Positions 1-64,000 of a stretch of 64,000 bases of DNA are shown here, in pieces. Each line of letters starts with the position of its first letter. Position 1 is the stretch's first letter. This stretch comes from Hydrogenophaga sp. PAMC20947 (GTDB lineage: Bacteria > Pseudomonadota > Gammaproteobacteria > Burkholderiales > Burkholderiaceae_C): positions 2,294,001 to 2,358,000 of the forward strand of contig NZ_CP039252.1 in NCBI RefSeq assembly GCF_004795855.1, written 5' to 3'. The notes beneath the pieces are model-generated. The model did no database searches. It was not told the DNA's origin and was given only the letters and a program-made list of their open reading frames with translations. Both the position numbers and the translations under genes were made by a program.

Positions 1-939
1 CACCAGCATCACCAGAGTCAAGGTGAACAGGGACAAACCGGTCGACAACACCATGCTGGCCGTGGTGAGATCCTGGCCCACCTCGTAGCGCTGGGCAAAC
101 ATGAACACGTTGGCGCCCATGGGCATGGCGGCTGCCACCACCATCACCGTCAACGGCAACCCGGTGATACCAAACACCCAGGCACTGATGCCCACCATCA
201 GGGGCAGCAGCAGGTTTTTGGACGCGGTGATCCACAGCGCTGGGCGAATATGCCCGCCCAGCGGCGTGCTGGCCATGGTCACACCCACCAGCACGAGTGC
301 GATCGGACCAAAAGCGCTGCCCAGCAACATCAACGGCTTGTCTACCACCACAGGCAAGGTCCAGCCGGTTTGCGCAAACAGCAAACCCGTGATGATCGGC
401 AGAGGAATCGGGTGAATCAACGCGTTCTTGAAGGCTGACCAGGTGGTTGCCAGCAGGTGCGGCGCTTCCATGCCCTGCGCGCGGTTTTCGCCGGCGACAG
501 CCAGTTCCAGCGTGATGGTGGTCACGGTCAGCAAAATGATGGCGTGCAAGGACACCACTGTGAGCAAGGTGACCAATCCCTCTTTGCCGTAAGCCAGCTG
601 CACCACGGTGATGCCGATCATGACGAGGTTTGAGAACACCCCTCCGAGCGCCATGACCACACTTTTCCGGTTGAAGCCGCGCCAGAAGACGGAGCCGCCC
701 AGCAGCAGCAACGCGGCCAGGAAATAGGCGACCAAGGGTCGAAGGTCCAGCGTTTCGACATGCACGGCGCTCATCGTGCGAAACAACAGCGCCGGGATCA
801 GCAGCAAAAACACCAGGTTGGACAAATCCTTGATCGCGGCGGCGCGGATCCACTGCAATCGCCCGGCCAGGTAGCCGCATGCAATCAAAATAAAGACAGG
901 CGTCAGCGACGCGACAACGGGGTGGTCAGTGATATTCAC
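1..939 (-). CDS. AEC-family (auxin efflux carrier-like) transporter, C-terminus cut by window edge
   Basis: An open frame of 313 codons runs from a GTG at 939 to the window edge with no stop, so the C-terminus is missing. The protein is a chain of hydrophobic segments with the AEC-family layout (about ten helices expected), starting VNITDHPVVASLTPVFIL. Family members include malonate and other organic-acid permeases of the inner membrane; the substrate cannot be read from sequence. No ATG fits the N-terminus, so GTG is inferred. The gene lies 68 bases downstream of the zinc-linked DUF3299 gene on the same strand and could be read through from that operon, but nothing else ties it to zinc. Confidence 0.85.
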   Translation of the reverse strand, partial: MNITDHPVVASLTPVFILIACGYLAGRLQWIRAAAIKDLSNLVFLLLIPALLFRTMSAVHVETLDLRPLVAYFLAALLLLGGSVFWRGFNRKSVVMALGGVFSNLVMIGITVVQLAYGKEGLVTLLTVVSLHAIILLTVTTITLELAVAGENRAQGMEAPHLLATTWSAFKNALIHPIPLPIITGLLFAQTGWTLPVVVDKPLMLLGSAFGPIALVLVGVTMASTPLGGHIRPALWITASKNLLLPLMVGISAWVFGITGLPLTVMVVAAAMPMGANVFMFAQRYEVGQDLTTASMVLSTGLSLFTLTLVMLV

Positions 940-1007
940 GGGTCGATGTTAGCGCCCTGCCCGCTCAACGCACGCCACACAGGTCTTGCCAGCGACTGGG
1001 CCTGCGC

Positions 1008-1544
1008 TTATTTCACCTGTCGTGCGCCAGTCATGCGGTAGTACAAGCCCTGCGGGTCGTCTTTCAACACCTGAAACCGGCCCTCGATCACCAGCACATT
1101 CTGGGAGTACTTCAAGGGTTTCGTCGTGCGCACCTCCACCATGCTTTCGGCCCCACCGGGCACGCAGAACGGGCAGGTCGGTGGCACCGACAACAAGAGA
1201 AAATGCCGGTGCGAAGTGCCAGCCTCGAGTGGGGCCATATAGCCCTGCATCTTGACGGTGGTGCCGTTGAGCTGGCGCACCTTGTCCGTGAACGTGGTGG
1301 TGATGCGCGGTTTCTGGAACACCACGGACACATCGGTCAACACCGACCACGGCACCACATCGGCCCGCTCCACCAAGGGCGGAAAGGCGCTGCCGGCACC
1401 GTGTATGCCAGGTCCTTGCCCGGCGGCAACAGGGGCATCAGGCGCGGAGCCCATAGGCGAACTCAACACTTGCGCCCCCACCACAGCACAGCCGCTGAGC
1501 ATGCCCAGACCCAGCAGGCAAACCGCCCAATCTTTCCGTTTCAT
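1008..1544 (-). CDS. DUF3299-type lipoprotein, last gene of the Zur-headed operon
   Basis: The 178-residue product has a lipoprotein signal with lipobox LSGC (Cys19), so it should be acylated and face the periplasm. After a Pro/Ala/Gly linker, the region from about residue 68 resembles DUF3299 proteins, with SHRHF (His112, His114) and a TCPFC pair (Cys124, Cys127) that could bind metal or form a disulfide. DUF3299 proteins are known beside zinc-regulated ABC genes (the ZrgE-type member of the Vibrio Zrg system). It sits 19 bases after the small Cys/His protein gene and is the promoter-distal member of the operon led by the Zur-like gene. The family call is from memory of the pattern; the function is not established here. 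Confidence 0.75.
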   Translation of the reverse strand: MKRKDWAVCLLGLGMLSGCAVVGAQVLSSPMGSAPDAPVAAGQGPGIHGAGSAFPPLVERADVVPWSVLTDVSVVFQKPRITTTFTDKVRQLNGTTVKMQGYMAPLEAGTSHRHFLLLSVPPTCPFCVPGGAESMVEVRTTKPLKYSQNVLVIEGRFQVLKDDPQGLYYRMTGARQVK

Positions 1545-1563
1545 GCTTGCTCCTGGACCAGGC

Positions 1564-1815
1564 TCAGTGCGCGTGCTTCATGCCACAGTATTTTCCAATG
1601 GCCAGACCCTTGCAGGCCTTCTGCAGTTCGGCCAGGCAGGCTTTCTCGCCCTTGCCGGCTTCCATGCATTGGGCAGCGGCCTCGTGGGCGGCGGCCATTG
1701 CGCGGTGCCGCGCAATGTCTTCTTTGGCCTCTTCGACAGAGTGCTGGGCCAGAGCCGATGTGCACACCAGCGCGGAGGAAAAAAGCACCCCAATCGATTT
1801 CTTCATCAGTTCCAT
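1564..1815 (-). CDS. Small exported Cys/His-rich protein in the Zur operon
   Basis: This 83-residue protein begins with MELMKKSIGV and a typical signal peptide ending ALA|Q at residue 23. The mature part of about 60 residues has four cysteines (50, 60, 68, 77) and five histidines (25, 37, 44, 81, 83), ending KHAH, which is unusually rich in soft-metal ligands for such a small protein. The start at 1815 has AAGG about seven bases upstream. The preceding permease gene stops one base before it, so translation is probably coupled. I do not recognise a named family. A periplasmic metal-binding or disulfide-containing accessory to the ABC transporter is an inference from composition and position. 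Confidence 0.8.
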   Translation of the reverse strand: MELMKKSIGVLFSSALVCTSALAQHSVEEAKEDIARHRAMAAAHEAAAQCMEAGKGEKACLAELQKACKGLAIGKYCGMKHAH

Positions 1816-1816
1816 T

Positions 1817-3031
1817 TCAAGACCTTGCGTTCAACAAATGGGTCACGTCGACCCGATAAGCGCTGATCGACGGCACCAGCGCCGCGATCACCGCCACCCC
1901 AAAGGCCATCAGCGGTATCCCTGCTTCATAGGGAACCCACCGCCAGCCTTCAATCGAAAGCGATTGCTCGGACATGGCCATCGCACCCACCATGGCCATC
2001 GAACCGTGTGCCGCCAGCAAGCCCAAAACGCAGGCCAGCGCCGCCAGCCACAACGATTCACACAGCAGCAGCGCACCGACCTTGCGCGGGGAAGCCCCCA
2101 GCATGCGCAGCATCGCCAAATCCGCCCGGCGCTCGCGCACCGCATTCCACAAGGCGATGAACACCGACAAGCCCGCCACGCCAAGCAACACCGCGCCCAG
2201 ACCCTGAAGCACCTGAGCCCCCACACTGAAAAGGTTCATCAAACGCGCCACTTCCAGCGCGGGCGACGCCGCCTGCATGGCGGTGGTGCCGTTGATGAAG
2301 CGCGGAAAACTCAGGGTCGCCAACGGACTCTTGTAGCGAATCAAGGCCACGGTCACTTCGCGGTCGGCGGCAATGGCTGCGAGGTCTTCGTCGTCCATGT
2401 CGTCCGTGGCATGCATGTCGTCGTGCACTTGCCAGGCGGACTCGGTTGCGGTCAGCACCAAACGGTCGAGCACACAGCCACAGGGCGCGAGCACACCCGT
2501 GGTCATGTAGCGGGAATCGCCGTGGACCGCCCCGCCGTTGCCCAGTCCGTGCGCGCCAACAAAGCCCTGGCCTGTCGTCAGCCCCAGGGTTCTCGCCGCA
2601 TGTGCACCCATGACCGCCTCCATGGGCTGGGTCCACCAATGGCCTTGAGCCAAGGTGGCGCCGTAGTGCGCCGGGTAATCGGGGGTGGTGCCGATGATGC
2701 GAAAACCCTGCAGGTTGTCACCCATGCTGAGAGGAATCGCCTGGGCCACCTGGGGGTTGGCCTGCAGCGATTGGAGATCGTCGAGCGAGATATTGCCCGT
2801 GGGTGCATCGATGTGAAACACGCCGGACAGAATCAATTGCAAAGGACTCCCTTTGGCCCCCACAACCGCATCGATGCCGCGCAGATCGCGCTCGAATGCT
2901 CGGTCGAGCTGGTCTTGCGCGATCAAAACCACCGCCATGGCCGCGAGACCCAGCGTGAGCAGGAGGAGATTGAGCGAGGTGGTCAGCGGGCGGGCCCAAA
3001 GGTACTGCCATGAAAGCTTCAACGTGTTCAC
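1817..3031 (-). CDS. FtsX/LolC-type ABC transporter permease in the Zur operon
   Basis: The 404-residue protein has the FtsX/MacB/LolC layout: one N-terminal helix (about 20-38), a large periplasmic domain (about 40-255), then three C-terminal helices from about 258. The frame stays open upstream, but the GTG at 3031 (VNTLKLSWQYLW) overlaps the ATPase stop as GTGA and begins where family members begin. The periplasmic domain carries a CGC motif (184-186) and an acidic/His stretch at 203-216 with two His and eight Asp/Glu, which is unusual and suggests metal contact. Such permeases usually drive extraction or mechanotransmission in the periplasm rather than solute import. The gene pairs with the ATPase at 3028-3684 and resembles the Zrg-type zinc-regulated ABC pair. 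Confidence 0.85.
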   Translation of the reverse strand: MNTLKLSWQYLWARPLTTSLNLLLLTLGLAAMAVVLIAQDQLDRAFERDLRGIDAVVGAKGSPLQLILSGVFHIDAPTGNISLDDLQSLQANPQVAQAIPLSMGDNLQGFRIIGTTPDYPAHYGATLAQGHWWTQPMEAVMGAHAARTLGLTTGQGFVGAHGLGNGGAVHGDSRYMTTGVLAPCGCVLDRLVLTATESAWQVHDDMHATDDMDDEDLAAIAADREVTVALIRYKSPLATLSFPRFINGTTAMQAASPALEVARLMNLFSVGAQVLQGLGAVLLGVAGLSVFIALWNAVRERRADLAMLRMLGASPRKVGALLLCESLWLAALACVLGLLAAHGSMAMVGAMAMSEQSLSIEGWRWVPYEAGIPLMAFGVAVIAALVPSISAYRVDVTHLLNARS

Positions 3032-3684
3032 CGGGCTGCATCCCGCACCGCACCCAACAGCAACGTCTGGGCCTGCGGTAAAGCGCGCTCGACCCGCGCA
3101 TCGTGCGTGGCAATCACCAAGGTCGCCTGCGCCTGTTCCGCGCTGTCGCGCAACAAGGCCAGCGCCCGGCCACAAGCCGCGTCGTCCAGGCTCGCAGTGG
3201 GCTCGTCCACCAGCAAGACCTGCGGACGCAACAGCATGGCCCTGCCCAATGCCACACGCTGGGCCTGCCCACCTGACAACTGGGCGGGTTTTCGGCGGGC
3301 CAGCGCCGTGATGTCCAGCGCGGCGAGCACATCGGCGATGGCCGCGCGATCCACCGGTTGACCGCTTGCAAAGTAGACCAGCCCCAGGTTGTCGGTCACG
3401 GTCAGCGCCTCGCTCAACCACAGTTTTTGTGGCAAGAACCCGATGCACCGAGCACGCCAGCGGTCGCGCTCGCCACCCCGCAGCGCTGCAACCGACTGGC
3501 CGGCAACAAGTATTGAACCTTCACCAGCTGTGAGCAGCCCTGCCGCCAAGGCCAGCCAGGTGGATTTGCCGCTGCCCGATGGACCGCGCAACAAAAGCGC
3601 GCCGCCCTGAGGCACCTGCACATCGGCAAAACCGATGGCGGCGCCACCCGCGTAGACATGGCGCAACGCCCGGGTCTCGATCAC
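3028..3684 (-). CDS. LolD-like ABC transporter ATP-binding protein in the Zur operon
   Basis: The 218-residue product is a single nucleotide-binding domain of the size usual for LolD/MacB ATPases. It has Walker A GPSGSGKST (34-42), the ABC signature LSGGQAQR, Walker B VLLVDEPTASLD and the switch histidine in ATHD. The GTG at 3684 overlaps the upstream Zur-like stop as GTGA, and the gene's own TGA overlaps the GTG of the permease in the same way. The three genes are therefore likely to be translated in a coupled, stoichiometric manner. It should energise the FtsX-type permease that follows. The substrate is unknown, and a zinc link is inferred from operon context only. Confidence 0.88.
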   Translation of the reverse strand: MIETRALRHVYAGGAAIGFADVQVPQGGALLLRGPSGSGKSTWLALAAGLLTAGEGSILVAGQSVAALRGGERDRWRARCIGFLPQKLWLSEALTVTDNLGLVYFASGQPVDRAAIADVLAALDITALARRKPAQLSGGQAQRVALGRAMLLRPQVLLVDEPTASLDDAACGRALALLRDSAEQAQATLVIATHDARVERALPQAQTLLLGAVRDAAR

Positions 3685-4199
3685 CGGCGAGCCTCTTCGA
3701 GCTGCGCTGGTGTGCAACCGGCGCAGGTGCCGTGGATCGCCACATCCATGCGCACGCCATGGTGACCCAGCTCGGCCAAGACTTGGTAGAAGCGAGCGGC
3801 GGCGGCCTGAGTGGACGCCTCTGCGTTGGGCAAGCGGAACTGCTGGTGGCAGGCATCGCATTCAAAGCTCGGCGCACCGCCGCCCACCTCGGCTTCATGG
3901 AGATCGGCCAGGCGAAAGCGCCAGGTGCGCGCGGTGTCATCGGAGAAACGGGCAAGCACCCCACAGGCCGCCAGCCGCTCCAGCAGGCGGTACAGCGTCA
4001 CGCGGTTGATGTCGAGCCCCCGGGCCGTCAACAGCGAGAGGGCCTGCGCATGGTTCAGGCTGCGTTGGGGGCTCGCCACAAACAGCCCCACCACCGCCCG
4101 GGTGGCCAGGGTGCGGCGCAGGCCTCCTGCCTCCAGCCGTGTCTGGATGGCCTGCGGCACAGGCACGGATTCTTTGGGTTTGCGGGTCACCATGGGCAT
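3681..4199 (-). CDS. zur: Fur-family regulator, probably the zinc sensor Zur
   Basis: The 172-residue protein has a winged-helix N-terminal half (NRVTLYRLLERL, about 65-76, as recognition helix) and the two structural zinc CxxC pairs of Fur proteins, CDAC (114-117) and CAGC (159-162). It lies divergently from znuCBA across a region with two inverted repeats, which argues for Zur rather than Fur. The ATG at 4199 (or 4193) is chosen; a longer frame continues upstream into the operator region and is unlikely to be used. It heads the operon continuing into the LolD/FtsX-type ABC genes by a GTGA overlap. It is expected to repress both divergent operons when zinc is replete and probably autoregulates. 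Confidence 0.87.
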   Translation of the reverse strand: MPMVTRKPKESVPVPQAIQTRLEAGGLRRTLATRAVVGLFVASPQRSLNHAQALSLLTARGLDINRVTLYRLLERLAACGVLARFSDDTARTWRFRLADLHEAEVGGGAPSFECDACHQQFRLPNAEASTQAAAARFYQVLAELGHHGVRMDVAIHGTCAGCTPAQLEEARR

Positions 4200-4211
4200 G
4201 CTTTCATTATC

Positions 4212-4255
4212 GCAACAAAGTTGCATTAAGATCAACACTATCGCAATTGAGTTGC
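4212..4255. promoter_or_regulatory. Two inverted repeats between zur and znuC, candidate paired Zur operators
   Basis: The first repeat is GCAAC-AAA-GTTGC at 4212-4224 and the second is GCAAT-TGA-GTTGC at 4243-4255 (one mismatch). Both share the frame ATCGCAA...GTTGC. Their centres are 31 bases apart, close to three helical turns, so two dimers could bind the same DNA face. They occupy the short space between divergent starts at 4199 and 4260, where both promoters must lie. Zinc-dependent repression of both operons is the expected role; this is inferred from position and symmetry. Confidence 0.72.
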
Positions 4256-4259
4256 AACA

Positions 4260-5108
4260 GTGTACTGCCGACCCGTGCCCCACCCTTCCCCCGCCGCCCG
4301 CTTCAACGCACCCACCGTCGTCTTGCAGGACCTCACCTTGGGCTACGAGCGCCACCCTGCCGTGCACCACCTGAGTGTGCGCATCGAGCCGGGCTCGCTG
4401 CTGGCCGTTGTGGGTCCCAACGGTGCGGGCAAAAGCACCTTGATCAAGGCGCTCGCAGGCACCATGCGGCCGCTCAGCGGCACGATCGAAGGCTTGGCGC
4501 CACCGCAGCGCGTGGCGTGGTTGCCACAGCACAGCGAGCTCGACAGCAGCTTTCCGATTGATGTGCGAGGCATGGTGGCCATGGGGTTGTGGCACCGCAT
4601 GGGCGCACTGGGGCGCTTCACCGCCGAGCTAACGCAGCGCTGTGATCAGGCCCTGGCCGCCGTGGGCCTGGCCGGGTTTGAGCGGCGCGGGCTCGACACC
4701 TTGTCCGGCGGCCAACTGCAGCGCGCCCGGTTCGCGCGGCTGATCCTGCAAGACGCGCCGGTGGTGTTGCTCGACGAACCCTTTTCCGCCGTCGACCAGC
4801 GCACCACCGCCGACCTGCTTGGGTTGCTGCACCAGTGGCATGAGGCCGGCAAGACGGTGGTGGCGGTGTCGCACGATCTGGCCCAGGTACGCGCGCATTT
4901 CCCCCTGACGCTGTTGCTGGCGCGGGAGCCGGTCGCGTACGGCCCCACCGAACAGGTGCTGACCGAGGCGAACTGGGCAAACGCGACCGCCATGCGCGAA
5001 CCGCTCGACGACGGGGCACCCGAGTGCGCGCCCGAAGGCACCCACCACCACGATCACACCGACGAATCGGTGCAGCACAACGCGGCGTTTGCCAAGGCCA
5101 CGCCATGA
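4260..5108 (+). CDS. znuC: Zinc ABC transporter ATP-binding protein ZnuC
   Basis: The 282-residue product is the ATPase of a metal-import ABC system, with Walker A GPNGAGKST (52-60), the signature LSGGQLQR, Walker B VVLLDEPFSAVD and a switch histidine in VSHD. The C-terminal tail has a HHHDH cluster that could bind zinc. The frame begins at GTG 4260, only five bases after the second operator repeat; GTG 4275 is an alternative start and neither has a strong Shine-Dalgarno site. Its TGA overlaps the znuB ATG by four bases. Together with znuB and znuA it forms the high-affinity zinc importer of the inner membrane, presumably repressed by the adjacent Zur. Confidence 0.93.
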   Translation: MYCRPVPHPSPAARFNAPTVVLQDLTLGYERHPAVHHLSVRIEPGSLLAVVGPNGAGKSTLIKALAGTMRPLSGTIEGLAPPQRVAWLPQHSELDSSFPIDVRGMVAMGLWHRMGALGRFTAELTQRCDQALAAVGLAGFERRGLDTLSGGQLQRARFARLILQDAPVVLLDEPFSAVDQRTTADLLGLLHQWHEAGKTVVAVSHDLAQVRAHFPLTLLLAREPVAYGPTEQVLTEANWANATAMREPLDDGAPECAPEGTHHHDHTDESVQHNAAFAKATP

Positions 5109-5977
5109 ACGACAACACCCTGCTCATCGGCCCCTTCATCGAATTCGCCTTCATGCGCCAGGCACTGCTGGGCTGCCTGGCGCTCTCGCTCAGCGCCGCG
5201 CCAGTGGGCGTATTCCTGATGTTGCGGCGCATGAGCCTGACCGGCGATGCCATGGCCCACGCCATCCTGCCCGGCGCGGCGATCGGGTACCTGATGTTTG
5301 GCCTCTCGCTCATGGCCATGACGGTGGGCGGCATCATCGCCGGCCTGACCGTGGCGGTGGGCTCTGGCCTGGTGGCGCGCAACACCCTCATCCGGGAAGA
5401 CACCTCGCTCGCCGCTTTCTACCTGCTCTCGCTGGCGCTGGGCGTACTCATCGTGTCGGTGCGTGGCAACAACGTGGATCTGCTGCATGTGCTGTTTGGC
5501 ACCGTGCTGGCACTGGACGGACCGGCGCTCACACTGCTGTGGAGCATCACCGCGGTGACGCTGCTGACCCTGTTCATCATCCGCCGCCCGTTGATGCTGG
5601 AATGCCTGGACCCTGGATTTCTGCGCCAGGTCAGCCGCTGGAGCCCGGTGGCGCACTACGGGTTTCTGGGCCTGCTGGTCATCAACCTGGTGGCTGGTTT
5701 TCATGCGCTGGGCACTTTGATGGCCGTGGGCATCATGGTCTTGCCCGCCGCGAGCGCGCGGTTCTGGGTGCGCCGCATCGGTCCCATGTTGCTCATCGCC
5801 ACCGGCCTTGCCCTGCTGGCCAGCGCCGGCGGCCTGTTGATTTCGTACCACGCCGACTGGCCCACCAGCCCCGTGATTGTGTTGAGCCTGGGCCTGGTTT
5901 ACCTGCTCTCCCTGTTCTTGGCCCCCAACGGCTTACTGCGCCAGCAACGCGCCGCGCAGACACACCTGAAAGCCTGA
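5105..5977 (+). CDS. znuB: Zinc ABC transporter permease ZnuB
   Basis: The 290-residue integral membrane protein has eight or nine hydrophobic segments and the ABC-3 family permease pattern (LSLSAAPVGVFLMLRRMSL near the N-terminus, then MAHAILPGAAIGY). The length is usual for ZnuB. The start is the ATG at 5105, which overlaps the znuC stop as ATGA; a longer frame upstream lies inside znuC and is not the gene. It forms the membrane channel that passes zinc delivered by ZnuA, powered by ZnuC. Confidence 0.93.
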   Translation: MNDNTLLIGPFIEFAFMRQALLGCLALSLSAAPVGVFLMLRRMSLTGDAMAHAILPGAAIGYLMFGLSLMAMTVGGIIAGLTVAVGSGLVARNTLIREDTSLAAFYLLSLALGVLIVSVRGNNVDLLHVLFGTVLALDGPALTLLWSITAVTLLTLFIIRRPLMLECLDPGFLRQVSRWSPVAHYGFLGLLVINLVAGFHALGTLMAVGIMVLPAASARFWVRRIGPMLLIATGLALLASAGGLLISYHADWPTSPVIVLSLGLVYLLSLFLAPNGLLRQQRAAQTHLKA

Positions 5978-6982
<1,005 letters not shown>

Positions 6983-6999
6983 CCGTCCATGGGCGCTGC

Positions 7000-7028
7000 G
7001 GGGTGGCCATGGCTACACTGGCCACCCC
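7000..7028. terminator. Strong hairpin after znuA
   Basis: A perfect 10-base-pair inverted repeat, GGGGTGGCCA and TGGCCACCCC, surrounds a nine-base loop 17 bases after the znuA stop. It has no T-tract on the + strand, so it may be a transcript-end stabiliser or an attenuating hairpin rather than a classic intrinsic terminator. It separates znuA from the next exporter gene. Confidence 0.5.
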
Positions 7029-7052
7029 ACCCCGATCCACGCTGGAGCACGC

Positions 7053-7946
7053 TTGCCCTTCAACCACCTGCTCCTCGCCCTCGCTGTCGTGTTTGTCTGG
7101 GGCACCAATTTTGTGGTCATCCGCTGGGGGCTGGACGGTTTGCCGCCTTTCCTGTTTGCCACGCTGCGCTTCACCTTTTCAGCCCTGCCCTGGCTGCTCT
7201 TCATTCCGAGGCCCAAGGCCCCCTGGCACAAGATGGCGGCCTTCGGCATGTTGTTGGGCGTGGGCCAATTCGGCTTGCTCTTTCTGGCCATTCGCAGCGA
7301 CATTTCACCCGGCCTGGCGTCGCTGGTGGTGCAGTTGCAGGTGTTTTTCACCATCGGCTTGTCGCTGTATTTCATGGGCGAGAAAGTGCGCGGTTACCAG
7401 ATCACCGGCTTGCTGTTGGCCGTGGCTGGCCTGGGCGTGATCGGCGCGCACCTGAACGCCACCGTCACCCTGCTGGGCGTCGCCCTGGTGCTGATGGCCG
7501 GCTTTTTCTGGGCCTGCGCCAACCTGGTGGTGAAGTCCATCGGGCGCGTGAATATGCTGCATTTCGTGGTCTGGAGCAGCATCTTTGCTGTGCCACCGCT
7601 GTTTGCGCTGTCGTGGCTCTTTGAAGGTCCCCCAGCAAGCATGTGGCACCTGTTGCAGCAAGCCAGCGCCCTCACCTGGGCCAGCGTCGCCTGGCAGGCC
7701 GTGGGCAATTCGCTGTTTGGTTTCGGCGTCTGGAACTGGCTGCTCTCGCGCCACCCTGCCGCCGTCGTCACCCCCATGGCCCTGCTCGTGCCCGTGTTTG
7801 GCATGAGCGCTTCGGCTCTGGCTTTGGGCGAACCGATGCAACCATGGAAGCTGGGGGCGGGCGCTTTGGTCTTGGCCGGTCTGGCGGTGATTGTGTTGTG
7901 GCCAAGGCTCACCCGACCCCGTCGAGCCATCGTCGACGCACGCTAG
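7053..7946 (+). CDS. EamA-family (DMT) exporter, cysteine/O-acetylserine exporter-like
   Basis: The 297-residue protein has about ten transmembrane helices in two EamA repeats. Its N-terminus (VVFVWGTNFVVIRWGLDGLP) and the segment with GLASLVVQLQVFFTIGL match the pattern of E. coli EamA (YdeD), an exporter of cysteine-pathway metabolites. The start is a TTG at 7053 with GGAG at 7043-7046, six bases upstream. It follows znuA by 70 bases beyond a hairpin, so it may or may not share the znu transcript. The substrate assignment is by resemblance only. Confidence 0.82.
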   Translation: MPFNHLLLALAVVFVWGTNFVVIRWGLDGLPPFLFATLRFTFSALPWLLFIPRPKAPWHKMAAFGMLLGVGQFGLLFLAIRSDISPGLASLVVQLQVFFTIGLSLYFMGEKVRGYQITGLLLAVAGLGVIGAHLNATVTLLGVALVLMAGFFWACANLVVKSIGRVNMLHFVVWSSIFAVPPLFALSWLFEGPPASMWHLLQQASALTWASVAWQAVGNSLFGFGVWNWLLSRHPAAVVTPMALLVPVFGMSASALALGEPMQPWKLGAGALVLAGLAVIVLWPRLTRPRRAIVDAR

Positions 7947-7952
7947 AAAAGC

Positions 7953-8264
7953 CTACGCGTGTGAACGCTTGATCTTCCGGACGGCCGAAATGTCGCCGAG
8001 GAAAATGCGCAACGCGTCTTTCTCGGACGGCGAAAGATCGCTGCTGTCGAGCAGGTGGAGCTTGCCGATGATGATCTCCAGCGCTTCGGCCATGTGCCCA
8101 ATCTGCTTGCCGTAGCTGCCGACCGTTTGCAAGGCTTCCTGCTCGATCGCCGCGTTTGAAGAGGCGCCCATGTTCACGTTGAACAGGTTGAACGACCAGT
8201 TGGGCAAGATCGGCTGGTTCAGGTTGGCCGGAGCCATTTGCAATGGCAGGAAGACGGTTTCCAT
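7953..8264 (-). CDS. Conserved-looking hypothetical protein, about 103 residues
   Basis: The reading frame could start further upstream, but the ATG at 8264 (METVFLPLQMAP) has AAAGGA five bases before it and is preferred. The product has an N-terminal stretch rich in Asn and Pro (MAPANLNQPILPNWSFNLFN), then a helical half (EALQTVGSYGKQIGHMAEAL, then LSPSEKDALRIFLGDISAVR) and a basic C-terminus KIKRSHA. There is no signal peptide or membrane segment. I do not recognise the family. It ends six bases after the convergent exporter stop, so the pair share a very short intergenic space. Confidence 0.6.
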   Translation of the reverse strand: METVFLPLQMAPANLNQPILPNWSFNLFNVNMGASSNAAIEQEALQTVGSYGKQIGHMAEALEIIIGKLHLLDSSDLSPSEKDALRIFLGDISAVRKIKRSHA

Positions 8265-8406
8265 GTTGGTCCTTTCATGGCGCATGAGCGCTTCTTGGCT
8301 GGAAAGAGAGGGTGTCGGCCATGGGCGCTGATGGCACCAAATCAACCCAAAATCGGGTGGCTTGAGTTGAAGCATTTTTCATGCCTCCCCCGACGCCTGG
8401 GCGCTA

Positions 8407-8847
8407 TTACTGCTCCAGCCTGTAACCCACAGCCAGCTCCGGCGTGTATTCCGCAAAAGGCCCCTCGATGACGAGACACTCAACCATCTGGTGTTCTTCT
8501 TTCATGTAAACGTGGGCGCGCAACATGGCGCCGGCTTGATCGACAGGCTCCAACTCCAGCTCAACCCGCACATAGCCCGTGGGCAGGCCCACCTCTTCGA
8601 ACACGTCCATGGCCTGCAAAGTGGCTGCATCTACCTCAAACACCTGGCCCGACACCTGAATGCCCTGCCCTGGGTTGTTCATGAGCCAGGGCGCTCTGTC
8701 TTCGTCGGACAGCTGGACGACGTAAAACGGAAATGGTTGCCGCGTTCGGTAGGTGCCCGCCACGCGGCGGCCAGGGTTGTACGGGAAATTGGGAAAGCCT
8801 TCTTTCAGGGTTCCGTAGACGAAAACGAGAGATTGCATGTCAGACAT
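8407..8847 (-). CDS. Gamma-glutamylcyclotransferase/AIG2-like protein
   Basis: The 146-residue protein has the GGCT-fold signature FVYGTLKEGFPN near the N-terminus (YGTLK) and a later MDVFEEVG segment, where the catalytic glutamate of the family is expected. This layout matches the small gamma-glutamylamine cyclotransferase/AIG2 group, which releases 5-oxoproline from gamma-glutamyl compounds. The start at 8847 overlaps the upstream GNAT gene by eight bases; an internal ATG at 8838 would abut it instead. The substrate is not determined. Confidence 0.8.
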   Translation of the reverse strand: MSDMQSLVFVYGTLKEGFPNFPYNPGRRVAGTYRTRQPFPFYVVQLSDEDRAPWLMNNPGQGIQVSGQVFEVDAATLQAMDVFEEVGLPTGYVRVELELEPVDQAGAMLRAHVYMKEEHQMVECLVIEGPFAEYTPELAVGYRLEQ

Positions 8848-9271
8848 CTTCGACGTAACCGCGTTCGACCGCTTGCCCAGCGCTCTCGAAAATCGCCATC
8901 GCGGTCAACATGCGCCTGAACCCGAATTTTCGATAGAACGGCTCTTTGCCCGGCACAGCATAAAGAATGATCTTCTTGTGCCCCTCAGCAGAAGCCACCA
9001 ACCGGTTGACAATCTCTTTGCCAAGGCCTGTGCCCTGAAACTGAGGCACTACCGCCACGTCGCAGAGGTAAGCGCAATCGACACCGTCGGCAAGAGCCCT
9101 TCCCGCACCAGCGATTCGATCGCCCTCCAGAGCGAAACAGCAAAAACGGCTATTGGTGAAAACCGTCTTTAGATCGATGGCGTTCTTGTTCCCGAGCGGC
9201 GCAGCTCTGTAGAGCGCCTCGAGCTCGCTCCAGTCAATGTCATCGAGCGTGTTTGACCAGGTTATTTCCAA
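8840..9271 (-). CDS. GNAT-family N-acetyltransferase
   Basis: The 143-residue protein has the GNAT core: a beta strand CAYLCDVAVVP followed by the acetyl-CoA pyrophosphate loop QFQGTGLGKEIV (motif A, Q-x-x-G-x-G) and a C-terminal FYRKFGFRR segment typical of motif B. It transfers an acetyl group from acetyl-CoA to an unknown amine. It is cotranscribed with the GGCT-like gene (eight-base overlap). No regulatory site is evident in the 168 bases separating it from msrA. Confidence 0.85.
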   Translation of the reverse strand: MEITWSNTLDDIDWSELEALYRAAPLGNKNAIDLKTVFTNSRFCCFALEGDRIAGAGRALADGVDCAYLCDVAVVPQFQGTGLGKEIVNRLVASAEGHKKIILYAVPGKEPFYRKFGFRRMLTAMAIFESAGQAVERGYVEDV

Positions 9272-9439
9272 GCATGCCTCCTCAGACTATCAAAACCAAA
9301 CCTGAGCCAGGTCTCCGGTTCAATGCGCATTCCGTTCATCACGCCCACGTTAACCGCACAGGCATGAACAATGCACTTTTCGTTGGTTCAAGCAAGTTCA
9401 ACCGTCCTTTTCAAGAGGCCTGAGAAATCACCAAGCCAC

Positions 9440-9988
9440 TTACTTCGCCAACCGCGCAAACGTCTTGCGAAACTTCGCCACCTTGGGCGCGGCCACGGCC
9501 ATGCAATAACCCTGGTTCGGGTTGCGCTCAAAGAAGTCCTGGTGGTACTCCTCGGCCGGAAAATAGTGGGCCAGCGGCAGCAACTCGGTCACGATGGGAC
9601 TGCCAAAGGCGTCGTCTTTGGTGAGCTCGTCGATCAATGCCTGGGCGGTTTGCTGCTGCTCAGGGCTGGTGAAGTAGATGCCGCTGCGGTATTGCGTGCC
9701 GGTGTCGTTGCCCTGGCGGTTGAGCGTGGTGGCGTCGTGCACCACGAAGAAGATTTCCAGGATCTCGCGGGTGCTGATCTGGGCTGGGTCGTATTCGAGT
9801 TTCACCACCTCGTTGCAACCCGTGCGCCCGGTGCACACCATTTCGTAGCTGGGCGCGGTTTCCTGGCCGTTGCTGTAACCCGATTCGACATCGGTCACGC
9901 CTTTGACGTTTTTGTAAACGCTCTCGGTGCACCAGAAGCAGCCGCCGCCCAGAACGAGGGTTTGCGTGTTGTTGGTTGGATTGCTCAT
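9440..9988 (-). CDS. msrA: Peptide-methionine (S)-S-oxide reductase MsrA
   Basis: The 182-residue protein carries the MsrA active site GGCFWCTE with catalytic Cys17, and the family segments YSNGQETAPSYEMVCTGRTGCNEVV and HQDFFERNPNQGYC in pieces along the chain. It repairs methionine-S-sulfoxide in oxidised proteins and free methionine using thioredoxin. The ATG at 9988 overlaps the stop of the upstream LysR gene (ATGA), and a good GGAG site lies inside the end of that gene, so translation is coupled. A cytosolic location is likely because no signal peptide is present. Confidence 0.95.
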   Translation of the reverse strand: MSNPTNNTQTLVLGGGCFWCTESVYKNVKGVTDVESGYSNGQETAPSYEMVCTGRTGCNEVVKLEYDPAQISTREILEIFFVVHDATTLNRQGNDTGTQYRSGIYFTSPEQQQTAQALIDELTKDDAFGSPIVTELLPLAHYFPAEEYHQDFFERNPNQGYCMAVAAPKVAKFRKTFARLAK

Positions 9989-10908
9989 GGTTTTTCTCCT
10001 TTGGAAGTCAGGGCGCTATGGTGCACCGGTTTGGCCGCCCCTCGCACTGTGGCCAGAAATGCCCCCAGGGCAGACTGGTCGCGCTCGGTGCGCCACAGGC
10101 AATGCGTGTCGTAGGGCGAGAGCGGGCGCGCCAGGGGCACGAACGCCACGCCCGGCAAGCCCGCTTGCTGCAAAGCAGCCGGCACCAGGCCCACACCCAG
10201 CCCCTGCGCGATCACCGACACCACGCTGAGCCAATGGCGCAGCTCGTAACCCAGCACCGGCTCAAAACCCGCGTCGCCGCACGCCGAAAGAATGCGGTCG
10301 TGGTAATCGGGCGAAACAGCGCGCATCACGATGGCAAAGGGATCGCCGCGCAGACTCTCCAGCGTCAGAGACTTGCTTTTCGCCTGGGCATGGTTCACCG
10401 GCAAACAGGCCACAAACGGCTGGCTCGACACCAGAATCTGAGAAAAGCCAGCCGGTACCCGCGTGGTGTGCACAAAGCCCAGATCCAGCCGGTCGCGCAC
10501 CAGATCGGCAAGCTGTTCGGCTGAGCTGAGTTCGCGCAACATCAGCCGCAAGCGGGGGTGGCCGGCTGCAAAGTTCCTCAGCATCTGCGGCAAGCCGCGG
10601 TACAGTACCGTGCCCGCAAAGCCGATTTGCAGCTGCCCGGCCAGACCCTGGCCCACATCGCGGGCCTCGCGCGCTGCCTGAGCCGCCTGCTCCAGCAGCG
10701 CCACCGCCTTGGGCAAGAAAGCCTCTCCCGCGGCAGTGAGGCTCACGCCTCGGCTGTTGCGTTCAAACAGCCGCGCGCCCACGGAAGCCTCCAGCTGCTG
10801 GATGTTGAGCGAAAGCGGCGGCTGCGTCATGGACATGCGCTGGGCAGCGCGGCCGAAGTGCAGCTCTTCGGCCAAGACCGTAAAACAACGCAGATGTCGG
10901 AATTCCAT
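9985..10908 (-). CDS. LysR-type transcriptional regulator divergent from gcdH
   Basis: The 307-residue protein starts MEFRHLRCFTVLAEELHFGR, the standard LysR helix-turn-helix N-terminus, followed by an effector-binding domain from about residue 90. The ATG at 10908 is chosen because it starts exactly at the family N-terminus; the longer frame adds unrelated residues. It is divergent from glutaryl-CoA dehydrogenase with a perfect inverted repeat in the intergenic space. It is a good candidate for the activator of gcdH, as LysR regulators (GcdR) are known for this pathway in pseudomonads. It overlaps msrA downstream, an odd pairing. Confidence 0.9.
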   Translation of the reverse strand: MEFRHLRCFTVLAEELHFGRAAQRMSMTQPPLSLNIQQLEASVGARLFERNSRGVSLTAAGEAFLPKAVALLEQAAQAAREARDVGQGLAGQLQIGFAGTVLYRGLPQMLRNFAAGHPRLRLMLRELSSAEQLADLVRDRLDLGFVHTTRVPAGFSQILVSSQPFVACLPVNHAQAKSKSLTLESLRGDPFAIVMRAVSPDYHDRILSACGDAGFEPVLGYELRHWLSVVSVIAQGLGVGLVPAALQQAGLPGVAFVPLARPLSPYDTHCLWRTERDQSALGAFLATVRGAAKPVHHSALTSKGEKP

Positions 10909-10994
10909 GGGGCTATCTAAAAAGCGGTAGAAGCAAAGGCGTTGGGCACGCCTCTGGTCGGTTGGGTACAGCGCCCTGCATCGATACAAATTTT

Positions 10995-11019
10995 ATATTG
11001 ATGAATCGGCAATCAATAT
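10995..11019. promoter_or_regulatory. Inverted repeat between lysR and gcdH, candidate LysR operator
   Basis: Perfect 8-base arms ATATTGAT and ATCAATAT are separated by nine bases, giving the long interrupted palindrome with a T-N11-A core expected of LysR-type binding sites. It lies 73 bases upstream of the gcdH ATG at 11092 and 87 bases upstream of the LysR ATG, a usual recognition-site position for a divergent LysR pair. The flanks are A+T rich. Confidence 0.65.
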
Positions 11020-11091
11020 TAGACAGCTATTCATCAAGCGCGGACAATCAACCTCAACCTTTCTTGATCACAACGCTCCGGAGACCTCACC

Positions 11092-12282
11092 ATGGCCAGT
11101 TCATCCAAAGCCAGCTTCAGCTGGGAAGACCCTTTTCATCTCGCCTCCCAGCTCACCGACGACGAGCGCCAGGTGCAAGACGCGGCCCGCGCCTACTGCC
11201 AGGAAAAACTGCTGCCCCGGGTGACCGAGGCTTTCCGCCACGAGAAGACCGATGTGGCCATCTTTCGTGAGATGGGCGCGCTCGGCTTGCTCGGTCCCAC
11301 CATTCCCGAGCAATACGGCGGCAGCGGCCTGAACTACGTTTGCTACGGGCTGGTGGCCCGCGAAGTGGAGCGCGTGGATTCGGGTTACCGCTCCATGATG
11401 AGCGTGCAAAGCTCGCTGGTCATGGTGCCGATCAACGAATTCGGCACCGAAGCGCAAAAGCAGAAGTACCTGCCCAAGCTCGCCACCGGCGAGTGGATCG
11501 GCTGCTTCGGTCTGACCGAGCCCAACCACGGCTCCGACCCCGGCTCCATGGTCACCCGCGCCAAGAAGGTCGATGGCGGCTACTCCTTGAGCGGCTCCAA
11601 GATGTGGATCACCAACAGCCCGATTGCGGATGTGTTCGTGGTCTGGGCCAAAGACGAAGGCGGCCAGATCCGCGGCTTCATTCTGGACAAAGGCGCCAAG
11701 GGCCTGAGCGCCCCGGCCATCCACAGCAAAGTGGGCCTGCGCGCGTCGATCACCGGCGAAATCGTGATGGACGAAGTGTTCTGCCCTGAAGAAAACGCCT
11801 TCCCCGACGTGCGCGGCCTCAAAGGCCCCTTCACCTGCCTCAACAGCGCGCGCTACGGCATCGCCTGGGGTGCGCTCGGCGCCGCCGAAGATTGCTACTT
11901 CCGCGCTCGTCAATACGTGATGGACCGCCAGCAGTTCGGCCGCCCCCTGGCCGCCAACCAGCTGATCCAGAAGAAGCTGGCCGACATGCTGACCGAAATC
12001 AGCCTCGGCCTGCAAGGCTGCCTGCGCCTGGGTCGCATGAAAGACGAAGGCACCGCCGCCGTCGAGATCACCAGCATCTTGAAGCGCAACAGCTGCGGCA
12101 AATCGCTGGACATCGCCCGCATGGCGCGCGACATGATGGGCGGCAACGGGATCAGCGACGAGTTCGGCGTGGCCCGCCATTTGGTGAACCTGGAAGTGGT
12201 CAACACCTACGAAGGCACGCACGATGTGCACGCGCTCATTCTCGGGCGCGCGATCACCGGGATTGCGGCGTTTTCGAACTGA
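11092..12282 (+). CDS. gcdH: Glutaryl-CoA dehydrogenase
   Basis: The 396-residue acyl-CoA dehydrogenase has the features of Gcd[14 protein letters not shown] in the middle domain, [18 protein letters not shown], and the C-terminal [20 protein letters not shown] holding the catalytic base Glu374. It oxidises and decarboxylates glutaryl-CoA to crotonyl-CoA in lysine, tryptophan and glutarate breakdown, passing electrons to ETF. The length and C-terminus match the family. The ATG at 11092 has GGAG nine bases upstream. It is transcribed alone, divergent from a LysR gene and closed by a hairpin terminator. Confidence 0.95.
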
Positions 12283-12300
12283 TCGCGTTTGCGATCACCA

Positions 12301-12336
12301 GCAAGAAGGGCTGCCATGGGCAGCCCTTCTTGCTTT
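12301..12336 (+). terminator. Intrinsic terminator after gcdH
   Basis: A perfect 15-base-pair stem (12301-12315 with 12319-12333) closes on a three-base ATG loop, 18 bases after the gcdH stop. The arms are GCAAGAAGGGCTGCC and its complement, followed by TTTG. The very tight loop and long stem make this a strong terminator for rightward transcription. Confidence 0.8.
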
Positions 12337-12419
12337 GATGTTGCGGCGATGGGAGCAAAGGCCCAGGCGGCTCTTGCAACCGACCGACCGGCTGAATACT
12401 CGCGCAGGCGCCCAAGCTC

Positions 12420-12809
12420 TTAAGGTCGGTACAGCGCACACAGCTTGTTGCCGTCAGGATCGCGCACATAAGACAGGTACAGCGCACCCATGGCGCCATC
12501 GCGCAGACCAGGAGCGTCCTCAATCGAGGTGCCACCATGCGCCACAGCCACATCGTGAAACGACTTCACCTGCTCGGGCGAAGTGCACTTGAAACCAATG
12601 GTGCCGCCGTTGGCAGAGGTTGCCGACTCACCATTGATGGGCTCGCTGATGCAAAACGTTCCGCCATCGTGGCGGTAAAAGAGCCGGGTGTGGCCGCTGT
12701 TGGCCACGTTGCGCAGCGGCTCGCCCACACCGAGCACCCCCAGTGCCGCGTCATAGAACCGCTTCGAGCGCTCGATATCGTTGGCACCGATCATGATGTG
12801 ATTGAACAT
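12420..12809 (-). CDS. VOC-superfamily (glyoxalase/dioxygenase-fold) protein
   Basis: The 129-residue protein starts MFNHIMIGANDIERSKRFYD, the usual opening strand and helix of small VOC proteins, and ends with YVRDPDGNKLCALYRP, the conserved C-terminal strand. The usual metal-binding Glu near the end is replaced by Cys in NKLCAL, a variant seen in one common VOC subgroup, so a classic glyoxalase I activity should not be assumed. No substrate can be assigned. The start overlaps a damaged small reading frame upstream by 19 bases. Confidence 0.8.
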   Translation of the reverse strand: MFNHIMIGANDIERSKRFYDAALGVLGVGEPLRNVANSGHTRLFYRHDGGTFCISEPINGESATSANGGTIGFKCTSPEQVKSFHDVAVAHGGTSIEDAPGLRDGAMGALYLSYVRDPDGNKLCALYRP

Positions 12810-13073
12810 GTTTTGTCTCCTGAGTTATTGGGTTCGTTCTCGCCCCACCGTTTAACGCCTTGCCAGTCGCCAGACTGGAGGGACGAGAGATCGCCGAAGA
12901 TAACGTATTCCTCAAAGCCTGCGGCATCCGGTGGATATTGCGGAGCGTTCTGGGCGTCAAAGCTCTCCAAGCTCGCGTCGGCAACAGCGCGAAAAATTTG
13001 GCGAGGCGGCCACTTTTTCGCCCTCGAATGGGGGCCGAATATCTACCGGTGCATTTAGCCCGTCGAAACGCAT
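12791..13073 (-). pseudogene. Small frameshifted gene upstream of the VOC gene
   Basis: Two protein-like reading frames join if one base is removed from the A5 run at 13014-13018 (minus strand). The first frame is MRFDGLNAPVDIRPPFEGEK from the ATG at 13073. The second continues WPPRQIFRAVADASLESFD, then FEEYVIFGDLSSLQSGDWQG, and stops at 12791. The restored product is about 92 residues with no signal peptide or membrane segment. I recognise no family. A sequencing slip or true decay are both possible. No Shine-Dalgarno site precedes the ATG, which lowers confidence. Confidence 0.4.
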
Positions 13074-13129
13074 AGGGAGGCAAATGGTCAGGACAAGTCA
13101 GCAACTGCCCCGATGCCTGACCCCACGCT

Positions 13130-14500
13130 TCATTTGGCCCACAAGCGACTGGCACTGAAAGCGGCAGCAAGGGCAGCGGTCGCTGCGCCAAGGCTCAGCG
13201 CCCAGCCCGCACCGCTGGTGCCGCCCAAGCTCAGACACAAGGCCACCATCGCTGCGCCGCCGGTTTGACCGGTGAGCCTCGACAAAGCCACCATGCCGCT
13301 GGCGCCGCCGGCGCGCTCGCCGGGCGCGCTGGACATGATGGCTCTCAAGTTGGGTGATTGAAACAGGCCAAACCCCAGGCCGCACACAGCCATGCGCAGC
13401 ACAATGCCCGTCACCGACGCATCGGCCGGCATGAGCGCAAGGGAGACCATGCCCAGGCTCAAAATGGCCATGCCCACACCGCCCATGGTGGCTGGCGCGT
13501 AGCGGTCAGACCAGCGCCCTGCAAACGGGGCAATGCCCGCCACCACCACAGCCCAAGACGACATCAAAAACCCTGTTTGAATGGGGTCGCGGTGCAACAC
13601 AGTTTCAAAGTAAAACGGCAGCGACACAAAAGCCAGCCCCTGGGTGGCAAACGAGCAAATCGATGTCAACACCGACAAGCTGAACAGGGGGCGCGCCAAC
13701 AGATCCACAGGCAACATGGGCGCAGGGTGGCCAGATTGCCGCCGCAGCAGCGCCACTCCACACACCAAGCACACCGAAACGGCAGACAACACAAGGGCCA
13801 AAGACGCTCTTTGGCCGGCCAGGGAAATGGCCAATGTGAAGCCCGCAAAGGTAAGTCCGGCCAGCACCGCCATGGCGGGATCAAAGCGGTGGCTGGCGCT
13901 GTGCGCAGGGCTGTGCGGAATGGCTCTGCGGCCCAGCACCCAGCCCAGAATGCCCAGCGGCACATTGATGCCAAAAAGCCAGGGCCAAGAGACCACGGAC
14001 AAAACCAACGACGCCACCGTGGGCCCCAAACTGAACCCGAGCCCCACCACAAAAGCATTCAAACCCACGCCACGACCCAGCTGGCCGGGCGCAAAAATCA
14101 ACCGGACCAGCGCCAGATTCACGGCCATGATGCCGCCAGCGCCAACGCCTTGAACCACACGCGCCAGCGATAGTGCAGGCAATGAAGTTGACAGCGCGCA
14201 ACCCAGTGAGCCCACCGTGAACACAACCAGACCCATCAAGAAAACCCGGCGCGGCCCCCAAAAGTCACCCAAGGCGGCAAAGGGCAACAAAACCGCCACC
14301 ACCGCCAATTGGTAGGCATTGACCACCCAAACCGAGGCGGCAGCGCCAGCGCGCAAGTCGGCGCTGATGGCAGGCAAGGCGGTGTTGGCGATGGCGGTGT
14401 CCAGCGCACTCAGGAACACCGCCAAAAAGATGGCCAGCAACGCGGGCACCGCATTGGGGACCGCGTAGGGATGGTGGGGGTTGGGAGCGAGGTTCTTCAA
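13130..14500 (-). CDS. MFS drug-exporter-like transporter (DHA2/EmrB type)
   Basis: The protein has about 12-14 hydrophobic segments. The first helix ends with ALDTAIANTALPAISADL, a motif of DHA2-type multidrug exporters, and GDFWGPRRVFLMG is the cytoplasmic loop A motif of the major facilitator superfamily. The frame is open to 14650, but residues before LKNLAPNPHHPYAVPNAVP do not look like part of the family. The TTG at 14500 is my preferred start; ATG 14590 and GTG 14449 are alternatives and none has a convincing ribosome site. It probably expels small toxic compounds by proton antiport; the substrate is unknown. Confidence 0.82.
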   Translation of the reverse strand: MKNLAPNPHHPYAVPNAVPALLAIFLAVFLSALDTAIANTALPAISADLRAGAAASVWVVNAYQLAVVAVLLPFAALGDFWGPRRVFLMGLVVFTVGSLGCALSTSLPALSLARVVQGVGAGGIMAVNLALVRLIFAPGQLGRGVGLNAFVVGLGFSLGPTVASLVLSVVSWPWLFGINVPLGILGWVLGRRAIPHSPAHSASHRFDPAMAVLAGLTFAGFTLAISLAGQRASLALVLSAVSVCLVCGVALLRRQSGHPAPMLPVDLLARPLFSLSVLTSICSFATQGLAFVSLPFYFETVLHRDPIQTGFLMSSWAVVVAGIAPFAGRWSDRYAPATMGGVGMAILSLGMVSLALMPADASVTGIVLRMAVCGLGFGLFQSPNLRAIMSSAPGERAGGASGMVALSRLTGQTGGAAMVALCLSLGGTSGAGWALSLGAATAALAAAFSASRLWAK

Positions 14501-14831
14501 GTGGGCGACTGTACAAGATGGGCCACTTCCACAGCGCAGGGCACCTGCGCATCGTGACACCTGTATGGCTCGCCCGGTGGTGCCCGCCATGGCCTGGCAA
14601 AAGGCCGCTCCATGAGTCGTGGAGAGCACGTCAGACATACCGTCATACAACGTCTCCGTTGCAGCGGAGCGTCAGCGACGGGAGCTTTGGGGATCAAGTC
14701 TTGCATTGAGGGCCACAGGAGGCGATGTGCAGGGTGTGGGTTCTTCAACTGTGGGCTTATGGGAGAACGCAAAACAAGCCGACTTCAAACTGCTGGACCG
14801 ACCTCGGCTTCCTGCGCCTGTAGCAGCCCAA
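14501..14831. other. Region without a convincing gene upstream of the MFS gene
   Basis: No frame here looks like coding sequence. The minus-strand frame is continuous with the MFS gene up to an ATG at 14650, but the added residues are Cys/Arg-rich and unrelated to transporters. A small inverted repeat CTCCG-N6-CGGAG lies near 14653-14668. The stretch presumably holds the MFS promoter. Confidence 0.4.
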
Positions 14832-15129
14832 TCATGTCAAAGCCTTGCGAAGCGATGGATTTCGGCAAGAGGCGAAACAGGCGCGGGCGAGGTCGATCAA
14901 CATGGACTCATCGTCTTGCCACCCCTTCAGAACAGCACCACCCATCAGCGCCACGGCCATGGTCACCAGCAAGGCGATCCGTCAGCGTGTATTCCGCTTC
15001 CAGAGCCTGGGTTCCCCTCAGCCCAAGGGCGTTGAGCAAATGAAAGCCCCTGCGCCTTGCCCTGTGAAGGCTGCGGAACCGCGAGGCGATGGGCCATCGG
15101 GCATCGCGAAAAAAAGGTTGAATCAGCAT
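14832..15129 (-). pseudogene. Broken C-terminal gene fragment, possibly a TetR-type regulator
   Basis: Two minus-strand frames together read like one helical protein end. From 15129 one frame gives MLIQPFFRDARWPIASRFR and reaches LRGTQALEAEYTLTDRLA; the next frame then gives LLVTMAVALMGGAVLKGWQD and LIDLARACFASCRNPSL before a TGA at 14832. The switch lies near 14970. The upstream part runs into the yjdM gene end, so no N-terminal DNA-binding domain exists here. The helical C-terminal pattern and proximity to an MFS exporter suggest a TetR regulator remnant, but this is weak. It could be chance. Confidence 0.3.
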
Positions 15130-15143
15130 GGCGCTGCAAAAGC

Positions 15144-15497
15144 TCAAGCCTTCTTCACGAACTCCGACTTCAACTGCATCGCGCCAAAACCAGCAATCTT
15201 GCAATCGATGTTGTGATCGCCTTCGACCAGGCGTATGCCTTTGACCTTGGTGCCCACCTTAGCGACCGAAGACGAGCCTTTGATCTTCAAGTCTTTGACC
15301 AGCACCACGGCATCGCCATCGGCCAGCAGCGCGCCGTGGGCATCTTTCACGATCAGCGCGGAGCTCTCCGGCGTCGCATCCCCTTCGACCGCGGCGGCGG
15401 GCGACCACTCGTGAGCGCATTCGGGACAAACCAGCATGGCGCCGTCTTCGTAGGTCAAGGTCGATTGGCACTGGGGGCAAGGAGGCAAATGGGTCAT
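15144..15497 (-). CDS. yjdM: YjdM/PhnA-family zinc-ribbon protein
   Basis: The 117-residue protein begins with a zinc ribbon, CPQC...CPEC (residues 7-10 and 24-27), followed by a small beta domain with [20 protein letters not shown], the typical YjdM (PhnA) C-terminal half. The family was once linked to alkylphosphonate use, but it is widespread outside phn operons and its role is unclear. Length and both cysteine pairs are intact. It stands alone between a gene remnant and a YdeI-like gene. Confidence 0.92.
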
Positions 15498-15618
15498 TGA
15501 AAGCTCATAAAACGCAGCAGTGTGCGGGTGATGCAGGAAACGGTTTCGGGAAGCTGTGTGCTACCCGCTCTGTACAAATGATAAGACCCTGTGTGATGCC
15601 CTCACTACGGCAGACCGC

Positions 15619-16170
15619 TCATTCTGCGGCCTTGGGCGCACTGAGCGCCTTGCTGTAGAAACCGGAGGGATCGAAGCAGCACACGCGACGCTTGCCGGAA
15701 GCCAGCATGTCACAGGCGCTTCCAACCCGATGCGCGCGGGTCTTGGCTTGTTTGGCGGACGTGATCCAGTGAACCCAGTCCAGGCGCGCGAGGGTCGTGG
15801 TGTCATCCCAGACGGCTCTGGCCTTGGGGGCAGCCAGGAGCGCTTCAAGCAGATCAGCGGGCGTCTCTGGTTCTGGTTCTTGCACGACAGGTGAAATCTC
15901 AAACGTGACCAGATCGCCCGCCTCAACGCTTGCAGCTTCAAGCAGGGCCTGATTGATGTGCAGCCAATGGCTCAATTGGCCATCGGGCTCCAGGGTTGCG
16001 AGGAAACCATGGCCGTTGAGCGTGCCCTCCACCGTCGTCCGCCCCCGCCTCGGAAGGATGGCACTCGCGCTCCTGGGCAAAACGACGAACGCCCATGGCG
16101 TGTCACTGCCGGATCGCTCGGGGCGAAGCAGTTGGGCTTTGAACTGCATCTTCGTGTTGATGGGTTTCAT
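15619..16170 (-). CDS. YdeI/OmpD-associated family protein with DUF1905-type domain
   Basis: The ATG at 16170 (MKPINTKMQFKAQLLRPE) is chosen, as it starts just before the DUF1905-like beta domain (to about residue 95). A run of G and A bases lies about nine bases upstream. The domain shows the family features, such as RTTVEGTLNGHGF. A helical C-terminal half with DLLEALLAAPKARAVWDD and ARLDWVHWITSAKQAKTR matches the YdeI/OmpD-associated group, which is loosely linked to peptide or bacteriocin resistance. The product is 183 residues with no signal peptide. The function is not established. Confidence 0.82.
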   Translation of the reverse strand: MKPINTKMQFKAQLLRPERSGSDTPWAFVVLPRSASAILPRRGRTTVEGTLNGHGFLATLEPDGQLSHWLHINQALLEAASVEAGDLVTFEISPVVQEPEPETPADLLEALLAAPKARAVWDDTTTLARLDWVHWITSAKQAKTRAHRVGSACDMLASGKRRVCCFDPSGFYSKALSAPKAAE

Positions 16171-16444
16171 TGCGGAACGCTCCCCCAATGGCATCTCGGT
16201 AAAGCAGCCGGAAAACTGGGCGAGCGGAACGGGCTTCACAACAGGTAGGCGGATTTTTGCACAGACAAAGGCCTTTTCACTACCCCAGTTGGCACTTGCC
16301 CAGGAGCCCGGATGGTCAAGCTTCTGCAAAACCCACGGTTGACCGAACCGGGTGCCGTTCGCCTGTCGCTGGAATCCAGCGCTCGCGAAGGCGCTGCAGG
16401 GCCAAACGCCCTTTGCTATTTTTTTCTGATAGCGTCACCCCATC

Positions 16445-17932
16445 ATGATGGCGCTCTCACTCGATTTCCTCACCCTGCCCTTGCTGGCCTCTGCTGCGCT
16501 GGTGTTCTTTAGCGTGCTCGCTGGCGTCTTCTCTGCGCGCGCCGGTTTTTCCTTTCTGCTGGTTTTTCTGATTGTTGGAACGCTGGCGGGTGTGGACGGC
16601 CCCGGGGGCCTGGTGTTCAACGATTTCAAGCTCAGTTTCTGGGTGGGCAACGTGGCGCTGGCGGTGATCTTGCTGGACGGCGGCTTGCGCACCGAGTTCA
16701 AAACCTTTCGAACGGGCCTGAAGCCGGCCCTCTGGCTCGCCACCCTGGGGGTGGTGGTGTGCACCGGCATCACGGCAGTGGCCGCGCACTTTTTGCTGGC
16801 GCTGAGCTGGCCGCTGTCGCTGTTGGTGGGAGCCATCGTGGGCTCCACCGATGCCGCCGCCGTGTTTTCCCTGCTGAAAACGTCAGGCGTGCAGCTCAAC
16901 GAACGGGTGGCCGCCACGCTGGAAATCGAGTCGGGGATGAACGACCCGATGGCAGTGTTTCTCACATTGAGCCTCATCAGCATCGCCCTGGCGGCATCTG
17001 CCGCTCCCTTGGCCGGTCCGGATATCGACGGCGCCGCGCTGCTGATCGCCATGCTGCACCAGCTGGGTTGGGGTGCCGCGCTGGGGCTGTCCTGCGGCTT
17101 TGGTCTGGCATGGCTGCTGACGCGGCTCGGGCGCGGTCCCGACGGCGGCGGTGGCATCCGGGCTTTGCTGATCGTGTCGGGTGGACTGGCGGTGTACGCG
17201 GCCACCACTTGGCTTGGCGGCTCGGGATTTCTGGCGGTGTACGCCATGGGCCTGATAGCAGGCAACCGGGCCCGGCGCCAGGTGCGCCCCGCGCTCTCGG
17301 CCATGGATGGCTATGCCTGGCTGTCTCAAGCGAGCATGTTTTTGTTGCTGGGCCTGCTGGTCACGCCCAGCGAGCTGCTGCGCACGCTGTGGCCAGCGCT
17401 CGGGGTGTCCATGGTGCTGATGCTGGTGGCTCGGCCCATTTCGGTGTGGTTGTGTCTGGCGCCCATGCGGTTCTCACGCCAGGAAATGGCGTTTGTTTCA
17501 TGGGTGGGACTGCGCGGCGCGGTGCCCATTGTGTTGGCCGTGTTCCCCGTGATGGCGGGTGTGGCCGGGGCGCACACATTTTTCAACGTGGCTTTCGTGG
17601 TTGTGATCACCTCGCTCCTGCTTCAGGGCTCCACCATTGCCTGGAGCGCACGCAAACTGGGTGTGGCCTTGCCCGACCTGGACGATACCGCCGAGGCGCG
17701 CGAGGTCTTTGGTGACTTCATGATTGCGGGCGACACGTCGTTGCTCGACTTGTGCAGCTTTTACGGCCTGCCGGTGCCCGCGGAATCGGATCAGAGTGCC
17801 GCCACCTGGTTGTGCGAAGAGCTGCAACGCCCGCCCGTGGTGGGCGACAGTGCCTCGCTGGGCGCGGCCGAGCTGAGCGTGCGCGCCATGGACGGGCAGC
17901 GCATCACACAGATCGGTATCAAACTGGGCTGA
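16445..17932 (+). CDS. nhaP2: Potassium/proton antiporter of the NhaP2/CvrA type
   Basis: The 495-residue protein has about 12-13 transmembrane helices of the CPA1 family, with the ion-binding region ESGMNDPMAVFLTL and the preceding GSTDAAAVFSLL. After the membrane domain (to about residue 405) a cytoplasmic tail with DTAEAREVFGDFMIAGD and a domain ending ELSVRAMDGQRITQIG resembles the transporter-associated domain found in NhaP2. It exchanges cytoplasmic K+ (or Na+) for protons, helping with volume and pH control. It is shorter than E. coli CvrA because the C-terminal regulatory part is reduced. Two ATG codons in tandem (16445, 16448) are possible starts. Confidence 0.88.
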   Translation: MMALSLDFLTLPLLASAALVFFSVLAGVFSARAGFSFLLVFLIVGTLAGVDGPGGLVFNDFKLSFWVGNVALAVILLDGGLRTEFKTFRTGLKPALWLATLGVVVCTGITAVAAHFLLALSWPLSLLVGAIVGSTDAAAVFSLLKTSGVQLNERVAATLEIESGMNDPMAVFLTLSLISIALAASAAPLAGPDIDGAALLIAMLHQLGWGAALGLSCGFGLAWLLTRLGRGPDGGGGIRALLIVSGGLAVYAATTWLGGSGFLAVYAMGLIAGNRARRQVRPALSAMDGYAWLSQASMFLLLGLLVTPSELLRTLWPALGVSMVLMLVARPISVWLCLAPMRFSRQEMAFVSWVGLRGAVPIVLAVFPVMAGVAGAHTFFNVAFVVVITSLLLQGSTIAWSARKLGVALPDLDDTAEAREVFGDFMIAGDTSLLDLCSFYGLPVPAESDQSAATWLCEELQRPPVVGDSASLGAAELSVRAMDGQRITQIGIKLG

Positions 17933-18011
17933 AAACGGCAACTGGTCGGGCACGGCCGCTGCACGGACGTTACCGTCTGGCGGTGCGCCCGCTCTCTGCG
18001 CCTGCTGGCGA

Positions 18012-18055
18012 TTGACGTTGGTCCATCCACTGGCTTACATTACTGACCAGTCAGT
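18012..18055 (+). promoter_or_regulatory. Promoter and operator of the tetR-RND efflux cluster
   Basis: A -35 box TTGACG (18012-18017) and a -10 box TTACAT (18035-18040) are 17 bases apart. Immediately downstream is a perfect inverted repeat ACTGAC-CA-GTCAGT at 18042-18055 that would cover the transcription start. The TetR ATG follows at 18063. This is the classic layout for autorepression of a TetR gene and its efflux genes, with induction when a ligand releases the repressor. Confidence 0.75.
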
Positions 18056-18062
18056 CACTAAC

Positions 18063-18746
18063 ATGCCGCCATCTTCTTCCCCCACCAAGCGCGAACGGCG
18101 CAAAGAGGCGCGTCCAGGCGAATTGCTGGACGCGGCCCTGACCATTTTTGTCGAAAAAGGCTTCGCCGCCACCCGCGTCGAGGAAGTCGCGGCGCGCGCG
18201 GGTGTTTCCAAGGGCACCCTCTTCCTGTATTTCCCCAGCAAGGAAGAGCTGTTCAAGGCCGTGGTCCGGGAAACCATCTCGGGCCGCTTTGCCGAATGGG
18301 AGCAAGAGCTGGATGCGTTCGATGGCGACAGCGAGGCCTTGATCCGCTATTGCCTGCACGCCTGGTGGGAGCGCATTGGCATGACGCAGGCCTCGGGCAT
18401 CACCAAGCTGGTCATGAGCGAGGCGGGTCTGTTCCCCGAAATCGCCTCGTTTTACCAACAAGAAGTGATAGGCCCAGCGCACGATCTGCTCAAACGGGTG
18501 CTCAAACGCGGCATGGACCGGGGCGAACTGCGCCAGCTGGATCTGGAATACGCCGTGTACAGCCTGATGTCACCCATGATTTTCCTGGTGACCTGGAAAC
18601 ACGCGATGGCACCCTGCACACCCCCCTCCCAGAAAATCGACCCCATCGGTTTTATCGACTGCCAGCTCGATCTCCTGCTGCGCGGCATGCTGTACCACCC
18701 CGACACGACACACCGCCCGGGCGCCCCTTCTTCCACCTGTTGCTGA
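18063..18746 (+). CDS. TetR/AcrR-family repressor of the efflux cluster
   Basis: The 227-residue protein has a TetR helix-turn-helix at about 33-61 (VEEVAARAGVSKGTLFLYFP) after a basic N-terminus, then a helical ligand domain. The frame is open further upstream, but the ATG at 18063 sits eight bases after the operator repeat and is the logical start. Its stop overlaps the first base of the adaptor gene start (TGATG), so the two are coupled. It is expected to bind the inverted repeat at 18042-18055 and repress itself and the pump. The C-terminal tail (THRPGAPSSTCC) looks unconserved. Confidence 0.92.
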   Translation: MPPSSSPTKRERRKEARPGELLDAALTIFVEKGFAATRVEEVAARAGVSKGTLFLYFPSKEELFKAVVRETISGRFAEWEQELDAFDGDSEALIRYCLHAWWERIGMTQASGITKLVMSEAGLFPEIASFYQQEVIGPAHDLLKRVLKRGMDRGELRQLDLEYAVYSLMSPMIFLVTWKHAMAPCTPPSQKIDPIGFIDCQLDLLLRGMLYHPDTTHRPGAPSSTCC

Positions 18747-19933
18747 TGACCCCCATGCCCTCCTCCCGCTCTCCCTGGCTGAAATGGTTGTTGCTGGCCG
18801 CCCTGGTGGCCGCACTGGCGTTGGGCGTCGCACGCGCGCTGTACAAGCGAAAAACCCAGCAAGCCGCTGCCCAGACAGCCTCCCTGGCCCTGCAACAGGC
18901 AGCGATTTTCCAGCTCTCGGCCAACGATCTGGTCGTGGTGCAAAGCCTGGACATCGCCCAGGTCACGCCCATCTCCGGGTCGCTCAAAGCGGTGCAAACC
19001 GCCGTGGTCAAGGCCAAAGTGGCCGGCGAGATTACCGGTCTGAACAAGCGCGAGGGCGAAACGGTCACCGCAGGCGAGGTGCTGGCCCGCATTGACAGCA
19101 CCGAAGCACAAGCCCGCGTCCGCCAGACCGAGCAGCAGGCCCAGGCTGCTCAGGCCCAGGTGGGCATTGCGCGCCGGGCTCAAGACAACAACCGGTCGCT
19201 GGTCAAACAAGGTTTTATCTCGGCCACTGCACTGGACACCTCCAGCGGGAACCTGGCGGTTGCCGAAGCCAACCACCAGGCAGCGCTGGCGGCATGGGAG
19301 ATCGCGCGCAAATCGCTCGCCGACACCACGCTGAAAGCCCCCTTGTCGGGGCAAGTAGCCACACGGCTTGTGCAAAACGGCGAGCGCGTGGGTGTGGACG
19401 CTCGGGTCTACGAACTGGTCGATTTGTCGGCGTTCGAACTGGAGGCTGCCATCACACCCGCGCAGGCCGCAACGGTTCAGCCCGGGCAAAGTGCACAGCT
19501 CCAGATCGAAGGACTGCCTGCGCCGGTCGAAGCCCGCGTGAGCCGCATCAACCCGTCGGTACAGGCCGGCAGCCGCAGCGTGCTGGTGTATCTCAAACTA
19601 CCGGCAGGTGCCGGGATGCGCCAAGGCCTGTTTGCCCAGGGAACCATCGTCACCGGCCAGCTCAAAGGCCCCGCCGTGCCCCTCTCGTCGGTGCGCAACG
19701 ACAAGCCCCAGCCGTACCTTCAGGTGGTGAAAGACGGAAGGATCGCCCACATTCCAGTCAATCTCGAGCGCCAGGGCACGCTGGACAACGAACCCATGCT
19801 GCTCATCAATGCCAGCACAGCAAGCTTGGGCCTGGGCGATCAGGTGCTGCGTGTGCAGGCCGGCCTGATCCCCGCAGGCGAAGCGGTGCAGCTGCCCGGA
19901 GCAGCGGCGAGCAGCGCGGCTGCGTCCAACTGA
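18746..19933 (+). CDS. RND efflux periplasmic adaptor (membrane fusion protein)
   Basis: The 395-residue protein starts MTPMPSSRSPWLKWLLLA with an N-terminal membrane anchor (about 13-29). It continues with a split lipoyl domain (VVKAKVAGEITGLNKREGE and the partner TLKAPLSGQVATRLVQNGE) flanking an alpha-helical hairpin rich in Ala and Gln (about 125-190), then beta-barrel and membrane-proximal domains. It bridges the inner-membrane pump and TolC. The ATG at 18746 overlaps the TetR stop by one base. The order tetR-MFP-RND is usual for drug efflux operons. Unlike many, it lacks a lipobox. Confidence 0.92.
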   Translation: MTPMPSSRSPWLKWLLLAALVAALALGVARALYKRKTQQAAAQTASLALQQAAIFQLSANDLVVVQSLDIAQVTPISGSLKAVQTAVVKAKVAGEITGLNKREGETVTAGEVLARIDSTEAQARVRQTEQQAQAAQAQVGIARRAQDNNRSLVKQGFISATALDTSSGNLAVAEANHQAALAAWEIARKSLADTTLKAPLSGQVATRLVQNGERVGVDARVYELVDLSAFELEAAITPAQAATVQPGQSAQLQIEGLPAPVEARVSRINPSVQAGSRSVLVYLKLPAGAGMRQGLFAQGTIVTGQLKGPAVPLSSVRNDKPQPYLQVVKDGRIAHIPVNLERQGTLDNEPMLLINASTASLGLGDQVLRVQAGLIPAGEAVQLPGAAASSAAASN

Positions 19934-19959
19934 ACCCTTGAACAAGCGAACAGCCCGCC

Positions 19960-22900
19960 ATGTGGTTCACCCAAGTCTCGTTGCGCAACCCCGTGTTTGC
20001 GACCATGGTGATGCTCGCACTCATGGTGCTGGGCGTATTTTCGTTCCAGCGCCTCAAGGTGGACCAGTTCCCCAACATCGATTTCCCGGTGGTGGTGATC
20101 ACCACCGAATACCCCGGAGCCTCACCCGATATCGTGGAATCCGAGGTGACGAAAAAGGTTGAAGAAGCGGTCAATGCCATTGCTGGCGTCAACGCGCTGA
20201 GCTCGCGCAGCTACGAAGGCCAGTCGGTCGTCATCGTCGAGTTTCAGCTGAACATTGATGGCCGCAAGGGGGCCGAGGATGTGCGGGAGAAAATCGCCAT
20301 CCTGAAGCCCGCCTTCCGAGATGAAGTGAACGAACCCCGTGTCCTGCGCTTCGATCCCGCCAGCCGCTCGATCTGGTCGGTCGCGGTGATTCCAGATACA
20401 CCCAGAGACCCCACGCTCTCCCCTTCGTGTGATTCAAGCCCCCCCGACGAAGCCCGCGCTTGCCAGGAGCGGTCCAGCGCGGCGCGCAAAGGCCCCGCGC
20501 CATCGGCCGTGGAGCTCACCACCTGGGCCGAGCAAACGCTGAAGAAGCGGCTGGAAAACGTGCGCGGCGTGGGCTCTGTTTCGCTTGTGGGCGGCACCCG
20601 ACGGGGCATCAACATCGACCTCGATTCGGCAGCGATGGAAGCACTGGGCATCACGGCCGACCAGATCGTTGCGGCTGTGCGCAGCGAAAACCAGGACCTC
20701 CCTGTGGGCACGCTCAAGAGCGGCGCACGCGAGCGCGTGGTACAGGTGCTGTCGCGGGTGAAGAACCCGCAAGACTTCGGCCGCATCATCGTGGCCCGCC
20801 GTGGCGGCAATGCGGTGCGCCTCGATCAGGTGGCGCGCATCAGCGATGCCACCGAAGAAGTGGAGAGCCTGGCGCTGTACAACGGCGAACGCACGCTGCT
20901 GCTGGCGGTGCAAAAGTCGCAAGACGAGAACACCATCGCGGTGACCGACGGCCTGAAGGCCGCGCTCAGCGCCATGAGCGCCGAGCTGCCCCCGGCGTGC
21001 GGCTGGAGCAGATCGCAGATGGCTCGCGGCCCATTCGCGTGTCGGTCGACAACGTGCGCCAAACCCTGATCGAAGGCGCCCTGCTCACCGTGCTGATCGT
21101 GTTTTTGTTCCTCAATTCTTGGCGATCCACGGTGATCACCGGGCTCACCCTGCCCATTGCGCTGATCGGCACCTTCTTTTTCATGAACCTGTTCGGGTTC
21201 ACGATCAACATGATCACGCTCATGGCGCTCACGTTGTCGGTGGGCCTGCTCATCGACGACGCGATCGTGGTGCGCGAAAACATCGTGCGCCACGTGCAAA
21301 TGGGCAAGACACCCTACAACGCAGCGATGGACGGCACCCAGGAAATTGGCCTGGCGGTGCTGGCGACGACCCTGTCCATCGTGGCGGTGTTCCTGCCCAT
21401 CGGGTTCATGGGCGGCATCATTGGCAAGTTTTTCCACGAGTTCGGCATCACCATGGTGGCGGCGGTGCTGATCTCCATGTTTGTGAGCTTCACGCTGGAC
21501 CCCATGCTGTCCAGCATCTGGCACGATCCCGAGATCGAGAAGCACGGCCACCATGCCGCGCCCGTCACGCTCTACGACAAGACCATTGGCCGTGTCACGG
21601 GCTGGTTTGACCGCATGCAGGACGACCTGACAGACACCTACCAAAGCGCGCTGCGCTGGTCGCTGAAGCACAAGCTGATCACCCTGTTGCTGGCGCTGGC
21701 CACCTTTGTGGGCAGCCTGATGTTGGTGCCGATTTTGGGCAGCGAGTTTGTGCCCAAGGCCGACTTTTCCGAAACCTATGTCGATTTCCACACGCCCGTG
21801 GGCTCCTCGCTGCAGGCTACAGAGGCCAAAACGCGAGAGGTCGAAGCGGTGTTGCGCGAGTTTCCCGAGGTGAAGTACACGCTGTCCACCATCAACACCG
21901 GCAACGCGCAGGGCACCATATACGCCAGCATGTATGTGCGCCTGGTCGATCGGAAGGAACGTTCGCTCAGCGTGGACGCCATGTCGGCCCAGCTGCGCAA
22001 TCGCCTGCGCAAGGTGGCCGGCATCACGGTCACCCACGCGGGCTTGCGCGATGCGGTCGGTGGCCAGAAGCAGGTGGAGTTCTCGATCCAGGGCGACGAT
22101 CTGGCCGAACTCGAGCGGCTGAGCATTGAAGTGCTGGACCGCATCCGCCCCATCGTGGGTCTGGTCGACCTGGACACCAGCCTCAAGGCCAACAAACCCA
22201 CGGTGGATGTGGTGCTCAAGCGCGAAGTGGCCTCCGACGTGGGACTGGGCGTGAGCGCCATCGCCAATGGCCTGCGCACCCTGGTGGCCGGGCAGACGGT
22301 GGGCAACTGGCGCGCGCAGGATGGTGAGAACTACGATGTCAACGTGCGACTGGCCCCCGAGCAACGCACCCGCACCCAGGATCTGCTGGGTCTGCCCTTT
22401 GTGGTGGGCTCGGCCGCCGACGGTTCGGCCCGCGTGGTGCGGCTGTCTCAGGTGGCCGATGTGATCGAAGGCACCGGCCCCAACCAGATCAACCGGCGCA
22501 ACCTCAACCGCGAGGTGGCGATCAATGCCAACGTTTATGGCCGCTCCGCCGGTGAGGTCTCGGCCGACATCCGCCAGGCGCTCGACGGCATGCGCTTTCC
22601 GCCCGGTTACCGCTACGAGTTCGGCGGCTCGGCCAAGAACATGCAGGAATCGTTCGCCTACGCGATCTCGGCGCTGGCCCTCGCCATCATCTTCATTTAC
22701 ATGATCCTCGCCAGCCAGTTCCAGAGCTTTTTGCAGCCACTGGCCCTGATGACTGCGCTGCCCCTCACCCTGATCGGCGTGGTGCTCACCCTCATGATGT
22801 TTGGCTCCACCCTGAGCATGTTTTCGGTGATTGGCATCGTGTTGCTGATGGGTCTGGTCACCAAAAACGCCATTCTGCTGGTCGATTTCGCCATCCGGGC

Positions 22901-23237
22901 AAGGCGAGGGATCGACGGCGAGGCGCCTTTGCCCCGCGAGGCCGCGCTCTTGCTTGCCGCCAAAGTTCGCTTGCGCCCCATCCTCATGACCACGCTGGCC
23001 ATGGTGTTTGGCATGGTGCCGCTGGCTTTTGCCCTGACCGAAGGCTCGGAACAACGCGCGCCCATGGGCCAGGCCGTGATTGGCGGGGTGATCACCTCCT
23101 CGGTGCTCACACTGGTGGTGGTGCCTGTGATGTACTGCTACATGGATGATCTGGCCAACGCGATCCGGCGCCTTTTGAGGCTTTCGCCGGCCCCGGAAGC
23201 TGCGTCAGATCAAGAGCAGACCCCACGCGCTCAGTAA
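19960..23237 (+). pseudogene. RND multidrug efflux pump permease, frameshifted
   Basis: Reading starts at 19960 (MWFTQVSLRNPVFATMVM) and follows an AcrB/HAE1-type pump until about 20990. There the frame slips: the first frame ends at 21069, while the pump continues in the +2 frame (GVRLEQIADGSRPIRVSVDN) to 23237. The break is a five-C run at 20989-20993, where six C would restore ELPPGVRLEQ. The rest is intact: helices 2-12, LLIDDAIVVRENI (pump proton-relay region) and a normal C-terminus. A second oddity is an extra block of about 32 residues near 147-178. If the slip is real, no full-length pump is made and the cluster cannot efflux through it; a read error is the main alternative. Confidence 0.85.
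20396..20497. repeat. Repeat-like insertion inside the RND pump gene
   Basis: About 100 bases code for a Pro/Ser/Cys/Arg-rich segment (after SVAVIPDT and before APSAVELTTWAEQ) that RND pumps do not have. At base level the block is C-rich, with CCCC runs and an imperfect palindromic layout reminiscent of the G/C-rich intergenic repeats common in Comamonadaceae; a likely copy is at 51932-51987. The insertion keeps the frame, so the first pump frame continues through it. Resemblance to the repeat family is from memory. Confidence 0.45.
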
Positions 23238-23279
23238 AATGGACCAAGATCGGTTAACATACCCCATGGAGTATAAAGA

Positions 23280-23972
23280 ATGAGTTCCGCTACCGCCAAC
23301 CTCGCCCAAGCCCGATTCAACATGATCGAACAGCAGATTCGCCCCTGGGAAGTGCTCGACGCCCAGGTGCTCGAATTGCTCAACACAGTCAAACGCGAAG
23401 ACTTCGTGCCCGCGGCCCACAAAGCCTTGGCTTTCGCCGACATGGAGTTGCCGTTGACACAGCCTGCAGTGGACGGCCAAGCCATGCTCGCCCCCCGCGT
23501 TGAGGCCCGCCTGTTGCAAGACCTGGCCATCCAGCCCACCGACAAGGTGCTTGAAATCGGTGCCGGCAGCGGCTACATGGCGGCCTTGCTGGCCAGCCTG
23601 GCACAACGTGTGGTGTCTCTGGAGATCGAGGAAGGAATTGCCCGCCTGGCCCGAACCCACCTGCAACAAGCCGGCATCACCAACGCCGACGTGCGCGTGG
23701 CCGATGCCGCAGCAAACGGCTTTGCCGCCTGCGCCAACGAAGCCCCCTGGAATGTCATCCTGCTCAGCGGCTCAGTGGCCGAAGTGCCAGCGGCCCTGCT
23801 CAACCTGCTGGCGCCCGGTGGCCGACTTGCGGCCATCGTGGGTGACGAGCCCATGATGCGCGCGACTTTCATCACCCGCACGGGCGATGCCTCGTTCAGC
23901 ACCACCCAGCCCTGGGACACCGTGACTCCCCGCCTGCGCAACATGCCAGAACCCTCGCGCTTCCGCTTTTGA
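23280..23972 (+). CDS. Protein-L-isoaspartate O-methyltransferase family protein
   Basis: The 230-residue protein has the class I methyltransferase SAM-binding motif VLEIGAGSGYMAALLA (about 96-111) and the N-terminal family segment RFNMIEQQIRPWEVLD typical of the Pcm-like group in proteobacterial tolC neighbourhoods. Members methylate isoaspartyl residues or close analogues; this subgroup is divergent, so repair activity is not certain. GGAG lies eleven bases upstream of the ATG at 23280. It sits 42 bases after the RND gene and before the rhodanese and tolC genes. Confidence 0.88.
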   Translation: MSSATANLAQARFNMIEQQIRPWEVLDAQVLELLNTVKREDFVPAAHKALAFADMELPLTQPAVDGQAMLAPRVEARLLQDLAIQPTDKVLEIGAGSGYMAALLASLAQRVVSLEIEEGIARLARTHLQQAGITNADVRVADAAANGFAACANEAPWNVILLSGSVAEVPAALLNLLAPGGRLAAIVGDEPMMRATFITRTGDASFSTTQPWDTVTPRLRNMPEPSRFRF

Positions 23973-24008
23973 TGCGATGCAAACCCCTTCAACTGGAGCC
24001 CCCGCACC

Positions 24009-24356
24009 ATGATGTCCATCCACCCCGGCCAGCTGGACCAATGGCTGGCTTCAGCAGAGCAAACTGCACCAGGGCAAAGCCCTGTGGTGCTGGACGTGCG
24101 CGAGCCCTGGGAGCTGCAAACCGCTTCCGTGTCGGCTCAGGGCTTTGAGCTGATCCCCATGCCCATGCGCAGCGTGCCTGCCCGCTACCTCGAGCTGGAC
24201 CGCGACCGCCCGATTGCCTGCCTGTGCCACCACGGCGCCCGCAGTGCGCAGGTTGTGCATTTCCTGATGCAACAAGGATTCACCCAGACCGTGAACATCC
24301 ACGGGGGTATCAACGCCTGGTCGCACGAACGCGACCCGGCGGTGCCGGTGTACTGA
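24009..24356 (+). CDS. Rhodanese-like domain protein
   Basis: The 115-residue protein is a single rhodanese fold: VVLDVREPWELQTA near residues 25-38 and the active loop CLCHHGARSAQVVHFL (about 74-89), where CHHGAR places Cys as the sulfur acceptor. Such single-domain sulfurtransferases accept sulfane sulfur, but the physiological donor is unknown. It is cotranscribed with the methyltransferase gene (36-base gap) and precedes tolC by 47 bases. No signal peptide is seen, so it is cytosolic. Confidence 0.9.
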   Translation: MMSIHPGQLDQWLASAEQTAPGQSPVVLDVREPWELQTASVSAQGFELIPMPMRSVPARYLELDRDRPIACLCHHGARSAQVVHFLMQQGFTQTVNIHGGINAWSHERDPAVPVY

Positions 24357-24403
24357 TCCCAGGCACCACACGTCACCCCCCCCAAACGATCCAAGGAACG
24401 CCC

Positions 24404-25783
24404 ATGAACGCCAACACCGCAACCCGCTCCGCCCTGCGGCCACGTGCCCTCCCATCGTTGAGCCTCAGGCCAGCGGTTGTGGCTGCGGCTGCGCTGCTGG
24501 CGCTGGGTACCTTGACCTCGGCACAGGCACAAAGCCTGGCCGACCTGTACACGGCTGCGCGGCAGAACGACACCAGCATTCAGGCCTCTCAAGCCCAGTT
24601 CGACGCTGCGCAGGCCAAGGGTGAACAAGCCAAGGCCGGCATGCGCCCACAGGCGGGACTCGCCGCTGGCGCCAACTGGGCCAATGTGGACACCAGCCTG
24701 TCCTCCAGCACCACCTCCGCCAACAACCAAAATATCGGCATTGTGGCAAGCCAGCCTCTGTACCGCCCGGTCAACCGCCTCACCGAAGAACAAGGGCAAC
24801 TGGGTGTCGACATTGCCCGCGCGCAGCTTGACGCGGCCGAACAAGACCTGATCGTTCGCAGCGCCCAAGCCTACTTTGATGTGGTGGCAGCGCGGGACAC
24901 GCTGAGCTTTGTGCAAACCCAGAAAAAGGCCGTGGCCGAACAGCTGGCCTCGGCGAAACGCAACTTCGAGGTCGGCACGACCACCATCACCGACACCCGT
25001 GAAGCTGAGGCACGCTTTGATCTGGTGGGGGCCCAGGAAATCGCGGCCAGCAATGATTTGCGCATCAAGAAATTGGCGCTGGACCAGCTCGTGGGCAAAA
25101 CCAATGCCGATCCCAAGCCTCTGGCCAGCCAACTCACATTGCCCGACGTGCAGCCCGACAACGCAGAGGAGTGGGTGACCCGCAGCTTGCGGCAGCATCC
25201 CGTGGTGCGCCAACTCGACCAAAAATTCGGCATCGCAGAGTTGGAAGTCATGAAGGCCCAGGCGGGCCACAAGCCCACGGTGGATCTGGTGGGCCAATAC
25301 CAGATCACCCACGCGCCCAGCAGCTACTACCCTGCCATCGGCGCCTTCCGCACCAACACCGCCAGCATCGGGGTGCAGCTCAACCTGCCCTTGTTTGCCG
25401 GCTATGCGATCCAGAACCGGGTCAAGGAAACCCTGGCGCTGGTCGAACAGAGCCGGGCCGAGCGCGAAACCGCGCTGCGCAGTCTGGTGCAGGGCGTTCG
25501 CACAGCGTTTTATGGTGTGCAGTCGGGGCAAAGCCAGGTGAAGGCCCTGGAAGCCGCAGAAGCGTCGAGCCAGAGTGCCCTTGATGCCAACCAGCTGGGT
25601 TACCAAGTGGGGGTGCGCATCAACATCGATGTGCTCAATGCCCAAAGCCAGCTGTTCCAGACCAAGCGCGACCTCGCCCAGGCGCGTTACAACGTGCTGG
25701 TGGGCCAATTGCGCCTGAAACAGGCCAGCGGCGTGCTCAAACCCGAAGACCTGCAACCCATCAACGCCTTGCTCGCACCCTGA
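24404..25783 (+). CDS. TolC-family outer-membrane efflux protein
   Basis: The 459-residue protein has a signal peptide (cleavage around AQA, residue 42) and two OEP repeats with long coiled-coil regions, e.g. SLADLYTAARQNDTSIQASQ at the start and NQLGYQVGVRINIDVLNAQS in the second. The C-terminus (YNVLVGQLRLKQASGVL) is typical of TolC family I proteins. It forms the outer-membrane duct for RND/MFP pumps and possibly type I secretion. The ATG at 24404 with AAGGA upstream is chosen over the longer frame. It ends the efflux cluster, so loss of the RND gene would leave it free to serve other pumps. Confidence 0.93.
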   Translation: MNANTATRSALRPRALPSLSLRPAVVAAAALLALGTLTSAQAQSLADLYTAARQNDTSIQASQAQFDAAQAKGEQAKAGMRPQAGLAAGANWANVDTSLSSSTTSANNQNIGIVASQPLYRPVNRLTEEQGQLGVDIARAQLDAAEQDLIVRSAQAYFDVVAARDTLSFVQTQKKAVAEQLASAKRNFEVGTTTITDTREAEARFDLVGAQEIAASNDLRIKKLALDQLVGKTNADPKPLASQLTLPDVQPDNAEEWVTRSLRQHPVVRQLDQKFGIAELEVMKAQAGHKPTVDLVGQYQITHAPSSYYPAIGAFRTNTASIGVQLNLPLFAGYAIQNRVKETLALVEQSRAERETALRSLVQGVRTAFYGVQSGQSQVKALEAAEASSQSALDANQLGYQVGVRINIDVLNAQSQLFQTKRDLAQARYNVLVGQLRLKQASGVLKPEDLQPINALLAP

Positions 25784-25881
25784 CCCAAGGTCCGGCCAAG
25801 GTCGTTGAGCTGCGCTAAACTGCGAGGCCGCACGGCGCGGGCATGTGGTCTCACGCCGCCGGTTTCCGAGAAGGGTCATTC

Positions 25882-26625
25882 ATGCAAGAAGCGGTCAATG
25901 TGCTGTGCATCAAGTGGGGCAAGAAATACGGCCCCGACTACGTCAACAAACTGCACAACATGGTCGGGCGCCATTTGCACCGGCCGTTCCGTTTTGTCTG
26001 TCTGACCGACGACAGCGTCGGCATCGATCCGGCCATCGAAGTCAAGCCCATCCCCATGGTCGGCTTTGACGAATTCGACCAGCGCAAGCCTTGGACCTTC
26101 GGCCACGGCTGGCTCAAGCTCACCAGCTTTGCAGACCCGCTCTACGATCTGGGCGGACGCACCCTCTTTCTCGATCTGGACATCGTGATCGTCGACAGCC
26201 TGGATCCGTTCTTCGAGCGGGCCGGTGAGTTTGTGGTGATCAAAGAGTGGGACAAAAAGGATGAGACGGGCAATACCTCGTGCTACGTCTACACGATTGG
26301 CGCCCATGCCGACGCGCTCGAGCACCTGAAAAACGACTACCCCGCATCCGTCAGCGCGGTGCGCAACGAGCAGGAATTCATCACCCAGTTCCTGGCGCGC
26401 CAAGGCAAGCTCAGTTACTGGCCCGATGCCTGGTGCCGCAGCTTCAAGCGGCACTGCTTGCAGCGCGGCATCATGGGCTGGTTTAAACCTCCCACCATCC
26501 CCGAAGGCGCTCGCATCATCGCTTTCCATGGCAAGCCCAATCCGCCAGACGCCATTGCCGGCGTGAGCGGCAAGTGGTACCGGCGCGTCATGCCCACCCA
26601 GTGGGTCGCTGACCATTGGCGCTGA
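25882..26625 (+). CDS. Glycosyltransferase-like protein (GT-A fold)
   Basis: The 247-residue protein begins MQEAVNVLCIKWGKKYGPD and has a DxD-type metal site in GGRTLFLDLDIVIVDSLDP (about 104-122), consistent with a GT-A glycosyltransferase that uses a nucleotide sugar. The C-terminal part is rich in Trp and Pro. The ATG at 25882 has AAGGG upstream. It lies between tolC and waaA in an envelope gene neighbourhood, suggesting LPS or other surface glycan synthesis. The sugar and acceptor are unknown. Confidence 0.78.
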   Translation: MQEAVNVLCIKWGKKYGPDYVNKLHNMVGRHLHRPFRFVCLTDDSVGIDPAIEVKPIPMVGFDEFDQRKPWTFGHGWLKLTSFADPLYDLGGRTLFLDLDIVIVDSLDPFFERAGEFVVIKEWDKKDETGNTSCYVYTIGAHADALEHLKNDYPASVSAVRNEQEFITQFLARQGKLSYWPDAWCRSFKRHCLQRGIMGWFKPPTIPEGARIIAFHGKPNPPDAIAGVSGKWYRRVMPTQWVADHWR

Positions 26626-26779
26626 GCGCGCCTGGTTTGGAGTTGCAGGCTATCAGGCACGCAAAGCCGCGACTTTTCGCCCATGCCATCGGTGCAAATC
26701 TTCGCCATAGCTGGGCTTTGGCAGCGGTTTTCGCCTTGCCCTGAGCAAAAATCCGTCGATTTTATTTGTACCCTCAAGC

Positions 26780-28792
26780 ATGCAACACCCCCTTGGCTGG
26801 ACGCACCGTGGCTACCGAATACTGCTGCGGTGCCTGAGTCGACCAGCACTGGCCTGGCTCTGGTGGCGAGGCCGCAAAGACCCCGGCTACCGCGTGGGCC
26901 TGTCACAACGCCTGGGCCACATTGAGCCCAACCCTTCTTCCCAGCACGGCATTCTGATCCACGCCGCCTCTGTGGGAGAGGTCCAGGCTGCGGAAGCGCT
27001 CATCCGCGCATTGCAAACCGACTGGCCTGATCAAACGATCACCGTCACCACCCAGACGCCAACCGGCGCGCGCAAGCTCCGCGCGCTGTTTGGTGAATCG
27101 CTGCAGCACTTCTTCTTTCCGGTGGACACACCAGGCGCCACGGCGCGTTTCCTGAACCGCCTGCAGCCAAGCCTTGTGGTGCTGATCGAACGGGAGATCT
27201 GGCCCGAATGGATGCGGCAATGCCGGGAACGGGCCATTCCGGTGGCCCTGGTGAATGCGCGCCTGTCCGAGTCTTCTGCGGCCGGCTACCGCCGGTGGAG
27301 CGGTCTGATGCAACCCGTGTGGTCAGGCCTTGCCTTGGCCGCCGCTGCAGACGATGCCACTGCACAACGCCTGCAGGCCCTGGGCGTGCCGGCGGGTCGG
27401 CTGCTGGTCTCAGGCAACCTGAAATTCGATCAGCCCCTGCCCGACCCAACCACCCGGGGAGCCCCAAAGGCACAACCGCACCGCACCACTGTGGTGGCCG
27501 GCAGCACCCACGAGGGTGAAGACTCTGCGCTGCTCGACGCCTGGCCTGCCTTTTTGCGCCGGCATCCGGATGCGCTGCTGGTCCTGGTGCCACGCCACCC
27601 TGAGCGCTTTGAGTCCGTTGCCCACCAGATTGAGGCGCATGGCTTTGCCATGGCCAGACGCAGCCGGGGCGAGCAACCCGACAGCAGCACCAGCATCTGG
27701 CTGGGCGACACCATGGGCGAACTCGCAGGCTGGTATGGCATGGCCCACCTCTGCTTCATCGGCGGTACCCTGGTGCCGGTGGGCGGACACAACCCACTCG
27801 AAGCCATGGCGCTGGGCAAACCCGTGCTGTTTGGCCCCCACACCCACAACAACGAAGCGGTTTACGGCGCGGCCGAGCAGCTCGGCGTCGGGCTGCGCGT
27901 GGCATCTGCCGGCGAGCTGTTTCTAGCCGCCAGCCATTGGCTCGCAGAGCCCCATCGCCTGCAGCAGCTGGGCCAAGAAGCCCAAGCGTTTGTTCAGGGG
28001 CAGAGCGGCAGCAGCCAGACCACCGTGCGTGCCCTGCAAGCACTCTGGCACCCCTTGCAACCATCGATGCTGACCCCTGTCGTCGAAATCCGCAACGGGT
28101 CCACCACCGTCTGGCAAGACCCGCAATGGTTGTCGTCAGGCGACGACAACCATTTTGAGCCGCCGGTCACAGGGGCCACCGCGCTTGCCACCGGCAGCGG
28201 ACGGGGACAAGCACAGCGCCTGCAGCTGCAAGGGCGCGACGTCGTGCTGAGGCATTACCGGCGCGGCGGCTTGATCGCCCGCTTCAACCCGGACCGCTAC
28301 CGGCTGACCGCGGCACGAACCAGCCGCGCGATGCAGGAATTCGGCTTGCTGCGCTCCATGCGTGCGCAAGGGCTGCCGGTTCCCGCTCCGGTGTCCGCAC
28401 GCCAGGTCGTTCGAGGCGGCCACTACACGGCCGACATCATCGTCGCCATGATCCCGGGGACCCGCAATGTGGTGCAGCGGCTGGTCAGCGGCGCGCTGAC
28501 CGCTGAGGAATGGAGAGCCATTGGCCAGGCCATTCGCCAGCTGCACGACGCACAGATCTATCACTCCGACCTCAACGCCCACAACCTCCTGCTGGACGAT
28601 GCAGGCAAGGCGTGGATCGTGGATTTCGACAAATGTAGGCCCCGTGGCGGCGAGGACTGGAAAGCGCTCAACCTTCAGCGCTTGCTGCGGTCGCTTCGCA
28701 AAGAGCTGTTGCGACATCCCAAGTTTCGGTGGGATCCTTCAGAATTCTCTGAGGTTCTGAAAGGGTACCGGTCCACCCAGATCAAGCCCTGA
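26780..28792 (+). CDS. waaA: Fused Kdo transferase (WaaA) and Kdo kinase (KdkA)
   Basis: One uninterrupted frame of 670 residues holds two full-size enzymes. Residues 1-429 are a WaaA/KdtA Kdo transferase with an N-terminal anchor, GILIHAASVGEVQAAEALI, LIEREIWPEW and the nucleotide-sugar loop GGHNPLEAMALGKPVLFGPH. Residues 430-670 are a KdkA-type kinase with the catalytic loop YHSDLNAHNLLLDD and metal-site IVDFDKCR. WaaA adds Kdo to lipid IVA; KdkA phosphorylates the first Kdo at O-4. Such kinases occur where a single Kdo is added, so a mono-Kdo phosphate inner core is inferred. An internal ATG at 28067 sits exactly at the domain join and could also start a separate kinase. Confidence 0.87.
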   Translation: MQHPLGWTHRGYRILLRCLSRPALAWLWWRGRKDPGYRVGLSQRLGHIEPNPSSQHGILIHAASVGEVQAAEALIRALQTDWPDQTITVTTQTPTGARKLRALFGESLQHFFFPVDTPGATARFLNRLQPSLVVLIEREIWPEWMRQCRERAIPVALVNARLSESSAAGYRRWSGLMQPVWSGLALAAAADDATAQRLQALGVPAGRLLVSGNLKFDQPLPDPTTRGAPKAQPHRTTVVAGSTHEGEDSALLDAWPAFLRRHPDALLVLVPRHPERFESVAHQIEAHGFAMARRSRGEQPDSSTSIWLGDTMGELAGWYGMAHLCFIGGTLVPVGGHNPLEAMALGKPVLFGPHTHNNEAVYGAAEQLGVGLRVASAGELFLAASHWLAEPHRLQQLGQEAQAFVQGQSGSSQTTVRALQALWHPLQPSMLTPVVEIRNGSTTVWQDPQWLSSGDDNHFEPPVTGATALATGSGRGQAQRLQLQGRDVVLRHYRRGGLIARFNPDRYRLTAARTSRAMQEFGLLRSMRAQGLPVPAPVSARQVVRGGHYTADIIVAMIPGTRNVVQRLVSGALTAEEWRAIGQAIRQLHDAQIYHSDLNAHNLLLDDAGKAWIVDFDKCRPRGGEDWKALNLQRLLRSLRKELLRHPKFRWDPSEFSEVLKGYRSTQIKP

Positions 28793-28805
28793 GTCGCAAT
28801 TCAAT

Positions 28806-29621
28806 TCACAGGTACTGATCCAGGCCAAGCGGCGAACGAACCCGCTTTTCGCTCTGTGTCTGAAGGCGGATCAATTGGTTCTTTTGCAACATGGCCGGCG
28901 TCACATACCCCCTGGCATGATCGAGGTGGACGCATACTGCCGAGTATCGAATGCGCTTTGGCTGGATACCAAAGTTGCACAGCCGATCTCCGAACTCGCA
29001 ATCCTCACCACCATATTGCATACGCTCATCAAATCCATTGATGGCAAGCACATGCGCCTTGTGGCATGAGGCGTTGTGACCATTCCACGTCGGTTTTGCC
29101 GGGCTGATCAAATTCAGGAGATTGGCCCAGAACCCTTGCGCCATGAGTTTCCAGTTTTTGTGGGATTTTGGCACCCCGCGCTCCTCTAGCCATGCCGAGT
29201 CAAAAACGCGCTGCGACTGAACGTCTTCCTCGGTAATCGCCTCACTGACGCCCATCGGCAGCTTGAAATACCCACCCGACAAAAAGGAGTGAATGTTTGC
29301 GTGGCGCAAATGTTGCTCAATAAAATCTGCACGGGGAATGCAATCGCCATCTGTAAATATCAGATAATCGCCCGAGGAAGCCAAAATTGCCTTATTGAGG
29401 ATTCTGCATTTCTGAAATCCATCATCTTCCTGCCAAACGTGACGAATCAGAATGGAAGAACTGGCTCTCACACGTTCAATCAGGTCAAGGGTCTCATGAC
29501 TGGATCCATCATCAGCAATGACTATTTCAAAATTTGAGACCGTTTGATTTAGAAATCCCCACAAAACTTTCTCCAACCATTTGGGTGAGTTGTAGGTAGA
29601 AAAAATGACGGAAACTTTCAT
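28806..29621 (-). CDS. Family 2 glycosyltransferase
   Basis: The 271-residue protein has the GT2 opening VSVIFSTYNSPKWLEKVL, the nucleotide-sugar motif VIADDGSSHETLDLI, and FTDGDCIPRADFIEQH as the DxD metal site. It probably transfers a sugar to LPS or a related glycan. The start overlaps the stop of the upstream O-antigen ligase gene as ATGA. Base composition is visibly more A+T rich than its neighbours, suggesting transfer. It is convergent with the WaaA-KdkA gene, only 13 bases apart. Confidence 0.88.
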   Translation of the reverse strand: MKVSVIFSTYNSPKWLEKVLWGFLNQTVSNFEIVIADDGSSHETLDLIERVRASSSILIRHVWQEDDGFQKCRILNKAILASSGDYLIFTDGDCIPRADFIEQHLRHANIHSFLSGGYFKLPMGVSEAITEEDVQSQRVFDSAWLEERGVPKSHKNWKLMAQGFWANLLNLISPAKPTWNGHNASCHKAHVLAINGFDERMQYGGEDCEFGDRLCNFGIQPKRIRYSAVCVHLDHARGYVTPAMLQKNQLIRLQTQSEKRVRSPLGLDQYL

Positions 29622-31033
29622 TTGGCAGAGGGTACCAAGCGCTCGTTCTGCGATTCCATCCTCCGCGCGGGGTCGCTCAGACTCAGGAGGAAAACGATCA
29701 GCAACGAAACCGTCAACATCACACTGTAATTGTTGGTCTGCGAGTTGGTATCAGTGAAGCTCATGACGATATGGGTGTAAGCAATACCACCCACTGAAAA
29801 AGCCGCCAGTGGAAACAATCGCCGCAGCTTCCATGCGAGCACGACAGCACCGACCATATAGCTGAGTGTACTCAACAATCCAAAAATTCCGTGATCGATC
29901 ATCCCATTGACATATTCGCTATGCAAATGGGTTTGATCGAGAACAATGTGAGCATTGGCCTCTGCCCCCCAAGTTTGAATGAAGGCTATCCGCTGCTCTC
30001 GGCCAAATCCGATCCAAGGGCTCTCGGCGATCATGTTCTTGCTGCGTTGCCACATGTAAAGACGGGTACCAACAGAAGTGTCGATGGCGCTGGAGTCAAC
30101 GGCTTCACGAGAGACCATCGCCTGCAGTTCAGAAACGCCCTGCGTCACCCGTTCGACAGGCACCTCAAGCACCTTGGGCAGAAAGATAGGAACGATTGCC
30201 AACATGCCAACCAGAACCAGTGCAGCGTATCTGCGCGATCGGGTGGCACCGATTGAACGCCACATACTGCCACCCAGCAAGACTACCCCACCAAAAAACA
30301 CCCATGGCAAGGCCAGATAAGCCCCACGAGCACCAATCAGCAGAACTGCCAACACGTAAGCCACTGCGCCAACGCCGACCGCCCATTTTTGCCGCCCAGC
30401 AAGCAAATCGTCTTTGAGCATGGGCAATATTGCGCATGTCAGCATCACCAAACCACCCGACCAGTTGATGCGGTTGGAGGGCGTCTCAACATCATGATAA
30501 GCAAGTCTGTAGGCCACGATCAAAGCCACGCCGCTGGCAATTACAAGGGCAGAAATTAATTGTGATTTTTGCTCTGCGGAGATTCGAAAGCGGGCCAGTA
30601 AAGTTGGCATGGCAGCCGCGGCGAGCAGTATCCGAAAATCGAAATGCCGGGTCCACCACGGATCTCCCCAATACGTCATTCCAACAGCTTTGAATGCCAT
30701 TGCGACAATACAAAAACGCAGCCACAGTTTGGACAAGGAAAGCAACGCAGCCTCATCCGTCCTCAGGGCGCTTGCTTTTGGAACAAAAAACAGACACCAC
30801 ACGGCGAAGCTCACCGTGAAAATCCAAATGGATCCTGCCACCTTGGTTGATCCCGGTGCAAAAGCCACAAGCGCCAGAAATAACGCCCAGATCCACCGCG
30901 GCGCGGTGCCAAGCGCCGCGGAATCGACTTGCTCACGCACCACAGGACGGCTCCACAGCAAAATCAAATCGCAGCACCGCACACCCATTCGGTGGGCATC
31001 GCGAAGGTAACGAATATTCAACGGGGCAATCAA
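29618..31033 (-). CDS. O-antigen ligase-family membrane protein
   Basis: The 471-residue protein has about ten transmembrane helices and a large periplasmic loop. A typical Wzy_C/O-antigen ligase segment is seen in the loop (ESPWIGFGREQRI, then HLHSEYVNGMIDHGIFGLL). WaaL ligases join O-antigen or other glycan to lipid A-core in the periplasm; polymerases share the fold, so WaaL versus Wzy is uncertain. The start is TTG at 31033; ATG 30988 is an alternative. The G+C is lower than the flanking genes, as in its GT2 partner. It is 16 bases after the phosphomannomutase gene. Confidence 0.82.
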   Translation of the reverse strand: MIAPLNIRYLRDAHRMGVRCCDLILLWSRPVVREQVDSAALGTAPRWIWALFLALVAFAPGSTKVAGSIWIFTVSFAVWCLFFVPKASALRTDEAALLSLSKLWLRFCIVAMAFKAVGMTYWGDPWWTRHFDFRILLAAAAMPTLLARFRISAEQKSQLISALVIASGVALIVAYRLAYHDVETPSNRINWSGGLVMLTCAILPMLKDDLLAGRQKWAVGVGAVAYVLAVLLIGARGAYLALPWVFFGGVVLLGGSMWRSIGATRSRRYAALVLVGMLAIVPIFLPKVLEVPVERVTQGVSELQAMVSREAVDSSAIDTSVGTRLYMWQRSKNMIAESPWIGFGREQRIAFIQTWGAEANAHIVLDQTHLHSEYVNGMIDHGIFGLLSTLSYMVGAVVLAWKLRRLFPLAAFSVGGIAYTHIVMSFTDTNSQTNNYSVMLTVSLLIVFLLSLSDPARRMESQNERLVPSAK

Positions 31034-31049
31034 TCACACGGCTGGCTTG

Positions 31050-32432
31050 TCAGTGCACGCCAGCAGCGAGCACTGCGTCAGGCTTGCATTGTTTGAGCAG
31101 CGCCAACATAGTCTTTTCAATGCGAGTCAGCGCTTCTGGCGTTTGGCCTTCAAAGCGCAGCACCAGAACGGGTGTGGTGTTGGACGCACGGATGAGTCCA
31201 AAGCCATCGGGCCAGTCTACGCGAAGGCCGTCGATCGTGGACACGCTCGCAGGGGCTTCGAAACAGGCCCGGTCAACAATGGTCTTGACCAATGCATGAG
31301 GCTCACCTTCTGCGCAGGCCACGTTGAGCTCAGGTGTGCTGTAGCTGGTGGGCAAAGCGTCCAGAACGGCACTGGCGTCCACGCTGCGGCTCAGGATTTC
31401 CAGCATCCGGGCCCCTGCGTAGGTCCCGTCGTCAAAGCCAAACCAGCGCTCTTTGAAGAAGATATGGCCGCTCATCTCGCCCCCCAGCGGGCTGTCGAGC
31501 TCTTTCATGCGGGCCTTGATCAGGGAGTGACCGGTCTTGTAGATGTGCGCGACACCCCCGGCCGCCTCGATGGCCGGCGCCAGGCGTTGTGAGCACTTGA
31601 CGTCGAAGACGATATCGCCTCCAGGCACACGGCTGAGCACATCCCGGGCAAAGAGGATCATCTGCCGGTCAGGGTAGATGTTGTTGCCCTGTTTGGTCAC
31701 GATCCCCAGGCGATCGCCGTCGCCGTCAAATGCCAAACCCAGCTCGGCGTCGGTTTCCCGCAGGGTCCGAATCACATCGGCCAGATTTTCAGGTTTACTG
31801 GGGTCGGGATGGTGGTTGGGGAAATTGCCGTCCACCTCGCTGAAGAGCTCAATCACCTCGCAACCCAGGGCCCGAAAGATGGCGGGAGCCGAGGCACCAG
31901 CCACACCATTGCCGGAGTCGACGACGATCTTCATCGGGCGGCTCAGGCGAATATCGCCCACGATGCGCTCACGGTAGGCTGGGAGTACATCCACATGGCG
32001 CACGGTGCCACCGTCGGCGAACGGTGCCGTTTCCGCTTCCATGGTGTGTCGCAGCGCCTGGATATCGTCACCGTAGATGGCCCGCCCCGCAAGCACCATC
32101 TTGAAACCGTTGTAATCTTTGGGATTGTGGCTGCCTGTGACCTGGATGCCGCTGGTGCACAGTGTGTGCGCAGCAAAGTACAACATGGGGGTGGTTGACA
32201 AGCCGATATCGATCACTTCAACCCCCGCCGTCACCAGGCCGCGGATCAGGGCGGCCGCCAGCGTTGGGCCGCTGAGGCGGCCATCGCGGCCCACCGCCAC
32301 CGAGCGTTCGCCCAGTGCCAACGCCCTGTGCCCAAAGGCCTGGCCCAGCGCCTCTGCAACCCCTTCGTCCAGGGTGTCGGGAACAATGCCCCTGATGTCG
32401 TATGCCTTGAAGATGGAAGCCGCGAGTCGCAT
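31050..32432 (-). CDS. Phosphomannomutase/phosphoglucomutase
   Basis: The 460-residue protein matches AlgC-type hexose phosphate mutases: SIFKAYDIRGIVP at the N-terminus, the phosphoserine loop TGSHNPKDYNGFKMV, the metal loop LAFDGDGDRLGIV and the sugar loop GGEMSGHIFFKERW. It interconverts 1- and 6-phosphates of mannose and glucose, giving precursors for LPS and exopolysaccharide. The ATG at 32432 (MRLAASIFKAYDIRG) matches the family start better than the upstream ATG codons. It leads the operon with the ligase and GT2 genes. I leave the gene symbol open, as algC, manB and pgm names overlap. Confidence 0.92.
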   Translation of the reverse strand: MRLAASIFKAYDIRGIVPDTLDEGVAEALGQAFGHRALALGERSVAVGRDGRLSGPTLAAALIRGLVTAGVEVIDIGLSTTPMLYFAAHTLCTSGIQVTGSHNPKDYNGFKMVLAGRAIYGDDIQALRHTMEAETAPFADGGTVRHVDVLPAYRERIVGDIRLSRPMKIVVDSGNGVAGASAPAIFRALGCEVIELFSEVDGNFPNHHPDPSKPENLADVIRTLRETDAELGLAFDGDGDRLGIVTKQGNNIYPDRQMILFARDVLSRVPGGDIVFDVKCSQRLAPAIEAAGGVAHIYKTGHSLIKARMKELDSPLGGEMSGHIFFKERWFGFDDGTYAGARMLEILSRSVDASAVLDALPTSYSTPELNVACAEGEPHALVKTIVDRACFEAPASVSTIDGLRVDWPDGFGLIRASNTTPVLVLRFEGQTPEALTRIEKTMLALLKQCKPDAVLAAGVH

Positions 32433-32549
32433 GTTGTTGTGCACGGTTGACGTCAATCCCTCCATTGTAGGTGGCGGGACATCGGTTTCGATTTGGCACA
32501 GGTCCGAAAACGACCATATGAAAATCCGATGCCGGTCTAACATCCGACC

Positions 32550-34103
32550 ATGCCCCGCTCAGAACCCACCATTGACGCCGACGCCTGCTACCGCGCTCTG
32601 TGCTCGCACGACGCCCGTTTTGACGGCCAGTTCTTCACCGCCGTCACGTCCACGGGCATTTATTGCCGCCCCGTGTGCCGGGTTCGCACACCACGCCGTG
32701 AAAATTGCCTGTTTTTCAGGCACGCGGCACAGGCCGAGCTGGCGGGCTTCCGCCCTTGCTTGCGGTGCCGTCCCGAGCTGGCACCGCTGGACCGGCATTG
32801 GTCTACCGAGGATGCGAGCCACATCCTGGTTCAACAAGCCACCCGCTGGCTGGACAATCCTCAGGAGTGGTTCAACCACGACGCCAACGGGCCCACGGCG
32901 TCCCGACTTGCGGCCTATCTGGGGGTCAGCGACCGGCACCTGCGCCGGGTTTTTGACGCTCATCTCGGTTTGTCGCCCCTACAATACCTGCTCACCCGCA
33001 AGCTGCTCGCCGCCAAACAGCTGCTGGCAGACACGCGGCTGCCCATTGCCGAGGTGGCGTTGGCCAGTGGTTTTGGCAGCCAGCGCCGCTTCAATGCAGC
33101 TTTTGTTGAACATTACGGCCTCAATCCCGGGCAGTTGCGCCGGCAACCCGAAGCCTTACAAAAGAAACGTGCCACGGCATCCAGGGCCATTTCTTTGGCC
33201 TGGCGCCCTCCACTAGACGCAGCAGCCTTGCTGGCCTTTTTTGCTCAACGGCAGATCAGCGGGGTCGAATGGGTGGACGCCGGCCCCGCCCTGACCTTGC
33301 GACGCACGCTGCAACTGCAGTCCCACGGCAGGTTGTGGAACGGCTGGCTGTCGATCGCCCTGGACACCGACGCGCACCGGGCCCAGCTGCATGTCAGCGA
33401 AAGCTTGATGGGCGTGCTCCCCTCGGTGATCTGGCGCGTGCGGGCCTTGCTCGACCTCGATGCCGACCCGGGCGCGATCAATGGCGCCTTGCATGCCCAT
33501 TTCCCCCAAGGTGACGGCCTGCGTGTGCCTGGAGCCATCGATGGTTTCGAGCTAGCGGTGCGCGCCATTCTGGGGCAACAGATCACGGTCGCAGCTGCAC
33601 GCACCCTGGCGCAAAGGCTCACCGAGCGCCTGGGCGAAGCAATCAACACCCCTTGGCCCGAGCTCAACCGTTTGTTCCCGACACCCGACATCATGGCCCT
33701 CACTCCCCCCAACGTGCTGGGCGAACTCGGTATCGTGCGCCAACGCCAGGTGGCCATCCAGGCCTTGGCACAGGCGGTGCTGGATGGTGTTGTCGACCTC
33801 ACCCCTCACGCCGAACCCCAAGCGGCCATCGCAGCGCTCCAGGCCATACCCGGCATTGGGCCCTGGACGGCACAGTACATCGCCATGCGCGCCTTGCGCT
33901 GGCCAGACGCCTGGCTGGTGGGCGACGTGGCGTTGACCAAAGCACTGGGTCTGCCCGATCACCGTGGGCGGGAAGCCCAGCGCGAAGCCGAACAGCGCTC
34001 ACAGAGCTGGCGCCCCTGGCGCAGCTACGCCGTCATCAGGGCCTGGGACCAACGATCCCCGCTCCCCGCCAAACTCGCCCACCCCATGGAGAACCTCACA
34101 TGA
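32550..34103 (+). CDS. Fused Ada-type regulator and AlkA-type DNA glycosylase
   Basis: The 517-residue protein has an Ada N-terminal domain with four cysteines (39, 43, 70, 73) spaced like the zinc site whose first Cys accepts methyl groups from phosphotriesters. An AraC-type helix-turn-helix region follows (about 90-200), then an AlkA_N and HhH-GPD glycosylase (about 220-500). IPGIGPWTAQYIAMRAL is the hairpin, and the Asp of WLVGDVAL is the likely catalytic residue. It would sense alkylation and remove 3-methyladenine-type bases. The Ada C-terminal methyltransferase half is absent, but a separate ogt gene overlaps the stop by ATGA. Confidence 0.9.
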   Translation: MPRSEPTIDADACYRALCSHDARFDGQFFTAVTSTGIYCRPVCRVRTPRRENCLFFRHAAQAELAGFRPCLRCRPELAPLDRHWSTEDASHILVQQATRWLDNPQEWFNHDANGPTASRLAAYLGVSDRHLRRVFDAHLGLSPLQYLLTRKLLAAKQLLADTRLPIAEVALASGFGSQRRFNAAFVEHYGLNPGQLRRQPEALQKKRATASRAISLAWRPPLDAAALLAFFAQRQISGVEWVDAGPALTLRRTLQLQSHGRLWNGWLSIALDTDAHRAQLHVSESLMGVLPSVIWRVRALLDLDADPGAINGALHAHFPQGDGLRVPGAIDGFELAVRAILGQQITVAAARTLAQRLTERLGEAINTPWPELNRLFPTPDIMALTPPNVLGELGIVRQRQVAIQALAQAVLDGVVDLTPHAEPQAAIAALQAIPGIGPWTAQYIAMRALRWPDAWLVGDVALTKALGLPDHRGREAQREAEQRSQSWRPWRSYAVIRAWDQRSPLPAKLAHPMENLT

Positions 34104-34606
34104 AATGGCATTCCGACAATCGTTGGTCCACCATGGCCTCGCCTTTGGGGGAGATCCGCATCAGTGCAAGCAGGATCGGCCTGACCGCCATCTGGTTCCC
34201 CGATCAACGCCACCTGCCCGACCCGGCAGCGCTCCGCCACTGGCGCATAGACGATGCCCACCCGATGCTCAGTGAGGCCAAACGCCAGTTGTCAGCCTAT
34301 TTTTCAGGCGAACGAATAACCTTCGATCTGCCCCTGGACCTGTCAACAGGCACCGTGTTTCAGCAATCGGTCTGGAACAGCCTGCTCACCATCCCCACCG
34401 GCTGCAGCCAGAGCTACCGCCAAGTCGCAATGCACATTGAGCGCCCCAAGGCGGTGCGGGCCGTGGGCGGTGCGGTCGGGCACAACCCCATCAGCATCGT
34501 GGTTCCTTGCCACCGAGTCCTCGGCACGGACGGTTCACTGACCGGCTACTCCGGCGGACTGGACCGCAAAACTGCATTGCTCAGGCTCGAAGGGCTTCTG
34601 CCCTGA
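34100..34606 (+). CDS. ogt: Methylated-DNA-protein-cysteine methyltransferase
   Basis: The 168-residue protein has the active site VVPCHRVLG with acceptor Cys137 and the C-terminal GYSGGLDRKTALLRLEG, both hallmark MGMT segments. It removes O6-methyl from guanine in a suicide reaction. The start at 34100 overlaps the Ada-AlkA stop as ATGA, so the two repair proteins are coupled and together make up a full adaptive-response function. The longer frame upstream lies inside the glycosylase gene. Confidence 0.94.
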   Translation: MKWHSDNRWSTMASPLGEIRISASRIGLTAIWFPDQRHLPDPAALRHWRIDDAHPMLSEAKRQLSAYFSGERITFDLPLDLSTGTVFQQSVWNSLLTIPTGCSQSYRQVAMHIERPKAVRAVGGAVGHNPISIVVPCHRVLGTDGSLTGYSGGLDRKTALLRLEGLLP

Positions 34607-34734
34607 CCGCTCGCTGGCCCGTCCACCCTTGAAAGAGGCGCTGACATCAATGGGCTTCAAAAATGACATCAGTGCGCCCCGCCGGAACCGCGCCCAAACA
34701 GTCACACTGACACACTACGCCAAGACTGCCCAAC

Positions 34735-35649
34735 ATGTCCCCACCACTGATCGCTGAATTCTGTTTGCTGGCCGCGCTTTGGGGCGCTTCGTTTCTGTTC
34801 ATGCACATGGGTGCCGCTGAGTTTGGCGCCATTCCCACGGCGGGCTTGCGCGTCGGACTTGCGGCGGTGTTCCTGCTACCGGTGTTTCTGGTCAAGGGCG
34901 TGTGGGCTGATTTCAAGCGCAGACCCCGGGAGATGCTCTTTGTGGGCGTGCTCAATTCGGCCCTGCCCTTTGCCCTGTTCACTTTCGCCGTGATGCACAT
35001 CGCAACCGGTCTGACTGCGATCCTGAACGCCACGGTGCCCTTGTCGGGTGCGCTGGTGGCCTGGCTGTGGCTCAAAGACCGCCCGAATGGATCGCGCACC
35101 CTGGGTCTGTGCATCGGCTTCGCCGGGGTTGCCCTGCTGGTGCTCGGCAAGTCGGGCTTTACGACCGAAATAGCGAGGGCCACGCCTTCGAGCGGCATTA
35201 CTTTGCTTGCCATGGGGGCCTGCTTGCTGGCGACACTGTGCTACGGCTTGGCTGCCAGCTACACCAAACGCTACCTGTCAGGCTCCCATCCGCTGGCCAC
35301 CGCAGCCGGGAGCCAGATCGGCGCCAGCCTGTTGCTCATGCTGCCGACCCTGTGGCTGTGGCCAGAACAAGCCGTGAGCCGCAGCGCCTGGGCGGCGGTG
35401 GCCGCTGTGGCGCTGTTTTGCACCGCCATCGCCTACATCCTGTTTTTCCACATCATCGAGAAAGCTGGGCCGGCCAAAGCCCTGACCGTGACATTTCTGG
35501 TGCCGGTCTTTGCGCTGCTCTACGGCGTGCTGTTTCTCAATGAAGCCATCACGCCTTGGACCCTGGTGTGTGGCTGTGTAATTGTCTTGGGCACCTCGCT
35601 CTCAACCGGCTTCCTGCGTCTGCCTGTACGCTGGAAACCTGCCGCGTGA
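34735..35649 (+). CDS. DMT-family (EamA domain) transporter
   Basis: The 304-residue protein has about ten hydrophobic helices in two EamA halves (LAALWGASFLFMHMGAAEFG at the start; AYILFFHIIEKAGPAKALTV in the second). These are drug/metabolite exporters, and no substrate can be assigned. The last residues run to a stop at 35649. No ribosome site stands out before the ATG at 34735. Confidence 0.85.
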   Translation: MSPPLIAEFCLLAALWGASFLFMHMGAAEFGAIPTAGLRVGLAAVFLLPVFLVKGVWADFKRRPREMLFVGVLNSALPFALFTFAVMHIATGLTAILNATVPLSGALVAWLWLKDRPNGSRTLGLCIGFAGVALLVLGKSGFTTEIARATPSSGITLLAMGACLLATLCYGLAASYTKRYLSGSHPLATAAGSQIGASLLLMLPTLWLWPEQAVSRSAWAAVAAVALFCTAIAYILFFHIIEKAGPAKALTVTFLVPVFALLYGVLFLNEAITPWTLVCGCVIVLGTSLSTGFLRLPVRWKPAA

Positions 35650-35794
35650 TACGGCGGGAGCGGGTATCGCATACGGCGAGTCCCTGAAAGTTGAAGCTGG
35701 TGGTATTGACGGCTGGGGCGGTACGCCCCGGTTAACAAGCCCAAGCGAGGCAGCATCCGCCTGGATGGCAAATCGATGCGAGCGACCGCCAAAG

Positions 35795-35831
35795 AAAAAG
35801 CCGTCCAACTCAAACGAGCTGAACGGCTTTT
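35795..35831 (-). terminator. Terminator of the Ala-Glu-Asp tRNA cluster
   Basis: On the minus strand a nine-base stem (35823-35831 with 35796-35804) of sequence AAAAGCCGT with its complement is followed by a T-run, nine bases after the tRNA-Asp 3' end. It is well placed to end the tRNA transcript. Confidence 0.75.
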
Positions 35832-35839
35832 CAAACGAC

Positions 35840-35916
35840 TGGCGGAGTGGACGGGACTCGAACCCGCGACCCCCGGCGTGACAGGCCGGTATTCTAACCA
35901 ACTGAACTACCACTCC
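35840..35916 (-). tRNA. tRNA-Asp (anticodon GTC)
   Basis: A 77-base cloverleaf ends in an encoded CCA. The acceptor GGAGTGG pairs with CCACTCC, and the anticodon stem/loop CGGCCTGTCACGCCG carries GTC. The T-arm GCGGGTTCGAGTCCCGT is normal. It is the last tRNA of the leftward Ala-Glu-Asp cluster. Confidence 0.97.
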
Positions 35917-35972
35917 GCAGTGGTGAAGCTTTTGCTTGATGCCTTACAGCTTCAAGCCAAGTGCCACAAACT

Positions 35973-36048
35973 TGGCGACCCTACGGGGATTCGAACCCCG
36001 GTACTCACCGTGAAAGGGTGATGTCCTAGGCCTCTAGACGATAGGGTC
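35973..36048 (-). tRNA. tRNA-Glu (anticodon TTC)
   Basis: A 76-base tRNA with encoded CCA. The acceptor GACCCTA pairs with TAGGGTC, and the anticodon loop CCTTTCACG holds TTC. It lies in the same transcript as tRNA-Ala and tRNA-Asp, downstream of the glutamyl-tRNA synthetase gene transcribed in the same direction. Confidence 0.97.
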
Positions 36049-36120
36049 AAAACCTTGGAACTTACCGAATCTAGGATTCTAGCATCGCTTTCGCGCTGTT
36101 TCGAAACCCAGACTAAATTT

Positions 36121-36196
<76 letters not shown>

Positions 36197-36273
36197 ACAG
36201 GGTTTGCATCTTCTTTCTTCAAGTTTCGCAACTCTTAGAGTGAATCAGCAAGCCTCAAATTATAAGACATTAT

Positions 36274-37683
36274 TCAACGGTTTTGCAGTCTGTCCAAAAT
36301 AGTTTGTTTATTTTGCAGTTCCAGCACCGCGTCCAGCGAAGGGGTCTGTGCCGTGCCCATCACCAGCACCCGCACCGGCATGGCCAGCTGCGGCATCTTG
36401 ATACCGTGTGCCGCAATGGTTTCCTTGATCGCCGCAGCGATACTGGCCTTGTCCCAGGCGATTGCGGCGAGCTTTTCGGCCAACGTGTCCAGCGCCGGAC
36501 GAATGGCCTCGGTCACATGTTGTGCGCGCTCCGCCTCAGTGGGTACCACGTCCGCATAAAAGGCGGCAGCCCAGCCGGCCAGCGCCACGGTGGTGTCGCA
36601 ACGGTCCTTGAACAAACCACAAATGCGCGGGAGGCGATCGTCTGCGGTGATGCCCTGCTTGCCCAGTTGCTCGGCCACCAGCAATGCCAGCGCGCTGTCG
36701 TCCATGGCTTTGAGGTGTTGCGCGTTGACCCAGCGCAGCTTGGCATCGTCAAACTGCGCTGCGCTGCGGCCCAGATGGTCCAGGTTGAACCACTCCAGAA
36801 ACTGCTCACGGCTGAAAATCTCGTCGTCACCGTGACTCCAGCCCAGACGCGCCAGGTAGTTGACCATGGCGTCGGGCAGGTAGCCTTCGTCGCGGTACTG
36901 CGTCACGGGTTTGGCGCCATTGCGCTTGGACATCTTGGAAACGTGCTTCTCGCCCTGCTCGTCCACCGTTTCGGTCATCACGGTCGGCAGGTGGGCATAC
37001 ACCGGCGGCTCCTGGCCCAGAGCACGGAAGATGTTGATCTGGCGAGGCGTGTTGTTGACGTGGTCGTCGCCGCGCACCACATGGGTGATGGCCATGTCGA
37101 TGTCGTCAACTACCACGCAGAAGTTGTAGGTGGGCGTGCCATCGGGGCGTGCGATCACCAGATCATCCAGCTCGTGATTGCTGATCTCGATGAGCCCTTT
37201 CACCTTGTCGTCCCAGGCCACCACCCCTTCCTGCGGGTTCTTGAAACGCAGCACAGGCTTCACGCCTTCGGGCACTGGCGGCAGCGTCTTGCCCGCTTCT
37301 GGCCGCCAGGTGCCGTCGTACCGGGGCTTCTCTTTGTTGGCCATCTGGCGCTCGCGCAACGCATCCAGCTCAACCATGCTCATGTAGCAGGGATACACAT
37401 GACCCGCCGCCACCAGATCGGCCAGCACCACCTTGTAGCGGTCCATGCGCTGCATCTGATAGAACGGTCCTTCGTCGTGGTCCAGCCCCAGCCACTTCAT
37501 GCCTTCGATGATCACATCCACGGCGGCCTGCGAGGAACGCTCAAGGTCGGTGTCTTCGATGCGCAGCACAAACACGCCGCCCGAAGCACGTGCAAAGGCC
37601 CAGGGATAGAGCGCTGAGCGGATGTTGCCCAGGTGGATGAAACCAGTGGGCGAAGGAGCGAAACGGGTGCGTACGGTGGTCAT
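36274..37683 (-). CDS. gltX: Glutamyl-tRNA synthetase
   Basis: The 469-residue class I synthetase has the HIGH-equivalent [15 protein letters not shown] (His17-Asn20) and the KMSKRNG loop, plus a C-terminal anticodon-binding half of the usual length. It charges tRNA-Glu, whose gene lies just downstream on the same strand. The start ATG at 37683 is two bases from the metZ stop on the same strand, so gltX may be the distal gene of the metZ transcript. Confidence 0.95.
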
Positions 37684-37685
37684 GA

Positions 37686-38900
37686 TCAGAACGAAGTGAG
37701 GCCGCGGTCGAGGTCGGCGGTGATGTCTTGCAAATGCTCCAGGCCCACCGCCACGCGGATCAGGCCCTGGGTCACACCAGCAGCGCTGCGTTGCTCGGAT
37801 GTGAGCCGGCCGTGTGAGGTGCTGGCCGGGTGGGCCACCAGCGTTTTGGTGTCGCCCAGGTTGGTGGACAACGACAGCACGCGCATGCTGTCGAGCACGT
37901 GGAAGGCACGCTGGCGCGCCTGCTCGTCACCTTGCGCCTGGACTTCAAACGACAACACCGCACCGCCCACGCCCGACTGCTGGGCCATGGCCAGCGCATG
38001 TTGCGGATGGCTGGCGAGTCCCGGGTAAAACACCCGTGCCACCGAGGGGTGGCTCTCCAGCCAATGCGCCAGGGCGAGTGCCCGCGCCGACTGCGCCTGC
38101 ATGCGGATGTCCAGCGTTTCCAGGCCCTTGAGACACACCCAGGCGTTGAATGGCGCCAGGGTCATGCCCGCGCTTTTGAGGACAGGCAGGAAACTCTTGG
38201 TCACCAGCTCTTCGCTGGCGCACAGCGCCCCCGCCATCACACGGCCCTGGCCGTCGAGGTATTTGGTGCCCGAATGCATCACGATATCGGCGCCGAGCGC
38301 CATCGGGCGCTGCAGCGCTGGCGTGGCAAAGCAATTGTCCACGCACAGCAGCGCGCCCGCGTTGTGGGCGATATCGGCCAAGGCCCGGATGTCACACACT
38401 TCGGTGAGCGGATTCGTGGGTGTTTCGGCGAACAGCAACTTGGTGTTGGGCTTGATGGCCGCCTGCCAGGCGGCCGCATCGGCCTGGGGCAGGAAACTGC
38501 TCTCGACGCCAAACTTGGCGAGGTCGGAGCCGATCAGCTTGATCGTTGAGCCAAACATCGAGCGCGAGCACAGCACATGGTCACCCGCCTTGAGCAAGCC
38601 CATGCACATCATCAAGATGGCCGACATGCCAGAGGCGGTAGAGATGCAGGCCTCAGCCCCTTCCAGCGCAGCCAGTCGCTGCTCGAAACTGGCCACCGTT
38701 GGATTGCCATAGCGGCCATAGGTGAAGCCGTCTTCCTCCCCCGCAAAACGCCTCGCGGCGGCCTCGGCCGAAGGCTGAACATAGCCACTGGTCAGGAAAA
38801 GGGCTTCGGAATTTTCACCGTAAGCGGTGCGCTCGACCGCCGCGCGAACGGCCAGGGTGTCGCGGTGCAAGTCAGCGTATTCGGGTGGCAAAGATGGCAT
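37686..38900 (-). CDS. metZ: O-succinylhomoserine sulfhydrylase
   Basis: The 404-residue PLP enzyme has the Cys/Met metabolism pattern: [20 protein letters not shown], and the PLP lysine in [12 protein letters not shown]. It makes homocysteine from O-succinylhomoserine and sulfide. The gene order purF-metZ is typical of beta- and gammaproteobacteria with this enzyme. The ATG at 38900 ([19 protein letters not shown]) matches MetZ N-termini; a TTG at 38921 overlapping the purF stop would add seven residues. It may be cotranscribed with purF. Confidence 0.92.
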
Positions 38901-38917
38901 GTGCTCGGCAACCCAGA

Positions 38918-40423
38918 TCAAGCGTTGAGAGAGTTCGGCAAGGCCAGGCGAGAGGTGTCTTCTTCACCCTCTTCCACCTGATCACGGCCCTGATTGAGGC
39001 GGAGAATGTCTTCGGCCGTGATATCACCGGTGACATAAACACCATCGAAGCACGACGCGTCAAAACCATCCAACTTCGGGTTGAGCGCCCCGATCACGTT
39101 CTTCATGGCGTCAACGTCCTGGTAAATCAAGGCGTCGCAGCCGATGCTCTCGCGGATCTCGTCGAGTGTGCGGTCGTGTGCGATCAGCTCTTGCGGTGTG
39201 GGCATGTCGATGCCGTAAACGTTGGGAAATCGCACCGGTGGGGCCGCGCTGGCAAGGTACACCTTGCGGGCGCCCGCGTCACGCGCCATCTGCACGATTT
39301 CCCGGCTCGTCGTGCCCCGCACGATGGAATCGTCCACCAGCAAAACGTTGCGGCCCTTGAATTCGCTGGCCACCACGTTGAGCTTCTGGCGCACCGATTT
39401 CTTGCGCACACCCTGACCCGGCATGATGAAGGTCCGTCCCACGTAGCGGTTTTTCACAAAACCTTCGCGGTAGGGCAAACCAAGAATCTGCGCCAGCTCC
39501 ATGGCGCTCGGACGCGACGATTCCGGGATCGGAATCACCACGTCGATCTGATTGGGCGGCACGGTCGAGATCACGCGCTTGGCCAGTGTCTTGCCCAGAT
39601 TGAGTCGGGCCTGGTACACCGAAATGCCGTCCATGACGGAGTCGGGGCGGGCCAGATAAACGTACTCAAAAATGCAGGGCTTGTGGCGGGTGGTCTCGGC
39701 GCATTGCTGAAACTGCATTTCGCCTTGCTCACTGATGAACACCGCCTCGCCCGGGGCCACATCGCGCAACAAATCAAAGCCATTGCCATCCAGGGTGACC
39801 GACTCGCTGGCCACCATCACACCCCCATCGCCGGATTTGCCCACACACAGAGGCCGAATGCCAAACGGGTCGCGAAATGCCAGCAGGCCATGGCCGGCGA
39901 TCAAGGCGATCACGGCGTATGAGCCCTTGATGCGCTTGTGCACATTTTTCACCGCCGCGAAGACTTCGGCGGGCTTCAGCGTGATGCCACGCGAAATCTT
40001 CTCCAGCTCGTGCGCCAGAACGTTGAGCAACACCTCGGAATCGCTGTCGGTGTTGATGTGGCGGTGGTCGGTCAGAAACAGCTCTTGCTTCAGTTCCTGG
40101 GCATTGGTCAGGTTGCCGTTGTGCACCAGCACGATGCCAAACGGGGCATTGACGTAGAACGGCTGCGCCTCTTCTTCGCTGTACGCATTGCCCGCTGTGG
40201 GGTAACGCACCTGCCCCAGGCCTGCATTGCCCGGCAGTGCCCGCATGTTGCGGGTGCGAAACACATCTCGCACCATGCCTTTGGCCTTGTGCATGTAGAA
40301 CTTGCGGTCTTGCTCGGTCACGATGCCGGCGGCGTCTTGCCCCCGGTGCTGCAACAGCAACAACGCGTCATAGATCAATTGATTGACCGGTGCCTGGCTC
40401 ACCACGCCCACGATTCCACACAT
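38918..40423 (-). CDS. purF: Amidophosphoribosyltransferase
   Basis: The 501-residue protein starts [10 protein letters not shown], so Cys2 becomes the N-terminal glutaminase nucleophile after Met removal. The C-terminal half holds the PRPP motif [19 protein letters not shown]. It makes 5-phosphoribosylamine from PRPP and glutamine, the first step of purine synthesis. The ATG at 40423, with AGGA upstream, is fixed by the need for Cys2. It follows cvpA as in many proteobacteria. Confidence 0.96.
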
Positions 40424-40463
40424 GTTGAGGTCCTTACGGATTAAAAAACGAAGATTCTTCGAC

Positions 40464-40949
40464 TCAAGGCAGGTACTGGCCAATCGCCAAGGGCAACACC
40501 GGCTTGATGGCGCTCAGGCCTTGCGCGAGGCCCGCTGCAACAGGCGAGCCCACCCAAGCCGGATCGGTGCGAACGGGCGTCATGCTGACGACCGTGGCAA
40601 CCGCCAGCAAAATCAGCACCCCCCGGGCGATTCCAAACACGGCGCCCAGCAGCCGGTCAACCGGGCGCAACCCCACCGAGGCCACCAGCTTTTTCACCAG
40701 CCACGACACCAAGCCTGCGGCAAACGCAACGCCCACAAATACCAAGGCAAACCCCGCAGCAAGTCGCAGCGCAGGGGCAAATTCATCCATGGGCAAAAGC
40801 TCGGCCACGGGGCTGGCATAGCGCTGGGCCGCGATAAAGGCCACCACCCATCCAGCCACCGATAACACTTCATACACCAGGCCACGCCACAACCCGAGCA
40901 GGATGGATAGAACCAACACCGCCACCAAGGCAATATCGACCCAATTCAT
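40464..40949 (-). CDS. cvpA: CvpA-family membrane protein
   Basis: The 161-residue protein starts [20 protein letters not shown] and has four hydrophobic segments, the CvpA (colicin V production) layout, with a typical [15 protein letters not shown] segment. The family affects colicin V export and envelope stress resistance; the exact role is unclear. It precedes purF by 40 bases, the classical cvpA-purF order. The ATG at 40949 is preferred; ATG 40958 would add MVG. Confidence 0.9.
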
Positions 40950-40983
40950 GCCCACCATCCCGCGAGAACCCACCGACAACCCA

Positions 40984-41829
40984 TCACAGCGACAGTATCC
41001 GGGCGGGCAAGCCCAAAGCCTTCACCTTGGCAGCGGCCCTGTCGGCCTCTGAGCGCGTGGAAAACGGCCCCACGCGCACGCGAATGAGCTTGCCGGCCGA
41101 GGTTTCAGCCACATGGGTGTAGGTCTTGAATCCGGCGCGCTCAAGCTTGAGGCGCGTGGCACGGGCGCTTTGGGCTTCCGCAAAAGCCCCCACCTGCACC
41201 ACCAGTCGCTCCGCGCCTGCTGGTGCCTTGCTTTCCAGCAAGGACTTCGCCCGGGCGGACTCCGCCGCTGCGGCCTTGCTGGCGACAACTTTATCCTTGG
41301 CCTCTTTTTCTTTGGCAGCCACACGGGCTGCGTCTTTGGCGGCATTCTGCGCACTGTCGTCCTTCGCAGCAGCTGTTGTTGTGGCTGCGGGCGTCACATT
41401 GTCTGACTTGGGCGCAGCTTTGGCGTCTGTATCGGCTGAGGGCTTGCCCGCGGGCTCCATCACCTCTTCCCGGGCGCCCAGGCTTTCAGCAGCGGTCACG
41501 GTTGCCGAAGTGGCTGGCGCTACTCCACCCGCCTTCGAAGGCTCGGTTGAGGCGCTTTCCGAGGTGACCTCACCGGACGAAGCTGCCGCAGGCTCGCGCG
41601 GCTCGGTCAACGCTGGCGTCGTGCCACGGGCGGGAATTTCAATGGGTATGTCGCCTGCCACCGGTCTGGGCTCAGTGTCAAACAACATCGGAAACCCCAG
41701 CACACCCAGCAAAACCAGCACCGCAGCGCCGATCAGACGGTGCCGGGCGCGCCGCCTCACCACCTCAATGGATTGAGACGCGGGCGGTGCGGAGGAACTG
41801 CCTGAGGAGCCTGAACGGGATGTGATCAT
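40984..41829 (-). CDS. SPOR-domain cell division protein (DedD/FtsN-like)
   Basis: The 281-residue protein has one N-terminal transmembrane segment (about 33-52, LIGAAVLVLLGVLGFPML), a long Ala/Glu/Lys-rich periplasmic linker, and a C-terminal SPOR domain (about 206-280; LVVQVGAFAEAQSARATRLK). SPOR domains bind denuded peptidoglycan at the septum. The position between folC and cvpA matches dedD in many proteobacteria. The linker is low-complexity and likely disordered. Confidence 0.88.
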   Translation of the reverse strand: MITSRSGSSGSSSAPPASQSIEVVRRRARHRLIGAAVLVLLGVLGFPMLFDTEPRPVAGDIPIEIPARGTTPALTEPREPAAASSGEVTSESASTEPSKAGGVAPATSATVTAAESLGAREEVMEPAGKPSADTDAKAAPKSDNVTPAATTTAAAKDDSAQNAAKDAARVAAKEKEAKDKVVASKAAAAESARAKSLLESKAPAGAERLVVQVGAFAEAQSARATRLKLERAGFKTYTHVAETSAGKLIRVRVGPFSTRSEADRAAAKVKALGLPARILSL

Positions 41830-41906
41830 GCGAGGTTGAACCTGGTCGCCTACGGGGCCGGCGAATGTGCGCTACACGCCCATGGACAAAGGCGCGGGCA
41901 AGATCG

Positions 41907-43259
41907 TCAAACTGAGACGTGTTTTGCCGACAGACGGGGCACACCATCCTGCAAAACGCCACCCACGGTGTGGAACGAGCCAAAGACGACGATTCTATCA
42001 GCGGGGTCGGCAGCGGCCACCGCAGCCCTCAAGGCGTCCATGGGCGAACCGTAGCACCCGGCCACCCGCGAAACCCCTTGGGGCGCCGTGGCTGGATGCG
42101 CATCCAGCTGGGCCGCCAGCGCTTCGGCAGTGCTGGCCCGCTCCAGCGGCAAATTGGTCACATACCAACGGTCGATCAAAGGCGCAATGCGTTCCAGCAT
42201 CAAAGGCAGGTCTTTGTCTGCCATGACGCCGAACACAGCATGTGTGGTCGGAAAAAAACCCATGGCATCGAGGTTTTCGGTCAGCGCGGCCACCGAATGC
42301 GGGTTGTGCGCCACATCGAGCACCAGCGAGGGAGCGCCCGGCACCATCTGGAAGCGTCCGGGCAATGCGACCATGGCGAGACCGTTGCGCACCGCTTGCG
42401 CCGTTACCGGCAAGCGCGGGCGCAAGGCCTCCAGGGCGCCCAGCACACCCGACGCGTTCACCAGCTGGTTCGCCCCCCGCAAAGCGGGGTAAGCCAGACC
42501 CGCATAGCGGCGCCCACCATGTGACGGGTGCATCGCCCAGCCCCACTGCTGCTGGTCGCCGGCGAAATGAAAGTCTTTGCCCAGGCGCCACAGGTTTGCA
42601 CCCACTTCCATGGCGCGGTCCAGCACACTTTGCGGCGGCACTGGATCGCTCACGATCACTGGCCGTCCGGTGCGCATGATGCCGGCCTTTTCATAGCCAA
42701 TGGATTCACGATCAAGCCCCAGCAAGGCCGTGTGGTCGAGCGCGATGCTGGTGATCACGGCGCAATCGGTGTCGATGATGTTCACCGCATCCAGGCGCCC
42801 ACCCAGACCCACTTCCAGAATCGCTACATCGAGCTGGCTCTGAGACAACACACGCAGGATGGCGAGGGTGGTGAACTCAAAGTACGTGAGGCTGATTTCG
42901 GCCCCATCATCAGCGCCTGACGCGCCCCGCCCCAGCCGCGCGGCCTCCACTTCGGCGAAGGCTGGCAACAGGGACTCGCCCGCCACCATCTCGCCCGCGA
43001 CGCGGCAGCGCTCTTCAAAAAGCACCAGATGCGGCGAGGTGTAGACACCCGTGCGGAAGCCCGCCTCGCCGTACACGGCCTCCAGCATGGCGCAAGTGGA
43101 GCCCTTGCCATTGGTCCCCGCCACTGTGATCACAGGGCAATTCATCACCAAGTGCATGCGCTGCGCCACGCGGTGCACGCGGTCCAGCCCCATGTCGATG
43201 GTCATGGGGTGCAGGCGCTCGCAGTGGGCGAGCCAGTCGGAGAGTGTGGAAGGTGTCAT
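41907..43259 (-). CDS. folC: Bifunctional dihydrofolate/folylpolyglutamate synthase
   Basis: The 450-residue Mur-ligase-like enzyme has the P-loop VAGTNGKGSTCAMLE (about 46-60) and ALDHTALLGLDRESIGYEKAG, the folate ligase signature. It adds glutamate to dihydropteroate and to tetrahydrofolates. The ATG at 43259 (MTPSTLSDWLAHCERLHP) is preferred because it begins at the usual N-terminal helix. It lies 77 bases upstream of the SPOR gene in a common folC-dedD-cvpA-purF order. Confidence 0.94.
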   Translation of the reverse strand: MTPSTLSDWLAHCERLHPMTIDMGLDRVHRVAQRMHLVMNCPVITVAGTNGKGSTCAMLEAVYGEAGFRTGVYTSPHLVLFEERCRVAGEMVAGESLLPAFAEVEAARLGRGASGADDGAEISLTYFEFTTLAILRVLSQSQLDVAILEVGLGGRLDAVNIIDTDCAVITSIALDHTALLGLDRESIGYEKAGIMRTGRPVIVSDPVPPQSVLDRAMEVGANLWRLGKDFHFAGDQQQWGWAMHPSHGGRRYAGLAYPALRGANQLVNASGVLGALEALRPRLPVTAQAVRNGLAMVALPGRFQMVPGAPSLVLDVAHNPHSVAALTENLDAMGFFPTTHAVFGVMADKDLPLMLERIAPLIDRWYVTNLPLERASTAEALAAQLDAHPATAPQGVSRVAGCYGSPMDALRAAVAAADPADRIVVFGSFHTVGGVLQDGVPRLSAKHVSV

Positions 43260-43367
43260 GGCGGGGAACATTGTCGCCGAAGGGTCGGACACCCACAGGG
43301 GCAAGTCCTTTTTAAACCCCGCCTGACCACGGCTCGCTGCGATCCAGCGCCACGTGAACCCAGACGG

Positions 43368-44709
<1,342 letters not shown>

Positions 44710-44797
44710 CCTTTAGGCAACTCCGGGCAGCTCTCGATCGGCTCAGGCACTGAAGCACCCTAAAATGCTGGATTGACTGCCCTCTCCAGCCCATTAC

Positions 44798-46469
<1,672 letters not shown>

Positions 46470-46506
46470 TCGATCCCGAGGAAAGCCTCAACTGACCCGA
46501 TCCGAA

Positions 46507-46547
46507 AAATAATGGCCTGACAGGGCAAGCCTGTCAGGCCATTATTT
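46507..46547. terminator. Bidirectional terminator between argG and the DUF4148 gene
   Basis: A perfect 18-base-pair stem (46507-46524 with 46530-46547) closes on a five-base loop GCAAG. The A-run on one side and T-run on the other (AAATAATGG and CCATTATTT ends) allow it to act in both directions between the convergent genes. Confidence 0.85.
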
Positions 46548-46562
46548 CGTGGACGAAGCACT

Positions 46563-46886
46563 TCAGTTGCGGTAGATACCAGCGTTGGGACCCTGGACAA
46601 ACCAGGCGCCGTCTTTGCCCAGTTCTGCGAGTTCCATGCGAACTTCGGCGCGGGTCAATCCGTTGGCGCCATTCATGGCACGCTTTTCTCGCCTGGAGCT
46701 GGACTCGCCGTACGCCAGCGTACCGGCGGCCTGTGCCTGGCGCAGCTCCGCAATCACTTCGGCACGCGTCTTGGATGCGCCTGAGGTGGATACGGTGTCG
46801 AAGCCATAAATTTGGCCGTTGCCCGGCATGGCCGAAGCGGCAAAAGCGGTGGTGGCGAGCAAGGTAGCGATAACAAACGATTTCAT
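46563..46886 (-). CDS. DUF4148 small exported protein
   Basis: The 107-residue protein has a signal peptide (MKSFVIATLLATTAFAASA) and two copies of a TRAEV-type segment (KTRAEVIAELRQAQAAGTL and LTRAEVRMELAEL), the DUF4148 pattern common in Burkholderiales. It is probably periplasmic, with no known function. A potential promoter lies in the A+T-richer 160 bases upstream. Confidence 0.85.
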   Translation of the reverse strand: MKSFVIATLLATTAFAASAMPGNGQIYGFDTVSTSGASKTRAEVIAELRQAQAAGTLAYGESSSRREKRAMNGANGLTRAEVRMELAELGKDGAWFVQGPNAGIYRN

Positions 46887-47049
46887 GGTGATTCCAATCT
46901 GAACAAGTTGACAAAAGACTTCCGGGTGCCTGGACTGGCATGGCCTGTTTGCGGCCCCCTTGATCTCAGTACGCCTTGATCAACCGATTGGATTCACCTT
47001 TTTTAATCAGTCGCATTTTTAGCCGTGATGAGGGTGCTTGTGCGGGTGC

Positions 47050-47988
47050 TCACAACCCGGCGCTGTGCCTCAGCCGCACGAGCGTTTGTGCCACCGCCCG
47101 ACTCTCGCTGAGATCGGTCGCGGTGCCCTCCTGCGCGGTGGATGCAAACGCACGCACCATCTCAACGTACTGATTCACCGGCGCCAGTTCGTGGGCAGTG
47201 GCCTTGTCGCTGGTGCCGCCATCCATGCACTGGCGCACCGACACGCGCGCCGGGGCATTGAACGGCACGGCCAGCTCGGCCCAGCCCCGTTCACCCAACA
47301 CACGCACGCCCTGGTGTGCCGCCGACTGGGTCGAAACGTAAAACTGCAGGCAGGCGTCACCACCCCAGCCGAGCTCGCCGTGGGCATGAACATCCGTTCC
47401 CCATTGCGCATGGTTGGTGGCGCGCAGGCGCACATGGTCCGGCTCGCGGCCGAACAGCCAGATGCCTGCGAACACCGCGTAGCACCCGATGTCCCAGAGC
47501 GCGCCGCCGCCAAGATCGGCCCGGTTGCGGATGTTGGCCGGATCGCGGTTGTCGTAGGAAAAGCCGATCTGCACCGAGCGCAATGCGCCCAGCGGCAGAT
47601 CTCGCAGCATGTGCCATTGCGGGTGGTGACGCACCATGAATGCCTCTTGCATGTGGCGCTGAGACTGCTCTGCGGCAGCTTGCACTGCATCGACTTCCGC
47701 CACCGTCAGCGCCATTGGCTTTTCGCACAGCACGTGTTTGCGAGCCTCCAGCGCGCGCAACGTCCAAGGCACATGCAGGTGATTGGGCAGCGCGATGTAG
47801 ACCGCGTCGACCTCGGAGTCGGCCAACACCGCCTCGTAGCTTCGCCAGCGCACGCCAGGCAAGCCGGGAATCTGCTCCGCTCCCGGTTCGCGGCTGCCAA
47901 CCACCGCGATCTCATGTCCGGCCTCCAGAATCGCTGGTGCGAGTTGGGTGCGGGCAATCTTGCCCCACCCGAGAATGCCAAATTTCAT
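47050..47988 (-). CDS. Gfo/Idh/MocA-family oxidoreductase
   Basis: The 312-residue protein starts MKFGILGWGKIARTQLAPAI, a Rossmann NAD(P)-binding motif, and has CEKPMALTVAEVD, the EKP signature of the family. The C-terminal alpha/beta domain is complete. It likely oxidises or reduces a sugar or cyclic polyol; the substrate is unknown. The ATG at 47988 is chosen over the longer frame. It is 19 bases after murB on the same strand, so the two may share a transcript. Confidence 0.88.
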   Translation of the reverse strand: MKFGILGWGKIARTQLAPAILEAGHEIAVVGSREPGAEQIPGLPGVRWRSYEAVLADSEVDAVYIALPNHLHVPWTLRALEARKHVLCEKPMALTVAEVDAVQAAAEQSQRHMQEAFMVRHHPQWHMLRDLPLGALRSVQIGFSYDNRDPANIRNRADLGGGALWDIGCYAVFAGIWLFGREPDHVRLRATNHAQWGTDVHAHGELGWGGDACLQFYVSTQSAAHQGVRVLGERGWAELAVPFNAPARVSVRQCMDGGTSDKATAHELAPVNQYVEMVRAFASTAQEGTATDLSESRAVAQTLVRLRHSAGL

Positions 47989-48007
47989 TGTCAAACTCCG
48001 GAGGTGT

Positions 48008-49072
48008 TCAGAGCACCACGGGCTCCGGCTCCAGCATGATGCCAAAACGTTCGTACACACTGGTCTGAATCGCTTTGGCCAGCGTCATCACTTCGCCCCC
48101 CGTACACGGCTGCTTGGGTCCACCTTTGTTGACCAGCACCAACGCCTGTCTCTCGTAGACCGCTGCATTGCCCACGCTCTTGCCCTTCCAGCCACAGGCG
48201 TCGATCAGCCAGCCTGCGGCGAGCTTGATGCTGCCATCGGCCATGGGGTAGTGCACCACCTTGGGTTCGCGCGCAATGATGTCGGCACACTGCTCAAGGC
48301 TGACGGTGGGGTTTTTGAAGAAACTCCCCGCGTTGCCGATCACCGCAGGGTCGGGCAGCTTGGCACGGCGGATCGCCACCACCCAGTCAAAAACCTGCTG
48401 TGCGTCGGGTTGGCTGATGCCCGTCTCGGTCATCTTGCGCTCCAGATCCAGGTAGCCCAGCACCGGCTTCCAGGGCTTGGGCAACAGGAATCGAACACGG
48501 GTGATGATGGCCCGCCCAGCCAAGCCGAAGCTGCGCTTGTCGGAGGGCGCGTGTTTGAAGACCGAGTCGCGGTAGCCAAAGCCGCACTGGGCCGCATCGA
48601 GCGAGAAAGACTGGCCGGTGACCAGGTCCACCGCATCAAGTGAATGGAATCGGTCTTGAAGCTCCACACCATAGGCACCGATGTTCTGAACGGGCGAAGC
48701 CCCCACCGAACCCGGGATCAAAGCCATGTTTTCCAGGCCAGGCCAGCCCTGGGCCAAGGTCCAGGCGACAAAGGCATGCCAGTTTTCACCCGCGCCGGCC
48801 TCGATCAGCCAGCCCTTTTCGGTTTCTTCCACCAGCCGCTGCCCCGCGATCTCGACCTTCAAGATCAGGGTTTTGACATCCCCGGTGATCACCAGGTTGC
48901 TGCCGCCGCCCAGCACAAACACCGGGGCATCCGGCGAAGGTGGAACCCAGCCAGGCAGGGCCCTCCAGGCCGTGAGATCGTCCTCATGGCGAACGCGAAT
49001 GAGGCTTTGTGCACGGGCAGCAATGCCAAAAGTGTTGAGTGGCTGCAGGGCCACGTTGTTCTCGACTAACAT
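48008..49072 (-). CDS. murB: UDP-N-acetylenolpyruvoylglucosamine reductase MurB
   Basis: The 354-residue flavoenzyme has the FAD-binding [29 protein letters not shown], the [10 protein letters not shown] segment and the catalytic GSFFKNP. It reduces UDP-GlcNAc-enolpyruvate to UDP-MurNAc in peptidoglycan synthesis. The length fits the longer E. coli-type (type I) enzyme. The start ATG at 49072 is 39 bases from the divergent yajQ gene. Confidence 0.94.
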
Positions 49073-49111
49073 GACTGTATTGTCTCATTCACGTACTTCC
49101 GAAAGTCTCCC

Positions 49112-49597
49112 ATGCCCTCTTTTGACACCGTTCTTGAAGCCGATCTTGTTGAAGTCAAAAATGCCGTGGACCAGGTAGCCCGGGAAGTCGGCACCCGTTT
49201 TGATTTCAAAGGCACCAGCGCCGCCATTGAATTGAAAGAAAAAGACATCACTTTGTTTGGTGATGCCGACTTTCAACTGCAGCAAGTCGAAGAAGTGCTG
49301 CGCAACAAGCTGGCCAAACGCAACGTCGATGTGCGCTTCCTGGACATGGGCAAGGTCGAGAAAATCGGTGGCGATAAAGTCAAGCAAGTGGTCACTGTCA
49401 AAAACGGCATCAGCAGCGAAGATGGCAAGAAGATCCAGCAGGCCATCAAGGGCGCCAAACTCAAAGTGCAAGGCGCCATTCAGGGTGACGCGGTGCGGGT
49501 AACAGGCGCCAAGCGCGACGACCTGCAAGCCGCTATGGCGCTCATACGCTCAGAGATGAAAGACCTGCCCCTGTCGTTCAACAACTTCAGAGACTGA
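49112..49597 (+). CDS. yajQ: YajQ-family cyclic-di-GMP/nucleotide-binding protein
   Basis: The 161-residue protein starts [20 protein letters not shown] and continues with the YajQ pattern ([20 protein letters not shown], then [20 protein letters not shown]). The fold has two ferredoxin-like domains. Members bind nucleotides, and in some plant pathogens cyclic-di-GMP. The gene is divergent from murB and 32 bases before the retropepsin-like gene. Confidence 0.94.
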
Positions 49598-49629
49598 CCT
49601 CCCTCCTCCGCGCCCTGGAAAAACCCTTC

Positions 49630-50277
49630 ATGCTCACGCGCTCTCTACTCTCCATCGCTCTGGTGTTTGCCGTGCAAGCGGCATCTGCGCAGTCGGTTGC
49701 GCTCTCGGGCGTCGCGGGAAGCAAAGCCTTGCTGGTGATCGACGGTTCGGCACCACGCTTCATGAGCCCGGGGCAGACACACATGGGCGTGACCCTGGTC
49801 GCCACGGAGAGCGAATCGGCGACGGTGGCCATCGACGGCCAGCGCCAGACCTTGCGTGTAGGTGGGGCACCTGTCAGCGTTGGCAGTCGAGGTGCTGCGG
49901 CCGGATCGGGTCAACGCATCGTCATGACCGCTGATTCACGGGGTCATTTCATGCCGCAGGGCCAGATCAATGGCAAATCGGTGCAGTTCATGGTGGACAC
50001 CGGGGCCACCGGCATCGGTATCGGTGAGCCCGAAGCACGCCGCATCAACCTGAAATACGACCACGGCCAGAAGGTGCAGATCAACACCGCCAACGGTTCC
50101 GTCGTCGGCCACGTGATCCGGCTGGACACCGTGCGCATTGGCGAAGTGGTGGTTTACGACGTGCAAGCGGTGATCAGTCCACAGGCCATGCCCTATGTGC
50201 TGCTTGGCAACACCTTTCTCACCCGCTTCCAGATGCAACGCACCAATGACCAGATGACCCTGGAGAAGCGCTTCTAA
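49630..50277 (+). CDS. Retropepsin-like (clan AA) aspartic protease family protein
   Basis: The 215-residue protein has a signal peptide (MLTRSLLSIALVFAVQAASA) and a C-terminal retropepsin fold with MVDTGATGIGIG (catalytic Asp123) and the flap/psi-loop YVLLGNTFLTRFQM. The residues before it form a smaller beta domain. Members are periplasmic or membrane-linked single-domain proteases that act as dimers; the target is unknown. The usual VDTGATTVS is varied to VDTGATGIG, but the essential DTGA is kept. Confidence 0.85.
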   Translation: MLTRSLLSIALVFAVQAASAQSVALSGVAGSKALLVIDGSAPRFMSPGQTHMGVTLVATESESATVAIDGQRQTLRVGGAPVSVGSRGAAAGSGQRIVMTADSRGHFMPQGQINGKSVQFMVDTGATGIGIGEPEARRINLKYDHGQKVQINTANGSVVGHVIRLDTVRIGEVVVYDVQAVISPQAMPYVLLGNTFLTRFQMQRTNDQMTLEKRF

Positions 50278-50320
50278 GGCGAGGCCGGCCCCATGCGTTT
50301 GCCCGCTGGCTCATGTTCCA

Positions 50321-50677
50321 TCACTTTTGCGCAGCGGTCACCACAATTTCGATGTGCCAGCCCGCATCGGCCAGAGGCGCCTGCACCGATGCCCGAGGCG
50401 GCGCGGTGCCCGGGACCACCCAGGCGTCCCAAATTTCGTTCATGGCGCCGATTTCACTGATATCGCTCAGGTAGATCTGGGCGCGCAGAATGCGCGACTT
50501 GTCGCTGCCCGCCTCGATCAAGCGTTGTTCCACCTGGGCCAGAACATCTTCCGTCTGCCCGCGAATGTCGGTGTCGCCGCGCTCGGGCACCATGCCCGCC
50601 AGGTACACCACACCATTAAAAATGGCGGCTTCGCTGTAACGCGCAGCCACCCCTTGTCGCACCAGTCCCTGTGTCAT
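50321..50677 (-). CDS. RidA-family protein
   Basis: The 118-residue protein is a RidA/YjgF homolog: [19 protein letters not shown], the Arg-containing segment [20 protein letters not shown], and [10 protein letters not shown] with the key Arg. The family hydrolyses reactive enamines/imines from amino-acid metabolism. It overlaps plsY upstream by four bases (ATGA), so it is translationally coupled to a phospholipid enzyme. Confidence 0.9.
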
Positions 50678-51303
50678 GATTTTTTCGTTCCCAGTTTGCT
50701 TTCTTTGCCTGCAATCAGGCGGTTGATGTTTTCGGTATGGCGCCAGACCAGCAGCAACCCCATCACGGCCAAGCTCAACACCAGCGCATTGGGCGCCTCC
50801 CAGGCCACGCCATCACCGAGCAGGAAAAAGAAGGGTGCAAAAACCGCCGCCACGATGGATGCCAGCGACGAATACCGAAAGAAAAAAGCGATGATGACCC
50901 AGGTGGCGAGGGCGGCCAGCCCCAGCCAGGGCTGGAAACCCACGATGACGCCCGCTGCTGTGGCCACCCCCTTGCCACCTTCAAAGCGGAAAAAGACCGG
51001 GTAGAGGTGGCCCAGGAATGCCGCCAGCCCCACCAATGCAACCGTGCCATCACCCAGCCCCCAGGCACCGCCCCACCCGGCAACGGCCACCACGGGCAGC
51101 CAGCCCTTCAAGGCGTCCAGCAACAGCGTGACCACTGCGGCGGCCTTGTTGCCCGAGCGCAGCACGTTGGTCGCACCAGGGTTCTTGCTGCCGTAGGTGC
51201 GCGGATCGTTCAGCCCCATACCGCGGCTCACCAGAACGGCAAACGACAGCGAGCCGATCAGGTAGGCGATCACGGTGGCCAACACAGGGTACACAGCTTC
51301 CAA
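50674..51303 (-). CDS. plsY: Acyl-phosphate:glycerol-3-phosphate acyltransferase PlsY
   Basis: The 209-residue protein has five or so transmembrane helices with the PlsY loops [19 protein letters not shown] and [15 protein letters not shown]. It transfers an acyl group from acyl phosphate to glycerol-3-phosphate in the inner membrane. The start is TTG at 51303 ([20 protein letters not shown]) with GGAG seven bases upstream; upstream ATG codons give unrelated residues. It overlaps ridA as ATGA. Confidence 0.93.
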
Positions 51304-51377
51304 GTTCAACTCCTCAGTGAAATCCGATCCGGCTGATTCCACACGCATCTCGCGCGCATGGAGCCGGCACAACCGTC

Positions 51378-51869
51378 CTATTCTGCCAGCGCGCAGCTGA
51401 CTGGCTTGGCGCCCAGCGGGCCTGCGAGCACCGCAGGTGCCAGACCCACCAGGTAACCACGCCGCCCACCGTTGATCCAGATGGTCGGCAAGTCCAGCAC
51501 CGAGGCCTCCACCCAGATCGGCATCTCGCGCTTGAGCCCAAACGGCGATGTGCCGCCCACCAAATAGCCGCTGTGCCGGTTCGCCACCTCGGGTTTGCAG
51601 GGTTCAACCGATTTGACCCCGATCTGGCGCGCCAGGTTTTTGGTGGACACCGTGCGGTTGCCGTGCATCAACACCGCCAGCGGCTTGGCAGCTTCGTCTT
51701 GCATGATCAGGGTTTTGACCACGGCATACGGGGCCAGCCCGAGCACCTGGGCACTGTGCTGCGCGCCGCCATGCTCCAGGTATTCATAAGGATGCTCGGT
51801 GAACACCACGCCGTTCGCCTTCAACCAGGCTGTGGCCTGCGTCTCACTCACATGATTTTTCTTGGCCAT
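51378..51869 (-). CDS. ybaK: Cys-tRNA(Pro)/Cys-tRNA(Cys) deacylase YbaK
   Basis: The 163-residue protein is a YbaK/EbsC-type editing domain: [35 protein letters not shown] and [15 protein letters not shown] are family segments. It removes Cys mistakenly placed on tRNA-Pro. No other domain is present. The start ATG at 51869 is in [16 protein letters not shown]. Confidence 0.92.
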
Positions 51870-51931
51870 AAAGAGTTAAAAACTGCGAGGCGAAGGGCCT
51901 GATACAGGGCGCCGCGAAACGCGGCTGTACC

Positions 51932-51987
51932 AGGCTGCCAGCGCTGCCCCTTTGAGGGGGTAGCGCGCAGCGTGGCAGGGGTGAGCC
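51932..51987. repeat. G+C-rich intergenic hairpin repeat, Comamonadaceae-type
   Basis: Between ybaK and the aldo/keto reductase gene lies a block with a hairpin CGCTGCCCC-TTTGA-GGGGGTAGCG (one mismatch), followed by GCGCAGCGTGGCAGGGG. This matches the general layout of multi-copy intergenic repeats I know from Acidovorax and Hydrogenophaga genomes. Copy number can be confirmed only in the whole genome. Confidence 0.5.
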
Positions 51988-51991
51988 AACG

Positions 51992-53035
51992 TCATTGAGC
52001 CGGATCCCGCACTTCCCAACGCAACTTGTCGATTTCACCCAGCAACTCGGTCGACAGTTTGGTGCCCCAGGCGTCCAGACACTGATCGAGCTGAGCCACC
52101 GAAGTCACGCCAATGATGGTGCTGGCCACGCGCCAGTTGGTATAGCAAAACGCCAGCGCCATCTGGGTGGGCGACAAACCGAATTCTCGTGCCAGTGCGT
52201 TGTAGCGCCGTGCGGTCGCCAGCGATTCAGGGCGGCCCCAGCGCTGCTTGCGCACCGATTCGTACAGGGCCATGCGCCCCGCGTCGCCAACCAGCCCCGT
52301 GGTGTCGTATTTGCCCGTGAGCAGGCCAAAACCCAACGGGGAATAGGCCAGCAACGACACGCCCAGACGATGGCAGGTCTCGTCCAGACCGTTCTCGTAG
52401 CTGCGGTTGATCAGGCAATAGGGGTTCTGAACAGTTTCCACACGTGGCAGGCCATGTTGCTCCGCCAGACGCACAAACTCGTGGACACCGTACGGCGTTT
52501 CGTTGGACAACCCGACCGCGCGAACCTTGCCGGCCTTCACCAGCTCAGCCAGTGCCTCCAGCTGCTCGTGAATTGACAGGCAAGGCTTGTCTCGCGTCGG
52601 GTCGAAATACAAAGCCCCAAAAGCCGGCAGGTTGCGGGCAGGCCAGTGAATCTGGTAGAGGTCGATCACGTCGGTCTGCAGGCGGCGAAGGCTTTCGTTA
52701 CACGCATCGATGATGCCGGCCTTGGTGACCTCGCCTCGAACCCAGGGCATGCCGCGTGCGGGCCCGGCTACCTTGGTCGCCAGCAGCAGTTTTTCTCGCG
52801 CGCCAGGGTGCTGCGCGAACCAGTTACCGATGATGGTTTCCGTGGCACCGCAGGTCTCGGCTTTGGCCGGTACCGCGTACATCTCGGCGGTATCGATGAA
52901 ATTGACGCCACGCTCCAGCGAGCGATCCAGGATGGCGTGTGCGTCGGCCTCATTCACTTGCTCACCAAAGGTCATCGTGCCCAGGCAGATCGGGGTGACG
53001 TGCAGCGCAGAGGCGCCCAGTTGAACGGTCTTCAT
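51992..53035 (-). CDS. Aldo/keto reductase, Tas-like
   Basis: The 347-residue protein is a TIM-barrel NADPH-dependent reductase with FIDTAEMYA (Asp and Tyr of the tetrad), LLATKVAG (Lys) and IHWPAR (His). The pattern, including TMTFGEQVNEADAHAIL, resembles E. coli Tas. It acts on aldehydes or ketones, with the substrate unknown. The ATG at 53035 (MKTVQLGASALHVTPICLG) fits the family; ATG 53050 would add five residues. Confidence 0.9.
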   Translation of the reverse strand: MKTVQLGASALHVTPICLGTMTFGEQVNEADAHAILDRSLERGVNFIDTAEMYAVPAKAETCGATETIIGNWFAQHPGAREKLLLATKVAGPARGMPWVRGEVTKAGIIDACNESLRRLQTDVIDLYQIHWPARNLPAFGALYFDPTRDKPCLSIHEQLEALAELVKAGKVRAVGLSNETPYGVHEFVRLAEQHGLPRVETVQNPYCLINRSYENGLDETCHRLGVSLLAYSPLGFGLLTGKYDTTGLVGDAGRMALYESVRKQRWGRPESLATARRYNALAREFGLSPTQMALAFCYTNWRVASTIIGVTSVAQLDQCLDAWGTKLSTELLGEIDKLRWEVRDPAQ

Positions 53036-53474
53036 GCAGATCGCTTTCATTCAAGAATGCAGACGGGTGGAAAGCCAGGCGCTCCAAGGCCTGGCACAGT
53101 CATCAGTTTAGACCCCGAACCTTGGAACCGGGGTCGCATCCAGCTCGGCATTGAACTGCGGTTCGCAGGTTGACGTCCGGGCCAAGCCCGAAGGGCTCCC
53201 GCAGCGCAAGGCCGTTTCTTTGCCAACCCACGCCCAAAAATGAACCCTTAAGAATGCATGAAATGGGCCATAAATTCCAAAAAAATACTCAAAAGTTCTA
53301 TTCACACTCAACCAACTCATGCATCATCGACCGGACATGCCCTCCCGGGGAGGCGCCCCAGACGGGCCAACCCAGGATAAAAACATGGAGGCCCCTTGCT
53401 GGACTGACGGCAGGGATGGTGCGTTGGGGTTCAGTCGATCTGTTCGCCGCGTGGTTTATTTGAAGGAACAGATC
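53036..53474. other. Intergenic region between the aldo/keto reductase and OmpA-like genes
   Basis: No frame here is convincing. It holds two hairpins: GACCCCG-N11-CGGGGTC at 53111-53135 and AGCCC-GAA-GGGCT at 53185-53197. A more A+T-rich stretch follows near 53270-53330, likely promoter DNA for the rightward OmpA-like gene. Neither hairpin has a T-tract. Confidence 0.5.
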
Positions 53475-54068
53475 ATGGGTTCAACCCGAATTTTTCATGG
53501 CGCCCTGAAGGGCGGCCTAGCACTGGCTTGTGTTTGGCTGACGGCCTGCACCGCCCCGCTGATGGGGACTCCGGAGACACCGGCTCAGGCCAGTGCGGCA
53601 GACACTCCCGCCTCGGCAGCGACGGCAGATACGATGTCGGCTGGCATGCGCAGCCAGCTCACTGAATTGCGCAAGGACCTCACGGAAGCGGGAGTCACGG
53701 TGGGGGAAACACCCGAAGGCCGCATCAAACTGAACATTCCCTCCGACATTTCCTTCGGATTGGGTCAATCCACGGTCAGCCCGTCGTTTGCCCAGGTGCT
53801 CGATGTGTTCGCTGAGAGCCTCAACAGGCACCCCAAAACAGCCATCGAAATCGTGGGCCACACCGACAGTTCGGGCACCGATGCGATCAACCTGCCCCTG
53901 TCGAAACAGCGAGCCGATGGCACGCGAGACTACCTGGTCGGGCGCCAGGTGGCCGCCGAGCGTTTCAGCACCCAGGGCTGGGGCCCCGACCAACCCATTG
54001 CCGACAACACGACCGCAGACGGGCGTGCGATGAACCGGCGTGTGGAAGTGTTCGTGGCCGATCTCTGA
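53475..54068 (+). CDS. OmpA-family lipoprotein
   Basis: The 197-residue protein starts MGSTRIFHGALKGG with a lipobox LTAC (Cys25), then an Ala/Thr/Pro-rich spacer and an OmpA peptidoglycan-binding domain (about 85-195) with VGHTDSSGTDAINLPLSKQR and MNRRVEVFV. It should tether the envelope to peptidoglycan from a lipid anchor. The ATG at 53475 with AAGGA upstream is preferred; the longer frame starts in non-coding DNA. Confidence 0.9.
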   Translation: MGSTRIFHGALKGGLALACVWLTACTAPLMGTPETPAQASAADTPASAATADTMSAGMRSQLTELRKDLTEAGVTVGETPEGRIKLNIPSDISFGLGQSTVSPSFAQVLDVFAESLNRHPKTAIEIVGHTDSSGTDAINLPLSKQRADGTRDYLVGRQVAAERFSTQGWGPDQPIADNTTADGRAMNRRVEVFVADL

Positions 54069-54105
54069 ACCTGGAGGGCTTCGGCCCACATTCCCCTGGT
54101 TCGCT

Positions 54106-55929
54106 TCAGGCCTTGGCCGCCAGCGCTGCCTCCCGGTAGCGCGCTTCTTCCTGAAGCCTCAAAACGCGCCGCTGCACCTTGCCCGTGGTGGTCATGGGCA
54201 GTGCATCGACGTATTCGATCTCTTTGGGGTATTCGTAAGGGGCCAGCTTGCCTTTGACATGCGCCTGCAGTGCCACGGTGAGCGCCTGCTCAAAGTTGCC
54301 CGGATCCGCCCCGTGGCCGGGCAGTCGCGCCAGGTATTCTTGCGCCAGCACCACATAGGCCTTCACCACTGCGCCCCGCTCCGCATCGGGTTTGGGGACC
54401 ACAGCTGCATTCGCCACAGCCGGGTGCTTCACCAGACAATTTTCGATCTCGCTGGGTCCGATGCGGTAGCCCGCGGCCTTGAACACGTCATCCGCCCGCC
54501 CCTGGTACCAGAGATAGCCATCGGCATCGCGGATGGCCATATCGCCTGTACGGCACCAGCTGTTGGCGGGGTCACCCGTGTATTTGCTGCGGGTTGCAGC
54601 TTCGTTTTTCCAGTACCCCAGGAAAAAAATAGGGTCGGCATCCCCGTGGCGGTCCAGCCGGTGCACCGCTACATCACCTGGCACACCCGAGGCGCACTCG
54701 TTGCCTTCGTCATCGATCACCGCCACCCGATGACCCGGGTAGCCCTTGCCCATGGACCCCGGTCGCGCCGGGTACAAGCGCGCGCAATTGCCCACGATGT
54801 AGTTGATTTCGGTTTGCCCGAACATTTCGTTGACCGTCACCCCCAGTTGCTGCTCGCAGTAGGCAAACACCGCGTCGCCCACTGCCTCGCCCGCGCTCAT
54901 GATGGCCTGTAACCGCAGTTGGTGCTGCTGCCGGGGCTCGGGCACGGCTTTCATCATGGCCTTGAGCGCGGTGGGGAAGAGGAAGGTGTGGGTCACGCCA
55001 TGGCGCTCCATCAACCCATACGCCACCTGAGGGCTGAAGCGGCCGTTGAACGCCACGATGGACCGGCCGAAATACAAGGTGGGCAACAAGGCGTCCATCA
55101 GCCCCCCTGTCCAGGCCCAGTCGGCCGGCGACCAGAAAACAGCTTCGGAAGGCTTCTTGACATCGAAGGGATCAAAACCGAACCAGTTCTGGCTGCACAC
55201 AAAACCCGTGAGGTTGCCGATCAATGCCCGGTGGGGAATCAACGCGCCTTTGGGGTTGCCGGTGGTGCCGCTGGTATAGATCAGCACAGCTGGCTCCTCC
55301 GCCAGCGTGCGCACAGGCTCAAATTCACTGGGCTCCTGGGCCAGCACCGCAGCCCAATCCAGCGCCGAGGCCCCAGATTGCCGGGCGCCCACGCCAATCA
55401 CCGCGTGCAGTACCGGGCACTCGCCGCTCACAGATTGCACAGCGGCCAGCGTGCTGCCGTCGCACAAAGCCACCTGGGCCTCGCTGTCGTGCAGACGAAA
55501 CGCCAGCGCCTCGGGGCCGAACAGCTGCGACAAAGGCATGCCCACGGCCCCCATCTGCAACACCGCCATGTAGGCCACAGCCGTCTCGAAACGCTGGGGC
55601 ATCACGATGGCCACCCGATCGCCGCGCCGCACGCCCAGGGCATGCAGGGCATGTGAGAGGCGGTTGGCCTGCTGCTGCAGTTCGCGGTAACTGTGTAAGC
55701 GGTCTGGGCGATCCGAGCCCGTGGCAATCACAGCCACGCGGTCGGCCGTTGAAACATCCTCGGCCCAGCGGCGGGAACAGGCCTCGGCCATGTTGAAATG
55801 CTCGGGGACCGACCAGCCAAAACCGGCATGCAGCGCCTCGTATGTGTCAGCCTTGCTCCCTGCCCCGTGGGCCGGCCGTCGGAGGCCGCCCCGCTGGCTG
55901 CCCTTGTCTCTGCCATGACTCTTCTGCAT
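54106..55929 (-). CDS. AMP-dependent acyl-CoA synthetase
   Basis: The 607-residue enzyme has the adenylation motif YTSGTTGNPKGALIPHR, an NEMFGQTEINYIVG segment and a C-terminal domain with TTTGKVQRRVLRL containing the adenylation Lys. It activates a carboxylate with ATP and joins it to CoA. The closest pattern is the medium-chain/acetyl-like ACSM or AcsA group; the exact acid is not known. The start ATG at 55929 has GGAG upstream. It is divergent from an alpha/beta hydrolase, with only 35 bases for both promoters. Confidence 0.9.
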   Translation of the reverse strand: MQKSHGRDKGSQRGGLRRPAHGAGSKADTYEALHAGFGWSVPEHFNMAEACSRRWAEDVSTADRVAVIATGSDRPDRLHSYRELQQQANRLSHALHALGVRRGDRVAIVMPQRFETAVAYMAVLQMGAVGMPLSQLFGPEALAFRLHDSEAQVALCDGSTLAAVQSVSGECPVLHAVIGVGARQSGASALDWAAVLAQEPSEFEPVRTLAEEPAVLIYTSGTTGNPKGALIPHRALIGNLTGFVCSQNWFGFDPFDVKKPSEAVFWSPADWAWTGGLMDALLPTLYFGRSIVAFNGRFSPQVAYGLMERHGVTHTFLFPTALKAMMKAVPEPRQQHQLRLQAIMSAGEAVGDAVFAYCEQQLGVTVNEMFGQTEINYIVGNCARLYPARPGSMGKGYPGHRVAVIDDEGNECASGVPGDVAVHRLDRHGDADPIFFLGYWKNEAATRSKYTGDPANSWCRTGDMAIRDADGYLWYQGRADDVFKAAGYRIGPSEIENCLVKHPAVANAAVVPKPDAERGAVVKAYVVLAQEYLARLPGHGADPGNFEQALTVALQAHVKGKLAPYEYPKEIEYVDALPMTTTGKVQRRVLRLQEEARYREAALAAKA

Positions 55930-55964
55930 CGCCGGTCTCCAAAGGTGTCTTTATGATGGCTTGA

Positions 55965-56897
55965 ATGTACCAAGCCCAGAAGCCCTTCCGTAGCTCGTTT
56001 ATCCCCGTGCGGGACCACCGATACCATGTGCTGCAATGGGGCGAGCCCCAGCCAGGGCAGGTGCCGCTGGTGCTGGTCCACGGCTGGATGGATGTAGCCG
56101 CTTCGTGGCAATTCATGGTGGATGCCCTGGCCGAACAACGCTGGATCATCGCCCCCGACTGGCGGGGATTCGGGCAAAGTTGCCGCCTGGACGAGATCGA
56201 CCCAAGCTCCACATCCCATGTCGACGGCTACTGGTTCCCCGATTACATGGCCGACCTGGATGTGCTGCTCGATCATTGGGTGGGCGACCAACCCGTGGAC
56301 TTGGTGGGCCACAGCATGGGCGGCAACGTGGCCATGATGTACAGCGGTGTGCGGCCTCAGCGCATCCACCGCTTGGTGAATCTTGAGGGTTTTGGCCTGG
56401 CGGCCACCCGGCCCGCGCAAGCGCCCGATCGCTATGCCAAATGGATGGACGAGGTCAAGGCGTTGCGCCAGGGCGAAAAGGCGCTCAAAGACTACGACTC
56501 GGCAGAGGGTGTGGCCAAACGCCTGATGAAAACCAACCCGAGGCTGGCCGTGGGCAAGGCCGAATGGCTGGCCCGGCAGTGGGCCGCACCCGATGCCAAT
56601 GGCCGCTGGGCCATTCAGGGGCACCCCGCCCACAAAATCTCCAATGCCAACCTGTACCAGGTTGAAGAGGCCCTGGCTATTTACCGCCGCATCACGGCGC
56701 CGGTGTTGAGCGTGACAGCGAGCGACGACAGCCTCTCACAATGGTGGAAAGGGCAGTTCACGCTGGCCGAATACCAGGAGCGCCTCAAGAATATCGAGGA
56801 CGTCCGCTCCGCCGTGATTGACGATGCCGGACACATGCTCCACCACGACCAGCCTCAGGCCCTGGCCACGCTGATTGAGCGCTTTCTGGCCGCTTGA
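55965..56897 (+). CDS. Alpha/beta-fold hydrolase
   Basis: The 310-residue protein has the hydrolase fold with VHGWMDVAASWQFMVDAL, the nucleophile elbow GHSMGGNVAMMYSG, a lid region and a C-terminal DDAGHMLHHDQPQ holding the catalytic His. No signal peptide is seen. It may be an esterase, haloalkane- or epoxide-like hydrolase; the substrate is not known. The start ATG at 55965 is close to the divergent acyl-CoA synthetase start. Confidence 0.9.
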   Translation: MYQAQKPFRSSFIPVRDHRYHVLQWGEPQPGQVPLVLVHGWMDVAASWQFMVDALAEQRWIIAPDWRGFGQSCRLDEIDPSSTSHVDGYWFPDYMADLDVLLDHWVGDQPVDLVGHSMGGNVAMMYSGVRPQRIHRLVNLEGFGLAATRPAQAPDRYAKWMDEVKALRQGEKALKDYDSAEGVAKRLMKTNPRLAVGKAEWLARQWAAPDANGRWAIQGHPAHKISNANLYQVEEALAIYRRITAPVLSVTASDDSLSQWWKGQFTLAEYQERLKNIEDVRSAVIDDAGHMLHHDQPQALATLIERFLAA

Positions 56898-56903
56898 CGG
56901 CGA

Positions 56904-57863
56904 TCAAGGCGCCAGGCAAGCCGCCTTGATATCGACCCAGGTCTGGTCGTAACGACCGGTCGGGTCGGTGTGCAGGTTGCTGTGTTCCAGCGGCCACTCA
57001 GCCCAGTGCTTGGGCTCCGGCGCGTGATTGAACAAACGCCGGCCCAACCGCATGGGTATCACTTTGTCGAATTCCCCGTGCAAAAACCACACCGGCGTTG
57101 GAATATCGCCAATGTGGTCTATCGCCCGCATTTTTTCTCTCCCCAGCGCCACCAGCCAGCGGCCGGGCCACCCGGCCGCTTCATAGGCCACATCCGAAAA
57201 GCTGGTGAGGGCACTCTCCAACACCACCCCGCAAACCACATTTTCGCCTTGAGACTTGAGCTTGGCGGCGAGTTTGATGGCCACGGCAGATCCCATGGAG
57301 TGGCCGTAAATCACCCAGCGCACAGGCCGAGGCGGTGACCCTGTCGAAGTGGAAGTTTCATCCCGAAGAGCTTGCCAGACGGCCATGGCGTCTTCGTCGA
57401 TTGAGGCTTCACTGGGCAGCACCACGCTGGAAATACCCCAGCCACGGTAGTCGGGCAGGAACACGTCCAGACCGGCCCTGTGCATGGCCGCGGTTTTGGG
57501 CAGATTTCGAAAGGCGTGCCTGAACGTGCCGTGCAAGTACAGGACCCGAACCGGGCTGACCTCACCCGGGCTGGCCAGCACGCTCAACACCGCCACTTGC
57601 TGATGGCCGGGCGGAACCACGACCGAGAAGGACGTCACATCTGGTCGCTCGGCCAGCAAGCGCTCCCAGGCCTGGGCACCCTGAACAGGCGTAGGTCTGT
57701 ACACTTTCGTTCGGCTCCACTGGTCGTACCCCGCGCAGCCGCTCAGCAGGCTGAGCCACACCAGGCCCAAAATCCAGGCGGCCGAACGCGACCGGGAAAC
57801 CGGACCTGATGGCTGCAACAGCAAGTGCAACGACTTCAACAAATATCCAAAGAGCATCCGCAT
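56904..57863 (-). CDS. Alpha/beta hydrolase lipoprotein
   Basis: The 319-residue product carries a hydrophobic leader with lipobox LLSGC (Cys43 from this start) and an alpha/beta hydrolase domain: YLHGTFRHAFRN, YGHSMGSAVAIKLAA as nucleophile elbow, and FLHGEFDKVIPMRLG. It is likely an envelope-anchored esterase or lipase. The start is uncertain: ATG 57863 shares CATG with the divergent gene at 57862, and further start codons exist inside the leader. It is convergent with the hydrolase ending at 56897. Confidence 0.82.
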   Translation of the reverse strand: MRMLFGYLLKSLHLLLQPSGPVSRSRSAAWILGLVWLSLLSGCAGYDQWSRTKVYRPTPVQGAQAWERLLAERPDVTSFSVVVPPGHQQVAVLSVLASPGEVSPVRVLYLHGTFRHAFRNLPKTAAMHRAGLDVFLPDYRGWGISSVVLPSEASIDEDAMAVWQALRDETSTSTGSPPRPVRWVIYGHSMGSAVAIKLAAKLKSQGENVVCGVVLESALTSFSDVAYEAAGWPGRWLVALGREKMRAIDHIGDIPTPVWFLHGEFDKVIPMRLGRRLFNHAPEPKHWAEWPLEHSNLHTDPTGRYDQTWVDIKAACLAP

Positions 57864-58398
57864 GGCATCGCATCGTAGGGCATGGGCCCGCTCCATCACC
57901 GCTGCGGCCCTGCTGAGCGGGCTGTCCGCAGCCGCGATGGCCGACGACAGCCTCTGCCCCGGGTTGGCCCAGGCCCTGCAAGCGCCACCTGGATCCGGTG
58001 ATCGCGAAGTATTTTTTTCGAACTACACCCGGCACTGGTCACCTTCAGAGGCGCACCACCGGGTTCATGCCGTGAGCCTCCGGCAAGGCCTTGTGGACCG
58101 CAACTTCTGCGGCATGAGCCTGTTCACCAATTCATTTGGGCAGCCATCGCTCTACGTTTTCGTGGGAAAGACCTTCCCCGACATCGTCCCGTCCATTCCG
58201 AAGCTGTTTGCTTCGGTCAGCGCTGGCTTGCTTTACGGCTATACCTACCCCTACGAGAACAAGGTACCCCTCAATTTCCACGGTTTCTCTCCGGCTGTGG
58301 TGCCCACGCTGGGATACCAGCTCACGCCCGACATCGCCCTGGAGACCCAGTGGCTGGGCTTCGCTGCGGTGATGGTGGGCGCCAGCTGGCGGTACTGA
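57862..58398 (+). CDS. Small exported protein, outer-membrane beta-barrel candidate
   Basis: The 178-residue protein has a signal peptide ending AMA|DD (about residue 27). The mature part is rich in alternating hydrophobic strands and aromatic residues (SLFTNSFGQPSLYVFVGKTF, then LLYGYTYPYENKVPLNFHGF) and ends SWRY, a terminal aromatic as in outer-membrane barrels. It resembles a small betaproteobacterial family often labelled, doubtfully, as a sn-glycerol-3-phosphate transporter. The start at 57862 interlocks with the divergent lipoprotein ATG. Function is unknown. Confidence 0.7.
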   Translation: MASHRRAWARSITAAALLSGLSAAAMADDSLCPGLAQALQAPPGSGDREVFFSNYTRHWSPSEAHHRVHAVSLRQGLVDRNFCGMSLFTNSFGQPSLYVFVGKTFPDIVPSIPKLFASVSAGLLYGYTYPYENKVPLNFHGFSPAVVPTLGYQLTPDIALETQWLGFAAVMVGASWRY

Positions 58399-58509
58399 CC
58401 TCGCTGGGGGCACCGCTGCACCCGATGCTTCTGTCGGTCAGTTGTCCCCGCGCGCCAGTGCATGAGAAAATGGGCGATCTTTGCATCACCGAACACCAGA
58501 AAGCACCCC

Positions 58510-59614
58510 ATGGAAGCCGAACGCACCAACACCATCCGCAATTCACTCACCGACCTGACCGCAAGGGTCGGCGAGTTACGGAGGTATCTTTGACTACGAT
58601 GCCAAAGCATCCAAGTTAAAGGAAGTTGAGTCCGCGCTACAAGACCCCACGGTCTGGAACGATCCCAAGCGCGCGCAAGATCTGGGCCGCGAGAAAAAAT
58701 CGCTGGAAGACGTGGTGGTGGTGCTCGACCGCCTCAGCGTTGAGCTCACAGACAACAGCGAGCTGTTCGAAATGTCCGAGGCCGACGGCGACGAAGCCGG
58801 GCTGATCACCATCGAGGGCGAAACCGCCAAGGTGTCGGCTGAAGTCGAGAAGCTCGAATTCCGGCGCATGTTCAACAACCCGGCCGATCCGTTGAACTGT
58901 TTCCTGGACATCCAGGCCGGCGCGGGCGGCACCGAGGCTTGCGACTGGGCGAGCATGTTGCTGCGCCAGTACCTGCGCTATGCCGAGCGCAAAGGCTTCA
59001 AGACAACGATCGAAGACGAATCCGCTGGCGACACCGTGGGCATCAAGGGCGCCACCATCAAGATCGAAGGCGACTACGCGTTTGGCCTGCTGCGCACCGA
59101 AACTGGCGTGCACCGGCTGGTGCGCAAGAGCCCTTTCGACTCATCGGGCGGCCGTCACACCTCGTTCGCCTCGGTGTTTGTGTACCCCGAAGTCGACGAC
59201 TCTATCGAGATCAACATCAACCCCTCTGATGTGCGCACCGATACCTACCGCGCCTCGGGCGCCGGTGGTCAGCACATCAACAAGACCGACTCGGCCGTGC
59301 GCCTGACCCACATTCCCACGGGCATTGTGGTGCAGTGTCAGGACGGTCGAAGCCAACACGGCAACCGGGATGTGGCGTGGAAGCGTTTGCGCTCGCGCCT
59401 GTACGACCACGAGTTGCGCAAACAGCAGGAAGAGCAGCAAAAGCTGGAAGACACCAAAACGGACGTGGGCTGGGGTCACCAGATTCGCTCGTATGTGCTG
59501 GACAACAGCCGCATCAAGGATTTGCGCACCAACGTGGAAATCTCTGCGACACAAAAAGTGCTGGACGGCGACCTGGACGCCTTCATCGAAGCTTCGCTGA
59601 AACAAGGGGTCTGA
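58510..59614 (+). CDS. prfB: Peptide chain release factor 2 with programmed +1 frameshift
   Basis: Translation starts at 58510 ([16 protein letters not shown]...), reaches a UGA at 58591-58593 after 27 codons, and continues in the +1 frame from GAC at 58592 to 59614. The joined product has about 367 residues, close to the usual RF2 length. It contains the SPF tripeptide in [12 protein letters not shown] that reads UGA/UAA, and [15 protein letters not shown] with the GGQ for peptidyl-tRNA hydrolysis. Automated calls starting at ATG 58712 would miss the N-terminus. The frameshift autoregulates RF2. Confidence 0.96.
58581..58594 (+). promoter_or_regulatory. Programmed frameshift site of prfB
   Basis: The slippery CTT TGA C (58588-58594) is preceded by GGAGG across 58580-58584, a Shine-Dalgarno-like element three bases before the slippery codon. 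This is the canonical RF2 arrangement, in which low RF2 slows reading of UGA and promotes the +1 slip. Confidence 0.95.
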
Positions 59615-59685
59615 TCCCCATCGCACTGGTCGTATGTACCCTTTTGGGGCGGCCAGCGCGATCCGACATTTGAAATGGAATCCGC

Positions 59686-62382
59686 ATGAGTTCACTGCGT
59701 GAAGGCAATCCCACCGTGGTCCGTCGTGAAGACTACACACCACCTGCCTACTGGATCGATACCGTCGACCTGAGCTTCGACCTGGATCCCGTCAAGACAC
59801 GGGTGCTCAACAAGATGAGCCTGCGCCGCAACGGCGATGTGCCTGCGCAGCCCTTGCGACTCGCCGGAGAAGACCTGAATCTGGCCCGCGTGCTGGTCAA
59901 CGGCGCTGGGTGTTCGTTCAAGATGGACGGCGAGACCTTGGTGCTGGAAAACCTGCCGGAGGGTGATGAGCCCTTCAATCTGGAGATCTTCACCACCTGC
60001 GCGCCCGAGAAAAACACCCAGCTCATGGGTTTGTATGTGAGCGAGGGCACGTTTTTCACGCAGTGCGAAGCCGAAGGCTTCCGCCGCATCACCTATTTCC
60101 TCGACCGCCCCGATGTGATGGCGAGCTACACCGTGACGCTGCGGGCCGACAAGGCCAAGTTCCCGGTGCTGTTGTCCAACGGCAATCTGGTGGAAGAAGG
60201 CAATCTGCCCGACGGGCGCCATTTCGCCAAGTGGGTCGACCCCCACAAAAAGCCCTGTTACCTGTTTGCCCTCGTTGCAGGACAGCTGGTGTCGCGCAAC
60301 CAGCGCATCCTCACCCGCTCGGGCAAAGAACACTTGCTGCAGATCTATGTGCGCCCCGGTGATCTGGAGAAAACCGAGCACGCCATGAACGCGCTGATCC
60401 ACAGCGTGATCTGGGACGAAGTGCGCTTTGGTTTGCCGCTCGATCTGGAGCGCTTCATGATCGTGGCCACCAGCGACTTCAACATGGGCGCGATGGAGAA
60501 CAAGGGCCTCAACATCTTCAACACCAAATACGTGTTGGCCAGCCCCGCCACCGCCACCGACGTGGACTTCTCCAACATCGAGTCGGTCGTTGGGCACGAA
60601 TACTTCCACAACTGGACCGGCAACCGCGTCACCTGCCGCGACTGGTTCCAGCTCTCGCTGAAAGAAGGTCTCACGGTGTTCCGTGACCAGGAATTCAGCA
60701 TGGACATGTGCGCTGAACCCTCAGCACGCGCCGTCAAGCGCATCGAAGACGTGCGGGTGTTGCGCACGGCGCAGTTTCCCGAAGACGCCGGTCCCATGGC
60801 GCACTCGGTGCGGCCCGACACCTATGTCGAAATCAACAATTTCTACACCGTCACCATCTATGAAAAAGGCGCCGAGGTCATCCGCATGGTGCAGACCCTG
60901 GTCGGTCGCGACGGGTTCGCCCAGGGCCTGAAGCTCTACTTCGAGCGCCACGATGGCCAGGCCGTTACCTGTGACGACTTCATCCAGGCCATGGCCGATG
61001 CCAACCCCAAAACCGAGCTGGCCAAACAGCTGACCCAGTTCAAACGCTGGTACAGCCAGGCCGGCACGCCCGTGGTCAAAGCCAAAGGGGTTTACGACGC
61101 TGCCCAGCGCCAGTACACGCTGGAACTCAGCCAGACCTGCGCCCCCACGACCGGCCAGGACCACAAAGAACCCTTTGTGATCCCGGTCGCGCTCGGCCTG
61201 TTGGACGCTTCGGGCGCTGCCATCCGCTTGCAGCGCGCCAGCGACGGCGCCGACCTGGGCCTCAACCACACCTTTGTGCTCAGCGAAACCAGCGAGACGG
61301 TGACATTTGACAATGTCGACGCCGAGCCGGTGCCGTCCATCTTGCGCGGATTCTCCGCACCAGTGGTGCTCGATATCGACCTCACAGACGCTCAGTTGCT
61401 GGCCTTGCTTGCCCATGACAGCGATGCCTTCAACCGATGGGAAGCGGGCCAGCGCCTCGCCTTGCGGCTGGCGCTGGCCGCTGTGCGCGCTGACGGCCCG
61501 GCCATCTCCGAGCCACTCGATGCGGCTTACCTGGAAGCCATGCGCAGTGTGCTGCGCCATGCGGATCTGGACGCGGCCTTCAAGGAACTCGTGCTCACCT
61601 TGCCCAGCGAGACCTACATCGCCGAGCAGCTGGACGTGGTCGATCCGCAGCGCATCCACGCGGTGCGGGAAACCATGCGCAAACAGCTGGCACTGGCGCT
61701 GCAAAGCGACTGGGCATGGGCGTTCGACCACCACCAGGACAGCGGCGCTTACCAGCCCGACGCCACCAGCGCAGGCCGACGCGCCCTCACCGGCCTGTCG
61801 CTCAACATGTTGTGCCTCGCAGCGGACCCGGACGGCAATCCCGTGTGGCCCGGCAAAGCCTTGCAGCGCTTCAAAGACGCCAGCAACATGACCGACCGCT
61901 TCAACGCCCTGCAGGCGCTGGTGAGCAGCGGCCAGCCGCTCGCTCAGGACGCCTTGGCCCGCTTCCATGCCCTCTTCAAAGGCGACGCCTTGGTGATCGA
62001 CAAGTGGTTTGCCCTGCAGGCCGGTGCACCAGACCGCAACGGACACATCCTGCCCGCCGTGCGCCAGCTCATGAAGCATGCCGATTTCCAGATGAAGAAC
62101 CCGAACCGCGCGCGCAGTGTGATCTTCAGTTACTGCAACGCCAACCCAGCCGCGTTCCACCGCGCCGATGCCGCAGGCTATGTGTTCTGGAGCGAACGCG
62201 TGATGGAACTCGACGCCTTCAACCCGCAGGTGGCCGCGCGCCTGGCACGCGCACTGGACCGCTGGAAAAAGCTGGCCGAGCCTTACCGCAGCGCCGCCCG
62301 TGAATCCATCGCCCGTGTCGCCGCCAAGCCCAACCTCAGCAACGACGTGCGTGAAGTGATCACGCGCGCCCTGGCCGACTGA
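59686..62382 (+). CDS. pepN: Aminopeptidase N
   Basis: The 898-residue M1 peptidase has the substrate motif GAMENKGLNIFN and the zinc site HEYFHNWTGNRVTCRDWFQL (HExxH with a second Glu downstream in SLKEGLT). The length and C-terminal helical domain match E. coli-type PepN. It trims N-terminal residues of peptides in the cytosol. It lies 71 bases after prfB and upstream of fbp. Confidence 0.95.
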   Translation: MSSLREGNPTVVRREDYTPPAYWIDTVDLSFDLDPVKTRVLNKMSLRRNGDVPAQPLRLAGEDLNLARVLVNGAGCSFKMDGETLVLENLPEGDEPFNLEIFTTCAPEKNTQLMGLYVSEGTFFTQCEAEGFRRITYFLDRPDVMASYTVTLRADKAKFPVLLSNGNLVEEGNLPDGRHFAKWVDPHKKPCYLFALVAGQLVSRNQRILTRSGKEHLLQIYVRPGDLEKTEHAMNALIHSVIWDEVRFGLPLDLERFMIVATSDFNMGAMENKGLNIFNTKYVLASPATATDVDFSNIESVVGHEYFHNWTGNRVTCRDWFQLSLKEGLTVFRDQEFSMDMCAEPSARAVKRIEDVRVLRTAQFPEDAGPMAHSVRPDTYVEINNFYTVTIYEKGAEVIRMVQTLVGRDGFAQGLKLYFERHDGQAVTCDDFIQAMADANPKTELAKQLTQFKRWYSQAGTPVVKAKGVYDAAQRQYTLELSQTCAPTTGQDHKEPFVIPVALGLLDASGAAIRLQRASDGADLGLNHTFVLSETSETVTFDNVDAEPVPSILRGFSAPVVLDIDLTDAQLLALLAHDSDAFNRWEAGQRLALRLALAAVRADGPAISEPLDAAYLEAMRSVLRHADLDAAFKELVLTLPSETYIAEQLDVVDPQRIHAVRETMRKQLALALQSDWAWAFDHHQDSGAYQPDATSAGRRALTGLSLNMLCLAADPDGNPVWPGKALQRFKDASNMTDRFNALQALVSSGQPLAQDALARFHALFKGDALVIDKWFALQAGAPDRNGHILPAVRQLMKHADFQMKNPNRARSVIFSYCNANPAAFHRADAAGYVFWSERVMELDAFNPQVAARLARALDRWKKLAEPYRSAARESIARVAAKPNLSNDVREVITRALAD

Positions 62383-62421
62383 GTCGGCTCGCTCACTGCA
62401 TCATCTACACACAGGATTCCC

Positions 62422-63429
62422 ATGGGAAAAAAAATCTCTCTATCCCGGTACCTCGTTGAACAGCAACGGGTCGACGGCCACATCCCCGGCGACCTCCGCT
62501 TGCTGCTTGAGGTGGTGGCCCGCGCTTCCAAAAGCATCGCACAGGCCGTCAACAAAGGCGAACTGGGCGATGTCATGGGGTCTGCCACCACAGAAAACGT
62601 GCAAGGCGAGATGCAGAAAAAGCTCGACATCATCGCCAACGAGGTGCTGATCGAAGCCAATGAATGGGGTGGCCACCTGGCCGCCATGGCCAGCGAAGAG
62701 ATGGAAGGCATCTACGTGGTGCCCAACCGTTACCCCCAGGGCGAATACCTGCTGCTGTTTGATCCCCTCGATGGCTCTTCCAACATCGATGTGAACGTCA
62801 GCATCGGCATGATTTTCAGCGTGCTGAAAAAGCCCGAAGGCGCACGCGGTGTGACCGAAGGCGACTTCTTGCAGCAAGGCTGCAAGCAAGTGGCTGCTGG
62901 CTACTGCGTGTTCGGCCCGCAGACCACCCTGGTGCTCACCGTGGGCGACGGCGTGGCGATGTTCACGCTGGACCGGGAACAAGGCTCCTTCGTGCTCATC
63001 AAGGAGCACGTGAAAATTCCGGCCGATACCCAGGAATTCGCCATCAACATGAGCAACATGCGCCACTGGGACACCCCCGTGAAGCGCTATATCGACGAAT
63101 GTCTTGCCGGCCAAGAAGGCCCGCGCGAGAAAGATTTCAACATGCGCTGGATCGCCAGCATGGTGGCCGATGTGCACCGCATCCTGACCCGCGGCGGCAT
63201 TTTCATGTACCCATGGGACAAGCGCGAACCCGGCAAGCCAGGCAAGCTTCGCTTGATGTACGAAGCCAACCCCATGAGCTGGCTGATCGAACAGGCCGGC
63301 GGCGCGGCAACCAACGGACGCGAACGCATCCTCGACATCCAGCCAACCAAGCTCCACGAGCGGGTCAGTGTGATTCTGGGTTCAAAAAACGAAGTCAACC
63401 GCCTCACGGGCTATCACACCGAGCTATAA
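62422..63429 (+). CDS. fbp: Class I fructose-1,6-bisphosphatase
   Basis: The 335-residue enzyme has the metal site [19 protein letters not shown] and the class I substrate segment [20 protein letters not shown]. It hydrolyses fructose-1,6-bisphosphate for gluconeogenesis and the Calvin cycle where present. The start is ATG at 62422 ([14 protein letters not shown]). It ends ten bases before tRNA-Thr, so the tRNA may be read from its own promoter or by read-through. Confidence 0.95.
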
Positions 63430-63439
63430 TCGTAGGATT

Positions 63440-63515
63440 GCCGGTGTAGCTCAGTCGGTAGAGCAGCTCATTCGTAATGAGAAGGTCGGGTGTTCGATTC
63501 ATCTCTCCGGCACCA
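63440..63515 (+). tRNA. tRNA-Thr (anticodon CGT)
   Basis: A 76-base tRNA with encoded CCA. The acceptor GCCGGTG pairs with the 3' arm ending CTCCGGC, leaving one or two weak pairs. The anticodon stem/loop CTCATTCGTAATGAG holds CGT. A strong terminator follows by six bases. The 3' half of tRNA genes is a common integration site, but no duplicated att is visible here. Confidence 0.95.
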
Positions 63516-63520
63516 CTCTT

Positions 63521-63554
63521 AAAAGCCCCTCGCTGTCATGGTGAGGGGCTTTTT
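63521..63554 (+). terminator. Intrinsic terminator after tRNA-Thr
   Basis: An 11-base-pair stem, AAAAGCCCCTC (63521-63531) with GAGGGGCTTTT (63543-63553), surrounds an 11-base loop and ends in TTTTT. It would stop transcription from tRNA-Thr and, in part, from fbp. Confidence 0.85.
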
Positions 63555-63675
63555 CTATGTAGCTGACGTGTAACCATCGCGATTATTACCCCAAGCACTC
63601 GCTCTACACAAGCGCGATGCGAAGCTCACTTCAGTCTGGCGGACGCACGAAGGAGTAAGTTTGATTTGCCTACAC

Positions 63676-64000
63676 CTACTCTCTAGGCCCTCTTTTTTCC
63701 AAGGCGTTCTCGACCTCGGCTAAGCGCTCTAAAGTCAAACTGGGATCTTTGGCTGCAAGTTCGAGAAAAAGGTTTCCTTCCTTGAGGAAAAGCTTGGCAA
63801 AGAATCCTCTTCGTAGGCCTCTATTTGAATGTCTAAGTGTCGCATCCCGGATGATTGCATAGACTCCAGACGGTACCCATTGTTCATGGCCAGGACGGCC
63901 ATGAGAGAGTTGGTACAAAGTCTGATGCAACCCACCGGAGAGCTTCCATGATGATTGCCTTGCACAAGAACGCGCGAACAACGCCCGCCATCCGTGCCGA
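63676..64000 (-). CDS. Unrecognised gene, N-terminus cut by window edge
   Basis: A minus-strand frame is open from the window edge to a stop at 63676, over 100 codons. It ends with LTLERLAEVENALEKRGPRE, a helical C-terminus, after EQWVPSGVYAIIRDATLRH and FFAKLFLKEGNLFLELAAKD. There is no signal peptide in the visible part. An ATG frame nested at 63735-63965 exists in another phase, but the chosen frame looks more protein-like. I do not recognise the family. The base composition is more A+T rich than most of the window, and the gene sits beyond the tRNA-Thr terminator. Confidence 0.5.
   Translation of the reverse strand, partial: RHGWRALFARSCARQSSWKLSGGLHQTLYQLSHGRPGHEQWVPSGVYAIIRDATLRHSNRGLRRGFFAKLFLKEGNLFLELAAKDPSLTLERLAEVENALEKRGPRE

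Follow-up and report, generated by a model that had tools for sequence, protein, structure and literature searches.

The closest described systems are zrgABCDE of Vibrio cholerae and PA4063-PA4066 of Pseudomonas aeruginosa. The former belongs to zinc starvation and combines a two-protein MacB-like ABC pair, a periplasmic metal-binding partner and a ZrgE-type DUF3299 protein (PMC9820375), all of which it shares with the operon described below. The latter is zinc/Zur-regulated in P. aeruginosa and has the gene order ATPase, permease, DUF3299 in common with the operon; structure 4hsp is that of PA4066 (PMC8561739), while the homologous ABC pair of P. aeruginosa has been proposed as an exporter (PMC11481552), which counts against the explanation favoured here. 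Judged from its sequence, the operon in the analysed window (64,000 nucleotides of Hydrogenophaga sp. PAMC20947, contig NZ_CP039252.1) is a variant of this known system.

The zur-led operon and its control region

A preliminary description of this DNA had proposed five genes, headed by zur, with GTGA overlaps at the zur/ATPase and ATPase/permease junctions. The sequence bears this out, and all five genes were found on the minus strand where they had been placed. The features of the region are as follows.

3681..4199, minus strand: zur, at the head of the operon, encoding a Fur-family zinc repressor of 172 aa whose two CxxC pairs do not vary across 12 aligned rows
3028..3684, minus strand: ABC ATPase of the LolD/MacB class (ABC_tran, 97 bits); GTG start overlaps the zur stop
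1817..3031, minus strand: MacB/FtsX-type permease of 404 aa with a large periplasmic domain (profile matches); GTG start overlaps the ATPase stop
2549-2551, minus strand: codon of permease H161, a conserved His
2522-2524, minus strand: codon of permease H170, a conserved His
2360..2425, minus strand: permease H203 to residue 224, an invariant His and the loop site of His-rich inserts in relatives without SMALL
1564..1815, minus strand: SMALL, Cys/His protein of 83 aa, exported, from a new family
1008..1544, minus strand: DUF3299 lipoprotein with CxxC, homologue of ZrgE/PA4066 (lipobox by eye)
4208..4228, no strand: Zur-box-like palindrome 1
4239..4259, no strand: Zur-box-like palindrome 2
4206..4235, minus strand: sigma-70-like promoter pointing to zur and overlapping palindrome 1 (consensus match only)
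4260..5108, plus strand: znuC/aztA-like ATPase, divergent neighbour with a common control region; start codon unsure
5105..5977, plus strand: znuB/aztB-like permease
6005..6982, plus strand: znuA/aztC-like zinc-binding protein

The product of the first gene contains the winged-helix region and the structural CxxC pairs of the Zur family (C114/C117 and C159/C162), which confirms its assignment as a Fur-family protein with both pairs, and its Pfam FUR match is below the cut-off (17 against 23.1 bits). The neighbouring importer is nearest to AztABC by NCBIfam (AztA 220.1 against a cut-off of 220), with the AztB and AztC models below their cut-offs. This importer had been placed beside the operon but apart from it; it does adjoin the operon but is hardly apart, as the two diverge over 60 bp with both palindromes in the gap.

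A Zur-box-like operator, recognised by comparison, is present in front of the operon. The box pattern, which was derived from these two boxes together with the boxes of relatives, has two exact matches in the 4.85 Mb genome, both inside the zur/znuC gap, and since these are the only ones, znuCBA and the operon appear to be under one control region. The operon is probably under zinc control and switched on when zinc runs out, as the preliminary description had suggested. Zur-Zn on the two boxes would silence both directions, and zinc loss would jointly release znuCBA and the genes zur-ABC-SMALL-DUF3299.

The last gene is confirmed as encoding a DUF3299 lipoprotein (26 bits against a cut-off of 22), a ZrgE/PA4066-type component characteristic of Zrg systems. 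The profile matches the PA4066 structure at E 2.8e-6; the CxxC is found in 17 of 18 aligned rows, whereas PA4066 has Cys then His in the aligned stretch.

The ABC pair and SMALL

The split MacB-like ATPase and permease typical of Zrg and PA4063-PA4066 are present. The permease matches FtsX (51 bits) and MacB_PCD (35 bits), in agreement with its earlier description as FtsX-type, and models as the MacB/LolE fold; its four TM segments of FtsX type, its large periplasmic domain and its shared fold are those of the MacB superfamily (type VII ABC). From profiles and modelling, the pair is a predicted MacB-fold (type VII, mechanotransmission) machine. Positions D54, D105, H161, D189 and H203 never vary among the 138 close and 18 distant permeases compared, and H170 is conserved in 137/138 and 18/18 of them, respectively; this strictly conserved periplasmic His/Asp set is available for mutation.

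By eye, SMALL begins with a stretch resembling a signal peptide; four Cys and five His follow, which fits the small exported Cys/His-rich protein reported earlier. It is not a chance open reading frame, because 3,273 of 3,274 candidates match at E <= 0.001 and 11 columns are invariant among 33 aligned relatives. Pfam contains no entry for it; SMALL is an undescribed family without a name, and provides a compact zinc-binding candidate. Among 200 genomes, SMALL occurs in 53 and ZrgA in 34, the two together in none. A His-rich periplasmic loop (at least 4 His) is found in 0/42 permeases accompanied by SMALL and in 14/34 without it, the remaining 20/34 having no such loop. After correction for kinship, the exchange between loop and SMALL is only suggestive: 8 independent pairs are available, of which about 4 go the expected way and 0 the opposite way (median p 0.125 for at least 4 His), and p is 0.06 for at least 3 His and 0.03, with about 0.1 pair the opposite way, for at least 2 His. 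In our reading, one transporter can draw its zinc-binding module from three alternatives, SMALL, ZrgA or the His-rich loop.

Relatives led by zur and by msrA

Among 55 family permease loci, a box stands in front of the module in 16/17 zur-led loci (the exception being L115) and in 0/30 msrA-led ones. The genomes differ likewise: a Zur above 150 bits occurs in 15/15 zur-led genomes against 0/27 msrA-led genomes checked, a strict box at any genomic position in 14/15 against 1/27, and ZnuB in 11/15 against 1/27. Taken over all 200 genomes, presence of the close permease is not associated with that of ZnuB (Fisher p 0.73).

The preliminary description had counted conservation of the ABC genes without zur or the small protein against its own proposal. 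Such loci literally exist, as 17/63 family genomes having the close permease are without SMALL, and in 30/55 loci msrA takes the place of zur as the nearest gene annotated upstream. Given that the 27 msrA-led genomes contain no family Zur and that the His-rich loop is frequent where SMALL is missing, we read these loci as modular exchange inside one system and not as refutation. Zinc-related genes (znuABC, CobW/COG0523 GTPases, ZIP and ZnuD-like receptors) recur beside the module in relatives.

Proposed role and relation to known systems

On balance, with a narrow preference, we explain the locus as a Zur-repressed zinc-starvation operon, a Burkholderiales variant of Zrg/PA4063-PA4066 in which SMALL would present zinc to a MacB-type machine mobilising periplasmic zinc. 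SMALL, a putative hairpin of helices that carries four Cys with His on their flanks, would bind periplasmic zinc and hand it to the periplasmic domain of the permease, doing the job of ZrgA in the Zrg lineage and of the His-rich permease loop in some relatives without SMALL. ATP-driven motion of the periplasmic domain would then mobilise scarce periplasmic zinc for uptake, which is the least certain step, and the DUF3299 CxxC protein may be an accessory to it. More tentatively, SMALL, ZrgA and the His-rich loop could be three zinc antennae that can replace one another on a single MacB-type mechanotransmission machine; where Zur and ZnuABC have been lost, the machine, in many cases together with a ZnuD-like receptor, would be the principal high-affinity route for zinc and would be driven from the msrA promoter.

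It is rather unlikely that the operon encodes a plain zinc importer, with SMALL as solute-binding protein and the permease moving zinc to the cytoplasm, as proposed for ZrgA-ZrgBC of V. cholerae. The zrg system requires ZrgA, its proposed binding protein (PMC9820375). Some zinc route is needed by the 26/27 msrA-led genomes without ZnuB, which may speak for an importer, but the modelled permease fold is that of MacB/LolE. The cargo of solved members of this fold lies in the periplasm or the membrane, and none is known as an ion importer, which counts against import.

Equally doubtful is export of a metallophore or zinc ligand, the role suggested for PA4064-PA4065 with pyochelin. In P. aeruginosa, cobalt accumulates to excess in the PA4065 znuA zrmB mutant, an effect that depends on pyochelin, and the PA4064-PA4065 pair models as MacB (PMC11481552); a ZnuD-like TonB receptor adjoining the module in many relatives would also suit export. 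However, no MacA- or TolC-type partner was recognised by eye in the operon, the window's genome contains no full-length relative of the query receptor (best 39 bits), and the conserved periplasmic His and His-rich loops would be easier to reconcile with the handling of metal than with that of a particular organic compound as ligand.

We consider it improbable that the module serves copper or oxidative stress in msrA-led lineages, the zur-led copies having been recruited. The msrA-led loci, none with a Zur box, and the conserved Met of SMALL (M40 and M79) speak for this, but the frame LysR-msrA-...-AEC is common to both locus types, so msrA may simply become the next upstream gene after zur/znu loss; moreover, receptors were scanned at two msrA-led loci (L082 and L106) and both are nearest ZnuD, and loci outside the family often lie next to zur, ZIP, CobW or znu genes. 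Most improbable is the preliminary idea of an ABC system for loading or remodelling the zinc sites of envelope proteins. In its favour, SMALL and the DUF3299 protein with its CxxC both appear to be exported, and the LolE/MacB fold, as modelled for the permease, handles envelope cargo; but no gene next to the module was conspicuous as an envelope client, and the annotated recurrent neighbours there, among the families chosen, are uptake or zinc genes.

For zinc mobilisation by a MacB-type machine, the lineage offers natural experiments, with SMALL, a built-in His-rich loop or neither, and with and without Zur and ZnuABC; these variants bear on the question of zinc import versus export for MacB-like Zrg/PA4064-65 transporters.

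In comparison with MacB, LolCDE and FtsEX (type VII ABC), the system described here has a His-bearing periplasmic domain and a zinc neighbourhood. ZnuABC/AztABC, a cluster A-I importer of a different fold class, is likewise a zinc-starvation system and shares both boxes as the divergent neighbour, but is not part of the operon. Kinship with the Zrg set is supported in sequence by the MacB/LolE-like permease and the DUF3299 match to PA4066. In a tree including Burkholderiales ZrgA-linked permeases, with those of V. cholerae and P. aeruginosa left out, the ZrgA-linked lineage forms a separate clade (100/100 support), and the operon permease is homologous but outside it. No ZrgD-like gene was seen by eye in the operon, and ZrgA (PF10986) is absent from the window's genome. 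PA4063 (ZrgA) comes first in P. aeruginosa, whereas here zur comes first and SMALL follows the permease; with SMALL in place of the ZrgA of V. cholerae zrgABCDE and zur at the head, the operon agrees with the earlier suggestion of a different version of the Zrg set.

Operon structure and control region

The operon running from zur to the gene of a DUF3299 lipoprotein is real and conserved, and is very probably Zur-controlled. These genes, the control region and the neighbouring genes are arranged as follows.

1-939, minus strand: AEC-type (Mem_trans) transporter, flanking the zinc genes at a recurrent locus border
1008-1544, minus strand: DUF3299 lipoprotein
1564-1815, minus strand: exported-looking protein of 83 aa (hereafter SMALL)
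1817-3031, minus strand: permease, MacB/FtsX-type
3028-3684, minus strand: ABC ATPase
3681-4199, minus strand: zur
4208-4228: palindrome 1, in the zur/znuC gap
4239-4259: palindrome 2, in the zur/znuC gap
4260-6982: three-gene zinc importer divergent from zur, nearest to AztABC in NCBIfam
7053-7946, plus strand: EamA transporter, flanking the zinc genes at a recurrent locus border
9440-9988, minus strand: msrA, upstream of the zinc genes
9985-10908, minus strand: LysR gene, upstream of the zinc genes

The sequence has a GTGA overlap at both the zur/ATPase and ATPase/permease junctions, followed by gaps of 1 bp (permease to SMALL) and 19 bp (SMALL to DUF3299). The divergent importer, for which only AztA passes the NCBIfam cut-off, lies 60 bp from zur. 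As most zur-led operons of relatives are preceded by the same kind of box, comparison with these boxes suggests that the two palindromes are Zur boxes. The pattern TGCAACNNNNTTGCRNTA, derived from the window's own boxes together with those of relatives, matches the 4.85-Mb genome perfectly at just two sites, which lie in the zur/znuC gap; with up to 2 mismatches it is no commoner than the control (100 versus 104 matches). Palindrome 1 is overlapped by a promoter-like site directed at zur (a consensus match only). The RegPrecise Burkholderia motif is cited in PMC10563805.

Zur-led and msrA-led loci

Loci were classed according to which annotated gene lies closest upstream of the ATPase-permease module on the same strand. 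Among 55 of the 63 family loci, which include that of the window (all 8 omitted loci have SMALL), the leader is zur in 17, msrA in 30, a CobW-type gene in 1 and none of the searched genes in 7. The box is present in 16 of the 17 zur-led loci and in none of the msrA-led (0/30), CobW-led (0/1) or remaining (0/7) loci, and SMALL occurs in 17/17 zur-led versus 18/30 msrA-led loci. Of the 30 msrA-led loci, 26 have at most about 165 bp between the end of msrA and the estimated start of the ATPase, and L090, L101, L128 and L135 have 339-1168 bp.

Genome-wide, 27 msrA-led and 15 zur-led genomes (42 in all, several of them drafts) were compared. A Zur above 150 bits is encoded by 15/15 zur-led genomes and by 0/27 msrA-led genomes (best score 77 bits), although a Zur of another family would escape this profile, to which 6 of the 15 zur-led genomes contributed rows and the other 9 did not. 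Zur proteins score above 170, the Fur-family protein of the msrA-led genome G208 (locus L136) 77 bits, and all others below 55. The strict box occurs anywhere in the genome in 14/15 zur-led versus 1/27 msrA-led genomes, and ZnuB above 140 bits in 11/15 versus 1/27.

SMALL is found without a close permease in seven genomes, six of which were fetched, the seventh being a contig-end fragment. In these loci msrA lies upstream of SMALL (6/6), and a TonB receptor lies downstream in four. The receptors scanned, those of L032, L049, L082 and L106, are nearest to ZnuD in NCBIfam, with none of the four over the cut-off (650 bits for L082 versus 950), and the closest solved structure for the L106 receptor is ZnuD 4rdr. 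Small proteins are encoded ahead of a ZnuD-like receptor at L112:4555-4983 and L082:5568-5972, the former being DUF2946-like (14 bits, under the Pfam cut-off of 23.7).

The recurrent frame is LysR - msrA - (EamA) - {znuABC} - {zur} - {ATPase-permease} - SMALL - {DUF3299} - {DUF2946-like, ZnuD-like} - AEC-type transporter, where braces mark members present or absent, and LysR, msrA, Mem_trans and EamA were identified by Pfam. The window holds LysR, msrA, EamA, znu, zur, the ABC pair, SMALL, DUF3299 and the AEC-type gene. Its frame of LysR and msrA is common to many Burkholderiales loci with or without zur, znu and the ABC pair. L081, from the sole same-genus genome drawn, keeps LysR-msrA-EamA-SMALL-AEC, with zur, znu, the ABC pair and DUF3299 absent at the site, and L181 and L199 have zur-SMALL without the ABC pair. 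The simplest reading would be repeated loss, with msrA left as the leader wherever zur and znu have gone. As the module adjoins zur, ZIP, CobW or znu genes in many loci outside the family, the zinc setting seems to be ancestral. In the order-level locus L041, the DUF3299 gene is ahead of the ATPase rather than behind the permease.

SMALL and the permease loop

Mature SMALL, a candidate zinc-binding protein, contains 4 Cys and 5 His, and 11 columns are invariant across 33 relatives, including H37, H44, C50, C60, C68, G74, C77, G78 and H83. No fitting family was found in Pfam or NCBIfam. A single-sequence search matched 3,273 of 3,274 candidates at E ≤ 0.001, a profile search gave 6,549 matches among 8,000 scored, and the relatives among the matches listed are all named 'hypothetical' or 'uncharacterized'. 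At least 334 SMALL loci were confirmed; the 80 named ones belong to Hydrogenophaga, Rhodoferax, Polaromonas, Limnohabitans, Tepidicella, Inhella and other Burkholderiales or beta-proteobacterial records, one being titled just 'bacterium'. Among 369 class genomes SMALL occurs in two, both of the window's genus. In the AlphaFold2 model (pLDDT 77.6, pTM 0.57), helices 27-52 and 57-68 form a hairpin and the Cys/His tail is loose. Tandem duplicates with two copies (136-144 aa) are seen in P0016, P0026, P0079 and L035:1176-1607.

Permease residues D54, D105, H161, D189 and H203 do not vary across 138 close and 18 distant permeases, and H170 is present in 137/138 and 18/18, respectively; 10 of these distant permeases have a ZrgA match beside them (by eye). 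The permease model has a MacB/LolE fold (pLDDT 87.9, pTM 0.77), in whose secondary structure two adjacent strands end at H161 and H170, and a periplasmic loop comes after the helix that contains H203. Inserts in this loop hold up to 13 His in relatives. Among 76 permease-drawn loci (77 less L101), a rich loop (≥4 His) occurs in 0/42 loci with SMALL versus 14/34 without, L035 being scored as SMALL-positive with its tandem copy 4.7 kb away; the other 20 of the 34 have neither. Adding SMALL-drawn loci, a sample biased to SMALL, gives 0/104 versus 14/34. This pattern is not a general His enrichment, since His counts in the periplasmic residues preceding the loop run the opposite way (6.1 with SMALL versus 4.7 without, p 2e-4). 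On the tree, 10 changes are needed for the loop and 11 for SMALL; about 4 of 8 independent pairs are as expected and none opposite at ≥4 His (median p 0.125), with p = 0.0625 at ≥3 His and 0.031 at ≥2 His, cut-offs tried only after ≥4. An exchange between loop and SMALL is thus suggested, not proven. In L036, L038, L039 and L040 a PepSY-like small protein (PepSY_2 in L036, the one scanned) lies in SMALL's place between permease and DUF3299.

Relation to ZrgA-linked systems

In 200 family genomes, a close permease (E ≤ 1e-60) is found in 63, SMALL in 53 and both in 46, their matches lying at most 400 bp apart in 45 of these (by eye) and on different contigs in the remaining one. ZrgA (PF10986 over cut-off) occurs in 34, never together with SMALL (0/200; Fisher 1e-5, uncorrected for kinship) and with a close permease in 2; 30 of the 34 carry a distant permease, about 30% identical. 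This distribution points to one system split into a ZrgA-linked and a SMALL-type lineage, a split supported 100/100 in a tree that compared 76 close permeases with 6 ZrgA-linked ones from Burkholderiales, built without those of V. cholerae and P. aeruginosa. SMALL may be equivalent to both ZrgA and the His-rich permease loop.

The 18-row DUF3299 profile matched the PA4066 structure 4hsp at E 2.8e-6 (0.027 in a single-sequence search), and its CxxC (C124, C127) is conserved in 17 of 18 rows. As described in PMC9820375, zinc uptake by V. cholerae zrgABCDE needs ZrgA, the proposed binding protein, and PMC8561739 reports micromolar zinc affinity and His-rich loops for P. aeruginosa PA4063. The direction of transport is contested, as PA4064-PA4065 is proposed in PMC11481552 to be a MacB-type exporter linked to pyochelin; the window's system might transport in either direction. 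Judged from its sequence, the window's operon is a variant of this known system, distinct from the ZrgA-linked lineage.
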